From Cyprinodon diabolis (Eukaryota > Chordata > Actinopteri > Cyprinodontiformes > Cyprinodontidae), in the NCBI GenBank assembly GCA_030533445.1, contig CM060066.1:36216235-36280234 (forward strand): a stretch of DNA of 64,000 nt. The letters run 5' to 3'. Under the pieces are notes generated by a model. That model worked only from the letters and a program-made list of their open reading frames with translations. It searched no databases and was not told the origin of the DNA. Of this stretch, positions 1 to 64,000 are shown piece after piece. Position numbers and translations under genes: made by a program. The number at the start of each line of letters is the position of its first letter. Within the stretch, counting starts at the first letter, position 1.

Positions 1-191
1 TAGACACTTAAGCTGTTTTGTGGTTACTTTGCACAGTTATTTTTTCTTTTACACTCGGTTTGTAAAATATTCTTACTCCCTAATCATATTGTTAATATTT
101 CTGTTTCCAATTGTAATTTGCACCATTGGTGAGAGTTTCTCATCATATCTCGTTATACAAATATCTTTACTGACGTTTCATTCCATTTCAG

Positions 192-2010
192 GTAAAAAGA
201 AGAAAAGGGATGAGAACCTCATCAAGGCCAAGATGCAGCGTACATTCTCCCTCAGGAGACAGGAGGTTCTCCAGGAGCCAAAGATTCCTGAGTTTTTCAA
301 TAAATGGCCAGCACTCTTTGACGTCACTGAGGCAAGTGTGAATCTGAAGTTTAGTAACTTACGGTATATATTCTTCTGGGCCGTTCAGATACAGTGTCTT
401 TTTAGCATATTACTGTCAAGGTCATGCATGTCAATGATTCTGTGCAAAGCGCTTTTTTTTTCTCATGCACGTTCGACCTGCTTCTTCCGCCGGTACACGG
501 TCTCAGGCTGTGTATCACATCCTGTTTCGCTCAAGGACATTTTGACATGTGGACACTCAAGGCTGGGATTTGAACCACTGACCTTTGTTCTATGATTGAC
601 CCCTCTACCAACTAAGCAACAGCCACCCCTGTCTAAGTCTGTGTCCTGTCTCTGTTGTCTTTTACAGATCAACTTGGAGTTTATGCGGCTGACAACTGTA
701 CCACTGACCTCAAAATTTTTGGGGGAACTTGACCGCCTGACCAACGACTTGATCGGGGTTTTCAACACTAAAGGGGGAGTTGCAGGGAAAAAAGTCGGAG
801 CCATGATGGCAAAGATGGAGAATGTAAGTAATTTTTTAGTCTAACCCAGGGGTGTCAACTTCATACGCCGTGGGCCAAAATTTTTTATTTGTACAAGTCA
901 AGGGCCAGACTGGTTGTTTATTGAGAACTTATTGAAATTACATTTTTGCACATATTGAACCTAAGACTAACATAGCCTGTAAATGATTGTGTATAAAAAA
1001 ACATTAATCATTAAATAAAAAAAAATCTGTTGCATTCATTTCTAATGGCATGGAATCGTGTAATGTTTGTTTCAGAATCAAGACATCAACGTGAGGCATG
1101 ATTACATTTTGAGATGTCTCAGCATCTACCTCTGTGAAGACCTGGACACATTGGTCAAAGAATACGTGGTATGTATGCCATCTTTCTTTGTGCCAGATGT
1201 TATTAATTTCCCTCTAGATGTGCCTGATAGCATGTGGTGTTCATGAAAATGTGATGGGCATTAGGTCGCATTAACCTTGACCAATAGTTCGTCATTGAGT
1301 CCAATGGCTTGTTTGTTTTGAGTATGAAATTTCCTCAATTCCTTTCCTTATTGGACACAACCCTCATTGTGATCAACAATGCTCAAACACTACTTTTAAA
1401 AAATTAATATTTAAATAGTTGATGGTCGTCGAATGTACAACTCCATTTATACATAATGTGACTTTTTATTTGTTTTGTTTTCCAGGCTTTTAGGGAGTCA
1501 AAGATCTTGAGGTCATTGTAACCTTGAACTCCATCCCATTCTCATGAACACTATATCCACAGTGCCTTGAGAGAATTTTTTCAAATTAACACGCACTTTG
1601 CCTCAATGATGATCTGCTTAGAATTTGGTGGTCAAAGGTGAGGGTGACACACCTCATTGTTCTCTGTTCCCTCCATCTTTCAGGACATGGAATGCAGTGA
1701 GTCAGAGGCAGATGTCGCAGGGCCAACCATGGCAATCAACACCGTTCAAGCTGAGGGTGATGATCATGATGGTCCTGGTGGACTCTTTGCAGATGTCGGC
1801 GTGGTCCTGGAAGGGGTTGAAGTTCTCCACAACCTCCAAAGTATCAACCATGCATGTGTAATGCTTTATGGGTTGATCTATGCTCTTAATCTGAGCTATC
1901 CAAGAAGCTTGAAGAATACATTCAAAGCTTACCAGAAGATCCTGATGGACCTGGAATCGTCTAAACTTTCCCCCAAAGTACGAGCACTGAAACTCAAATT
2001 GCTCAGGTGA
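192..2010 (+). CDS. SAMD3-like gene, last four coding exons (5' part off window)
   Basis: Four exons can be read with splice sites and matching phase: 192-331, 668-823, 1076-1168 and 1684-2010 (stop TGA 2008-2010), about 238 codons. Exon 1 is preceded by a pyrimidine-rich tract and AG at 190-191 and contains the stretch KIPEFFNKWPALFDVTE. Exon 2 reads LTTVPLTSKFLGELDRL and ends at the donor gtaagt. Exon 3 ends in KEYV before gtatgt. Exon 4 carries GVEVLHNLQ and GLIYALNLSYPRSLKNTF. From memory these match the C-terminal half of the large teleost family annotated as sterile alpha motif domain-containing protein 3-like; the SAM domain itself would lie upstream of the window. The biochemical function is not known to me. 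The intron after exon 1 starts with GC rather than GT (gag/gcaagt), yet phase and protein continuity support it. All four exons are open, so the gene may be functional, but a 5'-decayed copy cannot be excluded. Confidence 0.62.
463..632 (-). repeat. tRNA-derived SINE in intron of SAMD3-like gene
   Basis: Read on the minus strand from about 632 downward the sequence starts with a tRNA-like head: box A-like tagttggtagagg, then box B-like ggttcaaatccc about 35 bases later. It is followed by a conserved-looking body (cacatgtcaaaatgtccttg) typical of fish tRNA SINEs. It sits between exons 1 and 2, antisense to the gene. The 3' boundary near 463 is approximate. Confidence 0.6.
846..1020. mobile_element. 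hAT-type MITE fragment (one end)
   Basis: The block begins caggggtgtcaacttc and continues gggccaaaat, the typical terminal sequence of abundant non-autonomous hAT elements in fish. No matching second terminal inverted repeat was found before exon 3 at 1076, so this is a partial or decayed copy in an intron. Borders are approximate. Confidence 0.35.
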
Positions 2011-2640
2011 CAATTTTTTGGGGGTTGGGCGGTGATGGGAGTAGGAAGTACAGGAAGAGACCGCCCATACATGCCGATAACCAAGTGTTTATAGTGTTCC
2101 TGTACATTCGCAGCCTTGAAGATTCACACATCGAACACACAGAAAGCTAGAAACAGAAGGTGCTCAGTTAACTATGTTCTGCTTAAAAAAAGTGTTTAAT
2201 GTTGTTGAGCCTGTAGAGTTTGTTCTAGATCCAAAAAATTGCAGGTCCTTTCAATATATCCCATTACTGCGATCGTTACTTGATTCTGCTGAAGTGTTGA
2301 ATAGAGTTATTAATACCCACAGAACACAGAGCAGTCACACTGACCAAGAAATTGTATGTACTTAAAGGAAAACCTGTTCCTCTCAAGTGATGAGTTTTTG
2401 ATGTGTGAATCGTATGTGTGATAATGTATTGAATGTTCTTGAGCCTGTAGTTTGTTTTAGATAAAAAGAGCAGGTCCTTTACTGCCATTGTTGGAGCAGA
2501 TAATTTACTTTTGTTCTAATGATATTAGAAAACATTTTTCATGTTCCAAGTATGACTTGGTTGAAGAGCTACACTACCTGCTGAGTACAATGTCTGTGTG
2601 AAGAGAAGCTTTAATGTTAATAAATGAGGTGGTCTGATTG
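2011..2640 (+). other. 3' UTR of the SAMD3-like gene with poly(A) signal
   Basis: Sequence after the TGA stop has no long frame of its own and runs to an AATAAA at 2619-2624, the first clear polyadenylation signal after the stop. Two related blocks of about 60-70 bp, both containing ttgagcctgtag, lie at about 2192-2265 and 2424-2485, so the UTR holds a diverged direct repeat. The true transcript end is inferred. Confidence 0.4.
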
Positions 2641-3400
2641 TATGCATCATTGAGATGTTGTTGAATTTCAAACAAATACACAATCATGGTGAATACAAAA
2701 ATGCATTGAATATGAATCGTAACCCTAACCCTATAGAAAAAGATTATGGGATATTAATAATAAATACATAAATCGAATGCATTTTGATTGAATATAAGCT
2801 TAATTGTTATGTAATTTAAACACATACACGTTATTCATCTTGAATAGGTAACCTAATTACTATGTAATTCGAACAAATATACTTAATGTATTTTAAATAT
2901 ATAATCAGAACAATATGCATTTAAATTCAATAAATTATATTAAAGCTGAATACATAAACCTAGGGAATATGCATTTAAAAAGAATAGGCTTTATTACACT
3001 GATGCATATGGATCATGTAAAGTTTATTAGGTCTGTTTATGTTAAAAATATTTAAAAAATCAAATGGAACTTTGTTATTAATTATTTTACATAATTCTTA
3101 AAAGTTAGGGTTAAATATTTCTGTGAGTGTAAAGTGCAGTATTATCATGGTTTGGTTTGGGTTTTTTTTGCCACAAATAGTGCTTCAGACAAACACTTGT
3201 TTTCTGAGTCCCCTTACATAGCCTGCTGCAGACTATTATTTGCCTTAATTCTTGACAGACACAAATGGGTCTACAGTACAAAATCAATGGTTATCATGTA
3301 AATCCAATCCTAAACTTTGGATCTCTACTGCTCTTCCAGAATTACTAGGTTTTTTGTGTAATGCCTTCCTAGCCAAGCCTTAGGTGAATGATCATGCTCT
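2641..3400. other. AT-rich intergenic, no gene seen
   Basis: Low-complexity AT-rich sequence with only short frames. A single short telomere-like run (aaccctaaccct, near 2720) is present. Nothing else is recognisable. Confidence 0.5.
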
Positions 3401-3429
3401 TCTAGGTCTGCGGTTGCGCCACACTCTTC

Positions 3430-4016
3430 TCATTATACCAGATTTGGTTATCACCAAGGCTGAAGTCACTCTCCAAGAACTTCATGGTGGCAAAACTGGG
3501 GGAAGATGAGATCTGTCCTGAATACCTTAGAGCTCTGGATGTTTTCGGGTTGGTGTAGCAGAGATCAGGGACAGTGCCCATAAACTGGGAGGCAGAGTTG
3601 GTGGTTTTCCTGCATAAGAAGGGGGACTGGAGAGGGTGTTCCAACTGTAGGGTGACCCGTCTCAGACCCCATGGGAATGCCTACAGCTCATTACTGGACA
3701 GGAGAGTCCACCTTATGTGGAACCTCAACTTCAGGAGGAGCAGTTTGGTTTTCTTCCTGGCCATGGAACAGTGTACCAGCTTTATACTCTCTGCAAGGTG
3801 CTAAACGGTTTGTTGGATTTTGCCCAACCAGTCCACATTTTCTGTCTATGCTGTTCCCTGGGCCCCTTATGGGACAACCCATCTCTGTACAAGCAGAGCA
3901 GGAGCTTGGTCCACATTGCAGTATGAAGTCAGACATATTCCTATTGAGTGTTGGACTCCAATAAGGCTGCCCTCTGCCAACGGTCCTGTTCATAATATCT
4001 GTAGACTGTCATGATC
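3430..4016 (+). mobile_element. Degenerate Rex-type non-LTR retrotransposon RT fragment
   Basis: Pieces of a reverse transcriptase can be read in shifting plus-strand frames: VPINWEAELVVFLHKKGDW near 3577-3632, then EEQFGFLPGHGTVYQLYTL near 3735-3790, then a stretch containing FAQPVHIF and SLVHIA. These correspond in order to fingers/palm blocks of fish Rex/Babar-like LINE reverse transcriptases as I remember them. Frames are broken several times and the catalytic YADD-type box is not present, so the copy is dead. The exact LINE clade (Rex1 versus Rex3) is uncertain. Confidence 0.55.
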
Positions 4017-4235
4017 TTTGCGCTGATGACTGGCTTAATGGTTTATTCACCTGTCTAGCTTTGCCCAGTTTCTCATTATCACTTATCTGTGTCACCTGCT
4101 CCAGTCTCTTTTTTAACCTGCTTGCTCCCAGTCATCAGTACCAGATTATTCAAGCCTTTGATGATTGTTCTCTAGCGTACCTGATTGTTTGCCAGATCCT
4201 GACCTAATCTGCCTTTGGACTTTTGAGCAGGCTGA
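4009..4235 (+). repeat. LTR-like fragment
   Basis: Begins tgtcatgatctttg and contains the cacctgctccagtctc and cccagtcatcagtacc words that resemble the 5' parts of the LTRs elsewhere in this window (compare the minus-strand copies at 42.2-42.9 and 45.1-45.5 kb). No second end or target duplication was found. Tentative. Confidence 0.25.
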
Positions 4236-5439
4236 AGATATTTTCAAAAAATTAAAATTTCTGAAAATTCGAAAATGTATCTATTTTTCCTTTCACATTA
4301 CACATATGTAGTACTTCATGTTGGTTTCTTATAAAAAGCTTCAATAAAATATTTTTTGGTGAATGAGACAAAAGCTTTTTCGTTTTTAAAGAATTGTATA
4401 AACTTACTGTGTAGATGATGTTGGATCCTTTCTTTTGTTAAAGAATATGATACCTGCCTTGCACTGTGGTTACCTTAAGACATGTATTAATGGCCTGCTG
4501 GAGGGTGTAATGAATGGTTGTGATCTGAACTGTAAAGATGAAACCTTCAAGTAAATGAAGTACGTTTTTTATCTAACCTGCTTGTTTCTCTGTGGCGCGT
4601 TAATTTCTAAATAACTGCTTCTCAATAAAGGTGATGTGTGCATGGATTAATATAATTGTATTTTAGTATTTCTGGTCTATTATAAACTACAGTCTCAGCT
4701 GAATAGTGATTATTTTGGTTTCATTAAAGAAAAGAAAATCTTTAACGGACTCTCCTGCTGAGGGCTCTATTTTTCACATATTCCACTTTGATGAGTCACT
4801 CATCTTCAAACACTATTTACTATTTATTCAGTCAATAAATCATCCAAGTCAGATGTAGCAGATCTAATATGTTTTTGTTTTAGAATTCTGAATGCACTTT
4901 TATTTTATTTACCTGAACTTGTTGTGAATTAGTTTGAATTGCATTTTTACATCAATATTAAATTAGATATTTATGAGTTGTTTTATTCTTCTTACTAGAA
5001 CTGCTTTATGCAGAGCACATTTAACTGAATAGGTGCATAAGCTATATAAGGAAATCAGCAACCAAAATAAATTGCTGAAAATAAGCATTATTTTTTTTCA
5101 TCTTACAGCCACAGAAATTATGGGTAATCTGAACATAATTTTAGTAGTTCATGGGAAATAAAAAACAAAGTTGATCAGCACGTTGCTTCTATTGAACAAC
5201 CCTTTCCCCCATAAAATCTCATATTATAATGATTCTCAGCTTTCTGAAAGTTTTGATTCTGTTTAAGACTTAGACTTAGACAGATTTATTTTGTCATTTT
5301 GTATCCATGAGTGTATACAAAAGGAATTTTTGTTTAAAAAAATCTCTAGACAATTTCATTTTGTGCAGCCTTGAAAAACATTAATAAAAACATTAAAAGA
5401 AAAAATAGTAATATAAACAAATGATTGTATATTTACAGT
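4236..5439. other. AT-rich intergenic, no gene seen
   Basis: No frame, repeat end or RNA gene could be supported here. Composition is AT-rich with homopolymer runs. Confidence 0.5.
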
Positions 5440-5880
5440 TCTAAAGTTTTAAGTTTAAGTTTTCTTTTTGAGTTTTTAATTACACTTTGATTTATGTCAT
5501 TCTTTGTTCTGGGTCATTGGTATCATTTCCATTTTGTGTCATTCTATTTGTTTTCTAGTTATATTTAAGCAGAGCTTGTCACGTTTGGATAGACGTTTTT
5601 GAGGACCCAAAGGCAAGAATTAGGAGGCAGAGTTTAGTCTTGCAGATTTAATGGGTCACTGAGGCTGAAATACAGAATACAAAAATGCTGAGAACCAAAA
5701 TGTCAGGGAGAACTCACATGGGGAACCACAGATGAGGAAGCAGTAAACAACAGACCAGCAATAAGTAACTGCAGAGGTGGTGTACATATGGGAGACTAAA
5801 CCAAGACAGGCTAATCAGCCTGATTGGAAGGCTTAATAAAGTAGATAAAAAGTATAAACTAGGTAAATAGTAAATAAAAT
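5440..5880. repeat. Two LTR-like halves in inverted orientation
   Basis: From 5577 the sequence starts tgtcacgtttggatag and, read on the minus strand, shows the 3' part of a Ty3/gypsy-like LTR: cacctctgcag, an ATTAAA poly(A)-like signal, tctgcaagac and a terminal cgtgaca. Immediately upstream (about 5480-5576) the plus strand instead matches the 5' half of the same kind of LTR, sharing words such as tccattttgtgt and tttctagtta with the LTR at 61,700. The two halves therefore abut in opposite orientation. Confidence 0.4.
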
Positions 5881-6105
5881 GCAAGGTTTTAGACATAGCC
5901 GGAGTGGCTCCTATCAACGAGAAGCTGCATATTATCAGCCATAAGAAACTAAAAGAAGGTAGAGGGGGCACAGTCTGGAGCCATTCTATGGGACTGATAA
6001 CCACTAATAACAGCAATTTAGTGGTTGATCACATCCAAAATGCCTGTATCTTACATACAAAGTCTAATCCCACTGTTGAACCACAGGGTTTGATATGATT
6101 TAGGC

Positions 6106-6319
6106 CAGGGATGTCAAACTGGTTCCAGAAAGGGCCATGTGGCTGCAGGTTTTCTTTCCAACCAAGCAATAGCACACCAGACTCCAGGCATCTCATCAAG
6201 TCATCATGTTTAGACTGGACTTACTTGATGGGATGACTGGAGTCTGGTGTGCTATTTTTTTGGTTGGAAAGAAAACCTGCAGCCACATAGCCCTTCCTGG
6301 GACCAGTTTCACATCCCTG
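6106..6319. mobile_element. hAT-type hairpin MITE with 8-bp TSD
   Basis: A 214-bp element beginning cagggatgtcaaactggt and ending accagtttcacatccctg. The two halves are near-complete inverted repeats of about 95 bases that share ctgcaggttttctttcc. The flanks carry a perfect 8-bp duplication, atttaggc, at 6098-6105 and 6320-6327, the duplication length expected for hAT transposition. There is no coding capacity, so it needed a transposase in trans. The intact duplication and strong arm pairing point to a fairly young insertion. Confidence 0.88.
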
Positions 6320-6364
6320 ATTTAGGCTGACACTATGAATCTACTACAGGTTTAACTCTCCGAC

Positions 6365-6650
6365 ACAAAGTTTAGAATTGTTTACAGGACTGTTGACCAT
6401 TCTTCCAGCATTTTTGAGGTCATACATTGATGTTGGATGAGTAGGACTGGCTTCCAGTTTCTACTGTAATTCATTCCAACTGTGTTTTGTTAGATTGAGG
6501 TCAGATCTCTGTGCAGAACTGTCTGGTTCTTCCACACCAATCTTACCAATCTGCTTATTTATGGCCATTATGTTGTGCCATAGTGTAAAGTTAAGCTGGA
6601 ACAGTGAGAAACTACCATCTACTGTAACTGTTCAAAGTCGGGAGCAGGAA
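6365..6650 (-). pseudogene. Tc1-like transposase fragment
   Basis: Translated on the minus strand, this stretch gives IGVEEPDSSAQRSDLN followed by HSWNELQ and SPTHPTSMYDL, which match in order the region around the second catalytic residue and the C-terminal part of Tc1/mariner transposases of fish. An in-frame stop interrupts it after NELQ and neither terminal inverted repeat is visible. It is a dead internal remnant. Confidence 0.6.
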
Positions 6651-8547
6651 ATTGTGCAAAAACCTTGCTGTTTTGCAACCATGACAACCAGTCAGAGCTC
6701 ATAAAGATGGCAGCTAGGAGAACGGCATGATACAGGGGACAAAGCCTGGAGCTTGACACTCTAAACACAACCATAAACATTTCTTCTAAATACGGAGCCA
6801 TCCCGTTTTTCAAGGGGAGATGAGAAAGTTGATGTTGAAAAATAATAAAGCGGTAATGCTATTGAGATTGTTAGGTAGTTTTTAGAAAAGCCATTTATTT
6901 AATTTAGCCCTAGAAGGACTGTTTCATGGGCCTATTTCTAGCGCAGTTACCAGCAGTTGCCTTCTGTCCTCCATCCTCACTTCGTCTATCTGTACGCTAG
7001 GCTTCTCTGACCCCCCCACTGTCATTCTTCCACCTCCAACAGTTAGACAAGGGGTTTGCCTCGGCCAGTCGTAGCGTCTCCCCCACCTTCAGATTTCTGT
7101 TTCCTTGGCAGACTTATCAAATCTTCCAATGTGCTCCTCACCTCTCCTCTTAAGCTACCTTATTCTCCCAGTGTTCTCACACTGATTCCCCATTGGTTCT
7201 GTCTGAGCTCAGAATACAGTCTCTTTTACCTATGTTGTCTGGTTAATCACCTCTGATTTGGGCGATCTGACCAAAACAAGCTTGGAGCAAAGATACATGT
7301 GTGCTCAGAGAAAGAAACGTATCTACAACACAATAACCACTGTTTGAAATCAGTTGTCTTCATAATAACCTGCTGGTTGTCGGTGGGAGCCAATCACATG
7401 AAAATCGGCTGATTTCTGAGCACTGTCGACTGACTTCACAGATGATGAAGTTGGGTCTTATGAAGCTTAATTCACATCAGTTACAGAATCCAAAATAGAT
7501 GCATATCTGTTTTAAGGTAATGCCTCAAACACACTTCTTTTTGTGCAACATCAAAAATCCATCTACATTGAGACTGACTATGGCAGTGTGGTCTGTTTCA
7601 TTTTAAACTATGAATTACCATAAATCGCTCATAACTGTCTGATTATTTAATTTCAATGTGTAATATGCTGAATGACAACTTTCTTCTCATGCTTTAGTAA
7701 ATAAGTTTTCTATACTACTCCTTATAGAGTACTGTAACATTTTTGGCTACTCAACACACCTCTGCACATAAGCACATGCTGTTATGCAGCAGGAAGCTTG
7801 TTACTTTGCCTTTACGTAAAAAAAAAAAGAAATACAGTTTAATAACTTTTTTCTCTTTTTTAACTGTGTTCAAGGGAATAATAGCAATTCGTATGCACAC
7901 TCACACCCACCCCTCTTGCACACATATGTCTCACTTAAAAGGACCCTCAGCCTTAAAGCTTCTCCCTGAAGCCCACCTGTAATGCTTTGTCATCCATAAG
8001 CCTTAGTGTGCTGTGAGCAGATCAACACAAGTCGTTGCATCTCATGTCCCCTGCAAGTTTCCCAAAGACACTGCAGGTAAATGTCTCACTGCCATCACAT
8101 CTCATATGCATCAGAGCGATATGCTTTTTTCCTCCCGGCTATAAAAGTGTAATGATAAATTAAATTAGCTGAATTCTGGTTGACTTTTCTTTTATTGTAT
8201 TTTTAAATAAGTTTTTTTTAACAACATAATGCTTCTTAAATAGTATAATCTCCACACAGTGCTAAATCTTAGACATGAATAGAAGCAGATTGTTTGGTTC
8301 ACCAATTTTTTCTAGTTGCTACACAAGTTCTCTTCAGGGACGTGATGTTCGGTTGCAAAGAGATACTTCATCTCCTCACTGAGAGTCAAACTGATGTGAA
8401 AGAGCTTTACACGCTAGTTTGCTAGAAAAAAAAGTCATGGTCCCTGTTAGGACATCATCTCTTATCAGCCTGCATGTTTTGTTTCATTGAATTTGAAGAG
8501 TCAAGAAAATTGGGGAAAGAAATAGTTAGCTTATTGGGAACAAGTGG
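6651..8547. other. Intergenic, no gene seen
   Basis: Only short frames with no recognisable protein. Includes an A-rich run near 7810-7830. No element ends or duplications were identified. Confidence 0.45.
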
Positions 8548-8551
8548 ACAA

Positions 8552-9142
8552 CTATGACAGAGTATTAGGGTCAGGCAAGAGATTTTATTTTATTTTGAGA
8601 ATTAAGTCATAACATTGCGAGAATAAAGTTGCAATATTACGGCAATAAAGTCGTAACATTATGAGAATAAAGTTGTAATATTCTGAGATTAAAGTCGTAA
8701 CATTACAAGAATAAAGTTGCAATATTATGAGAAGGACGTTATCAAATAACAAATTGTTTCAGAGAGAAAGCTTCGAGCGCCGACCAGTATATGACGGCCA
8801 ACCAGCACCACCAAACAGCAACCTGAGTCCACTTTGACATAGTGCCCAATTTGCTGCTGGTGTGCTGACAGATTTTATTATTTGTCAAACCAGAGCCAAA
8901 GTATAACTTCATATAATGCTCCACATTCATCATTTTAGGGTAGAAAGTGCTTCTTGTAAGAAGCTTGCTTCTTGAGTTGTGATAATATACTACTTGTATC
9001 TCTCTGTGTCTTAATATAACAATTTTATTCTTGTAATTTTATGACTAGTCTCATTGTGACTTTTTTTCTCGTAATATTACGACTTTTTTCTCGAAATAGA
9101 AGAAAAAAACAACTCTAGCCTGGCACTAATACTCGGTCATAG
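8552..9142. mobile_element. 591-bp MITE with AT-rich subterminal repeats
   Basis: Left end ctatgacagagtattagg and the reverse complement of the right end ctatgaccgagtattagt pair as terminal inverted repeats, extending through a caggc(a/t)agag word. The flanks share acaa (8548-8551 and 9143-9146). Inside the left end, a unit of about 20-22 bp (aataaagt with tcgtaacatta or tgcaatatta) repeats about six times between 8600 and 8730. Inverted copies occur near 9055-9100 (tcgtaatattacgac). No coding frame is present. The superfamily is uncertain; a 4-bp duplication is short evidence. Confidence 0.6.
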
Positions 9143-9146
9143 ACAA

Positions 9147-9735
9147 CAGCTAAGTTTGTAAAACTAAAAATAAAACAGAAAGCTCTGTTAATTCAGGAAT
9201 AAGAGTAGACTGGTAGTTGAATATAAAACAAGCATACTGCACATAAATGCACTCTAAGAGTGTTCTAGAAAATTTAAATAATGGCATGAAAAAGTAAATT
9301 GATGCAAGAAATGAGAAGTAGCAGTGACAAAGTCAGCGTTGGATAAAGGACAACTTTGTGAGAAAGAGTTAAACTAACTGGAGTGAGAACTAAACTAGCT
9401 CTGAAAAGATTACAGGAAAGCTGAAAAAGCATTCATCAGCTGTACAAAGAAAAAACACCAAGAAATAAAACACACCATAAAAGAGCTTTTTTAGATCCAA
9501 TCTATCAAACATTTCTTAATTTGAGAAGAATTACTTCTTCATTAGCTCTTAGTGAGCAGATGTTTCATACAAATTCAGACAGGTATAAACAGACACATTG
9601 TTACATTCTCATATAATTTAGAAATACTGTTTTTTTTTCATATCTAGAATATTTAATTCAACTGAGACTGGATAAAATAACTGACATAATTTTTCTGGAT
9701 GCAAATCAACACAAACCAAATGTAGCCCTAAAATA
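9147..9735. other. Intergenic, no gene seen
   Basis: AT-rich, only short frames, no element ends recognised. Confidence 0.45.
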
Positions 9736-10044
9736 TTACATAAAAGTCTGTTGTGCAAATTGTCTGAGTCTGACAGCCATCTCAGTATTAGTCTGTTCCC
9801 TTTTCACTTCCTCTAGCTGGATAAGAGGCAGTATTAGATTTATTGCAAATAATTCCTCTTGGGTAAGGAGCCTGTGGGCTTTAGCAGGCAAGATGTTGAT
9901 GTTATCACTGCCAGCAACACTCTGTGCTCTCTGCTGCTCACTTTGAGTTTGATATATGGGAAGGAAATCCCTCAAAGTCTCCCCAGGTCTAGCTCTTTGG
10001 GAATATTTATTTCTTATACTGCCATTAGGGTTAAATACTGCCAT
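9736..10044 (-). CDS. Unrecognised 102-codon ORF, possible gene or terminal exon
   Basis: A minus-strand frame starts at ATG 10044, directly after an in-frame TAA, and runs to a TAA stop. The protein is polar and helix-prone, with blocks RPGETLRDFLPIYQTQ, LLTQEELFAINLIL and QLEEVKREQTNTEMAVRLRQ. It has no signal peptide or transmembrane segment and no motif I recognise. Codon use looks protein-like rather than low-complexity. A cttttag acceptor-like site just upstream of the ATG, and a possible small upstream exon arrangement on the same strand (acceptor at 10383-10384; donor gtaagc after 10627), would allow it to be a last exon. No family can be named; it may be chance. Confidence 0.3.
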   Translation of the reverse strand: MAVFNPNGSIRNKYSQRARPGETLRDFLPIYQTQSEQQRAQSVAGSDNINILPAKAHRLLTQEELFAINLILPLIQLEEVKREQTNTEMAVRLRQFAQQTFM

Positions 10045-10983
10045 TTAACCCTAAAAGGTCACATTCAAGTCCAGATTGATGCAGTTTTTTAGAGATTAAA
10101 TGCATTTATATTCTTTAAATTTAAGTCGAATAAAATAACCTAAATAAAAAAATGCTCAAATTTAATTTATTTAACTTTCCTCGTGCTTCTAGCATGAGAT
10201 TTCCTAGAGAATAGTTTCTCCAGCCTCGCAGTAGGAAGAAGGCTGCTCTGGTCGAGTCACTTGGTTGTGGGCAGCCCCAGTCCAGATGTTTAGGAAAACT
10301 TCTGCACAGGATGGAGACACGCAGGCCTCTCTCAGGGCAGCAGATGGACCAGCGTTTTGTGGTGGTTCTCTAGAAAAGAGTTCTGTAAAAGCTGAAAAAG
10401 AAAGATTTAACTGGGTTACAGTAAAACTCTGAGTTTACACACTGAAGCTTCCCTCTCCGGTTCTTTTCCTGAGAGGAAATTACTCGGGAGAAATGTTTTA
10501 AATAATACTTCATAATATATATGTATTAAATAACCATGAAACATGACAGCAGATTATGACAGAAATTGTACAGTAATCTTACTCAGACCAGAAAAGTTGC
10601 TTTGAGTTACAGAAGGCAGCGCTTACCAACCAGGCTCGCATCTCATTGAAGTGACGCCTTATCACAGTCAAAGAAGCATTTTATACACACATCATTACTT
10701 CATTACTTTATACACGTTCTTATGAGGAGACATCTATGACTCCAGCCTTATCAAACTATTACAGTGAGTTAGATAAAAACACAAAGAACTCGCTGTTAAG
10801 AATAATCCACTCTGTCTGTGTCCTCATTTCATTCCCATATCTTTGTTATGTACATAATGAACATGATAACACAGAAGAACTGCTCTAATTATATAAACTG
10901 CATGGGAAAACATTAGTTCTGACACCTAAAAGGCAGGTATCGTTAGAGTTTAGCAAACTTACACATCATCAATAAGAATAATC
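10045..10983. other. Intergenic or possible 5' exons of the minus-strand ORF
   Basis: No solid gene. On the minus strand a cttttacag acceptor (exon would begin at 10382) and a gtaagc donor (exon would end at 10627) are seen, but the sequence between them codes for little. The rest is AT-rich. Confidence 0.3.
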
Positions 10984-11510
10984 TGTCAGGGTTTGGTTAT
11001 GGTTTGTTGACCCGAAAGCAGAGGCAGGAAGGCAGAGGTGAGATTTCTTGGTGATTTAATGAAAGTGAACAGAAAACAGAGTCAGGTAATCCAAAATATG
11101 AAAACAAAGTCCAAATAAACGAGAAACCGGGAATCCAAAAATCCAAAATGAAAACAAAGTCAAAACGTACCAAAACCCATGAAGACATCAGGGAACAGAC
11201 ATCACTGTAACAAGGACGAAGGCTCAGAGAGACGAGTTGGAGGAAGTTAGACGAGAACCCAGCCAAGAGGAACTGCAGAGAGAGAGCATTTATAGAAGAC
11301 AGAAACAAAGAGAGGGCTAATGAGCAGATTGGGAACAGGTGAGCAGAGAGCAGGACAGAAAGGGAGATTGGGAAAAAGGAGAACACAAGAGGGCAGCAAA
11401 TAAAAACCTGGAAGACTGAAAATAACTAGAAAACACAACAAAATAGAAATTAAACCACCAAGACTATAAAAACATGGAGCAAAGAAAAACACCCAAAAGA
11501 AAACATAACA
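10984..11510 (-). repeat. Solo LTR, Ty3/gypsy-like
   Basis: On the minus strand the segment begins tgttatgttttcttttggg and ends accaaaccctgaca (TG...CA). It contains cacctgttcccaatctgct, a TATA-like ctataaatg and an ATTAAA about 80 bases before the end. This is the order 5' end, promoter, poly(A) signal, 3' end expected of an LTR. The general plan and several words match the plus-strand LTR at 61,700-62,129. No internal retrotransposon genes flank it and no target duplication was found (taatc versus gaacc), so it is an older or rearranged solo LTR. Confidence 0.55.
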
Positions 11511-14430
11511 GAACCAAGACTAAGACAGTAACTAAAACTATATAACTACTATAACTTTATGTCTCAACTTCCCCCATTATGAATGCTAGATGCACTAATC
11601 TGCTGATCACAATTTAAGATTTGTCTGTGATTGGTAACAACAAGCCATCATTCATCTCAGATCCAAATGTGCAGTAGTAAGGTCTAGCTGTCCAGCAAGT
11701 GTCCAACCATCGCATATGGCCAACAGCTCCCAGCTGGGTAACTCTGGCTGCAAAGATAAAGACTGGGTGGTGAGGAAGGGTTTTCTTGGGGGACCAATAG
11801 CGTCACAAGAATACGTCTCCTTTGGAGATGTTGCAAATGTTAGCTGCAAGATTAAACTGAATTCCTGTTTATTATATTGATTTCATTTACTGCTAGGCCC
11901 AACATAGTCTAATCCAGTTTTAGTTAAATTCATTCTAGTCATAATTCAGATTATTAGAATTGGATTTAGAAGATCATAATGTGCAAAAAAGTCACAACTA
12001 AATGAAAATGTATGAATGTTAAGGATGTAGGTCCCAGAGGTAAAAGGTCTCCATCATCTCATTCATATTGAATGCAGTGGGTAGCCTACTAATACTGCAT
12101 TCCCACTGATGCTTCTCCTCCAAGTTTCTGTCATAAATATTTGCCCAAAATGTCAACTTCCATAAAATTTGTTGTTGCTGTCATTTTGAATCATGAAGTT
12201 TGAACATGCTCTGCCTCTGAGTTTGACTTGCAGCCTGTCACCAGATGTTGCTCATAATTTTCTCTCTCTTCAAAATTTAGTCACAGGGTTTGCTTCGAGA
12301 GGATGCATCACCTGAGGGCTGCCTTGGCACAGAGGAACTTGCTCCGTCACTGTGACATGTCTTCATCAGTCAGGACACAGTCTGCGTCACAGAGAGCTGG
12401 CCTCACACATGATACTGAAACCTCTCATGCACTCCAAGTTCTTTTTTTTGTGTGTCTAGGACGACCCTTTAGCTGTCCCTTTGCTTTAATCTGATATTTC
12501 AAAGAGCTGATCAGACATGTCCTCATCATCATCATCTCATGCATAAACCAACTCAAGAATACTGAATCTTTTTCATCACCTCAGAGATTTTAAAAGCAGA
12601 AATGTTGGAAGTCAACATTAGTCAGGCTTATCAAGTAAATTCAGCTGTTTTATATAACTGTGCTACGTGTATGGATTTTGATTAGATTTTTACTGTAGTG
12701 ATAACAACTGTAGCAACTGTTTTGTCTTTAAATATGCTGTTTTGTGATGTGAACAGATACAACATGCTACAACATACTTGTGACACTTAAATGCAGCTCT
12801 TTGCTGAATGAGCCTTGGAGGCTGTTTTTTTTTTTTTTTTTTTACCTTTCTTACATCCAAATCATAGGGTTTTCGACATTTTGCCTCCGCACTGAACACA
12901 TTTAACCAAATTACACCCTAAATCGCAGGGTGGTCTCCTGTACATACATTGTCAGTAGAAACTGATGTTAACTGTAATAGAGAAGATACAGTTTTAAACT
13001 TGCTAGCTGTTAATAAGGACTTTTTGGGATGTCTAAGAAATAGAGGACAACAGTAGTAATATGCAAATAATAAAAAAAAAATATATTTTTGTCAAATATT
13101 TTTGACTGGAGAAAGAAGGGCTCTTTGTATTTTTGTGGCATTCTTTACAGTAAGATTTCTTGGTGTAAAATAATCTCAATTTAAAAATATTTGATGTAAA
13201 ACTGAACATTTTCTTCTGTGAGTTCAGGGTGGTAAGATGAACCTTAGTCTTCATCCAGCCTGATTTGGCAGTTTGACGAATGTCAAGCATTGCACTGATT
13301 ACAGATAATTCCCATAATCTTTCTCTGTTAAATGGCATGTTGTTTTCTTTTGTTTAGTTTTCCATTTTGAAGAGTTTCTCAAATATATTATCTTCTGTGT
13401 CACACCACAAAAGTTCAAAACTTTTTTTTTCCCAAGAAAAAGTTTCTCAAAAATCTGAATAAATTACAGAAGTCAACTTAATTGTTACATTGAATCACTC
13501 AGCTTGGTACTTGTGTATTTTTTATTTTTATTTTTTTTAGAAAAAAAAAAAAAAATCCCATTTGGAGGATTTTTTTGCAACTAGGTAAATGTACTCCATG
13601 GTGGAGATTTTTCTACCTTATTTGAATTTTGTAATTATGCTGCTGCTGCCAATACATTGATCATAATTTTTTTTAAATAACTATAAAATACCAGATGCAA
13701 ATAAATATTCTCAATATTAATATAAACTTTTCTAAATGTTTTTCATTTGCATGTCATAAGAGTCTTAAAAACAACTAATTTCTTGTCTACCTCATGTCTG
13801 AACCTGTCTAAGTTCATCTGCATAAAAAAGCTCTGCAGCACCTCTGATTATATTAGAAAAAGAACCTTGGCCTTTTGTCTTCACCTCAAATAAACACACA
13901 CACTTGAGGATCATAAAGGCCAGCCTTCGCAGGGCACTTCCGAGATCTCTCCTCTCTCACACACACATTGACCCGGTTCACCATGATTCATCTTCTTGGC
14001 AGCGTAAAGTGTAAAAGAGATTATTACCAGTGAAGGGCTGGAGATCTACTGCTCTCCCTCCTGCCCTGCAGAGGAAATGGGAAAATATTGCTAATGTTTA
14101 CATCCCTGTGAGTGTGCGTGCACGGGTTAATGTTATGGGCACTTGACAATGCTTGAAGCCTGACCTGCATGGCAAATCAACCTGGAAGCTAGTTCAGCAT
14201 CAAGAATTGTGCTGACTTCAGGGAGTTTGGTGTATATGTCTTTCTCTAGAACATGGTGATATGTTTGGGATGGGAGGGGCTGGGGGTCATAGGTTTGTCA
14301 TCTAATGGAAATGTATTTATGTATATTAATAATTCCAGATGCTGGTTCTTGTTAGACCTTAAAACAGGATTTTTGTTTAGTGTCTCTTTGAATATCACAC
14401 ATTACTGGCCATGTGTTTACACATTTCATT
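11511..14430. other. Intergenic, no gene seen
   Basis: Holds homopolymer T and A runs (12,823-12,843; 13,545-13,556) and short frames only. A less repetitive GC-richer stretch at about 13,840-14,120 could be a conserved non-coding element, but that cannot be judged from one genome. Confidence 0.4.
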
Positions 14431-14432
14431 GA

Positions 14433-14692
14433 GTGGGGAGTGGTGGCCTAGTGGGAAGGACATTGCGCTTAGATCCCAGAGGTTCTGAGTTCAAGCCCCA
14501 CTCCCACAGACTGCCGCTCTGGGTTCCTGAGCAAAGACCCTTAACCACCGAAGTGCTCCCTTGGCACCACACAATGGCAGCCCACTGCTCCCCAAAGGTA
14601 TGGGTTAAATCCAGAGAGTAAATTTTGTTGCTTTGTACTTGTGACAGTGTAATGACAATGAAGTTGAATTCTATTCTACTCTACATTATATA
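14433..14692 (+). repeat. tRNA-derived SINE
   Basis: Head with box A-like tggcctagtgggaaggac and box B-like gagttcaagcccc, followed by a body with gggttcctgagcaaagaccc and cagcccactgctcccc. The 3' tail is tgtaatgacaatgaagttg followed by short ttctattctac repeats. The same family occurs at 22,258. The tail resembles the 3' end of the L2-type LINE at 19,190-19,622 (aatgacaataaag), consistent with mobilisation by that LINE. Confidence 0.7.
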
Positions 14693-14935
14693 ATGAGTGG
14701 ACTTTAACCAGACCAATAAAATCTCAGTTTTTCATGGAATGTGAATAAGTTATCATTTTCATTAATTTGTAATAAGTTTTAGGTACAGTATATAAAGAAT
14801 CTGAAGTTTCATTTCTTCTCAGGTTAATAAAGATAAATAAGATCAATAAATAAGAAGACATTGCCTTTCCAAACCATTTTGGATATCACGGAATGCTCTT
14901 TAAGTTTCTTTTTAGTACATTAGACAGTGTTCCTA

Positions 14936-15290
14936 AAGGCTGATTTATACTTTGAAACTAGGTGGTCTGCGTATGTGTCAAAGTGAACAAAAAGACTCAG
15001 CAGACACTCTGCTGCACCTTTCCCAAATTGTAGGTGACCACAGACAGGAGGCCAGCTTGTTTTGTTTGTATTACCTCCATTGTGGAAAACAACTCGTGAA
15101 GTTGGACCACCTAGAAGAGCGAGGTGCGCGAGAACGCTGGGACCCTTTTTCCACCTGGATCCCCGCACTTTTTTGCCGTCATGTCCCTCCGTTGTCGGAC
15201 AAACTTTCCCCCACATCCTTACCACCTCGGCCGTATCTAGACCCACAGCGCCTACAGCGTCAAGCATCGACTTTGATTCATGTATGATGC
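14936..15290. mobile_element. Possible Harbinger/ISL2EU-type MITE remnant
   Basis: The left part reads aaggctgatttatactttg and the right part contains gcctacagcgtcaagcatcg, which in reverse orientation resembles a degenerate copy of the same kind of terminus. The core is GC-richer than the flanks (gtgcgcgagaacgctggg). No target duplication was recognised. Weak call made from general resemblance. Confidence 0.25.
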
Positions 15291-15569
15291 AGGTTAGGCC
15301 TGTCTAAGTTCCCACTCATTTAGGTCATGGCAACCAGAATGTAGGGAAAATTGGAGGCAGCTGGACTTTTTTCTGTTTTTTCTGAAGACGTTTTAATACC
15401 TATCTATGATTCTCTTTCAGTGTTGTCGCCTTGCATCAGAGCATGTTTTTAAACAGCATGGAAGTCTGTCCTTCTTTGCACATTCTAACTTAGATACAAA
15501 TCGATGACCAACCCATTGTCCGCCAAGGTTGTTGGGGTCTCTTAGTTGTGTATGGGGTATGTGTTAGGC

Positions 15570-15819
15570 CAAGGATGGGAAACTTAATTTCTTCTTGTGC
15601 AACAGTCCTGATGCCTTTGCATACATCCATGCTCCAACACCTGAAACAAAAGGCAAAATGACCTCCTTGGCATGTCGGTTAGTTTAGCAGGGCCGTGGCC
15701 ATTAACGATTCATTTGGTTAGTGGCAACCCTTCTTCAACATCCCACAGGTGTGTTGAAGAAGGGTTGCATGCTAACGCAGTAGGATGGTGGCACTCGAGG
15801 ACCAACATTGCCTATCCTG
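15570..15819. mobile_element. hAT-type MITE with diverged 8-bp TSD
   Basis: A 250-bp block begins caaggatgggaaacttaa and ends ttgcctatcctg, giving short terminal inverted repeats. Flanks are tgttaggc (15,562-15,569) and ttttagac (15,820-15,827), six of eight bases the same. Internally, aacccttcttcaacat is inverted as gttgaagaagggtt. There is no coding frame. An older insertion than the one at 6106. Confidence 0.55.
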
Positions 15820-15827
15820 TTTTAGAC

Positions 15828-17440
15828 CTTTTGAGTCAAACTGAATTCATCATGGTTAAGTACATATAAAAATATTTTAAAAAGTATTAATACATACATA
15901 CATCTCATTATTGTTGGTATATTATGTGGCATATAATGAAATATTTGTCTCTTTAAAAGAGATCCTAACATTCATATTAAAAGTTCCTCCACCTTCCCTC
16001 ATTTCTCATTTTCACCAAACTATCACAAAAACAAGCCCCACTATAACTCCTCCATCGGTTGTTTCTTCAGTCCAAAACAAAACGTGGTCCATTTAGGTTA
16101 TTTTCTAATACATATAACTATCTTATTGCTATATAGTAAATGTGACAGCAACCTTATTTTGCTGTCAAAAACTACCAGATAACTGCAACACAGTAAAGAA
16201 AAAAACACTAGTTGCACATATTCTAATATTTCTATAGCCAGTTCAGATGGATTTTGTTCATAAGGGGCTTAAGAATGCTACAACATTCCAATTTCATATA
16301 ATTGAGTTTCTATTAAAGTACAGATAACATAGTTAAAACAAATAATCAAGCATAGAATAGAAAGACATCTGTTCTCAGCAACACTTACCTGTCTAATGGT
16401 CTGACAGAAAATTGTAGCCCTGTTGATCCTTTCTGCATCTCTCCCATCTGTCAAATTTTAATGCCAGATGCAGTCTTGATTAAATCACTCAATTACACAA
16501 TTAGGATTAGTTTGATTTATAAATGTTGATAGTTTGGGCTACAGCTTTGAAATTATACTCATAGAGACAGGCATGATTTGAACAAACTGTAATGTGCTTG
16601 TTTTTTGCACTGTTGATTATTATGAGAGCTATGGTAAATCGAACCGAAATTCCTCATTAAAGGTGACTCTGATATAAAGTGAAGCCGGGGGCCTTATAGT
16701 TAAGTCTAACCCGAAGGGAAAAGCAAACATTAAGCTGGATCCTTACAAGACAGAAAAAACCATGCATGAGCCAGTGGATGTCAACCTGTGGATTGCATGA
16801 ACATACAGCATGTCAAAGCTTTTACATTTATAAAAGCTATGGACAAAGTTGCATAAGTCACAGGAGCAGCATGTACATGTAAGTAGTCTAAAGAAGGCAA
16901 CATATAAAACTAACATATAAAACTAAAGCCATTTTGTAGAAACATATCCAGCCACTGCCCAGGTGGATGAAAATGAGGATAAATTATGAGTTTGAGTCTG
17001 TTGGAAGGAAAAAAATCTTTGTGTGTCTGCTAAAAAGCTTAAGTTGTAGAGATATTTTTGAGGTAGATATTAAAGTTCTGTTTCAGACCAGCTGTAATCA
17101 AATAGAACATTTAAGAGAGGAAATGTGGTGTCTGATAAATAGGCCTGTGCAAAAGTGATTAGTGATTAGATTCTATCCACTAGCCAGTTTTTACCACAGA
17201 GATACATTTTATATGCTATTATAATCTTATATTCATATATTATATTAAGCTTTGGAATTAGAGTTTTATATTAAAAAACGTTTAGTCTATTTCTCTATCT
17301 CTCTTGACAGGAATGTATTTTAACATGAGATCACAATCAAGGATTTATTTGAGCTAACAAAAAAAAAAAGAAAATTTAATATGAAGTAAAAATTAAACTG
17401 ATGACTTCAATGTTTTCTTCTTTTTCTGTTATTTCAGTGA
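15828..17440. other. Intergenic, no gene seen
   Basis: AT-rich sequence with short frames only; nothing recognised. Confidence 0.45.
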
Positions 17441-17690
17441 TCCATCTTTTCTCTTCTTGATCTGCCCCTCTGAGCTTCTACTTAAACCTCAGTACCTGCA
17501 GTAGCTGCTGTTCTGCTGACCTAAGGGACTGAGGAGGCAAGTGGGGGTGAAGAAGCTTTGAGAGGTAAGATGGGCCAAGGTCATTTAGGCACTTACAAAC
17601 AAGAATTTTAAAATCAACTCTATAATGCACAGGCAGCCAATGGAGTGAGGCCAGGAAAGGAGTGATATGATCATATTTTGGAACATGGAC
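17441..17690 (-). pseudogene. L2-type LINE reverse transcriptase C-terminal fragment
   Basis: On the minus strand the sequence encodes pieces reading LASLHWLPVHYRVDFKILV, CLNDLGPSYL and LPPQSLRSAEQQLL, the conserved end of L2/CR1-type reverse transcriptases in fish. A related minus-strand copy lies at 53,750-54,030. It has no intact frame or ends. Confidence 0.55.
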
Positions 17691-18579
17691 GAAAATTTCA
17701 GAAGTGGGGGGGGGGGTGCAAATATTTTCAAATATATTTTTATCAGTTCAGAACGATTTCTAGTAGATCCTCTGTGTTTGTTTTCTCCACTTCTTCTTGC
17801 ATCTCTGCCATCCCTTTCCTGACAAAATATATGGATGCATGGCGAGCAACTGGACAATTTGGGGTGTAACAATCCATGTAGATCAAAAACACATACAGTA
17901 GCTTTACAATAATGTGCTTGGATATACAAAATCACATTCATAGATTGTCCTTTTTCCTTTTATGATTATCATAATATATAACAATAGTACATATTATTTA
18001 TCAGCACTTTTAATTAAAATCAAATACACTTTACAAGGTTATTGAAAGCTTTATTATTCAGAGGGGGATCTTGAAGTGTAGATGCTGCTTTATGAAGCCA
18101 GTGTTGTAGGAGTTGTGTTACAGGGTTCTTTGAATGTAACTTATACTTTAACTTTTAAAGAAGTCTCTTTCGTCTCTGTTTCTCAGACATCCTGGCTGAG
18201 GGTCTAATAACGAAACACACAAACACACGCACGCACATGAGACCAATTCAATGATTTGTGTAATTTAAAACATCTGAGGTTACATAACTCCTGGATTATG
18301 TGACCAAAGTGAAGAACAAATGGCCAATTTAAAGTACCAGATTCCCCTTACCTTTTATTTGCTGATTCACATTATTATCCAAGACCGTGAGAACATGGAG
18401 ACATAGGACTTCAGCAGCGCTGTGACCATCCAATCACAGACCCGATTCAGTGGCTCATCAGATGTTTGTAAAGTGACCTTCTCAGGAGTGACAGCAGTGA
18501 CGGCCAATCACTCAAGAAAAGATGGAGGGCCAATCAGGAGCTTGTGGGTGGACTAAATGGACGAGCAGCTACGTTTTGC

Positions 18580-19110
18580 CACATCTCTAAAAATCTGACA
18601 CAAACAACATAGAGTTTGTTGCAGTAATCCAATCGAGATGAAATAAAACCATGGGTAACTGTTTCAAAGTGCTGCAGGCTTTTAGTTTTGCCAATTGCCT
18701 TAACTTATAGAAGTAAGATCTGGCAATTGCTCCAATTTGCTTTCCCAAATTAAAATCACTGTCCATGTTAAAACCGAAAATGACGGTCGATTTAAATTAT
18801 GGTGTCAGGGATCCTAGGTCTGTATTAGTGGAGTGACATGGGTCATTTGGCCCAAACACTTTCACCTCTGTTTTTCCTATCATTCAAATTTAAAAAGTTA
18901 AGGGCCAGCCAGGCTTTAGTGTTGTCTAAACAGTTCAGTAAAGACTTAATGGAAAAACCAACTCTCCGCTTTAGGGGTACAGTAAATAGATTTGGCAGAC
19001 ATCAGCATAAAAGAGGGAATTGATCCCATGTCTTCTCAGTATGGAACCAAGTGGCAGCAAATACAGAGAAATGAACAGGGGTGCTAAAAATGAGCCTTGT
19101 GAGACCCCGT
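18580..19110. repeat. Unclassified dispersed teleost repeat
   Basis: Contains words I associate with a common fish interspersed repeat: gcagtaatccaatcgagatg, catcagcataaa and gagccttgtgagaccccg, in that order on the plus strand. The original element type could not be settled from this degraded copy; it may be an antisense LINE segment continuing from 17.4-17.7 kb. Confidence 0.3.
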
Positions 19111-19184
19111 AGGATAGAGAAGCACTAGATGATCCGGCATTGCCAATTTTGACACATAAGGAGCGATTGGTCTGATGTTTGACC

Positions 19185-19622
19185 TCAGCTGCTGGTGACC
19201 TTTTACAGCTCCAACATCGAGAGCCTGTTGACCTACGCTGTAACAGTGTGGCACTCCAGCTGTACGGAGGCCGACATTAAGCGACTGCAGAGGGTGACAA
19301 ACACTGTACAAAAAATCATCGGCTGCCCTCTGCCCTCTTTGACTGCCATCTACCACTCCCGTTGTCTCAGTAGGGCCAGAGACATCCTGAGGGATACCAC
19401 CCACCCCGGCTTCCATCTCTTCAACCTGTTGCCCTCAGGCAGGCGCTTCAGGTCAAAACGGACCAGAACAAACAAACTCAGGGATAGCTTCTTTCCTAAA
19501 GCTGTCACCATACTCAACCTACGTTCGGACTTGCATTAATGTATTGTGCACTTTTGCGGAGCTGCTCTCCAAATCTAATTGTATTGTGTATAATGACAAT
19601 AAAGGCTTTCAACTTCAACTTC
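19185..19622 (+). pseudogene. 3' end of an L2-like (CR1-clade) LINE
   Basis: A frame at 19,195-19,539 encodes the C-terminal tail of a LINE ORF2, with SLLTYAVTVWHSSCTEADIK, LQRVTNTVQKIIGCPLPSL, SRARDILRDTTHPGFHLF and LLPSGRRFRSKRTRTNKLRD. After the stop the sequence reads aatgacaataaaggctttc and ends with the short tandem aacttc repeats typical of this clade. The element is 5' truncated, as usual for target-primed reverse transcription. The preserved 114-codon frame suggests moderate age. Confidence 0.8.
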
Positions 19623-19706
19623 ATAAGGTTACATTTTTAAATAAATAACCCACTCTAGAAAAGTTAGGTTTACAGAAATGATTCACCTTACCAATATGTG
19701 TCTTCT

Positions 19707-19796
19707 GGGGATGGATGGATGGATGGATGGATGGATGGATGGATGGATGGATGGATGGATGGATGGATGGATGGATGGATGGATGGATGGATGGAC
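19707..19796 (+). repeat. (GATG)n microsatellite
   Basis: About 22 uninterrupted copies of a 4-bp unit (atgg/ggat) between 19,707 and 19,793, ending in a variant ggacgg. Likely polymorphic in length. Confidence 0.97.
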
Positions 19797-19859
19797 GGAG
19801 GACTCAATTCAAATACATACTTATAATGTATGTATATGCATACAAATATTACATACATA

Positions 19860-22185
19860 ATAACTCGTAATAACTGCCTACTTATCTGTCTTTAATTTTC
19901 TAATTTAAGCCAGCAGTAGTATTTAACGTTATCCCCCATAATATCATATACGGCCATAATCCCTTCGTACCTCCTCAACTCCCCTAACTGGGATCATCTC
20001 TGGATGATCTGGTAGACGGACGGACATAGACGCTGGAGGTTGTTTGGCTTTTCAAAGTAAATAAAGCACTGCGACACACTACATGTTTGCCCTGTTGAGT
20101 AGAAATCCACAGCCAGCACATATTGGAGCCTTTCACGTGCCTTGCCAATTTGCTCGTTGAGCTAATAGGTGTTGCTGGATTCATGTTCGATTTGAACGCA
20201 CCTTTGTAGCAGAAATGGGAGGACCAGTGTCATACTGAAACCTATTGATTCAGAATTTGATGTCCCTTAAGTTCATATTTGAGTCAAGGCAGGTGAGGAA
20301 ATTCATTAGGCAATATATCCTACATTCTGTGAATGCCTTGGTTTTATCTATTTCAAGTTATGTCATTGAAACTTTTATCAAAATGTATGTATAAAGTAAG
20401 AAAACGTATTTTTTATAATTGTATCTCTACTGTGGTATGTTTTTGTACTCAAACTTGGCCTGTTTGGATAAGAAAATATTAACCATCTGCAAAAACAAAG
20501 TTCAATCTTAGAGGTGCTTCAGTTCAGAGTGCCTATCTTCAAAACAGCCTCTGCCAGGACATTTTGGACCAGCATCTTTGTACTTCTCTGCCAGTTGTTT
20601 ACCCTGAGTTTTTATTTCATTTCAGAGGTAACCCATAGCAACAGCATCAATAATTTGGAACTCAGATTTCCGCTTCCTTCATCCTTCAAAGACCTGGAGG
20701 CTTTCCTTTCAGAAGGATGATAAAATATTGCTTGACACAAAGCTGCTGGTGTGTCTGGAAGCGCAGCAAGAAGGGCCAAAGCAAAGAAACACAAAGACAC
20801 TGTGCTGAACATAACAGATTTTTCATTTTTTTACTCTTTATTGCTGTGCTTCATTGGGACATTGACATTTGTGTGTTTGGTTTTGCATCTACCTCGAACA
20901 TGTCGATAGGGCATATATTGGTGCGTTTTTGTGATTCTGCATCCATCTAATTATAAATGATCCATAATAGCCTATTAAAGTAGAGGCACTCAACTCTAAT
21001 TGTGTTAGTCATAAGCTATCAAAGCTTTTCTTGAAAGATGTTGGCTCCCGCTCATTTCTCTTTCATCAACCATAACCTTTTGATAGACAACAGAGTCAAT
21101 GTCAAAATGTATCACAGCATGAAAGAGTTACCATTAAAGAGAAGGGAACACTGAATGATGTTGATTGCTGTCTATTAAAAGAGGCTTGTAAGGAAGTAAT
21201 ATTTTCAGGAGGACATAAGAGCCTTTTATTTTACTGTATATTAGAGTACATCGCAGTATGTTCATTGTGTTCTATCAGATCAGATACAGAGCCACATAAC
21301 TTACTGCATTTCTTCAGGTCAATTAAATATGTTTAAAAGTAACGTTATAAAATAGTCACTTTAAAACATTATTACATAAAGTTTTAAAATTTGATTTATA
21401 CTCTGGTTTGTCCGTTTACAACTAGCAAGCAATTTGCTTAAGTCGTAGGCCAACATTTATATGTTTTTTTATGACTTATTAATAGTATGTATTTTACGTG
21501 GATGAATTTAATTTAGTTTGACACAAAACTACAGGAAAAACTTACTCTCCTGCAGTGTTTCCCTTTAACACCACCGTTTTTGGCGGTGTATTCACACCGG
21601 CCACATTTAGTTTGCTTTAAGCAGAACAGAGTCAATTTCCGCTGATTGATCCATACCGTTTATCGGTGTTTATGAAGGACAGGAATTGCTGGTCCAGACC
21701 AAACAATCAGACTGAAAGCCCCTTTTTGAGGGGCAGTCACAAAATGAAAAATAAAATGTCCTAAAACCTACATTGAATTAGGAGATTTAGAGACAATCGC
21801 TTTGCAGCTGTAATAAAAGTATAAATATTTAATTATGTCAATAATTTGAATATCTTAGAAGACGGTGCAAGTGATTCAAGAACATGTAGAATGCAGTTCG
21901 CACAGAAAATTTATTTGAGGATACATAGTGTCAAATTTAATTCTCGGTATAAAAGCTTAACTATAAAATGTGATCAGTCGCACTGGAACCAATATTGTGT
22001 GGTCAATTTGTTGTTTCCATTTTATTTTGACTTGAACAGTAACACTACTAGTGCTGTTGTCATATTTTGTATATTGTTCAAGATGTTTGTTTAAACTGCT
22101 AACATTTTAATAAATATATTTGGGGGAAAAAAAGCATAAATATGCAAAACAGAGATGCACTCTTAAAGTGAACTAACGTCTGGCT
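19860..22185. other. Intergenic, no gene seen
   Basis: Only short frames. A block at about 21,550-21,740 starts cagtgtttccctttaac, which resembles a hAT terminus, but no second end was identified. Confidence 0.4.
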
Positions 22186-22450
22186 AGCCGAATGGGTAAG
22201 TCACCAGAGCTGCCAGTGTGGGTTCTTAGGCAAGACCCTTCATGCTAATGTCTGCTTTGGGGAGTGGCGGTTAGGGCGTTAGGAATCCTGAGGTTCTGAA
22301 TTCAAGCCCCACTCACATAGACTGCCACTCTGGGTACCTGAGCAAAGAACCTTTACCCCCACACTGCTCCCCGGCGCCGCACCGTGGCAGCCCACTGCTC
22401 CCCAAGGGGATGGGTTAAATGCAGAGAGTTAATTTTGTACCTCTGTACTT
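22186..22450 (+). repeat. tRNA-derived SINE with adjoining second SINE-like piece
   Basis: From 22,258 the sequence is a second copy of the SINE at 14,433: ggggagtggcggttag, box B-like gaattcaagccccactc, cagcccactgctcccc and tgtacttgtg. The 3' tail is cut off. The preceding 22,186-22,256 block (agtgtgggttcttaggcaag) looks like part of a different SINE, so two SINEs abut here. Confidence 0.6.
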
Positions 22451-23540
22451 GTGGTTGGCTTCATTGGGAGTTAGAATTCTCTTGCAAAAAGGACAATTTT
22501 AATACAAGCCAGTCTTGACGAAAATGAAAATAGAGATTTTTCTTGTGTGAACAGAGCAGGGTTTAACTCACCAGAATATCAGATGAGAAAGCCAGGCAAT
22601 TTAGTTTCACTTTTACTCATCATGCAATTAAAGCATTATTGTTGGATTGGCAAAATATGGCTGAAAGTCAAATGCAAAATTAGTCTTACCCATGTTAGAT
22701 TTTTATTTCAAGTTATTTCTACCCAACTAAAATTTTTTTGATAAAGAATTATCTAGGGGTCCGTTTCTATAAGCATGTTTAACAAACTCAGATTTAAATC
22801 CTCAACTCTATATTGATCTAGCCTAAGGTTGGAAACTGATTTGTTTGTCTTTTTAATAAGTTAGTTAAATCAACTCTAATTAGGTTCATTTAGAAGTACC
22901 AATTTTAGCCCACTGGAACTGCAGATTTTAATGCAGATATATAAAATAAAATAAAAAATTTAAAAGACAGAGAAATTGCAAAGGAGAAATTTGTTGCACG
23001 AGTTAATGTGTACTGTATGTTTTTTTTTGGCAGCCAGTTTTAACATTTATTAAAAGCACTCTACTGTTTTGTTTCATTTGTAGATAACTAAAACAGGATA
23101 CTTTCTGGTCAAAATCCCTGTCCTTGTTGGAACTGTTTTTCTAAATTGTTTGCTGCAGAAACTGAAGAAAGTAAAAAAAACTAAATTGTACTAGGAAGAA
23201 TCAAGTTCTATATACCTAGAAATGTTGACACATTTTAAGTAGCTTTTTTTAGATTTATCAATTTGACTCAAAATGTATTTATGATATCTAAAATATCTAA
23301 AATACATTTTTTCATAGTCAAAGTAATACAAATGCTTACCACTAACAATAGGAATATGGGGATCTGAAATTTATTTCTAGACATCCGGAATGTTCAAGAT
23401 GTGAAGAATGTAATCTTGTTTGAAATGGTCCCTTTGACAAGGAAAATTATCTGGCAGCAGGTGAAGATGGAGAGGCAAAATGTTGTTTTAATAGATTCCT
23501 CCTCAGTTTGATTCTGTCTTCCATTACGCAGTAGATAATA
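22451..23540. other. Intergenic, no gene seen
   Basis: AT-rich, short frames only, nothing recognised. Confidence 0.45.
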
Positions 23541-23589
23541 AGTGGCTGTTTGTAGCCGCTTTGGATGTTATCATCCCAATAAATGGTCG

Positions 23590-23902
23590 CTTTTAGCAGT
23601 TATCAGTCCATTGGATTGGCTTCAGATTGTGCCAGTAGGCTCATATCAGCTCAGTAGCCCAGTCTTTGTTCTGTCTACCATATATGCTCCTCATGTGCAT
23701 ATCCTTAGTGCTGTTTTCTCTTCTTTACCTTACTCCTCATGTGTGTATCTCCCTGGCATCTCCTGCTTTTTGGTATCCTGTTTATTATTTTTGGATTTAT
23801 GCTTGTTTTGCTGTTTGTTTCTAAATTAAATCTGCAAGAACTCATCTTTGCCTCCACATCTCTGCATTTGGGTCCTCAACCAACCCCCACCCTACCTTGA
23901 CA
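23590..23902 (+). repeat. LTR 3' fragment, Ty3/gypsy-like
   Basis: Contains attaaatctgcaagaact followed by gggtcctcaacc and the terminal ccttgaca. This is the same order as the 3' parts of the LTRs at 5,577 (minus) and 61,700 (plus). The 5' part is not clearly bounded. Confidence 0.45.
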
Positions 23903-25335
23903 CATTAACTAGAACATACTTATTCAAAAAGCAACTCAGAGCAGTAACTATGCCAAAAAGGTGTTTTTCGCTATGTGAGCGATTAATAGTAGAAATAATT
24001 GACAGATTAATTCATGACTGCAGTGGCAGTCACTTAAAAGTGTGTTTTTCTTCTTCCAGTCTTCCTTTCTGTATAAGGGCCTCCATTTTGCTTGATAGTC
24101 AGTGACATAATTTAATAGGCAGAAACAAGATAAGTCCTGAAAGATTGTATTTAACTCTGCTTACTGTGTGTTTATCAGTTAAGAAAAGTTTAATCTGTCA
24201 GAACCCTTTTCTCCAAATCTACCTGAAAAATTAAACGTACACCAGTTCTCTCTCTTAAGGCTATGTTTTTCTATCAGTGTGTGATTCATCATTACATTCT
24301 CAAACAATTTTGCAGGGAACTACTGTATATAGCCAACAGCAAAATAAATACAACTCCTCATAATCCTCCTTTATGACCCAAAGTGTCCATATCTGTGATC
24401 TACGATGTAATGTTATGTTAACATTAAAGGCCTTCTAGCTGCTGTGGACACAATCTCCCTAGTTTGGTTTCTCTTTATTGTCAATCCTGGGTCAGCTTCT
24501 TGTTATGTTGGCTTTCTTCCCATTAGAGCTCTATGAGGTGATCCTTTTATGGACCATTTAACATGTTGTCCAGAGCTGTGGTTGACTACAACACGATAGC
24601 AGCTCTCAGTCTTCCCATTCCTTTCCTCCCTTCCTTTAAATGCCTTTTTAGCACATGCTCAGATTGCATTTTCTCCCTATCGCCCTGCCGCTCACTGTTG
24701 CTCTCCTATAGTTTACTTGACAATGCTGATTGCTTCTGTAATGCACTGAAAACATCTTTGGTGGCCTTTCAAAGCAAAGTGCTTTATGTCATGTTACTAC
24801 AGAGCCTAAATTAACTCGACTGAGCAGACATGCAGCGGTCGGCACAATTAGAGACATTAATGGGTAGCTGTTCTTGGCCAACATTTGTAGCTTGGTACTT
24901 GTGCAATGCTATGTAAAAACACTGTGGGGTACCTACTAATTGTATAATGTGCTAATTTCTGTCAGGTGGTCTGCTCTATTATATTTTCTACTGTAATGTA
25001 CAGAAACTTTGCAGATTTGATATCTGCTGTCTAGAACTAAAATCAACCAATTTTCTTGGCTGAAGTTCCAACATTTTCAGAGTTGATAACCCAATAGCAA
25101 GTTTAACAAGAAGAGATTATGGAAGGCTATAAGCTTTGCCCATAGGTACATGATTCATCCTCTTTAAAGTCATTAAGAATCAGGTCCATCAATATATTTC
25201 AAGAGGAATTACTCTTTTATCTCTCTGTTTTTATTTGACAAAACTCTCATTTATCCTAACTTACCACTTCTAAAATTACCACTTATCCTAACTTACCACT
25301 GCTAGGATTACCACTGCTGAAATCTTTTTAGCAGT
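23903..25335. other. Intergenic up to the retroviral insertion, no gene seen
   Basis: No coding frame of interest. The last bases form an imperfect hairpin: ttaccactgcta at 25,293-25,304 is the reverse complement of tagcagtggtaa ending at 25,340, exactly at the retroviral insertion point. Confidence 0.45.
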
Positions 25336-25340
25336 GGTAA

Positions 25341-25902
25341 TGTTGGATTAATTGTACATAAGTTATTCTACTTTAATCATATTATACACATTTGTTATCT
25401 CTATCTTACTTATATTACAAAGAGTGAACTTTGCTTGCTATGATTACTAATGTTTTGCTGTCAGTTTGTGCAGGAGGATGTTGATGTAACACAACTGGAG
25501 TAAAGCTGTTGAACTTTACTCATTGTAAGTTTGTGCAAGGAAGTTGCTGGGGTCAAATCTGGGTTAATGTTGTGAAACAAGGAGAGCTGCGCAGAGTTGC
25601 ACACACCGCAGAGTTGCACATCGGATGTGGAGAGAAGATTTCCTTATCTTATGATGATTGTTCGAAACTTCTGGTTTAAACTGGCTTCTGTTGACCCCCT
25701 TCCCCTTAGAGGTTGAAACCACATTGTAACCAGGGCGTTCCAAATAAAAAGCTTGGAGAGCAGAGACTGCTTCAGAGTGGGTTGGAGATTGTAACTGAAT
25801 GCAGTCTCTGATCCCCTCTCCTTGCAAGTAAATTATACTCAATTCTCTGTGTCTTTCTTTGTGCAGGTTGCTGAATAAGGTGTTTGGTGTTTAAACCTAA
25901 CA
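25341..25902 (+). repeat. ERV 5' LTR
   Basis: Runs from tgttggatta to cctaaca (TG...CA). An AATAAA(A) at 25,743-25,748 could serve as poly(A) signal or as a TATA-like element; no other clear TATA box was seen. Near the 3' end there is a pyrimidine-rich tctttctttgtgcag that would make a good splice acceptor. Side-by-side reading against the 3' LTR found no difference. Confidence 0.95.
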
Positions 25903-25908
25903 TTTAAA

Positions 25909-25926
25909 TGGTCCTTCGAGCCGGAT
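25909..25926 (+). promoter_or_regulatory. Retroviral primer-binding site, tRNA-Tyr type
   Basis: tggtccttcgagccgga, six bases after the LTR, is complementary over 17 bases to the 3' end of eukaryotic tRNA-Tyr (GUA), including the CCA end, as I recall that tRNA. Most gamma- and epsilon-type viruses I know of use Pro, Arg, Gln, His or similar primers, so the tyrosine primer helps define this lineage. Confidence 0.75.
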
Positions 25927-26622
25927 TGCAAGATACCCGACGACCCCCAGCAGGTGAGTGAGATCCAGACAAGTCTGCGGCCGCAGCAAACAGACCCTTT
26001 ACGGGACTGGTCTCTCCCTTACAAGCTGGGGTCCGACGGTTGAAGCATTTCGAGGACGCAGAGAATTGTGAGTAGTTTTTCTCTTTAATAAGGAGTGAGT
26101 GAGAACCGTGAGAGAAAAACAGCAAACAGTTTAAACCTCGTGAAGGACGGCGGTGTCCTCTATTTTTAATAGTTAAATTCCGCGTGGGGTAACGAGGTCC
26201 CCCTGTTGTACTAAAACCCTGACAATTCTAGACTCTATCAGGTAAAACAGAAATTTTAAAACAGTTAAAGTCCGCGGGAGGACAGACTCCCCTAGTTTTA
26301 AACTAGTTAAATTCTGTGTAGGATGGCGGCGTCCTCTGTGTTTAAAATAAAGAAAACGGGAATAAAGTAAAAGTTAACTGCGCAGTGTGTGTGTGTGTGT
26401 GTGTGAAAGGAAATATAGATATCACTAGATATCTGTATTTCATATGAAAAAGACAAGGGTTAAATGGTGAGCTTTTGTGGATGTTTGTAGACAAGAAAAC
26501 TCCACCTGCAAGGGTTGAAGTGAGTTTTACCACAAAGGTAGTTGATCACCATCTTGTCTGAAGCCCCAGTGTTTAGAACACGACAGGTGTTGAAAACCCA
26601 CTGGGCCCAAATTTAGTTCAAA
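25927..26622 (+). promoter_or_regulatory. ERV leader with splice donor and threefold repeat (putative packaging region)
   Basis: A strong donor cag/gtgagt lies at 25,951-25,956 and would serve the env mRNA. Downstream, a motif of the form agttaaa(t/g)tc(c/t)g(c/t)g recurs at about 26,171, 26,263 and 26,304. Each copy is near short G/C stems such as ggacggcggtgtcc and ggatggcggcgtcc. Repeated stem-loops in a retroviral leader commonly act in RNA dimerisation and packaging; that role is inferred. A short GT repeat follows at 26,386-26,404. Confidence 0.5.
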
Positions 26623-28182
26623 ATGGGAAAAGGGCAAAGTAAAGGAAAATTATGGAAGTCATTGGAAGAACTCCAGTGTAAAGATTGGAAAATAGTTGAA
26701 AATGATGACCCGGCGGCGGTAGAGCCGTTGTGTTACTGGATAAAAAATATGGTTTTAATGGTAAATTGAGCACCACAAACATAAAGGAATTGCAACAAAA
26801 AAAAAAAAAAAAAAAAAAAAAAGGCAAAAATAAAGACACCCTGATGGCCAAAGAAGGTTTTAGTCAAACAATGGTGTGGATGAAGTTAGCAGGACAGAGA
26901 GAAAAGGGAGGAGAGACAGAGAAAAGAGAAAGAAAAAGAACGTGAAGAGAAGGAAAAAGAGAAAGAAAAGTCAGTTATGTTTCATAGGAAGGAAGACAAT
27001 GAGTATGTGGGGCCTTATTCCAATCTTATGCATCAAATCCAGAATCTTCCACAAGCAGGACAGGGTGGGGGAGCTGTAGCCGGCCCCTCAGCCCCACTTC
27101 CCCACGAGGAACTACCCAAATACACCGCCCTGCAACAGGTTGACTCTTCACCTGTGATTTCATCACAGGCCTTTGACAAACCACTTACTAGATCACGTGG
27201 GTACAGACTTGAATGGACAAAGGATTTGGTGTCAGGAATTGGTAATGTACTGTCCCCACAAACCCCTAAAACACTTATTAGACAAAAAACAGATGAGGAG
27301 GAACTTTATCCTCTAATTGAACTGCCCAATCCATTAGCTGGCCAAGCCCGCCAGCCCGCCACAGTTATGGTATATAGGACCTGGACACAGAAGGATGTTA
27401 AAAAGGCAGTAGAAGGAATCCCTTCACCCAAAGAAGATGTGGAGGAGTGCATACTCCAAATGGAAAACCTTAGGAGGTCTTACCATTTAAATGGAGTTGA
27501 GGTTCAGCAGGTCTGGATGTGCCAATTAGGGCCAGAATGGCACCACGTGAAAGGCGATTTTATACCAACCACAGGTGTCGATCCTCCAGTTCCTTACCCC
27601 CCAGATTCTGACGATCTGACCACAGCAGTTGAGCGTCTGATTGCTCGTATCAGAATCAGATACCACAGAAGAGCAAATTACACAGAAATAGGAAGATGTA
27701 AGCAGAGATCCGACGAACCCTTTGATGAATACAGGGTGAGAATGGAGAAGATATTCAGAGCACATAGTGGACTTCCTTATGCAGACAATGAAGACGGGCC
27801 ATTTAAACAACAACTAAAAAATGCGCTCCATGCGGGGTCTCTGCCAGAAATTAAGGGGTGGGTCGATCGTCACCACATAGAAATGAGTGGGGGAACACTC
27901 CAAAATTATATAAATCACGCCCTGCATGCCGAGAAAGTCATAAAAAGCAAAAAGAATAACAAAGAATCCACCATGTTTTATCAGGAGGAGGAGGAGACTG
28001 TGTTTTATCAGCAGTCCAGAGGTAGAGGCCGAGGCAGAGGTCGAGGCCATGGAAGGGGAAGAGGGTTTGGATCACACTCAACCGATAATTCCAGAGCGTG
28101 TTGGTCATGTGGAAAAGAAGGCCACATGGCTAGAGACTGTCGAAGTAACCCAAAAAGAAAAAATGCAGGGAGCTCAGCATGA
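26623..28182 (+). pseudogene. gag: ERV gag, disrupted in matrix region
   Basis: The likely original start is ATG 26,623, giving MGKGQSK, a myristoylation-type N-terminus. That frame is lost at TGA 26,767-26,769; the matching sequence continues in another frame from about 26,730 (KKYGFNGKLS). A run of about 28 A residues near 26,797-26,822 follows. The original frame reopens from 26,890 with a Lys/Glu-rich tract and stays open to the end. The 401-codon frame from 26,977 contains a PSAP late-domain motif (residues 37-40), a capsid-like domain (WTQKDVKKAVEGIPSPKEDV), an RG-rich tract (about 348-365) and one zinc knuckle of CX2CX4HX4C form (C375, C378, H383, C388). It ends at TGA followed by CTAG. 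The gene product would assemble particles and bind the genome; here the matrix part is separated by frameshift and stops. Confidence 0.85.
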
Positions 28183-28451
28183 CTAGATGAGCAACCATTC
28201 TCTATTGAAGAAATAGAAGATGAAAACATGGATGTATTAAACTTGAGGATTTGATTTTTGAAGAAAAATATAGAAATAGTTCTGATGGTCCAGGGCATTC
28301 CTGTTAAATTTTGTGTGATACAGGAGCCTGCAGAACCACAATAAAAGAACCCATACCCCACGCACCTCTAAGTTCAAATTATGCAGGAAAAACTGCACCG
28401 TTAAAACTTTTTATGTATAAAGAGGAACTGAAAATGTCAGATAAACTAAAA
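28183..28451 (+). pseudogene. pol: ERV pol start: linker and truncated protease
   Basis: After the gag TGA the same frame remains open for 23 acidic codons to TGA 28,252. The aspartic protease active site appears as DTGA (DTG at 28,317-28,325) in another frame, preceded by an in-frame stop at 28,305-28,307. It is followed by CRTTIKEPIPHAPL and ends at TAG 28,452-28,454. The flap and C-terminal part of the protease are missing, because reverse transcriptase connection sequence follows at once. Confidence 0.65.
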
Positions 28452-28454
28452 TAG

Positions 28455-29201
28455 ATACCTGAAGCAGAAGCGGCCTTCTGCAACATTAAGCAGGCTATGG
28501 TGAGCAGCTGCACGTTGGCCCTGTCAGACTATGAAAAAGAGTTTGTACAAATGGTGGACTGCAAAGGTCATTTTATGACCTCAGTCTTAACTCAAATGCA
28601 TGGAAATAAATTAAGACCAGTAGCATACTATTCTACTAAATTAGATGATGTAGCATGTGCACTTCCACATTGTGTGCGAGCAGTGATAGCTGCTTCATTA
28701 GCAGTAACGTCCAGTGCTGACATAGTATTATTCCATCCACTGATATTAAAAGTTCCTCACTCGGTGTCTGCTCTGCTTTTACAAACAAAAATGACTTTTC
28801 TATCCCCAGCCAGACACCTCTCATGCATGTCTATACTCCTGTCACAGCCGCATTTAAAAATAGAACGCTGCACGGTGCTGAACCCAGCAACACTTATCCC
28901 CACGCCAGATGATGGGGAATCCCATGATTGTGAGGCTCTGGCTGAACAAACTGCTAAAAGTAGGCCAGATTTAAAAGACACTCCTTTGTCAGAAGGAGAA
29001 ACATTATTTGTTGATGGATCCTCTAAAAAAGATGAAAAAGGGAAAACGAGAATTGGTTATGCTGTAGTGACACATACCGCTGTGCTAAAAGCGGAAGCCT
29101 TACCACAACATTACTCTGCACAAGCAGCAGAACTGATTCCTCTTACTGAAACGTGCAAACTTATGAAAGACAAAAAAGTAACTATCTGGACAGATTGGTA
29201 A
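28455..29201 (+). pseudogene. pol: ERV pol: reverse transcriptase connection and partial RNase H
   Basis: The frame carries the RT thumb/connection region (CNIKQAMVSSCTLALSDYEK, LRPVAYYSTKLDDVA) and then RNase H with the first catalytic aspartate in FVDGSSKKDEKGK (about residue 173 of the frame from 28,497), the glutamate in QAAELIPLTETC and the next aspartate in IWTDW, where TAA ends it. The fingers and palm with the YXDD box are absent: only about 270 bp separate the gag stop from connection sequence, so well over 1 kb has been lost compared with a normal pol. RNase H is cut before its last motif. No polymerase can be made. Confidence 0.8.
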
Positions 29202-29821
29202 ACTAAACATATACAACCTATGGTTTAATGCTTATTCAAAAAATTTTTGTAGAGCATGCTTAATATGTGCAAAGTACAATGCTCAGGGGAACCTAAGGCC
29301 TAAAAGAGGACAATTCCCAAAACCAAACTACCCCTTTCAACACATACATATGGATTTTATTGAACTAAATCCAAGCGAAGGTAAAAAATTCTGTTTAGTC
29401 ATAATAGATTTGTTTTTTAAATGGATTGAACTATTTCCAATAAAAAACCCTGATGCCCTTACAGTAGCAAAAGCACTCTGTAAAGATATAATACCAAGAT
29501 ATGGCATTCCAGAGAGAATATATAGTGAGAATGATTCTTACTTTGTTAATTAAATAGTGTCCAAAATAGGATTAGCCTTCCACATTGATTTAAAAAATCA
29601 TTGTGGATATCATCCACAGAGCGCAGGACTTGTGGAATGAATAAATTGTACTGTTAAAAACAGACTAAGAAAGACCATGGAAGAAACATTGGTATTCACC
29701 TAAGTGGGAAGGACCCTATCAGGTTTTGTTGACCACTCCAACTGCATTGAAAATAGCTGAAAGAAGCACATGGATCCACTTGTCACACTGTAAAAAGGTG
29801 ATAGATAGATCAGATGATTAA
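29182..29821 (+). pseudogene. pol: ERV pol: integrase pieces
   Basis: An open frame to TAA 29,551-29,553 begins with the Cys part of the HHCC zinc domain (CRACLICAKY; the His part is deleted). It continues with core-domain blocks HMDFIEL and IIDLFFKWIELFP (first Asp) and RYGIPERIYSEND (second Asp). After the stop the same frame shows HPQSAGLVE with the catalytic Glu, then TGA and later TAA. In another frame, 29,705-29,818 carries the C-terminal GPY-type module ([17 protein letters not shown]). The linker before this module is deleted. Integrase is not expressible as one protein. Confidence 0.8.
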
Positions 29822-29833
29822 TGGATAAAATCA

Positions 29834-29853
29834 CTCTCCTAATTATTCTGTAG
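29834..29853 (+). promoter_or_regulatory. Putative env splice acceptor
   Basis: The pyrimidine-rich tctcctaattattctgtag lies just after the integrase remnant and about 240 bases before the env signal-peptide ATG. It is the best acceptor-like site in this interval to pair with the leader donor at 25,953/25,954. Inferred only. Confidence 0.35.
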
Positions 29854-30094
29854 AACCTTACTATAGTGTTTAGCATTCTAGTAATCCTACTGTGGTACCT
29901 GTTATAGAATACACATTTGGTCTCCTTCACCGACCTTCAGAGGAAGTCCATCGTACAAAGGGGGTTGTATTTTTAGTATACAACCGTCTCAAACTGGTGA
30001 AGATTGTCCACAACTCTGCCGAAAGGTCATAGGAAGTAGACCATTGTGTAAAAAGATTACCCACAGGAAACTTTTTGAAGTTTGAACCTAGATA

Positions 30095-30217
30095 ATGTTG
30101 CGACTACTCATATTAGTTTTGTCTTTAGCTCTCACTCAGGGCAAGGATTCTTGTTGCCCTCATGATCCAGCTATTTGTAAAAGGACGTCTATCTCTGCTA
30201 TAACTCTACTAGACTAA
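30095..30217 (+). pseudogene. env: ERV env signal-peptide segment, out of frame with the rest
   Basis: ATG 30,095 opens a 40-codon frame starting MLRLLILVLSLALTQG, a typical secretory signal, followed by CCPHDPAICK, and stops at TAA 30,215-30,217. The surface-subunit frame is open from 30,181 in a different phase. A frameshift between about 30,181 and 30,215 therefore separates the signal from the mature protein. Confidence 0.7.
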
Positions 30218-31989
30218 TCAGTGTAGTGACTATTCCTTTTCAAACATTCTCGCAAAGATTCAAAATTGACCCAGGAGTCTGGCGAGGTTATGATTTCTAC
30301 CTATATCCCCGTGTAGTTCAAAAAACTCAAAAGAGTTGGGGAGACGTTTTTAGAACCACTGAACAGTGGAAGAAAGGATCATATGGATGGACATCTTTAG
30401 CTAAGAAATGGATGAGTAGAATATCAGGGTTCACTGTTAACCATGACTCCAAAGTTTTCACTATGACGATAAACTCCACAGCAGAACCCTTTGAGAAGGA
30501 AGGCTGTTCTTCCTCATTTATATGTGCGCGGTCTGCTGGAACTGATCCATGTTGGACATTGTATTTGTGCCCCGCAAATATTACACAAGAAGGAGATGAG
30601 ATACAAGGGATTCTTACTTCTGCCCAAGGAAAACAGATAAAAATTCAAAATATTAATGGCCTGCTTAAAACAGATGAATTGTTTCAAGTCACCACTGGAA
30701 TCTCTGGACAAACAAACAACTGGCTCTTAATGGCAGAACAAGCAGCTAAAACAGTGTCCAATGATTGTCTTGTGTGTATGGGAGCCAGACCGCTGTTACG
30801 CGTGGTTCCTGCTACTATAACTCCACAATGTCTTCTAAACATCATGAATTATACAGTCCCAACTGATAATTGCACCTATTGGGATAAGATCTATCCCCTG
30901 ACCATAGATGAGAAGAAAAAACCAATCTTTTTGAAAAAAGTAGCTGTGGCAAATTTCACCTGTGTAAACAGGACCGGAGTGGGCCCGAAACTAGGCACAC
31001 TAAATGAAACACAATGTGCAAGCATTTTACTGGTATCCATCTTTTTTCAACCTCAATCCCGCAGTGACATCTGGTGGTGGTGTGGAGATGACAGATTGTT
31101 TGACAGACTTCCATACAACACCACTGGATTGTGTGCTGCGGTCACTTTGATTTTACCTGTTTCTATTACATCACTCACAATGGATGAATTGTTAACGACT
31201 ATAAACAGCATTTTACCTCACACAGGGCATACTAGAAGGAAGAGGGCATCTGAAAACGCATGGAGTGGAGATGACCCTACTTATATTGACAGCATTGGGG
31301 TACCCAGAGGTGTTCCAGATGAGTATAAACTAGCGAATCAAGTTACTGCAGGATTTGAATCTATCTTATGCTGGTGGTGCACTATAAACAAAAATGTAGA
31401 CAGAATAAATTACATCCACTATAATGTCCAGAGGCTGGGAAATAAAACAGAACAAGGCTTCTCCGCTGTTCATGAACAATTGTCAGCTACCTCTCTGATG
31501 GCTTTCCAGAACCGTATTGCTGTTGACATGTTGTTAGCTGAAAAAGGTGGTGTGTGCTCTATTTTTGGAGATCAGTGTTGCACCTTTATTCCCAACAACA
31601 CCGCTGCTGATGGCAGCCTCACAAAGGCCCTTGAAGGCCTTCGGTCTCTTAACAGCAAAATGAAAGACCATTCTGGAGTTGACACAAAATTGTGGGACGG
31701 ATTTGGAGACATTTTTGGTAAATACAAACAATTGGTAGTTTCTATTTTAATGTCTATAGCTGTATTTGCCGCCATCCTGACCTTATGTGGATGTTGTTGT
31801 ATTCCATGTATTAGAGCGCTGCTAAATAGACTAATTACCACAGCAATACAACCCATGAAAACAGAAATGTATGCCCTCATGTCCACTGAGGAACACCCAT
31901 TGGATGATGCAGACAGTGAAGAGGATGAAACCTCTTTACACTTTCCTGGTCTTTATCCTAATCCCAACGACAATAACCCACCGGTTTAA
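30181..31989 (+). CDS. env: ERV envelope glycoprotein, SU-TM frame (lacks in-frame signal peptide)
   Basis: A frame open from 30,181 to TAA 31,989; the 587-codon count below starts at a GTG at 30,226, since there is no upstream in-frame ATG with a signal. SU contains many N-X-S/T sites and CLVC (a CXXC motif). A furin site RRKR occupies residues 337-340 (31,234-31,245). TM contains a CWWC, the region FQNRIAVDMLLAEKGG at the position of the immunosuppressive segment, and CX6CC at C444, C451 and C452, the gamma-type motif for disulfide linkage to SU. It ends with one membrane span (about residues 503-529, Cys-rich at the inner edge) and a tail of about 58 residues. Family role: receptor binding and membrane fusion. 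The frame has no internal stop, unlike gag and pol, but without a signal peptide it would not enter the secretory route. Confidence 0.88.
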   Translation, partial: KDVYLCYNSTRLISVVTIPFQTFSQRFKIDPGVWRGYDFYLYPRVVQKTQKSWGDVFRTTEQWKKGSYGWTSLAKKWMSRISGFTVNHDSKVFTMTINSTAEPFEKEGCSSSFICARSAGTDPCWTLYLCPANITQEGDEIQGILTSAQGKQIKIQNINGLLKTDELFQVTTGISGQTNNWLLMAEQAAKTVSNDCLVCMGARPLLRVVPATITPQCLLNIMNYTVPTDNCTYWDKIYPLTIDEKKKPIFLKKVAVANFTCVNRTGVGPKLGTLNETQCASILLVSIFFQPQSRSDIWWWCGDDRLFDRLPYNTTGLCAAVTLILPVSITSLTMDELLTTINSILPHTGHTRRKRASENAWSGDDPTYIDSIGVPRGVPDEYKLANQVTAGFESILCWWCTINKNVDRINYIHYNVQRLGNKTEQGFSAVHEQLSATSLMAFQNRIAVDMLLAEKGGVCSIFGDQCCTFIPNNTAADGSLTKALEGLRSLNSKMKDHSGVDTKLWDGFGDIFGKYKQLVVSILMSIAVFAAILTLCGCCCIPCIRALLNRLITTAIQPMKTEMYALMSTEEHPLDDADSEEDETSLHFPGLYPNPNDNNPPV

Positions 31990-32095
31990 AGTACCTCTGA
32001 GTGTACCCTTTTACAGCTAAAAATGATTTCATAGTTGAAAATCTGAAAAGAAGTAACTATTGAATGATAAAAAAAATAGCTTAAAGTGAATAAAC

Positions 32096-32105
32096 AGGAG
32101 GGAAA
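32096..32105 (+). promoter_or_regulatory. Polypurine tract
   Basis: aggagggaaa directly abuts the 3' LTR, the usual primer site for plus-strand DNA synthesis in retroviruses. Confidence 0.8.
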
Positions 32106-32667
32106 TGTTGGATTAATTGTACATAAGTTATTCTACTTTAATCATATTATACACATTTGTTATCTCTATCTTACTTATATTACAAAGAGTGAACTTTGCT
32201 TGCTATGATTACTAATGTTTTGCTGTCAGTTTGTGCAGGAGGATGTTGATGTAACACAACTGGAGTAAAGCTGTTGAACTTTACTCATTGTAAGTTTGTG
32301 CAAGGAAGTTGCTGGGGTCAAATCTGGGTTAATGTTGTGAAACAAGGAGAGCTGCGCAGAGTTGCACACACCGCAGAGTTGCACATCGGATGTGGAGAGA
32401 AGATTTCCTTATCTTATGATGATTGTTCGAAACTTCTGGTTTAAACTGGCTTCTGTTGACCCCCTTCCCCTTAGAGGTTGAAACCACATTGTAACCAGGG
32501 CGTTCCAAATAAAAAGCTTGGAGAGCAGAGACTGCTTCAGAGTGGGTTGGAGATTGTAACTGAATGCAGTCTCTGATCCCCTCTCCTTGCAAGTAAATTA
32601 TACTCAATTCTCTGTGTCTTTCTTTGTGCAGGTTGCTGAATAAGGTGTTTGGTGTTTAAACCTAACA
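32106..32667 (+). repeat. ERV 3' LTR
   Basis: The same 562-bp sequence as the 5' LTR, shifted by 6,765 bp, with AATAAA(A) at 32,508-32,513. It ends cctaaca, followed by the target duplication ggtaa. Confidence 0.95.
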
Positions 32668-32672
32668 GGTAA

Positions 32673-33086
32673 CCCTGCTTACATTATGATTTTATGTTCA
32701 TAATACATTTAATAAGATATTTATTATATTTGATTGCATAATGTTAACACATGCTTTATTAAAAAGGCCTTAAGCAACTACCCAAGGACTCATAGCCAGC
32801 AATTCCCTGCATTTACCAGTAGCATCTATACAAAATACTAATTTGAATATTGTAATATATACAGTATATGGCAAGAGATGCAATCATGGAAAAATATCCT
32901 TTTTAATTTTCACTAAGTGGTTGATTAAAGTTTCCATCTGCAAAAGACTTTGAAAATTGGAGAGGCCAGTTTCAGATTTTCCAAAAATAATTCCTACTTT
33001 TTGAATATAAGCTTAACCCTGTCTCAGAGCTCCACTAATGCCTTAGTTGAAATAAAATCATTCCTTTTAAATCCCAGGATTGAAAT
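32673..33086. other. Intergenic, no gene seen
   Basis: AT-rich; nothing recognised between the retrovirus and the next LTR. Confidence 0.45.
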
Positions 33087-33091
33087 GTCTG

Positions 33092-33888
33092 TGTTGGGAT
33101 CCTTAGGCTTGCCCACCAGAGGGCGCCGAGGATCCTCTTCTGTTTTTTGTTTTATGTTAGGGACTGGGGTTACTGTTGGGATCTGGGGATGTACCACCTT
33201 TCTCCAGCAGAGTGCGCTGTGGGTCTCCTGGGCTGGAGCTCTCCAGCACACCTGGAGCTCGTCTGCTCATCAGGAACCTTCCCTACATAAGCAGCTGCCA
33301 GACCTTCCTTCAACGCCGCAGTGTTGACCTTAGTTTGGTTAGCAACCTGAGCCTCTGTTACCAGAAAGAATCTTAGTTATCTCAAGTGAGAAAACTGATT
33401 CTAACCCTCCTCTGTCTTTGCTCACAGGAAACCTGTCTCAAGCCTGAAGCTCTGGGTGAGCTTAACCTGCCTTCCAGCCCTGGTGAGCCAAACCTGAAGA
33501 TTCCTATCTGGATTTCCCCTGCTGCTCTCAGAGAAGAGCTGGAAACTCTGATCAAGGTCTGCCATTCAAAGTCAGAAGCTAGACGCTGCTGCTGCTTGTG
33601 CACTCTGCTGAACCAACTGTCTCTGGACCCAACGGTTCCCTCTCTCACCAGAGAAGCCCGGACTCCGTCAAGGTAGACTCAGAATTATCTTAAAGGACTC
33701 AATTGATCATCTGACTGCCCGGCTAATCAAACTACCCATCTCTGCAGACATCAGTGAACCCAACCCGGACCAGTTCCAGATCCAGTTCATGTTCTTGTGT
33801 TCAACTAACTTCAATAAACTCTGTTAAACTTTTACCCAGCCTCCGTTGTGTTCTGCATGTGGGTTTAACCTAAAAACCAATCATGACA
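33092..33888 (+). repeat. Solo LTR, Ty3/gypsy, with perfect 5-bp TSD
   Basis: A 797-bp block from tgttgggatccttagg to aatcatgaca, flanked by gtctg at 33,087-33,091 and 33,889-33,893. It has a TATA-like ctacataagcag near 33,290 and AATAAA at 33,813-33,818. Both ends match the LTR of the minus-strand gypsy element at 48.7-52.5 kb (gagggcgccgaggatcc near the start, gttctgcatgtgggttta near the end), so they are one family. The solo state implies recombination between two LTRs with loss of the interior. Confidence 0.88.
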
Positions 33889-34405
33889 GTCTGGGATTCT
33901 TTTTTAACCCTGTCAATAAAATCCCAGGGAATTTAAATGCTTTCTGTTTAGAAAGGCTGTGGAATATTTCTTTATATTGGTCTAGTGCCATTTACAAAAG
34001 TTGTGCAGAATAAAGAACTGCACATACAGTGTCTGTTTTCTTAAATTCATATTTGATGTCAACTTTATCTGTAATAAATGTTCAGTATGAAGACGTAATG
34101 GCAAAAATAGGGTATTTGCATTTTTTATTTCAACAAACCTTTAAAATCAACTCTCCTGGATGAAGGAAATAATTTTTTTAATTACAGTATGTGTTGCTGC
34201 TGTATGAGTCCAACCACTAATGGTCCATTGAGATATTACTTCCGGCTTTATTTATTAGAAACATATACAGTTAATTTACTAACTTAAGCTGAGTTCCAAA
34301 TTTATTTTTTTTATTGTTTTATAAATCCATCAGTATTCTTGATTAAATGTAATAAAAGTGTGCCAACCTGCAAAAAATCGATTCAAAACATCAAAATGTC
34401 ATATG

Positions 34406-35298
34406 TGTCACAATCTGCCCTGATAGCTGACCTTTCATTCACCTGCCTAAATCTGCCCGGCTCCTAATCATTCTTCATCTTATCCACCTGCATCTGCTGC
34501 TTTATATTTGGCTCAGCCCAGCTATCGGGGCCAAATAATTGTGTGATGTATGTTGTATGTTTGTTCTGTTAGTTTGAGTTAAGTCCAAGGTTTGTGTTCC
34601 CGTTCTCGGAGGCCAGTTAGTTGAGTGGTTGTCAGTGTTTGTCTTGTCTCATGATCGTGTCCTGGCTCCTAGGTGGAGACCAGTTTAAAGTTCTACAGAT
34701 ATCCTGGTACCATGTCTTGTCTTTGTTCCTCAGCTGGTGAGCCTGCCTGTCTGCATCTGTGCGTTTCTGTCTGAGCTTGTTGCTCAAATCATGGAACTCT
34801 GAACCTGCCTTCACGCTCTTTGGATTCCTGGAACCGTGGATCTGTCCGTTTCTGTGTGGATCGGAACCCCAGCCCGGGCTGCAAGCTCCTGGATTCCAGA
34901 ACTGTTCCTGTCTGATCTGTATCCCTGACCTGGATCAGTCTCCTGCCTGCTCACTAAGGTTGCTGCACGGGGACATTCTTGGCCGTTCTGTGCAGCAGCT
35001 CGTTTGGCAGTCCATCGGCTGGATCCTGGTACCCTTGGCGAGGATAGAATGAACTGTTGAACCAGGAAAGAGACTTACATGGATAATCATCTCCTGTCGG
35101 TTGATCCTGGTCACTTACCTGTGTTTCTCCCTCCAGGGTGTCAGTGATTGGGTAGTACCCCGCCATCCCACTGAAGCCGCTGCGGTCCATAGATACACAG
35201 CTCCACGTCTGTTATGTTTTTGTGTTGATAAACTTTTTGAACTTTCCAACTGTCTGTTTCACCATTAATACTGGGTCCATCTGTCTCGTTTCATGACA
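34406..35298 (+). repeat. Solo LTR, second family, with perfect 5-bp TSD
   Basis: An 893-bp block from tgtcacaatctgccctg to ctcgtttcatgaca, flanked by atatg at 34,401-34,405 and 35,299-35,303. A TATA-like ctttatattt lies near 34,500 and gttgataaac near 35,224 may act as poly(A) signal. Length, TG...CA ends and 5-bp duplication fit a Ty3/gypsy LTR. Internal sequence differs from the 33,092 solo LTR. Confidence 0.85.
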
Positions 35299-35585
35299 AT
35301 ATGATGAATATGTCAACAGTTGACACATATAGACAGTCTCAAAGAGACTTTTACTGCCACTTTAAATTTACCTAAAGTTTCTACTTTACTTCTTTGGTGT
35401 ATGTCAGAGATATTTGATAAACAGCTACTCTGGCAGAACTTTGCTCATATGAATCTTCGCTGAGTGGATCTTCTGAATGCTAAATGGCTGCTTTTTCTCA
35501 CATTACCATCAGTGTTTAGGAGCCTAAACACTTTAAAATTAAGGTTTAAAATGTATTTTTTTTCTGACCAATTAGAAAAGATTAA

Positions 35586-36456
35586 AGGGGTCATAGAATG
35601 ATTATATAGGATATTTGGTGCTGCTACTTCAGGTCTCTGGATAGGGTGTGTAACATTGGTTGGGCTGAAAATGGCATATTTGATGTTCCATGAGCCCTAA
35701 TGCAAGCCTGGTTAAAAGCCGACAGGTGAAACAACGGGTTTTCGTCCTTTTATGGTATGCTCATGAATATTTAGATGAGGTGTGCGCCGATTGGTTGGTT
35801 TACAACGAGCAAAGTTTCTGAGCAAAGACACATCATAACAACAAGCATTCAGTCCCTAAAACATCGAAATTAATGATATGGTAGGTTAACCAGACGCCCC
35901 CCTTTTCGGGCACATGTCTTACTTTTCATACCTAAAAAAATGTCTGGGGGGAATTTCAGTATCGTCCAGGATTTTGGTCAACTACAGTGCAGCAGAACCG
36001 AGCCGTGAGCTCTGGGGCTGGTCCGTGAACTCCGGCGGACGGGGGCAGGGAGCCAGTGGGGGACGGTGCGACCGAACCCGGCCCGTTGACGGTAGCCTGG
36101 ACAAAGGTTGCCCTGTGCTTCCCCCTGCCTGCCTTACTGGCCCCCAGCCCCCCTCCTCCAGCCGAGGACGGGCAGCTCATGGCTCTTTGCTGTCAGCAGT
36201 CGACGCCTCGTACTCGCCCCGCCAGGGCTTGAAAAAAGTACAGGCCAGAACCAAATAAGGCAACATCCCAGAGTTTACGTCAACTCAGGACTTCGTGTGA
36301 ATTTTCCCGTTTTATGGTGGAAGTTTAGAATTGAGAGATTTGCAGACAGAGGAGGTGTCAATGGGGTTTGAACTTCTCTGTATGTTCATTTCACCCACTG
36401 AACTATGGTTATTCATCTATGACAATGTAAACTTGGTTTTGCATTCTATGACCCCT
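35586..36456. mobile_element. Kolobok-like non-autonomous transposon with TTAA duplication
   Basis: Ends aggggtcatagaatg and cattctatgacccct are a perfect 15-bp inverted repeat, flanked by TTAA on both sides (35,582-35,585; 36,457-36,460). TTAA duplication with a 5' AGGGG terminus fits Kolobok better than piggyBac, whose ends start with C. The 871-bp interior has no transposase. Its centre (about 35,950-36,240) is strongly GC-rich (gaactccggcggacggggg, cccccagcccccctcctcc), unlike the AT-rich arms, suggesting captured or nested sequence. Confidence 0.75.
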
Positions 36457-36460
36457 TTAA

Positions 36461-39400
36461 AAATCCTACATACTGTACTAAATCATTTGTACGTTCTCTC
36501 CTCTCTTATCCCAAGTTGTGGATGCTGCAGTTACAGTAAGGATCTGAAGAGAAAGAGCAGCAGTCCCTGAAGACCTCTTAAAGGTCCATCCCTATGTTTT
36601 TATGTGAATGGTAACTTTTAAAAGAACGGCTGTTTTACTCTGGACCTAGAAGGAACTGAGATTAACTGAGTCTTTTTTATGCACTCATTCCATTTTTAAG
36701 CTGGATATGGGTCAAACTGAATCTTTTTATATTCTGTTCTCATTATAATTTTGGGTCACTCAGCTTTTTTGCTCAGGCAGCTCCTGAAATAAATCAGAAA
36801 AGCCCCTGATCTGTCACAGAGAACTGGTCATTTTTTAATGCCTGTAAGGAAGAAGGACTAGGGTTTGTGTGGATTGTTACAGAAAGGTATACCAGCTGCA
36901 CATGGGACCACTCTGCTACATGAACATCAAAGTTGTCCACTCTTATAGGGTATCTCATTAAATGCGTCAGACTAGGCTGTGCACGTTGCTGTGCCAGCTG
37001 GTCTCAGAGAGGGAAGCGGAAAAGAGAGGCGGGGGGAAGGGGTCAGAATCTGCAGGGGTGGCGTCCAGGAATAGAAGTGGTCAGATGGGGTAGCATTGAT
37101 CAGCAGGAGAGGTCATCGGATCAGCTGATGGAGACCACAGGTGGCTCTGAGCCATGCACACATCTATAAACACTGAATAAACACTGTGCTGTTGCAAAAC
37201 TAGAAAAAAAAAGATTGATACACCTGATTAAGTAATGCAGCTTTGGTTTCAGTCAATACGAGAGTGCTGCTGAAATGTCACATCTTGATGAGGTGATCAC
37301 ATTAGCTAAAAGTGAAGCTCAAAGTATGCATTATTTATATATCATTTCATATTTGTTTATATACTTCAACTTTCGTTTCAAAATTCATAAAACCACTGGA
37401 ATAGGATATCCATCAACAAGCTGCTGCATTGTCTGTGCCTGTATCTAGAAAAGTAACTAAAGTGTTTTAGAGGAAAGTCTATATTTTAGAAAGAATGGTA
37501 TACACATACCTCAAAACACTTGTATTTAAGTTAATGGTGTAGTTTAATTAGAAGAAATGTGTGCCAAAATTTTGCACTTTCAGCACTAACCAGCAGGGTA
37601 GAGATAGATAATCAATCTTTTTACTTACTGAAAGCCTTTTTGTGTTTGTTTTTCCCTGTTACCTGCTTGTCTGTTGTTCATTTTAATGAGCATTTTAATG
37701 ATGTCCTTCATCTAAAGATGTAAACATAAGCTATATTTTGACCTAAGCAGGTTTTTTTTAAGCCACTTTTAAAGGTACCTTTATCAATCCCCATCAAAAC
37801 TAACAGGGATATCAGAGGCTAAATTGAATTGAACATGATCATAATTTATTTCCTAAATATTGTGCAGTAGAAAAATGCTTTTTAGCATCCAAAGGAGGAT
37901 AAGGGGCAGGTTTGCAGCACTGAAAAATACTTTTTTTTTTTTATATTCTCTAAGTTTAATTCTAGTTTCTCTCTGTCAGCCCCTCTGAGTTTAATCTCCT
38001 GATAGCTTGTAAAAGGTTTTCGTAACTTAATCAACAGGGGAGTGAGCTGCGGTGAAAGAGAGAAAGCAGCAACAAAGCCGAGATTCAAAGTAATAAACTG
38101 TTTATCTCTGATTAATTCACATAGGTTATGTCCTCAGGCTTGTTTTACTGCTTTGTGCCTGTGTAACTCAAAATAGCGACCAGCAGAGAGGCCTCATTTA
38201 GTTTGGGAATGACTTAAATTCGCCTAATCTGCACTGCTCACACATCCTAGACACTACGGGCTTGATCTTGAAAGATTTCAAATAAAAGCTAAATTGCTTG
38301 CAGGTGATCTACAATGATTGCTCAAGCAAATGTTAAGATGTGAGAACCGGTTTGGTTTCGCCGTATTAAAATGAGCAGATTGCATGAGCTACTTACAGTT
38401 TCAAGGTGGCCATAAAGGAAAAGATCAAGTTCTGAACCTTTTAGTTGGAGATTATAATTATGATCATTTTTAAAGGTCATAGCTACCAGCTTTTCATCAC
38501 AACGATTAATTTTTCCAAAAACAATACAGTCACACAAGGTCTGCAGTGGTGCAGAATAAAATATTTTTTTTGCAGCATAAATTATAAATTATAGTTTTAA
38601 AAGATGTAAGGGTCCTGAATATACCAATATTTGCTTTTGATAATGATGACTAAATCGACATGAAAGGATTCTCCTCCAGTAGGAATTGCCATTAATGGAA
38701 TTGTAGTAAATTGAAGTCATGTGAGTGGGGCTTAAGTCTTGTCAGGTCCTAGGAGCTTTGCGAAAAAAAAATCTCTTCTGAAAAAAAGCAAAATGAGAAT
38801 GAGCATCGGTCAGCTTTTGAGCACACAGAGATTCTTCTGAACTGGTAATTTAAATGATTTGTTTGGTTAGGATAAGCCTGGACGAACCTGCCAACTGGCT
38901 CGCTAACAGTATAGAATTGGGCACGAATGAGTACACCACTTACTGGCTGGGAGGAGTTAGCAGCAATAACATTAATTATTAGCAGTGTTGCAATTAACAT
39001 AGTATTTCAAAGTGCTACAAGCAACAGTAAAAGGATGAAAATAACAAAAGTTAGCTTATGATTAAAAAAAAACAGTGAGCAGAGTGTTTTTAAAAATGGC
39101 TTTGTGTGTGGTAAGGGAAATCCCAACATTATTCACAAGTTATAAAAGGTAAGAATTAAGCAGCCTTGATGCTGCAGGTTTAAGTCTTCAGTTCAGCCTC
39201 GCTGGTCTGTGAGGAACTGACACTCTGAGAGACAGTCTGACAGCTTTTTACTCTGAAGCAACTCTCTGTTTGTGCAGCACTTTTCCCACCTGCAATCACT
39301 ACATCTTCTCCGCCATCTATCCTCCCATCCTCTGAGCTACAGAGGCTCAGAGCTGTTGAAACATAGGTGGATAGCCTTTCCTGTCTGTTTTGTAGAGCCT

Positions 39401-39917
39401 GAGGTCCCTGATGGAGGTCGGCGATCCCGATGCTCTCTGACAGCTCTGCCCGTCTTCTTGTTTAGATGTTGAAAGTTTTCCCTCAGCTTTGAAATCCACC
39501 CTGTTCACTTAAAGTGTTTTTCTGCAAAAAGAACATCAAGTTTCTAAGAAAGTGCAGATTTCTGTTAGAGCTACATAGAAAGGCAGATGGATGAGAAATA
39601 ATATGGTTCAGCTTGACCAACAACTTCAGTAAAACAAAAAAAAAAAAAAAAAGAAGCCAGTGAAGCAGGAAACAAACTTGTCACAGTATGGGGCAAAATA
39701 CACAGGAACCAAATGTGAAAAAATAGGTGATAGCAAAGGAAAGATTGAGGTACATGTACAGAGGAAAGGAAACGGCCAAGCAGCTTAGAAGTGTGTTAAC
39801 TATTGGCTGCCTTGCTCCAAATCTAAGAGGGGAGAGATGAACTAAAGGCATTCAGAAAACAAAGCAAGAACACAAAGGAAAGAGCCTCTAAGCATTAAGG
39901 AGATGCTTAAAGATTTA
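36461..39917. other. Intergenic, no gene seen
   Basis: No supported gene. Includes an A-run at 39,635-39,652. The stretch 38,040-38,350 is free of repeat signs and has balanced composition, so it is a candidate for conserved non-coding DNA, untestable here. Confidence 0.4.
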
Positions 39918-41783
39918 CCGTATTTTCACGACTATAAGGCACACTTAAACGTCTTTTTTTCCCCTCAAAATGTTTGGTGCGCCCTTTGGTGAGGTGCGCC
40001 CTATGTTTAATGTAACTGCGAATTTTGAGACCACCTCATTGAGGAGATGATGAAAGAGTGGCTGAATGTGAGGAGACCAGGTGTTTTTTTTCCACTCATC
40101 ACCATTGCTGTTAATCTGTGACTCCATGCGTGCCCATCTCACAGCTGATGAGAAAAACATGGTGAAACAAATTAACGCTGTGCTCGCTGTTATTAAACCG
40201 CTCGACATCGGTGTGAACCGGACGCAGCAGGTGCAGCAGAAGCAGCGTGTTTACATGCAAAGTCAATGGTTGACGCGCGTATAGGCGCAGCAAAATGTCC
40301 CGCAGCGCGTTTTGAGCAGCAGGCGCTGCGCGTCGGGAGCGTTTAAGCATCTGCCAACGCGCTGCTGCTGCTCGAGATGGAAAAATGGAAGTTTTGCTGC
40401 TGGACGCGCCGCATCAACAAATCAGAGAAGCTGATCTGGGAGCTGACAGCGAGACAGACACATCGCTCTGATGACATACGATATTAAGGCAAATGAAAAA
40501 GGCTGGATGGATGAGGAGAGAATGAAAGCGTGGCTGAGGCAGGTGCATTTGAGGAGACCAGGTGGTTTTTTCCACGCATCACCATCGCTGTTAATCTGTG
40601 ACTCCATGCGTGCCCATCTCACAGCCGATGTGGAAAAAAAAGGTGAATCAAATGAACGCTGTTATCCCGGGGGTCTGACAAAGGAACTTCAACCGCTCGA
40701 CATCGGTGTGAACCGGCCGTTCAAAGTAAGGCTGCGAGCGGCGTGGGAGCGATGGATGACAGACAGAGACCACAGTTTCACGATAAGTGGAAGGCAGCAA
40801 GTTACGCCACCGTTTGCGGATGGATTGTAGATGTTTGGACTAACGTGTCTGCTGGCACTGTTGTTCAAGCTTTCGCAAAAGCCGGCATCATTCCCGAGGA
40901 GCCGCACGGCACGGAAAGTGACTCTGACAGCGAAGAAGGGGAAATTGGCATGTCTGATTTAGCGCAGCTGTTTAATTCAGAAACAAAGGATGATGACTTT
41001 GATGGGTTCGATTAATACTTTGTAATAAATACTTGAATAAAGCACAATCATACTCAGTTTTGCTCCCGCTCTATTTTTCTACCTGAAAACTTAATTCAAC
41101 AGCAGCCTCTGGGCCGGGTCTCCTCGAGTTTCACCGCGGCGGCTGGCAGGTGTTTTTCATCTAAATAATCTAAATCTCGCAGCTATTTGCTGTGATCAGT
41201 GGGAATAAAGTAGTTTTAATATGTTTTTAAGTGAGAAAGTCCACCTGAAAACTTAATCATTGCAGTCAGTTCATCCAGATTATTATCCTGCCTATACTAT
41301 TTCTGTCGGAGGCGCTCAGACCCCCACATACCAGCGGTGCGCCAGAAATCCCTTCAACAGCAGCCTCTAGGCCGAGTAGCCTCCTGGTTCACCGCGGTGG
41401 CTGGCAGGTGTTTTTTATCTACATAATTTAAACTGCAGGCAAGCGAACATATTCCGTCGGCAGGTTTCAGGATTTTAAGTTAATTTAGGAGTGATCAGAG
41501 CGCTCTGTCATCTGCGATGTGTCTGTCTCACGGCCAGCTCCCAGGTTTGATTAATACTTTGTAATAAATACATGAATTAAGCACAGTCATACTCAGTTTT
41601 GCTCCCGCTGTATTTTTAAATACGCAGTAGAGGTATTTAAACGTAGCAGAGGACATGTACCTGTACATAAAAAACGCGCCCTATAGTCCGGTGCGCCTTA
41701 TGTGTGTGTTAAATAAAGAAATGGCACACATAACTGAGACTGCGCCTTTTAGTACGGTGCGCCTTATGGTCGTGAAAATACGG
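39918..41783 (+). mobile_element. Pogo-like DNA transposon, defective, internally duplicated
   Basis: Terminal inverted repeats ccgtattttcacgac/tataaggc (left) and their complement (right), flanked by TA at 39,916-39,917 and 41,784-41,785, the duplication of Tc1/mariner/pogo elements. The 1,866-bp interior keeps only the C-terminal part of a DDE transposase. A block at about 40,038-40,225 is repeated at about 40,518-40,720, and another pair lies near 41,005-41,170 and 41,340-41,620. Confidence 0.8.
40471..41015 (+). pseudogene. Pogo/CENP-B-type transposase (DDE_1) remnant
   Basis: Two overlapping frames give the end of a pogo-type transposase. From 40,471: GWMDEERMKAWLRQVHLRRP, SLLICDSMRAHLTADV (second catalytic Asp) and GGLTKELQPLDIGVNRPFK (third catalytic Asp). 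After a frameshift near 40,795, a second frame continues with SYATVCGWIVDVW, TVVQAFAKAGIIPEEPHG and an acidic tail to TAA 41,013-41,015. The N-terminal DNA-binding part and first Asp are missing. The family cuts and pastes the element at TA sites; this copy cannot. Confidence 0.75.
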
Positions 41784-42194
41784 TAGCATGAAAGACCTAT
41801 GACCAATTACCATCACACATTTTTCTGAATTTATGTTTTGTGCTAAAATTAGGCGTAAAACAAGAATGATGCAGAATCAAGCAATAGAAATGATAACAAA
41901 TGTATATAAATTATTTGCCTCAGTCGACCACTCTTACTGTATTAAATATCAAACATGTTCCATAATTTGGGAGTAAAACAGATTTCAGCATTTGAAAGCT
42001 GTGGTGTTAAACCTTGTTCCTTTGCAGTCTGTAGAGTACACAACAATTTGGAATTTGCTTTTATATTTCCTAATTTTTAATAAGTTTGGAAACAAGTCTA
42101 CTGTAGAAAACGGTTGGTTTTCATTTTTTTTACTATTTCTAATTATTATTATGCTTTTATACATTTCTCTGTTCGTTTCTAAGAGCGTTTATGA

Positions 42195-42886
42195 TCACAG
42201 AATTGGAGTAAGTGGCACTGGCGTCTAAGGCAGGAACCTCTGGTCTCATAGTTCAGTCCGAATCCAGAGAGAGAGAGTGGTTCCAGACGGCTGGTTGCCA
42301 ATGCGGCGAGGCGGTCTCCACACAGAGAGTCTCAGACACTGATGTATCGGAGGTCAGGAGATCAGAACCAAGCTGACGAATGTAGGCAGGAAGATCCGGA
42401 GAGCGAAACCAAAGCCGATGTCAGTCGCGTGGTCAGTTGTCAGAGCCAGGAGGTCAGAGATACGGTGAGGTGCTGAAGGAGAATCAAGGACAGAGTCAGG
42501 TCACAGTTCCAGGTACAGTAAACGGTACAACTTACAGGCTGGATGAGGACAGGCAGGCTCAGTGGTCAGGAAACGGTTCTGGTCGGTACACAAGCAGGCA
42601 GAAATCAGGCAGGAGTCAGAAGACAGGTCGGGGAAACAGATCAGATGCGAACAGACAGGCTCAGAGGTTGACAGGCAGAACAGCTCAGGATTAGGTAGTC
42701 AGAGCACAAGAACGCTGAAATAAGTCTCACCAAAAGCCTCAAAAAAATCTGGTTCTGATGACTGGTCTGAAGGCTGTTTAAATAGTGACTGATACAGGTG
42801 GATAAGATGAGCGGGTCATAAGAACGGGGAGGAGCTTAGCAAGTGTGTGAAATGTGTGATCAGACCAGTTTTTACCCAAAGAATAA
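42195..42886 (-). repeat. LTR fragment, minus orientation
   Basis: Shares long stretches with 45,063-45,468: gtacacaagcaggc, caggcaggagtcagaaga and tgactggtctgaaggctg, both ending at atcagaccag. On the minus strand it starts ctggtctgat and carries a TATA-like element before cagccttcagaccagtca. The other end is not defined and no target duplication was seen. Confidence 0.5.
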
Positions 42887-44770
42887 AAGGATGATTTACA
42901 TTTTGAAAGATGAAATATTTGCTAAGAGCCTTATACATTGAAAGTATAAAATGAATTAAATGAAGAAAGCTTGTCTTTCATAATTTTGAACGTAACTTGA
43001 TTATGAATTATTCACATCTAAAGGAAATAAAGAGGTTATTGGGTTTTATCTCAAGAGTTCTGTTAAGCTGCAAGTAGTTTTGTGTAAACAAACTTTACGA
43101 AAACTAGGCAGTCTAAACTAGGATGACCCAATCATAATACAGAGAATAGACTAAATAGTAATAAGCCCTGAGGCCTCCTCCTTTTACCAAATCTCATCCT
43201 GAATGGTTCACGTCTACTTCTGCCACAGTTAGTAAAGCTTAAAGTTTAGGGTGATATCAGGACTTATTATGTTAAATAAAACCTCCATATGTTTTCACTT
43301 AAGTCGAGTTAAACTTTTGTGATGTGCCTAAATTAAAATTTTTTATTTCCGTTTGTTGTCAAAAAAAAAATACTTGAAAAAGAGGAAACACCCTTTAAAG
43401 AAAATCCAAGAAAGAATAAAAAGCAAGTTTGTGAAAATGGTCCGCCACTCCGTTTGCAATCAATTATGATGAAATAGGAGCTTGAATCCTTGAAATAAAC
43501 TAATTCTCAAACTCATTAGACTTGAATTTTCAAACAAAAATGTTTTGAATAAGTCTTTCAGTCGGCACGTCTGTGTAAGTTCAGGACAAAAAGACAAAAG
43601 ATTGGATGTGACATTGAGGCCACAGTGTTCTGTACAGCGAGAAAGACCTTTCATGTCTGTATTGACTTTAGCTGAAAGCATCCAGTCGATGTCTGTCTGC
43701 AGATACTGTATGCCCTTCAGCAAAGTAAGCAGTTTAAAGAAAGGTAACTAAGAGGGATGAAGAAAAAAAGAACTTTAAGACACAAGTCCACCAATCAGTG
43801 GACTACATAGTTTGCTTTAGTTAAATATATATATTTTTAAACAGTTTAATTGATTAGACAGAATTAGAGATCAAGCATTGGCACCTCAATGTTGGCAGGA
43901 ACTTCAGTACTGTTCTATACATTGCAGCAAGGCTTATCTCTGACCTTTCTACCTTACATTTCTTCTATAGGCGAAGTACACTTATTTGTTTAACCTCAGA
44001 GCTCTAAGTAACTTTAATCCCAAGGTAAACCAAGTTGACTCTCTGTGGAAACAAACACCTTGGCTTCTCTTTCACCCCTATAGTTTTTAACAGGGTCTGA
44101 GGACTGATGTAGCCATGCAAGAATTTTGATATGACTATTTTCTGACGCCATTTAAGTTTTCTAGAAATGTTCAACAGCTCTCTCTTCAAAATCACTTTGA
44201 ACTAACATCAAAAGTTCATGGATAACAAAAACAAAAAGTACACATTTTTCCACGTCTAATAATGTCATAGATCAATAAGTATTATCTTGGGCTAAAAATA
44301 GAAATAATTGGACTAAAAATATAAATAATGTAGAATGACGTATACTATTCTTATATAGTGTCTGTACTCCATTGAAATATTGCAGTGGCGATATCTCACC
44401 TAATATTCCAGGTGGGATTTTCCCATTAGTTGTGTGCTAAAAAGGTGGGGAAACATTTTAGAGTGGCACTACTTCAAAAATACTTTTACAGAAGTGATGT
44501 AAAATGTGTCCATCCAAAAGAATTACTCAAGTAAGAGTAGAAATGTGTTCGGCAATAAAGCTCATCAAGGACTGAGTTACTTAGAGAATTGGCTGATAAG
44601 AACGAGAAAATATAACATTAAAGGAAAAATCTGGTTAAAACAAAAATAGAATTTAGAAATAATACCAACAAATAGAAGGAAAACTTTTCCAAGTCAACTT
44701 TCTTTCAACATTAAACCAATTAAATCTGTACTTTTTATAATCAGTGTAAATACACTATGCCATGTCAGAA
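42887..44770. other. Intergenic, no gene seen
   Basis: AT-rich; only short frames. Confidence 0.45.
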
Positions 44771-44772
44771 CC

Positions 44773-44945
44773 AGTGATGGGAGTAACGCCGTTACTAACG
44801 GCGCTACCTTTTTTTAGTAACGAGTAATCAAAATGATTACTCTTACTGTAATTATAACGCAGTTGCAATTGCCGACACCCTGTTACTGCACGTTACTCAG
44901 GTCGCACAATTAACCTTTTTTCATGATAGGACTCGTGCGCGCGTC
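44773..44945 (+). mobile_element. hAT-type terminal fragment
   Basis: Starts cagtgatgggagtaacgccg and includes ttactaacggcgcta and aacgagtaatcaaaa, typical of the 5' end of a common fish hAT family. It is followed within about 120 bp by the LTR fragment, and no right end is present. Confidence 0.45.
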
Positions 44946-45062
44946 ATGAGAGAGGGGAGAATGGAGAGTGAGGAGGACTCCAGTGGCAAAACAGCACTTT
45001 TCAGATGGAAATACTGGTGTTACGTCGAGCTGCGTTTCCCCATCAGATACAGTTTCCCCCGC

Positions 45063-45468
45063 TTGCGCGGTGAGGTGCCAAAGGAGAATCCAAAACGGAG
45101 TCAGGTCAGAGTTCCAGGTTCCATACCCAATGGGGATGACAGGCTGGACGAGGGCAGGCAGACTCAGTGGTCGGGAAATGTTTCTGGTTGGTACACAAGC
45201 AGGCTGAGATCAGGCAGGAGTCAGAAGACAGATCAGGCAAACAGATCAGACGGAAACAGGCAGACTCAGAGGTTGAGAGAAAGAATGAATCAGGTAGTCA
45301 GAACACAAAACACGAAGGAGTAAGACTCACCACATGGCTCAAAATAATCTGGAACTCATGACTGGTCTGAAGGCTGGATATAAAGGGACTAACGCAGGTG
45401 GATTCAATAATCAGTTAATGAGAACTGGGCGGAGCTAAGTAGGTGAGTGAAATCAGTAATCAGACCAG
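45063..45468 (-). repeat. LTR fragment, minus orientation, same family as 42.2 kb
   Basis: Related to the copy at 42,195-42,886 over most of its length. On the minus strand it begins ctggtctgattactg and shows a TATA-like ctttatatcc. It is truncated at the hAT-derived segment. Confidence 0.5.
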
Positions 45469-48400
45469 AAAACATTGCTAAGATAATGACACTGTCTTTT
45501 TATTGCTTTTTCAACTGTTTTGTTTTGGTTTTTCTCTTTACATTTTGCCAAATCTGCAGTGTGTTCTAAATCTTTTTAGGTTGGGTTTTATATCAACTTT
45601 CTCCCTTGGATATTGATTTATATTTTTAAATAGAGAGAAAAAATATGTTCATAAATAGATCCAGAGTCTTGAAGTAAAGACCTTAGTCAGTTAAGCTACA
45701 AACAGCTATAAAACCTGGAGCACCTTTGGGTGACATTTAATGTCATTGAAAAAACAAATTTGAATACAGTTACAGGAAAGTTGATCTGAGGTTTCCTCTG
45801 GTTAACAAGCAGGAACAAAACCTGATTTCTTTATTTCCTGCTTGGTTTAATGTGTTTACCATAAATAATAATAATAAAAAAAACTTTAGGGGATCCATGA
45901 TATGTAATTGACATAGTATGACAGTTATTTAGCTTAATAGAATTACAGAGAGTGAGTACAGATTAATGCTTTTCTGTTTTTTTGTGATCCAAAACAATAT
46001 CCATATTTCTTAGATGAATCACTTCTAAGAAAATGAAGAGATAAAGCGCTCTCAGTTCCTGTCATCCCGGGGGTTCCATCCGGCTCACTTCTCACTACTT
46101 GGTTTAGCCATCAAAAGACGTTTCATGTGGTCCCCAGCTCCTCGTCAGCTCAGCGTCTGCAGCCATCTAATATTAGCTGACTGGGTTTCCTGCAGAAGCA
46201 GCTACAGTACCTATGCCTCCAGGTGCTTCTCATCTGGATGAAGATTAAAGGGGCCAAGAAAGGAGCTGAGCGCAGAGACCACACCTCCTAAATTTGGTGC
46301 TTCACTAATTGATTGTATGCTCTTTGATGCATTAGGGACATTGTGTTCTTGGGCACGCATGCTTTTCTGTGTGCAGATTGCACTTGTAAGCTGGTGTAAA
46401 TGCAGGAATCATTTCGGTGATTCCTCTGATTGTTTCATCTAGATCTGCCCAGCAGTGTCCTCTCTATAGCTCCTTGACCTCTGCAGAACCTCTAGTGCTT
46501 CACCCTAAAAGCACCAACAGGTCAAATATTGGCATTTAAAGTACCATAATTATTAGCATACATTGAAAATTGAGGAAAAAGTGACTTTTTAAAGTTAGAA
46601 ATCCTTATGAATGCTTTTAGAAGGTCCTTTACAAGTTGTTTTTGTTGTGAATACACCAGATTCAATGCCATTTTTGCTGGTTTTTGATTATATTTGACTT
46701 GTCCTGCCTGTTTAAAACCCTTCGTTATTTCAAAGAACAGTCCATAAAATGGCAAAAGTAACAAAAACATGATAACTGGTTGACAAAACAGGCAGCTTGT
46801 GGGGGAATACTGGGATCTGTGGTTCTGTTCCCCTCAGATCCAGGAGGATATGGTATTTAGGGGTACTGTAAGAATATGTATAGTGTCTGCATCTGTGTGC
46901 ATCTTTGTTGAGTGCCACAGCCCCTTGGGACTTCGGCACTCTGGCCTCCTGGGTCGGGCACCTCATGGACTGGGCCCCTTTTGGGGTTTGGGGTCAGGCT
47001 CCGGGTCCTCTCATCTTCTGTTCTCTGGTGGGTGCATCCCTATGTCTGCCCTTCTTGTGTCCCAGTGATCTGGGGTGCCTCTTGATAATGAGGCATTACC
47101 AAGATAATAGTACTGGTCATTATTTTAACTATGAAAAAAATGTTTTTTAGATATCATAAGTCAGTCAAGCTGATGAATGTAAACACGGCCACTTAAAATG
47201 TGTAAACATTTCTAGATATATAAAACGTAATTCTTACTAGTACAACTTTTTTGTTTCCGCTACAAAAAAAAAATGTAATTTAGAAGTGGAAGTAGGTCTA
47301 AGAGTATGATTTTCATCAGTAAAAATCTTATTTTAATGATCTACAAATGGGAGGAGAGTGCTTCTAATAAATTTAAAAACAGTCTGCCATAGCCCACTTC
47401 ATAAAAACGTATGCATTAACTCGAGCAACAATCTTCTCCTTCGCCACCTTCCTCTGCTTTGTAGCTTTAGCAATATTTCTCTGTTTTTTAAACACATTCT
47501 CCGTTTTTATTAAATTCTTCTCTTTTGCATTTCTGCATTAAAATCATTAGTTCCAGTAGGGTGAAATAGGCATTTCCTGTTGTGTGTTGTCATGGTGACT
47601 TGTTGAATCGGTGTTACACTGATAATTTGTTTTCATACTTGAGTGGACATACGAATTAGTTATGAATTAGAATCAGTTCTCTGATTGAACTAATTCATAG
47701 CAGCTGTTGTGAAACCAAAAACTCAGAGTCTCTGACTTTAGGCTACATCAATTTAGAGTTGTGGATTTGACTATGAGGTCGTTAAACCTGCCTGGTGAGA
47801 CAGACCCCTAGTGTTCACAGATACATACTAATCTTAAATACTAAGCTGCAGCTACCGATATACTGTATACCACAATGATTAATATAGTGTAATCACCATA
47901 GGATCTGACCCTGACACACACTGAAAGGATACCAGCCAATCTTGAAGCTTTCTTTAAAGTTTACTTTGGTTGTCTGTTGTCCTCTTTTTGCTGTTATGGT
48001 CTCTATTTTTTGTTCCTCTCGTCTCATACAGGTATGGAATAGACTTCTGGGAGTTACTGTATATCCTCTGTGTTCTCTATTTTTGCTGTGTTGTTTAATT
48101 TTCTCTCTTTTCATGTCTCTATTTATGTTCTGTCTCTAGCTCTCTCCCCTTAGTTCTTATCCCCTCTTGCTCACTCCATTTCCAAGATTTTACTCCCCAA
48201 ATAATGTTTAATGAAGTTTAATATACAGGTATCAAGCAGAACCTTATGGCAACAGTCATAATGGCCTGCTTGTGAAAGCAAAGCTCTGAGACATCAACTC
48301 CAAAAGCTACATTGGCAATAACAGGACACAAAAAAATGAACAGGCAGCATCTTCAGACATGACCCAGATAGGGTACGTATGGTTACAAAGGATCTTCTAG

Positions 48401-48691
48401 ATAAACAGTGAATCAAAGCGCCAATGTATACAACACAAGAAAGTCAATGTGTTGAAGTACCCTTCATAAATCCTTGATCTCAGCGCATAGAACATCTGCT
48501 GGCAGAGTTGAAAACACAGGTGTGAGCGTAAAGTGGCCTACAAACCTGAATCAGAAATGGCCCAAATGCCAGCAGGGTATTTTGAGAAGCTCATTAAAGG
48601 TTTGACCCAGGTCATATAGTTTTAAATAAAGATCCACAACTTAGGCCTACCCATGATTCAAAGAATGATTTACAATCTTCTCTGTTTTATT
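45469..48691. other. Intergenic, no gene seen
   Basis: Mostly AT-rich. A GC-richer block at 46,800-47,090 (gactgggccccttttggggt) has the look of a dispersed repeat but could not be classified. 46,080-46,450 is a repeat-free, balanced stretch. Confidence 0.4.
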
Positions 48692-48696
48692 ATTCT

Positions 48697-48935
48697 TGTG
48701 ATGGGTCTCTGTGATTAAACCCACATGCAGAACACCACACGAAGCAGGGTAACAGCTTAACAGTTTATTAAAGAGTGGCACACACAGAGTAAACAAAGCA
48801 CTGGTTCTGGTACAGGTCCGGGACTTGGTTTCACAGAGAAATCTGCAGAGATGGATTGTTTGGTTAGCCATACAAACATAGAAACAGGAAGGGATCCTTG
48901 GCGCCCTCTGGAGGGCAAGCCTCTGGATCCCAACA
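48697..48935 (-). repeat. 3' LTR of the gypsy element (internally deleted)
   Basis: Matches both ends of the full LTR: tgatgggtctctgtg to ggattgtttggttagcc, then jumps to atacaaac and on to ggatcccaaca. The missing middle is about 640 bp. A 3-bp loss (cat) at its outer end is also visible. Confidence 0.8.
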
Positions 48936-48940
48936 GAGCG

Positions 48941-48964
48941 CCCCCCCCCCCCCCCCCCCCCCCC
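48941..48964 (-). repeat. Poly(C)/poly(G) run next to the 3' LTR
   Basis: 24 consecutive C on the plus strand, i.e. a G-run on the element strand, five bases inside the 3' LTR, where the polypurine tract is expected. Probably an expanded plus-strand primer tract or slippage product. Confidence 0.85.
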
Positions 48965-49188
48965 TCAAGGGCGGATCCCAGACGCCCTCAGAACAGTCCA
49001 TGAAAAAACAGGGCGGAGGGGGCACTAGGCAAGGAGGGCAAGAAACAACAACAACAGAGTCCAAAACAAAAAACAACCCACCCAGGGTAGGCGGAGGGGG
49101 AACCAGGCAAGGAGGGCAAAAAACAAAAACTGAGTCCAGGACAAAAAACAATCCACTTAAGGTGGACGAAAGCAACGAAAGTCTCTGA

Positions 49189-50934
49189 TTATTTGAAAGG
49201 CAGAATCCCAGGTGTCCGGCCGAGGGACCGGCAGCGAGGCAGAGTCTCAGGTGGCCGGCTGCGGGGCCGGCAGAGGGGCAGAGTATCAGGAGGCCGGCCG
49301 CGGGGCCGGAGGCGAGGCAGACTCTCTGGAGGCCGGCCGCGGGACCGGAGGCGAGGCAGACGCTCTGGAGGCCGGCCGTGGGTCAGGTGACGTAGGTGGG
49401 TTCTAGGAGGATGACATCTCCGTTTCTGCTGACTCTTTGGCGAAGGACGACGTCTCAGCCGCCGTTGCACCTCAGGAGGAGGACGACGCCCCAGTTTTAA
49501 CAGGAAGCCCCAAGGGGAACGCCGTCACCTCTTCAGCGGCTCAGCAACAGTCTCAGAGGGGGCCGCGGACTGCGGCTCAGAAACAGGTCCAGAGGTGGCT
49601 GCCGACTGCGGCTCAGGAACAGCCTCTGAGATAACCGCCGACTGCGGCTCCAGATCAGGAACAGAGGAGCCCGCCGATTGCGGCTCCAGATCAGGAACAG
49701 AGGAGCCCGCCGATTGCGGCACCGGGTCAGGAACAGAGGAGCCCGCCGATTACGGCTCCGGGTCAGGAACAGAGGAGCCCGCCGATTACGGCTCCGGGTC
49801 AGGAACAGAGGAGCCCGCCGATTACGGCTCCGGGTCAGGAACAGAGGAGCCCGCCGAATGGGGCTCCGGGTCAGGAACAGAAACCACCGACTGTGGTTCC
49901 GAATCAGGAACGGAGAAGACCACCGGCTGTGGCCCCGAATCAGGAACGAAGGAGACCACTGACTGTGGTCCCGAATCAGGAACAGAGGAGACCACCGAAT
50001 GTGGCTCCAAATAAGGAACAAAGGAGACCACCGACTGTGGCTCCAAATTCAGCATGGAGGAAACCGCCCACAGAGGCAAAAGTTCAGTCTCAGAGGTGGC
50101 TTGTGATGCTCGTAGAGGACTCTTGGCGGTCTGGAGCGCCTGCAGAGAGGTCCTAGGAGGCGTAAAACCACATACCTCGAATTCAGACACCTCTTTAAGG
50201 TTCTGCTCAGGGGTCTCTGGACGGCACAGCGCTAAATCAGGGGTCTCTGGACGGCACGGAGCAAACTTAGAGGTCTCTGGACGGTACGGAGCTAACTTAG
50301 GGGTCTCTGGACGGCACAAAGCTAACTCGGGGGTCTCTAGATGGCAAAAAGCTAACTCAGGGGTCTTTAGACGGCTCAGAACCGGCTCAGGGGTCTTTAG
50401 ACGGCTCAGAACGGGCTTATGGCGACGCCGTCTCTTACGTCGGGGTTCTTTAGAAGCTGGGCTAATGGGTTCACAGACTGACTGTGGCAAAAGGCTAACT
50501 GGTGTGCAAGTGGGTTCAGGTGCAGGTTTAGCGAAAATGCTAACGGGCTCAGGAGTAGGACTAATTGGTTCATTATGAGGTGACAAGAAGGGGAAAAGAT
50601 CATCTCTATCCCCGTAGAAGAAGTTCCAGAGGTCTGACTCATGGATTACGGGAGCTCTGACTGTTTGGGTTGTGACTTGTGGTCTGATTTTGAGTTTCCT
50701 AATGGAGGGTGCTAACTGACGATCATGTAAGTGGTGGTTGAAACTGACCTGGCGTAGAGACGGACTGAACAAGGCTGTACAGAGCTGTACTGGGCAGGAC
50801 TGAGCTGGACTGGGCTGGACTGGACTAGGCTGAACTGGGTTAGACTGGGCTGAGCTGGGTTGAACTGGATTCCTAGATCTGGGCTTAGCTCTGGCTCGTA
50901 GTCTGTGATCTTGATATACTGTAAGGCTATACAA
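49189..50934 (-). CDS. Repeat-rich tail of the gypsy gag/unknown ORF
   Basis: A minus-strand frame of 370 codons (50,934-49,822) follows gag, starting in the capsid end and running into tandem repeats. First come about nine copies of a 30-bp unit encoding variants of RPETPELALC (50,190-50,440), then about eleven copies of a 36-bp unit encoding variants of SVPDPEPQSAGS (49,630-50,050). Lower down (49,200-49,390) a GC-rich unit of about 39 bp repeats 4-5 times. The protein is proline-rich and probably disordered. Its function is unknown; expanded repeats and several overlapping frames make real translation uncertain beyond the first part. Confidence 0.45.
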
Positions 50935-51597
50935 ATGAGCTCTTCCAGGGTTGCAGGTTCATCTATTGTTGCAAGTTTGTTTCTGATTTCTTTATTTAAT
51001 GCGTTTTTGTAGATGTTCTTTAGCATGACATCACTCCAGCCAGAAGCTGCGGCTCTGACCTGGAATTCTATCGAAAACTCCTCTACGGTTTTATTTCCTT
51101 GTGTGAATTCATTTAGAAATTGATCTAAGGTGTAGGTTATACTAGATTCAGGAGGAAAATGAGTCTCTTTCAACTCGCGGGCTTTACCGCTTTAACTGTG
51201 AGAGGATAAACACTATCTTACTCTCGTCGTCAGGGAAACAGGTTGGATTGAGTTCAAAGAACAATTTACATTGCAACAGAAAACCTTTGCAATCACTAGA
51301 AAAACCAGAAAACAGTGAGGGACGGAAAGCAGGAAGTGACGGAACGGATTCTGACCTTAAAAGCGGAACTGGCTCCGCAAGTGACGGAACGGGCTCCGGA
51401 ACCGGAAGTTGAGCTGGCGTCGCGTTAGCGTTTCTTACGTTGCCTGCTAATTCCTGAAAAGTTTCTTTTTTAAGCTCCAAACATGTGTTTAACTCACGGA
51501 GGGTTGAATCGTATCCTTGGATCTTAGTAGCTTGTTCCTCAAGCCTCCTCCGGAGGTGATCTGCTGGGTTTTGTGAATGGCCGGAGTGTTCTGTCAT
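50712..51597 (-). pseudogene. gag: Gypsy gag, N-terminal and central part, frameshifted
   Basis: The first frame (51,597-51,184) starts MTEHSGHSQNPADHLRR with its ATG inside the last bases of the LTR. It continues through a coiled-coil-like segment to FSSDCKGFLLQCKLFFEL and FPDDESKIVFILSQLK, the conserved start of the fish Ty3/gypsy (sushi-like, also PEG10/RTL-related) capsid, then stops. A second frame (51,173-50,712) resumes with YTLDQFLNEFTQGNKTVEEF and AASGWSDVMLKNIYKNAL, the later part of the same capsid. A short deletion and frameshift at about 51,174-51,184 separates them. Expected role: particle assembly. No zinc knuckle was seen. Confidence 0.7.
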
Positions 51598-52471
51598 GAT
51601 GGGTCTCTGTGATTAAACCCACATGCAGAACACCAATAGAAGCAGGGTAACAGTTTAACAGTTTATTAAAGAGTGGCACACACAGAGTAAACAAAGCACT
51701 GGTTCTGGTACAGGTCCGGGACTTGGTTTCACAGAGAAATCTGCAGAGATGGATTGTTTGGTTAGCCAGGTAGCTGCAATGGTTTGATAGCGTTATGATT
51801 CTGGTTTGTACCTGATGAGGTTCAGACTAATCAGTGGAGAGAGGGAACCGGTTGGGTCCAGAGACTGTGGTTCCAGCAGAGAGTTCAGCAGCGGCAGAGC
51901 TTAGCTTCAGGCTTGCGAGATTCAGACCTTGAGTTGTCCTTCTAGTTCTCTCCTGAGAACTAGTTGGGAGATTCAGACTGAGGATCTTCAGGATTAATTG
52001 TCCCTCTAGTTCTCTCCTGAGAACTAGTTGGGAGATTCAGACTGAGGATCTTCAGGTTTGGCTTCTCTGGGCAGGCAGGCAGGTTTCCAAACTTGAGCTC
52101 CACCAGAGCTACTGAGTTCAGTCAGGTTTTCCTGTGAGCAGAGAGGACAGAGACTGGTTAGGATCAGGTTGCTCTCTAGAGCAGACAGAAATACAAGTTC
52201 AAGCTGTGGCTCAGGTTCCGCTAACCGCAACTGGTCAACACTCCGGCGCTGAAGACAGGTCTGGATGCTGCTTATGTAGGAGGTCTCCTGATGGGCTGAT
52301 GATCCTCAGGTGTGCAGGAGGCTCCAGCTTAGGAGACCCATAGCGCTCTCTGCTGGAGACAGGTGGCAGAAACTCCAGATCCCAACAGTACCCCAGATCC
52401 TAACAGAAAAAACATACAAACAGGAAGGGATCCTCGGCGCCCTCTGGAGGGCAAGCCTCTGGATCCCAACA
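51592..52471 (-). repeat. 5' LTR of the gypsy element (full length)
   Basis: On the minus strand it runs from tgttgggatccagaggc to acccatcatgaca. It contains a TATA-like cctacataagcag, also present in the 33,092 solo LTR, and an AATAAA near 51,662-51,667, about 70 bp before its end. An internal duplicated block of about 60 bp (actagttgggagattcagac) occurs twice at 51,940-52,040. Confidence 0.85.
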
Positions 52472-52476
52472 ATTCT

Positions 52477-52735
52477 GGCCTTGGGCAAATAGACATTATT
52501 TTTGGTAATCATACCTATAGTACAACAAAAACAGGAAAGTGTGACTTAACCTCAAGTAATGAGAGAAAAAATACCAAGAAAAAAATATCTTGTTCAACTG
52601 TTTACCTGCTATAGCTTACTCTGTTACACTGAAAGGAATAATGCAACATTTTTTGTCATCTATTTAATCATATTTAGTTACTTAAACACAATTGTTTTAT
52701 GCCCTACCCCGCTAACATGAAAAAAATGTGATAAA
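52477..52735. other. Intergenic, no gene seen
   Basis: Short AT-rich gap with no recognised element. Confidence 0.4.
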
Positions 52736-52736
52736 G

Positions 52737-53205
52737 CAGGGGTCTTCAAAGTTCTCCGGGCCAAGGACCGCCGAACTGATGGCGAGATGGAGCGGGGATC
52801 CCCTAATTACATATATTGTATGAAATTGTTTTATATAAAACTGGTCCTATATTCACTCTTTTACAAATAGAGTAATGTTACAAAAGTAATTTCATCCTGG
52901 GAAAGTATTTCTGGTTCGAATTCCTCATTGATGGGACAGGTGTTATGAATGAAACGGCGCCCACTATGAAAGAGCTTCTGTGTGTCACTGAATGTGTTCA
53001 TTGATGACTGAAAGACATCTTCTGCCTCCATTTATCTGTTTACTACTGTGTGTTAAATTCAGGTTAATGTGCATTTAAAGACATTTCAATCATTGGAAAA
53101 ACTTGCAGGGGTGAATGTAAAAACAAAGGTCTAATCAACCAAAACTTTCGTGACCCCCATGGTCTTCAACAGGGGTCACGGACCCCTGTTGAAGACCTCA
53201 GTGTT
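52737..53205. mobile_element. hAT-type MITE remnant ending in a hairpin
   Basis: Left end caggggtcttcaaagttc with ggccaaggacc just inside. The right end contains gacccctgttgaagacc, its inverted complement. At 53,161-53,197 the sequence ggtcttcaacaggggtc is followed after 3 bases by its exact complement, giving a 17-bp perfect stem. The 8-bp flanks do not match, so borders are tentative. Confidence 0.5.
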
Positions 53206-53749
53206 AGAGTAACTAAATATTATTTAAAAATGAATGCCAAAAAACGGTTGCATTATTTTTCTCAGTGCAGCATCTTCAAAACAGCAACAAAAAACATAAA
53301 AACACTTAATATCAGGTAATCAGAGTTCCACCAAACCAAAAGGTGAAGTTCGATTTTATAACACCTTTCTTTTAACATCGAACCGTCCAATCAAGACAAC
53401 AAACACCAACATTTTAAGGTGTATCAGCAAATATGGAATTGATATAAATCTATTTACAAAGTGTAACTGTCTCAACTGTTAATCTTAATCAACTAAAACT
53501 ATAAATAAATTTAAAAAAACTTAGTGACCTTTTTTTTCATATTCACCAAGTTTATTTATAGAGCACAATCAAACAGTTAATAGCTGAAAAAAACAAAGTG
53601 CTGAACATAGCTAAAAATAATAAAACCCAAATAAAAGAATAAAAACAGCATAAGAATATAAAATTACAATTTTTAACCTAAATAAACAAGGTCCCATCAA
53701 CTAATTCCTGTTGGTGTTAAAACCCAGTCAATACAGGTTTTAAAATTTA

Positions 53750-54480
53750 AATTTTGTTTTAAAATTTGTCATTGAAAGAGCCTCCCTTGCATACTGTGCA
53801 GCAGGAGGCTGTAGTATAAAGGGGGAGCAGATATAGAGAAGGCTCTCGCTCCTCTGAGCCTTGGTACTTGCAGGAGCTGCTGTTCTGCCGACCTGTGGGA
53901 CTGAGGAGGCAAGTAGGATGAAGAAGCTCATTTGAGCACTTAAAAATAAAGAACATTTTAGGATCAACTCTGAAATGCACAGGCAGCCAGTTGTCAGGAC
54001 AGGAGTAATATGATCATATTTTGGAGTACCAGTATTTTCATTTATCAGGCTTTTAAGTAAGGATTAACTTTATGGTTAAACTCTCTCTTCTTTTAATTCA
54101 GAGTAGATATACACATTTTTTATCTTATTTTGTAATCCCAAACATTTCTTTTCTTCTGCATTTGACTCATACATACCAATGTGCCCCTGGACCAATGTAC
54201 CCTTGGACAGGACAATTCTGATTTTAGCAATATTCGGTAGATGAATGAAGGAAATTCTTGAAACCTCAATGATATGCTATTTAAATGACAGGTCCCGATA
54301 ACACAACATAACACCAAGATTATTTACTTTTTTATCTGAGATCAGTTTAATCCCATCCAAATGAAGTGACTGACGATTCAGCTTCTTTTTCAAAGACAGT
54401 GATCCAAAGACTATAACTTCTGTTTTGTCTGCATTCAGAAGCAGAAAGTTAAGAGTCATCCAGGTTTTTATGTCTTCAAG
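53750..54480 (-). pseudogene. L2-like LINE fragment
   Basis: On the minus strand 54,459-54,277 encodes MTLNFLLLNADKTEVIVFGS and LDGIKLISDKKVNNLGVML, the region after the catalytic box of L2-type reverse transcriptases. A following stretch (54,240-54,120) gives IAKIRIVLSKGT-like sequence. 54,030-53,750 matches the C-terminal part also seen at 17,441-17,690. Frames are broken and part is deleted. Confidence 0.6.
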
Positions 54481-54499
54481 ACATTCCTGTAATCTATAT

Positions 54500-57410
54500 A
54501 ATGGTTAGCGTCATCTGGATTTATAGACAGATATGGTAGAGTATCTAGGGCCCTATATTGACAACAGATATGCAGACCCCTATAAATTGTCTGCATACTG
54601 TAGGGTAACATTGTTTTTTAGACAATAAAAGTGCAGAGTACCAAAACAGACTTTTGAAAAAGTGCAGGGTTGATTTGGATAGATTTCTCTCCCCCTTAAT
54701 AATATTTATGTATAAAAACATAGTATATTCTGATCCTGATAGGGCTTTAGTTTCTGTTGTGTTTAAGCCGGTGTAATCTGCTTTCTGTTTGTGGAATCAT
54801 CTCCCAGGTTACCGAGTTTCGTTAAGTCATTTTCAGTTTATTAAAACATATCCAATGAAACATGTACACAGCCGATGTCCTGTTACCCCTTCACTTCTTC
54901 AGCTCCACAAATTGTAACGTTATTGGTCCAAAGGACTTTCCCTGTGTGACCCTGTGGTTTAGTTTCACAAAAAGCAGTGGCAACTCTAGCTCCTTACTGT
55001 AACTCTAGTGTTATCATGTCGTTATCTTAGTTTTGAACAAAATGTTGGCGCAGCAGCTTTTGTCTGTTTTGTTGTTGTCAAGTCGCAGTGCCTCTGCTGT
55101 TTTCAGAATATTTATTATTGCTTCACCAGTTTTAATTTTCTTTTTCCTCTATCTGTCCTCAAATGGAAACAAACCCAGGTTCTTTCCTGCTGTTTTCATT
55201 TTGAAGTCCTCCCTGTTGGCGTTGTCATTTTGAGCTCTGTGGCCACAAGTCTTCTGTTTGACTTCAACGTTGCTGAATCATTGTGTAAATTCGTTTCTTT
55301 CTCACACTTTCTCTCCATCATCTGCCAGCAATCGGTCCCAAGCCTCTGATCCAAGAAGAAAAGTCAACGCCTCTCTCTCTGCTAGCTTATATAATTTCAA
55401 CTATTTTTTGAGTTATTATATAAGGGTTTTTTGCAGCAAAACAATATCTTTGCCAGTGAGACTTAAAGCTGTGCTGAGTCATGTGTAATCGAACAGTTAT
55501 CCTTGCTGGCAAGCAGTAATGTGGCTGGTATTATCATTAGGACATCTATTAAATATTTTAGTCTCCCTGGCAGGGTGGCCGGCTCTCGCTGCCGCTCCTT
55601 GATTTAAACTTGCGGTCAGCAGTTATCAAAGTTCGTTCTGCAGCGGAGGTTCTGCACTCCTTTCGCTCATTTGTGCCGTTGTTCCCTGTAAACACAGCAG
55701 ATGTCTCATTTCAGATCACATTTGCAGCCATACAATTTAATACAACACCTTATGTCAGGTTTGGAAGCTCGAGCCACATTCATTACTAAGAGGTATGTTC
55801 AGTGTGAAATATATTCTTGCCAATGAAAGAGAAAAGATAACGGAATGTCCCAAAAGAAAATTAAGTAAAAGAAGTTTTTTTGTCTTAGATATTTTGTTGC
55901 ATACATCGGCCTGTTCATAGGATTCATTTTAAATTTCTAAGATCTCTGCTGCATGTAGAGCGTAATGTGCATTAGAGATCCATATCCTGCTGCTGAGTAT
56001 GTATCAGCCTTTCTACAGATGGCCTCCTGCTTGCTTCCATAATTTCTTGCTTTTTAATTGAATATCTTCTTACCTTTGCCAGTAATATTTTTCCTGTGTC
56101 AGAATCTCAAAAACAAGCTCCAAGGAAGATGGATGCACCACAGATGTAACAGCTGGAGAAGGGTGTAAGAGTTTTATTTTAATTTCAGCTTAGTTTGGCC
56201 CCACTGCCAATTTGGACCTACATTTCATGTCTAGGCATTGCCGTTTGTTTTGTTCCCACTTTAATGTTGTACATGCAGTCAAGAACTAATGAGCATATAG
56301 GGGTTTATCAGTCCTCATCAAACCATTATAAAGCTATGCATCCTTTTGTTTGATAGTTGATCAAAGATTTTCACAGAACATTATAGAATATTACTTTGGG
56401 GGTTAAACATCTTGTTAAACATTAGTATGAACCAAAAGAAAAAGAGTAACTTTTAAATAAAGGAAAAATAGTTAAGCATAAAGCATATAATGGCCTAGTC
56501 AACATCAAACCTTAGTCTAATTGAGAATGCATTGTAAGGTCTGGTAGTCTAAAATATGCTATTGTTGCCTGTTGATGTGCAATTGTTCAAGGGATGTGAA
56601 TCTTTTAGTAAGGCACAGTTACTGTTTTGTATCCTGGTGTCCATCTAAATGCAAACCCTATACAGGAGACAGTGGAGGGAAGAAAAACAAAACATATTTA
56701 CTGAAACATAAGACAAAATGAAATCTCCTGTTGCAGGAAGTCTGGCAAAGACATAAGCAAACACAAAGCTAAATGCCAAATGGGAACAAAGACAGAGCAA
56801 AACTAAGCAAATCACAGTTGATAAAAGAAAGCAGGTATCCAGCAAGGAAAAACTTCAGGGAGTATGTAAACTCTGAGGGAGTAAATAACTGGATACAAAG
56901 CAGGTGCTGTGGGAGCACAGAAAATAAAACTAACAGCAACAGACCAGAGGAATAACATGCAGAAGAATGCATTAATAGAGATAAAAAAGGAGTTAAAATA
57001 AAAACTCAAATTAATACCTGGGATTGAGTTATGTGATATAATTATGGTACAGATTAGAATTTTCATAAGTGTGCATGTAATTAGTTTCGAAAACTCTGTG
57101 GAAATACTTGATACAAAACTGTAAAAGATACTTTTTAGGGGTGGGTGGGGATCCCATAGTTGTGCGTGTTGTGATATGTTTTACTAGGAAATATGTTCTA
57201 TTAAAAAAAGTTGTTGCTTTTTCTCAGCCATCTATAGAGTCCATGTGTTGTGAACCATATTTTTCTGCACTTACAACTGGTTTGTTTTTTCTACCAGCTT
57301 TCTACATCCACAGACGAGAAGTTTGTCCCAAAAAGGAAAGCATACAGTATATGCAGATAAATTCATAGTGAGATTGGATTTGGCTGTGCTTTGACTAGAA
57401 CATTTTAACA
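54500..57410. other. Intergenic, no gene seen
   Basis: No supported gene. 55,440-55,790 (ggtggccggctctcgctgcc and following) is a balanced, non-repetitive stretch that could be conserved non-coding sequence; this is only a guess. Confidence 0.4.
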
Positions 57411-57414
57411 CATA

Positions 57415-57735
57415 CATCTAAATTGGATCTAAGATATTTCTTTTTTTCATCCCTACTATGTGTCTGGGGTTGTTGTCCTACAGGAAGGTGATAAACAAAG
57501 ATCCTCGTGGTATAAAACCTAAACTGTTGATAAATTGAAGGTAATGCGTTGTCAGTTTTTTGTGCTTGAAATCTAGAAATTTAACTTTTCGATTAATCTG
57601 ACCACAGCACCTTCTACTTTTTTGGTGTGCCCTCTACGTAGGTTGATGAAAACTATAAACAGGAGGTTCTCTTTCAGTGACATAGCTCCAGCCACTCTTC
57701 CATAAAAGTCAGATTCTTTCATTTCAACCATAGTA
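57415..57735. repeat. Degraded dispersed fish repeat (Tc1-like?)
   Basis: Contains, in order, gttgttgtcctacaggaagg, aatctgaccacagcacctt and gccactcttccataaaagtc, words I associate with a very common fish interspersed DNA-transposon repeat. Ends and frame are lost. Confidence 0.4.
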
Positions 57736-60700
57736 ATATACAAGCTTTTAAAGTTAATTGTTGGATGGATATTATTAAACGTATTTAAGGTGTAAAAGGA
57801 GCTACACACAGAAAACATGCCACACTTTAGATTTTTCTCATATTTTCTCTTCACAAATGTGATGATCACATAAAATTTCGATGACATGTTAGAATTGTAT
57901 TAAGGTTTTTTTTTTTATTCAGCTCTTGTATTTTTGCCTGATTTTACTCCAGCATAGAGCTGAGACTGTTGGGCAGGTGTATGTGTGTGAGAGAGGGGCC
58001 TGGTTTAGTGAGTCACTTCATGTTCCCTGTCTCCCTTGGGGCCACACCGAGGGTCCAAGGTACCAGCTTCAGCGGTTGGCAGATTTGGGCCAATTAAATA
58101 GAAAAAAAGGGAGCAGGTAGCTATGCATGGATTTAAACACACATGCACAGACGTTGACTCTGTGGCAGTATCCTGCCCAGGTCAAGCCTGACAGAACACA
58201 CCTTGTAAACCTGCCTGATTTCTACACACACGCTGATCCGTTTTCACTCTTTCTGTTTCACATTTCACCACAGCAGAACTGCCTGCACTCTATCAACACA
58301 AACACATGCCTCATCTTTATATAACTTGCAGTGTTATGCTCACAAACATATCCACTGCAGATGCACCTCCAACTTTTTTTTTTTCCTTCATACAATTTCT
58401 TTTTTCTCCCTCCGGGATAGTTGGTTGATCCAGCCCTACACAGATTCAAGTCTGCCTGGGAATATACATATGAAAAACCGCGTACATATTCTCCTACAGA
58501 CTCTGACTCTGAACAAGGGCTCAATGTCACCAGGCTGCAAACTCCATCAGTGCATCCATGGCCGACGACCCCCCCAAACCCCCCACCCTCCCGCTCGTAT
58601 CTGTTCAGAGATGCAGCAATGAGGAAGCCTTTGGTGTGTTTTCACAAGTCTTCAAGGTTATTCTCACGTTTCCTCTGTAGCAGAAAAGGACAGTCAGGAG
58701 CTGTTGTTATTTTGCCTTTTTTTGTTTTTGTGGCCTTCTTGCTGCTGCACAACTGCAACAGAAATTCTCAATCCTTCATCGAGAAGCCCGTTCAATTATT
58801 CATACTGCTATTGCGGTGCTCTGGCAGAGAGAGTAGGATAGGGGAAGGGAGAGGGGTGGAGGAGGACTGGAGCAGGGAGAGGAGCGGGAGGAAGAACTAG
58901 AGGGGAGTGGGTGTTTTCTAAGACAGGGGGGCTTCACAGATGGAATATGTATGTGTTCAGAGGAAGAGAATAAACATCCTTATGCTTCCTCTTCATCTGC
59001 ATCAATTTACCCCTGTGTTAACTTAAGTTGCTCTGTTTAAATGGTATCATTATTTCTTGTCTTCATTTTCTTCTTGTCTTCACCTCATCTGGGCTCAGAC
59101 TCTATGATTATTGGATGAAAACAACCTCAGAAGTCTTCATACTGACCTTGACTAAGAAATCTGTCTTTGCCTAACCCCTGCAGGAGGATGCATCGGCCAA
59201 TTTACAGTTCGCTCCACACTTTACAACCCCCTGAGGGGGAGGACTGTTAAAGGCAAGTCTTATATCTGGCGCAAACCAGCCTCTCAAACCTCTTGCCCCA
59301 CTCATGAAGTATTCCTCTCATTTTGTCTTTTTACCTCCCTCTTCTTCCCTTATCTTTTTATTCTCATGCCCTTTTTTTATTTTTTTTATTCTTGTCAGTT
59401 TTCTCAGTGCAGTTGAGCCCTGTGCGAGAGCAACCCCCCCTTCTCTGGAGGAAAAAAGCGGGAACATAAGAGAGGGAAAATATTTATGGCAAATGAAGGG
59501 AGTGCAAGGGAAAACCAAAGGAAAGAGCATGCGCCAGCCGAGCCGTGGTTACAGTGAGAGAAATAAAGATGATGGAGGTAGAGGAAGTGAACGAGGGAGG
59601 AGGGTGTAAAAAAGTCTGACAGCACAATGCAGAGGAACACTCCAAAGAGGCCAAAGCAGGCCGGTGTTTGACTCAACTATATATTTACTGCAGGGTTCAA
59701 AATGACAACAGTCCATCACCAAAAATATGATCAATCACTGGTAGAAAACATTTCTACAAGGCAAAAAAAAAAAAATCATTGTTTACTACAATAGAAAAGC
59801 AGACAACCATTCATGCTGCTGATCCTATATGTCGTACATAGCAGAGCAGCATGAATATCAATCACTCAGGTCATGTATTCTGTAAACAAATCAGTGTCAG
59901 CCAGGTGATCCTTATCTAAAGATGAAAACAGCAGATGTTGTAGATGCAGGTTATCATGGGCTCCTTGGAAAATCAGACTATGGCATTTTGAATGCTATAA
60001 AAACAGGAAAAACTACAATTCAAATGGACAAAAAAAATGTATTTGCCATAAAACTTTAGACCTTAATGCAGCAGCTCATTAATGCAACAATAAAATGTTG
60101 CTAAGTTTTTAGAGAAAAATGCCCAATCCTACTTCCTAATTTTTTATCTAGATCAGCTCGTGCTTTTTCCAGGTTTTCATTTGGAACAGAATGAGAAGTG
60201 TTACTGATGCTTTTATGTGTATAGATTAGTTTTGCTAAGTTTTTAAATTTTTTTAAACATTACAAAGCAGGAGATTTATATATTTGAAAGGTTTCTATGC
60301 AAGAACTAATCAGGTCTTAGGTCTATAGTTCTAACTGATGGATGTAGATGTTAAAGGTTTTATATACTAATAAAAAAAATAAGCACAATGTAGAAGATCT
60401 ATTTCTGGCTCAGTCTGCCGTTTCCCTTGTTCCTACCCTTAAATAATGACTCAAACACAAACTAGTATCTTATCCCTTCCAACTTAAAGTTTTCACAACC
60501 TTAACATTATATACATATATATTTTAGTTTGTTATTATCATGTATATTTTAGTTTGTTATTAATCTTTTTTTTTCTTCTTATTTTTGAGTAGAGTGAAGC
60601 AGCCTCATTCGGGCGGGCTGGAACCTCTGATTCAACCAGAAAAACTGGTAAATAGTAGAATAAGTCATCCAGATTCCTGAGCTATGTCCTCCTTTGTTTA

Positions 60701-61695
60701 ACTCACTCCACAGGTTTTTTTTTTTATATATATATATATATAGGAAATAGGTCTGGAGACTGAGATGAGGGAAAGTCAATTTCTATCCTAAAAATTGACT
60801 TACAAATTGGAAAACTGGCTCATAGAATAATGGATCCTAAACCATGGTGAGCAACAGGTAGCTCTTTTTGCCAGTTGTTAATTTTTCTTTTTGATTTCAA
60901 AACATTTTGGTAGTTCATTTTGATCAGACAGAAAATACTTGTTTTCTCTTCTTTTTATTTTGTGGATATGTCAGAGAGAGACAGAGATAAGGATCCATCC
61001 TGTGAGAGATGAGTTACTGTATAACTCAGCAGGGCTGGAGGTCACACACACAATCCCTTCAAAAAGCATATAAAAAAGGATTGAGCAAATAATCTGAATA
61101 TATGAATATTCCTATGTGTTTTTAATTTTGCAGGAGAAGTTCAGGTTTGCATGAACTGACTTAGATGTCCCAGTGGATCTGCAGTCCTGTAGCCCACACA
61201 CCAGACTGCTGTGAGCTTTACATCTTTGTGTCAACTTTAAATGAGCTTAATTAGCCAAGCAGGCATCCATTTGCAGATAGGTAAAATAGACATTTTTTAA
61301 TTCTAAATAAAGTAAAAATAAAAATGTTACTCATTTGAGAAACTGTTTAAATTGTGACATTATATGCATTTCATGAAACATCTGTTGCTGTGTTCCAAAA
61401 ATTCAGCTTGTTCAAATCTGTTCTGAGCATCTTCATAACTGAAAACCCTAAACAGATTTAAAGTTCAATGCTTTTGTTGCAGTTTTACTGGATAATGAGG
61501 TTACACAGTTTTATTTTTGCTCAAATAGCTTTGTTATTTTATTTCTCAACAGCATCAAGTTTCAGTCAGATGTTCTCATGAGTGGTTTTAGTGAAGCACT
61601 CTAACCAAACATTATTGCAAACCCATGAAGAGATGAATGAGTGCAGATTTTAGACTCTTCCCGTTCTACAATTATTGTTTCTATGTAAATGAAGC
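57736..61695. other. Intergenic, no gene seen
   Basis: Only short frames. Includes T-rich runs, an A-run near 59,763-59,774 and a (TA)n run at 60,725-60,742. Purine-rich gaggggtggaggaggactgg sequence lies near 58,850. Confidence 0.4.
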
Positions 61696-61699
61696 ACTT

Positions 61700-62129
61700 T
61701 GTCATGGTTTTGTTTCTGTTTAATTTTTATCTTTTAGTTTCCATTTTGTGTTATTCTAGTTATTTTTTATTGTATTTAAGTTTCTTGGGTTTTTCTTGTT
61801 TGCCCTCTGTTGCCGTCTTTTGTCAGTCTCCTTTTCCCTAGCTCCCTTCTAGACTCCTCTGTTCACACCTGCTCCCAATCTGCTGATTAGCCTGGTCTTT
61901 GTTTCTCTCTACCATACAAGCACCTCCTGCTCAGTCACTGTTGCTGGTTTGCCGTAATTTCTTTGCCCTTGTTGTGAGTATTCCTGCTTCTCAGTTTTTT
62001 GCTGATTTTGTGGATTTATTTATTTATTTTTTTGCTTCTGTTACCCCTTTTTGTTATTAAATCTGCAAGAAACCATCTTCAGCTTCAGTCTCTGCGATTG
62101 GATCCTTCAAACCTCCACCCAACCTGACA
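61700..62129 (+). repeat. Solo LTR, Ty3/gypsy-like, no TSD
   Basis: Starts tgtcatggttttgtttctg and ends cacccaacctgaca. It contains cacctgctcccaatctgc, an ATTAAA at about 62,057 and tctgcaagaaaccatc near the end, the same plan as the LTR at 10,984. Flanks cactt and tagtc do not match, so the insertion is old or recombined. Confidence 0.55.
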
Positions 62130-63163
62130 TAGTCATAGCTAAAAATCAGAAATATGTCACCATCTCAACACAGTGGATGTTTCATGTGGTTAGCTGCAGT
62201 GGGCCTTAGGAAAGATCTTAGTACCAACATGATGGTGGACGGTCTGCGATAGAATAATTTATGAGGTGGTTTTACAGAGGAATACACACTGGGTAGCACA
62301 TGAGGGGTAATGTGGAGTTCAGTAGGACAAAGAAAATAAAAGTCTTCCAACTTTCCTGCACACCCTTCTAACCACTTAGCCACCCAAATATTTTGATTTC
62401 ATAATCCCTGGTGAGAAGTGCTCAACTTGAGCTTTTCTACTTTTTTTCTCTTATATACCCACTCCTTTTCTGTATAGATTACTGTATGTAGATCACACTC
62501 TTAAAAAATGTTTAATAAAATAGATTAATTAGCTAATAAGACAAAAACCTATGAATTGATTTCACCTGTAATTGCTCTAAGAAGCTCTTAGTAGCTGTTT
62601 AATTTTTGTTTAGCTTAAACATAATATAATATAAAGTAGTTACAGTTCTGTAAAAACGGTCACATATTTCTCACGTTTTGGCATCTCAAATACGACCTGA
62701 ATGATTACAATAATGCCTGTTGCAAAAGTAGATTTTTTAAAAGCCAGATTAGGTCCAAAATAAAAACAATTCCTCACTAATTTTTAGACTTATGGCAGCA
62801 GTTCCAGTTTAACTTTAACGAAAACAACAAACTTTTCAAAAAAATCAATCTGAATGAATTCTTGCCCGCTCTTCTTTGCAGGATATTTGCTTAACTGAGT
62901 CACACTGGAGGATATTTATTTATTTAGTCACTACCTTACAGTACTTGTATGGGTCATATATTCTTGAACACTTCTTAATCTTCTTTTGTTTGGCCATTCA
63001 GTCGGGTATTTGCTGGTGCTTTGGAATACTGTATTGGCCTCCTGTAGAGTCAAAAAGTTAATTAAAGATTATTATTGGGGTTCAGACATTTACCTTTGGG
63101 TGTTTCTGCTGAGGAGCAGATTCATCATCCCATCAGCAACATTTTTGGACAGGCTCTTACTTC
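62130..63163. other. Intergenic, no gene seen
   Basis: AT-rich, short frames only. Confidence 0.45.
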
Positions 63164-63167
63164 TTAA

Positions 63168-63943
63168 AGGTGTAGTTGAGGATTTTCGCTTTTTTTTTAT
63201 AAAACCTGCCCTATCCACTTTTTAAAAAATGCACATGCACAACGCTGTACCCGCTCCTGAGAGGGAACACTTATTAAATGCGTGTCAGAGCATGCACAAT
63301 CCCTTCTCTCCTTGTGCACACTCTGTTTAAAAGTTGCTGTTTTCATAGCTCATACAAGCTTACTTTGCCTGAACGTTCGCCCTAACCCCTAAATCCCTCA
63401 TTCACTATATAGAGTGGGGACTATATAGTGGATTTTATAGCAAAGTTAACTGATGATCACTGCTTTTTGCTCCATTGGTCACCTCCGTTGGAGATGTGCA
63501 GGAATGTCCTCCTCCACTGCGTGGTGCCTGCGCCATTTTTATTATTAGTGGCCGATGTTGGGTAGCGACAGCCTGCAGCAGGCCCTTGTTACAGCAAATT
63601 TCTTTGCATGGAGAGCTCTCCATGCAAAGCATTCCAGGATTTATCTGCCTCTTCTGGGACCTTTCTTTTCTTCTTATACACTTCATAGACACTTTTTCTT
63701 TTACAACCCTCGGCTATTTTCAAAGAACCGTGGTGAAAAACGTGAGTTTCAATGACTGTGTGAAACCGTAGCCCACCACACACATGTGCCTGAAAGTGCA
63801 CATCTGCAGAAAAAGATAACTAACTGGGGATGAGCACCTAGGTAGGTAGGCCTTACGTCAACATATCACCTGAATGATTGACAATTAGGAGGACTACTTA
63901 TTTTGATGATCCATCTGGAAAAAGAAAATCCTCCACTATACAT
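63168..63943. mobile_element. TTAA-type MITE (Kolobok-like)
   Basis: Left end aggtgtagttgaggattttc and the complement of the right end atgtatagtggaggattttc agree at 17 of 20 positions. TTAA lies on both sides (63,164-63,167; 63,944-63,947). The 776-bp interior has no transposase. A perfect 28-bp palindrome lies at 63,602-63,629. Confidence 0.6.
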
Positions 63944-64000
63944 TTAATAAATCATGAAGATGGGGCTTTAGGCGTTACTCTGAAATATTTTGTAAACTCT

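What the first reader, a model, noticed from the sequence alone, without database searches (positions are those of the whole stretch)
25341..32667. Retrovirus with identical LTRs around a decayed interior
The two 562-bp LTRs read as identical and the 5-bp duplication is perfect, which normally means a recent insertion. Yet gag has a frameshift plus stops, pol has at least three large deletions and several stops, and the env leader is out of frame. That much decay cannot have accumulated after integration without touching the LTRs. The simplest reading is that a defective genome was copied and integrated with enzymes supplied by a relative. LTR gene conversion is the alternative.
Basis: partly seen in the sequence, partly recalled or inferred. 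Interest (0 to 1): 0.8.

Follow-up and report, generated by a model that had tools for sequence, protein, structure and literature searches.

The report
Parasitic provirus with a captured promoter
A broken retrovirus copy, one of a large family that shares the same breaks, was recently copied with help from relatives and carries their promoter in place of its family's own; those relatives have a pol gene cut into pieces by conserved stop codons, which is unusual.

Summary
In detail: the two 562-bp LTRs are identical, the 5-bp duplication is perfect, and gag, pol and the env leader are broken. Each large pol deletion and each frame-changing lesion counted in gag and env also occurs in copies at unrelated sites, so the genome was already defective when copied. 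A query across the first pol junction gave 194 first-look candidates; the missing pol stretch gave 11 near-identical copies (family F). Of ten deleted (D) copies sampled without regard to LTRs, nine were readable; all nine have identical LTR pairs.

Two things go further. Eight of those nine D copies carry a different U3; the window and at least ten others carry F's U3. The window's last 2,177 bp match one F copy exactly, and ten such copies show seven crossover intervals: probably promoter capture by template switching. Second, F's gag-pol has three in-frame UGA codons: gag | protease + CNPase-like domain | RT-RNase H | integrase. They persist in relatives while the frames behind them evolve under purifying selection (dN/dS 0.04-0.14). 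Nested readthrough is the likeliest reading, untested. The empty site could not be checked. CNPase ORFs in fish ERVs are already in print.

The parts
25336..25340 (.). target-site duplication GGTAA, left
25341..25902 (+). 5' LTR, 562 bp, F-type U3
25909..25926 (+). presumed primer binding site, 6 bases after the LTR; likeness to tRNA-Tyr is recalled, not tested
   Evidence: sequence only
25927..28381 (+). D-type leader and broken gag (open remnant 26890-28182 with one CCHC zinc knuckle)
28375..28381 (+). first pol deletion junction (reference 3052|4684; protease, CNPase-like domain and first part of RT missing), at a 7-bp overlap of the two matches
28455..29201 (+). RT connection / RNase H remnant ORF
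29193..29195 (+). second pol deletion junction (reference 5504|5974), 3-bp overlap
29182..29553 (+). integrase remnant ORF (Pfam rve just under its cut-off)
29680..29687 (+). third pol deletion junction (reference 6469|6758), 8-bp overlap
30181..31989 (+). env ORF, 602 codons stop to stop, its leader out of frame; TLV_coat
30362..30535 (+). interval of the 3'-most D-to-F crossover (reference 7440-7613)
   Evidence: for the conversion of coordinates
30491..32667 (+). segment identical to the F copy on C21, including the 3' LTR (2,177 bp)
32096..32105 (+). polypurine tract AGGAGGGAAA, by position and composition
   Evidence: sequence only
32106..32667 (+). 3' LTR, identical to the 5' LTR
32668..32672 (.). 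target-site duplication GGTAA, right

Best explanation
The locus is a recent insertion of a non-autonomous class I provirus (family D) that was already broken when it was copied. Enzymes came in trans, most likely from the full-length family F. In the same or an earlier round, reverse transcription switched template inside env from a D RNA to a co-packaged F RNA, so that the 3' part of env, the polypurine tract and the U3 of F came along. Because both U3 copies of a new provirus are made from the 3' end of the RNA, both LTRs became F-type and identical around a D interior. Shown: shared lesions, two U3 types, mosaic structure, exact 3' match to an F copy. Inferred: trans supply by F, co-packaging, template switching.
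For: Ten of ten short copies share the first pol junction, nine of ten the second or its extended form, eight of ten the third. The window's gag lesions recur in 8 and 11 of 11 other D copies and its env lesion in 5 of 11. 194 first-look candidates carry the first junction region; the 40 scored match at 99-100%. Nine of nine readable LTR pairs in a sample of ten D copies not chosen by LTR are identical, each with a 5-bp duplication; eight of the nine carry another U3. The ten F-U3 copies have perfect, separate duplications and unrelated flanks. The window matches F copy C21 without a difference for 2,177 bp. Seven different crossover intervals in ten copies. Eleven pol-bearing copies at 99-100%; in those read, gag is open in 5 of 6, protease in 6 of 6, integrase and env in 5 of 5.
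Against: No enzyme activity was shown for F, and its pol is split by two internal UGA codons besides the one after gag, so its competence rests on recoding that is inferred. The empty site was never tested: nine requests, all unanswered. Candidate counts are first-look numbers. The ten F-U3 copies were chosen for LTR identity. The window is not a simple two-part mosaic: it also has F states at two diagnostic sites near 7128-7139 and few differences from F at 5974-6073, so more than one exchange is needed.
Confidence: 0.9

Rival explanations
1. LTR gene conversion: an old, decayed provirus had its LTRs homogenised with each other or with an F copy.
For: It would also give identical LTRs and an F-type sequence at both ends; nothing in one locus excludes it by itself.
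Against: Identical pairs are the rule in D copies of both U3 types (9 of 9 readable; 0 differences in nine and 1 in one of the ten F-U3 copies). The F identity runs 1,615 bp beyond the 3' LTR into env but not beyond the 5' LTR. No lesion that I counted is private to the window.
Confidence: 0.04
2. The deletions arose in the last reverse transcription from an intact packaged genome, not in an already broken lineage.
For: The three pol junctions lie at overlaps of 7, 3 and 8 bp between the two matches, as template jumps leave.
Against: The same junctions and the same small gag lesions occur at many unlinked sites.
Confidence: 0.02
3. The enzymes came not from F but from family G or from an exogenous or unsampled relative.
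For: G has pol at 88-89% of F, and the first 190-200 bp of D's leader are closer to G than to F (96.5 against 88.7%).
Against: The one G copy read in halves has an LTR pair with 16 substitutions and 14 gap columns and in-frame stops in RT and env; the captured U3 is F's.
Confidence: 0.15
4. Segmental duplication or an assembly artefact spread one broken locus.
For: One sampled copy (C659) lies on a 62-kb contig inside a repeat; the whole is a draft of 936 contigs.
Against: Ten of ten F-U3 copies and nine of nine readable sampled D copies have their own 5-bp duplications; flanks of different copies do not match one another.
Confidence: 0.02
5. Concerning the helper: the UGA codons inside F's pol are not read through. 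RT and integrase are made by re-initiation or from another RNA, or F is itself a defective lineage.
For: 13 of 120 listed RT relatives begin with Met just at the border (gene callers favour Met). 24 of 41 relatives that can be judged run from RNase H into integrase without a stop. One copy at 80% has a sense codon at the protease|RT border. Predicted RNA structure after the stops is weak (z -1.6, -2.1, -2.1; two upstream controls -2.1 and -1.2; G after gag -1.0).
Against: F and G have no AUG in the frame of the stop within 60 nt of the second and third stops, and F's first in-frame Met is residue 100 of the RT ORF and 30 of the integrase ORF. All segments behind the stops are under purifying selection between F and G. 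UGA is kept at the protease|RT border in five of six distant copies.
Confidence: 0.35

Closest known systems
MusD / ETn of the mouse, and defective recombinant koala retroviruses (recalled, no call)
   Same: A deleted, high-copy family moved in trans by a coding family, with shared or exchanged LTRs.
   Different: Here D keeps pieces of all genes, both U3 types are still present side by side, and the exchange points differ from copy to copy.
Class I fish retroviruses: epsilon-like ERVs with a CNPase ORF (review PMC4977317, passages seen, citing Basta et al. 2009, which was not held)
   Same: Class I env, MLV-type integrase C-terminus, CNPase-like domain.
   Different: I saw no passage on in-frame stops between protease, RT and integrase.
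MLV / FeLV, walleye dermal sarcoma virus, snakehead retrovirus and XtERV-S: gag stop read through (passages of PMC2657110, PMC3835772 and PMC8278194)
   Same: In-frame stop between gag and pol; XtERV-S also has TGA there.
   Different: One stop is described there; F has two more inside pol.
CNPase, a 2H phosphoesterase
   Different: 14-17% identity; fused behind a viral protease; no activity shown.

Membership tests
Trans-mobilised non-autonomous endogenous retrovirus | same internal defects at several unlinked sites | tested here: met
Trans-mobilised non-autonomous endogenous retrovirus | low LTR divergence and own target-site duplications | tested here: met
Trans-mobilised non-autonomous endogenous retrovirus | coding relative with matching LTR and cis signals in the same genome | tested here: met
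   (F); its internal UGA codons leave competence open
Trans-mobilised non-autonomous endogenous retrovirus | mobilisation shown experimentally | not testable with these tools
   no assay
Class I (gamma/epsilon-like) retrovirus | TLV_coat-type envelope | tested here: met
Class I (gamma/epsilon-like) retrovirus | MLV-type integrase C-terminus and MLV-like RT connection / RNase H | tested here: met
   (F copy)
Class I (gamma/epsilon-like) retrovirus | placement in an RT tree | not tested
   no tree was built
Programmed stop-codon readthrough (MLV type) | in-frame stop with an open frame behind it, kept in relatives | tested here: met
Programmed stop-codon readthrough (MLV type) | purifying selection behind the stop | tested here: met
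   F against G
Programmed stop-codon readthrough (MLV type) | stimulating RNA structure behind the stop | tested here: inconclusive
   pseudoknots cannot be seen there
Programmed stop-codon readthrough (MLV type) | readthrough products | not testable with these tools
   needs an assay
2H phosphoesterase (CNPase-like) | fold | tested here: met
   on a predicted model of relative P0121, not of F itself
[quoted passage not shown]
   H199 invariant; T201, H258, S260 in at least 90% of 34 relatives
2H phosphoesterase (CNPase-like) | enzymatic activity | not testable with these tools
   needs an assay

The most novel reading that the evidence does not exclude
The helper family belongs to a fish retrovirus clade whose Gag-Pol is issued in four graded steps through three successive, conserved in-frame UGA codons: Gag; plus protease and a CNPase-like phosphodiesterase; plus RT-RNase H; plus integrase. 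Each UGA is read through by a minority of ribosomes, so integrase would be the rarest product. A large deleted family lives off this virus and has repeatedly captured its U3 promoter.
Probability: 0.55. Interest if true: 0.8.

Novelty: new variant of a known kind. Interest (0 to 1): 0.6.

Why it matters
The genome shows a likely helper-parasite pair (11 near-identical pol-bearing copies against 194 first-look candidates with the deletion) with both U3 types present side by side, so promoter capture can be followed copy by copy. If the UGA reading holds, one retroviral frame grades four products with three readthroughs, where the passages that I read describe one; that would make the balance of protease, RT and integrase directly testable.

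Tried and rejected
Empty-site test by a joined-flank query: asked nine times, never answered, so there is no result. DNA of other species' relatives, to read the codon at the borders: none confirmed in viral contigs or genome contigs. AUG re-initiation: considered and rated lower. RNA structure behind the stops: not decisive. A first count of relatives' ends was wrong because gapped alignment files overwrote sequences; one search replaces it. My first thought that the CNPase-like domain was unreported was dropped. Foldseek's 50 listed PDB matches are all proteases, so the phosphodiesterase match rests on VIA, with weak Pfam support (Acb1 in 2 of 34 relatives, best E 0.0012). Nearest solved integrases and RNases H were used to place the third stop.

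Not in print: for stops that split pol I searched papers and saw passages of PMC2684134, PMC8278194, PMC3835772 and PMC2657110; none of what I saw describes three in-frame stops in gag-pol. The library lacks most subscription journals, and the two papers closest to the subject were not held. For helper-dependent recombinants I searched (65 found none); the analogues named are recalled. PMC6001957 was searched for six terms without a hit and PMC12642411 for six terms (a foamy-like virus); neither bears on the stops. All ten paper searches are used.
Full report
What was checked. The LTRs at 25341-25902 and 32106-32667 are identical over 562 bp and flanked by GGTAA. The window lies at C5:36216235-36280234 of an unnamed 1.22-Gb genome in 936 contigs. 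Named relatives of the viral proteins are mostly from fish, so I take the host for a teleost; that is inference.

Is the decay older than the insertion? I compared the window and nine other short copies with one full-length copy of family F (9,745 bp, on C15, kept as two halves; coordinates below are its own). All ten short copies (family D) share the junction 3052|4684. The second, 5504|5974 or an extended form 5504|6102, is in nine of ten (not in C14a). The third, 6469|6758 or 6455|6755, is in eight of ten; C13 and C4 have F-like sequence there. An env deletion, 7755|8164 or 7761|8261, is in eight of ten, not in the window or C13. Two more D copies, C17 and C2, share the first and third junctions and the env deletion; at the second place C2 has no deletion and C17 a smaller one. 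The window's gag lesions (1 and 26 bases deleted) occur in 8 and 11 of 11 other D copies and its env-leader lesion in 5 of 11; of the stops and frame-changing indels counted in gag, env and the RNase H piece none is private to the window. A 170-bp query across the first junction gave 194 first-look candidates; the 40 scored, window included, matched at 99-100%. A piece of the pol stretch that D lacks gave 33 candidates, all scored: 11 at 99-100%, one at 96%, eight at 88-89% (family G), one at 80%, the rest at 65-76%. Candidate counts are not confirmed copies.

How recent? Ten D copies were picked by junction, not by LTR. Nine have both LTRs readable; all nine pairs are identical, each with a 5-bp duplication; the tenth was incomplete. 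Of the ten F-U3 copies first compared, nine have 0 differences between their LTRs and one has 1; all ten have perfect duplications, and flanks of different copies do not match. Of five F copies read at both ends, four have 0 and one has 2; duplications read perfectly in four, and in the fifth they are offset by one base in my cut. With the fish rate of 1.46e-8 per site per year given in PMC8672886 (passages seen), no difference in 562 bp gives an upper limit of about 0.18 million years (3 expected changes; my arithmetic). The same passages report identical LTRs in 248 of 890 zebrafish ERVs, so LTR identity alone is not rare.

Two U3 types. Eight of the nine complete D pairs carry a U3 unlike the window's: 17-21 substitutions and 78-95 gap columns, nearly all in the first part of the LTR; the ninth has the window's type with one gap. 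A 155-bp query with the other U3 gave 404 candidates; the 40 scored form 19 pairs 5.75-6.78 kb apart and two singles, none near 9.18 kb. A 77-bp query with the window's U3 gave 150 candidates, 40 scored, all 100%. The first ten short copies were chosen for LTR identity, so their U3 type is by selection; the sample is not. LTR pairs lie about 9.18 kb apart in five full-length copies, 10.4 kb in a sixth, and 5.7-7.1 kb in the ten short ones.

The window is a mosaic. Between F and D it is mostly D-like to about 30362, with short F-like patches (5974-6073; two diagnostic sites near 7130), and from 30491 to 32667 it matches the F copy on C21 without a difference: 2,177 bp including the 3' LTR. That is why it lacks the env deletion of most D copies. 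With sites at which two F copies differ from two D copies, the ten F-U3 copies change from D to F for the last time in seven different intervals: 7440-7613 (window), 8503-8722, 8722-8854 (two copies), 8854-8988, 9027-9028, 9075-9151 and 9151-9230 (three copies); all 17 LTR sites are F in all ten. Bases 600-699, just behind the primer site, stay D-type in all ten. Several crossovers may also reflect one early capture followed by exchange among D copies; either way recombination is needed. Reverse transcription makes both U3 copies from the 3' end of the RNA (established knowledge), so one 3' crossover explains two identical, foreign LTRs.

The helper. F has gag 1269-2843, TGA; an open frame of 315 codons (protease), TGA; RT and RNase H, TGA; integrase, 339 codons; env, 632 codons. 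Gag is open at full length in 5 of 6 copies read, the protease ORF in 6 of 6, integrase and env in 5 of 5. The gag TGA is in 11 of 11 F copies, the copy at 96% and 7 of 7 G copies that could be aligned; G copy C4 and the copy at 80% could not. The protease|RT TGA is in 11 of 11 F, the copy at 96% and 8 of 8 G; the copy at 80% has a sense codon there. The RNase H|integrase TGA is in 9 of 9 F that could be read (two could not: one no alignment, one half not fetched), the copy at 96% and 8 of 8 G; the copy at 80% could not be read. It also stands in D copies C2, C14a and C17. Of six more distant copies in this genome (RT 56-60% alike; protease C-terminal part 30-34% where it aligned), five have TGA at the protease|RT border; the sixth, L073, shows none there in the frame read and is much decayed. 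Three of the five carry one further stop each within the stretch read, so they are decaying too.

Are the frames behind the stops in use? F against one G copy gives dN/dS 0.039 for the protease ORF (dS 1.24; 0.040-0.050 with four other G copies), 0.143 and 0.097 for the two RT-RNase H parts, 0.087 for integrase, 0.10 and 0.14 for two gag pieces and 0.26 for env; the G copy itself has one stop in the first RT part and two in env. The copy at 96% gave 0.41 in the protease ORF, on 22 changes and with one stop. High silent divergence is confined to protease codons 31-300, probably an older recombination block, so dS of 1.24 does not hold at the stops themselves.

Other species. Of 45 proteins found with the protease ORF, 39 (29-72% identical) end at its stop (positions 308-325 against 315); one runs on into RT, five do not meet the criterion, one of them (P0160) projecting to 312. 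Of 250 found with an RT-RNase H piece, the best 120 were listed and examined: 41 can be judged at the integrase border, of which 17 end there (46-99% identical) and 24 run on (38-67%); 13 stop short and 66 do not align. At the start of RT, 13 begin at the border, 50 extend upstream (all at 64% or less except one odd model at 77%), 34 start later and 23 do not align. The search admits only proteins of 0.55-1.75 times the query's length, so fused proteins are under-counted. So the split seems to belong to F's nearer kin, not to fish retroviruses at large. The codon used in other species could not be read. Readthrough is inferred; re-initiation is less likely in F; RNA structure gave no decision.

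Verdict. The window holds an ordinary kind of thing, a trans-mobilised defective provirus, in an unusually clear setting: the parasite family outnumbers its likely helper and has taken over its promoter in some copies. The helper's three UGA codons are the most surprising part and the least proven.

Noticed in passing
L020 and L021 (F copy on C15), reference positions 2844, 3792 and 5877: Three in-frame UGA codons split gag-pol into gag, protease + CNPase-like domain, RT-RNase H and integrase; conserved in relatives.
   Followed up: yes
G000:C4:52479670, 52486169 and 52492668: Three F-type U3 hits exactly 6,499 bp apart, as in two tandem proviruses sharing an LTR, a likely product of unequal crossing-over.
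   Followed up: no
G000:C8:17660673-17671667: An F copy with LTR starts 10,433 bp apart, about 1.25 kb longer than the others; an insertion in its unread 3' half is likely.
   Followed up: no
G000:C9:26700898-26701052: A single D-type U3 hit 1.7 kb from a D LTR pair, possibly a solo LTR or a nested insertion.
   Followed up: no
F against G protease ORF, codons 31-300: A block of high silent divergence with almost no amino-acid change, flanked by similar sequence: an older recombination between lineages.
   Followed up: partly
window 50715-51191, minus strand: Weak Ty3 capsid match (E 1.5e-5, below Pfam's cut-off) amid long minus-strand ORFs at 48.9-51.6 kb, probably another LTR element.
   Followed up: no
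window 25248-25315: A short tandem repeat (36-bp match at 88.9%) just left of the insertion site.
   Followed up: no
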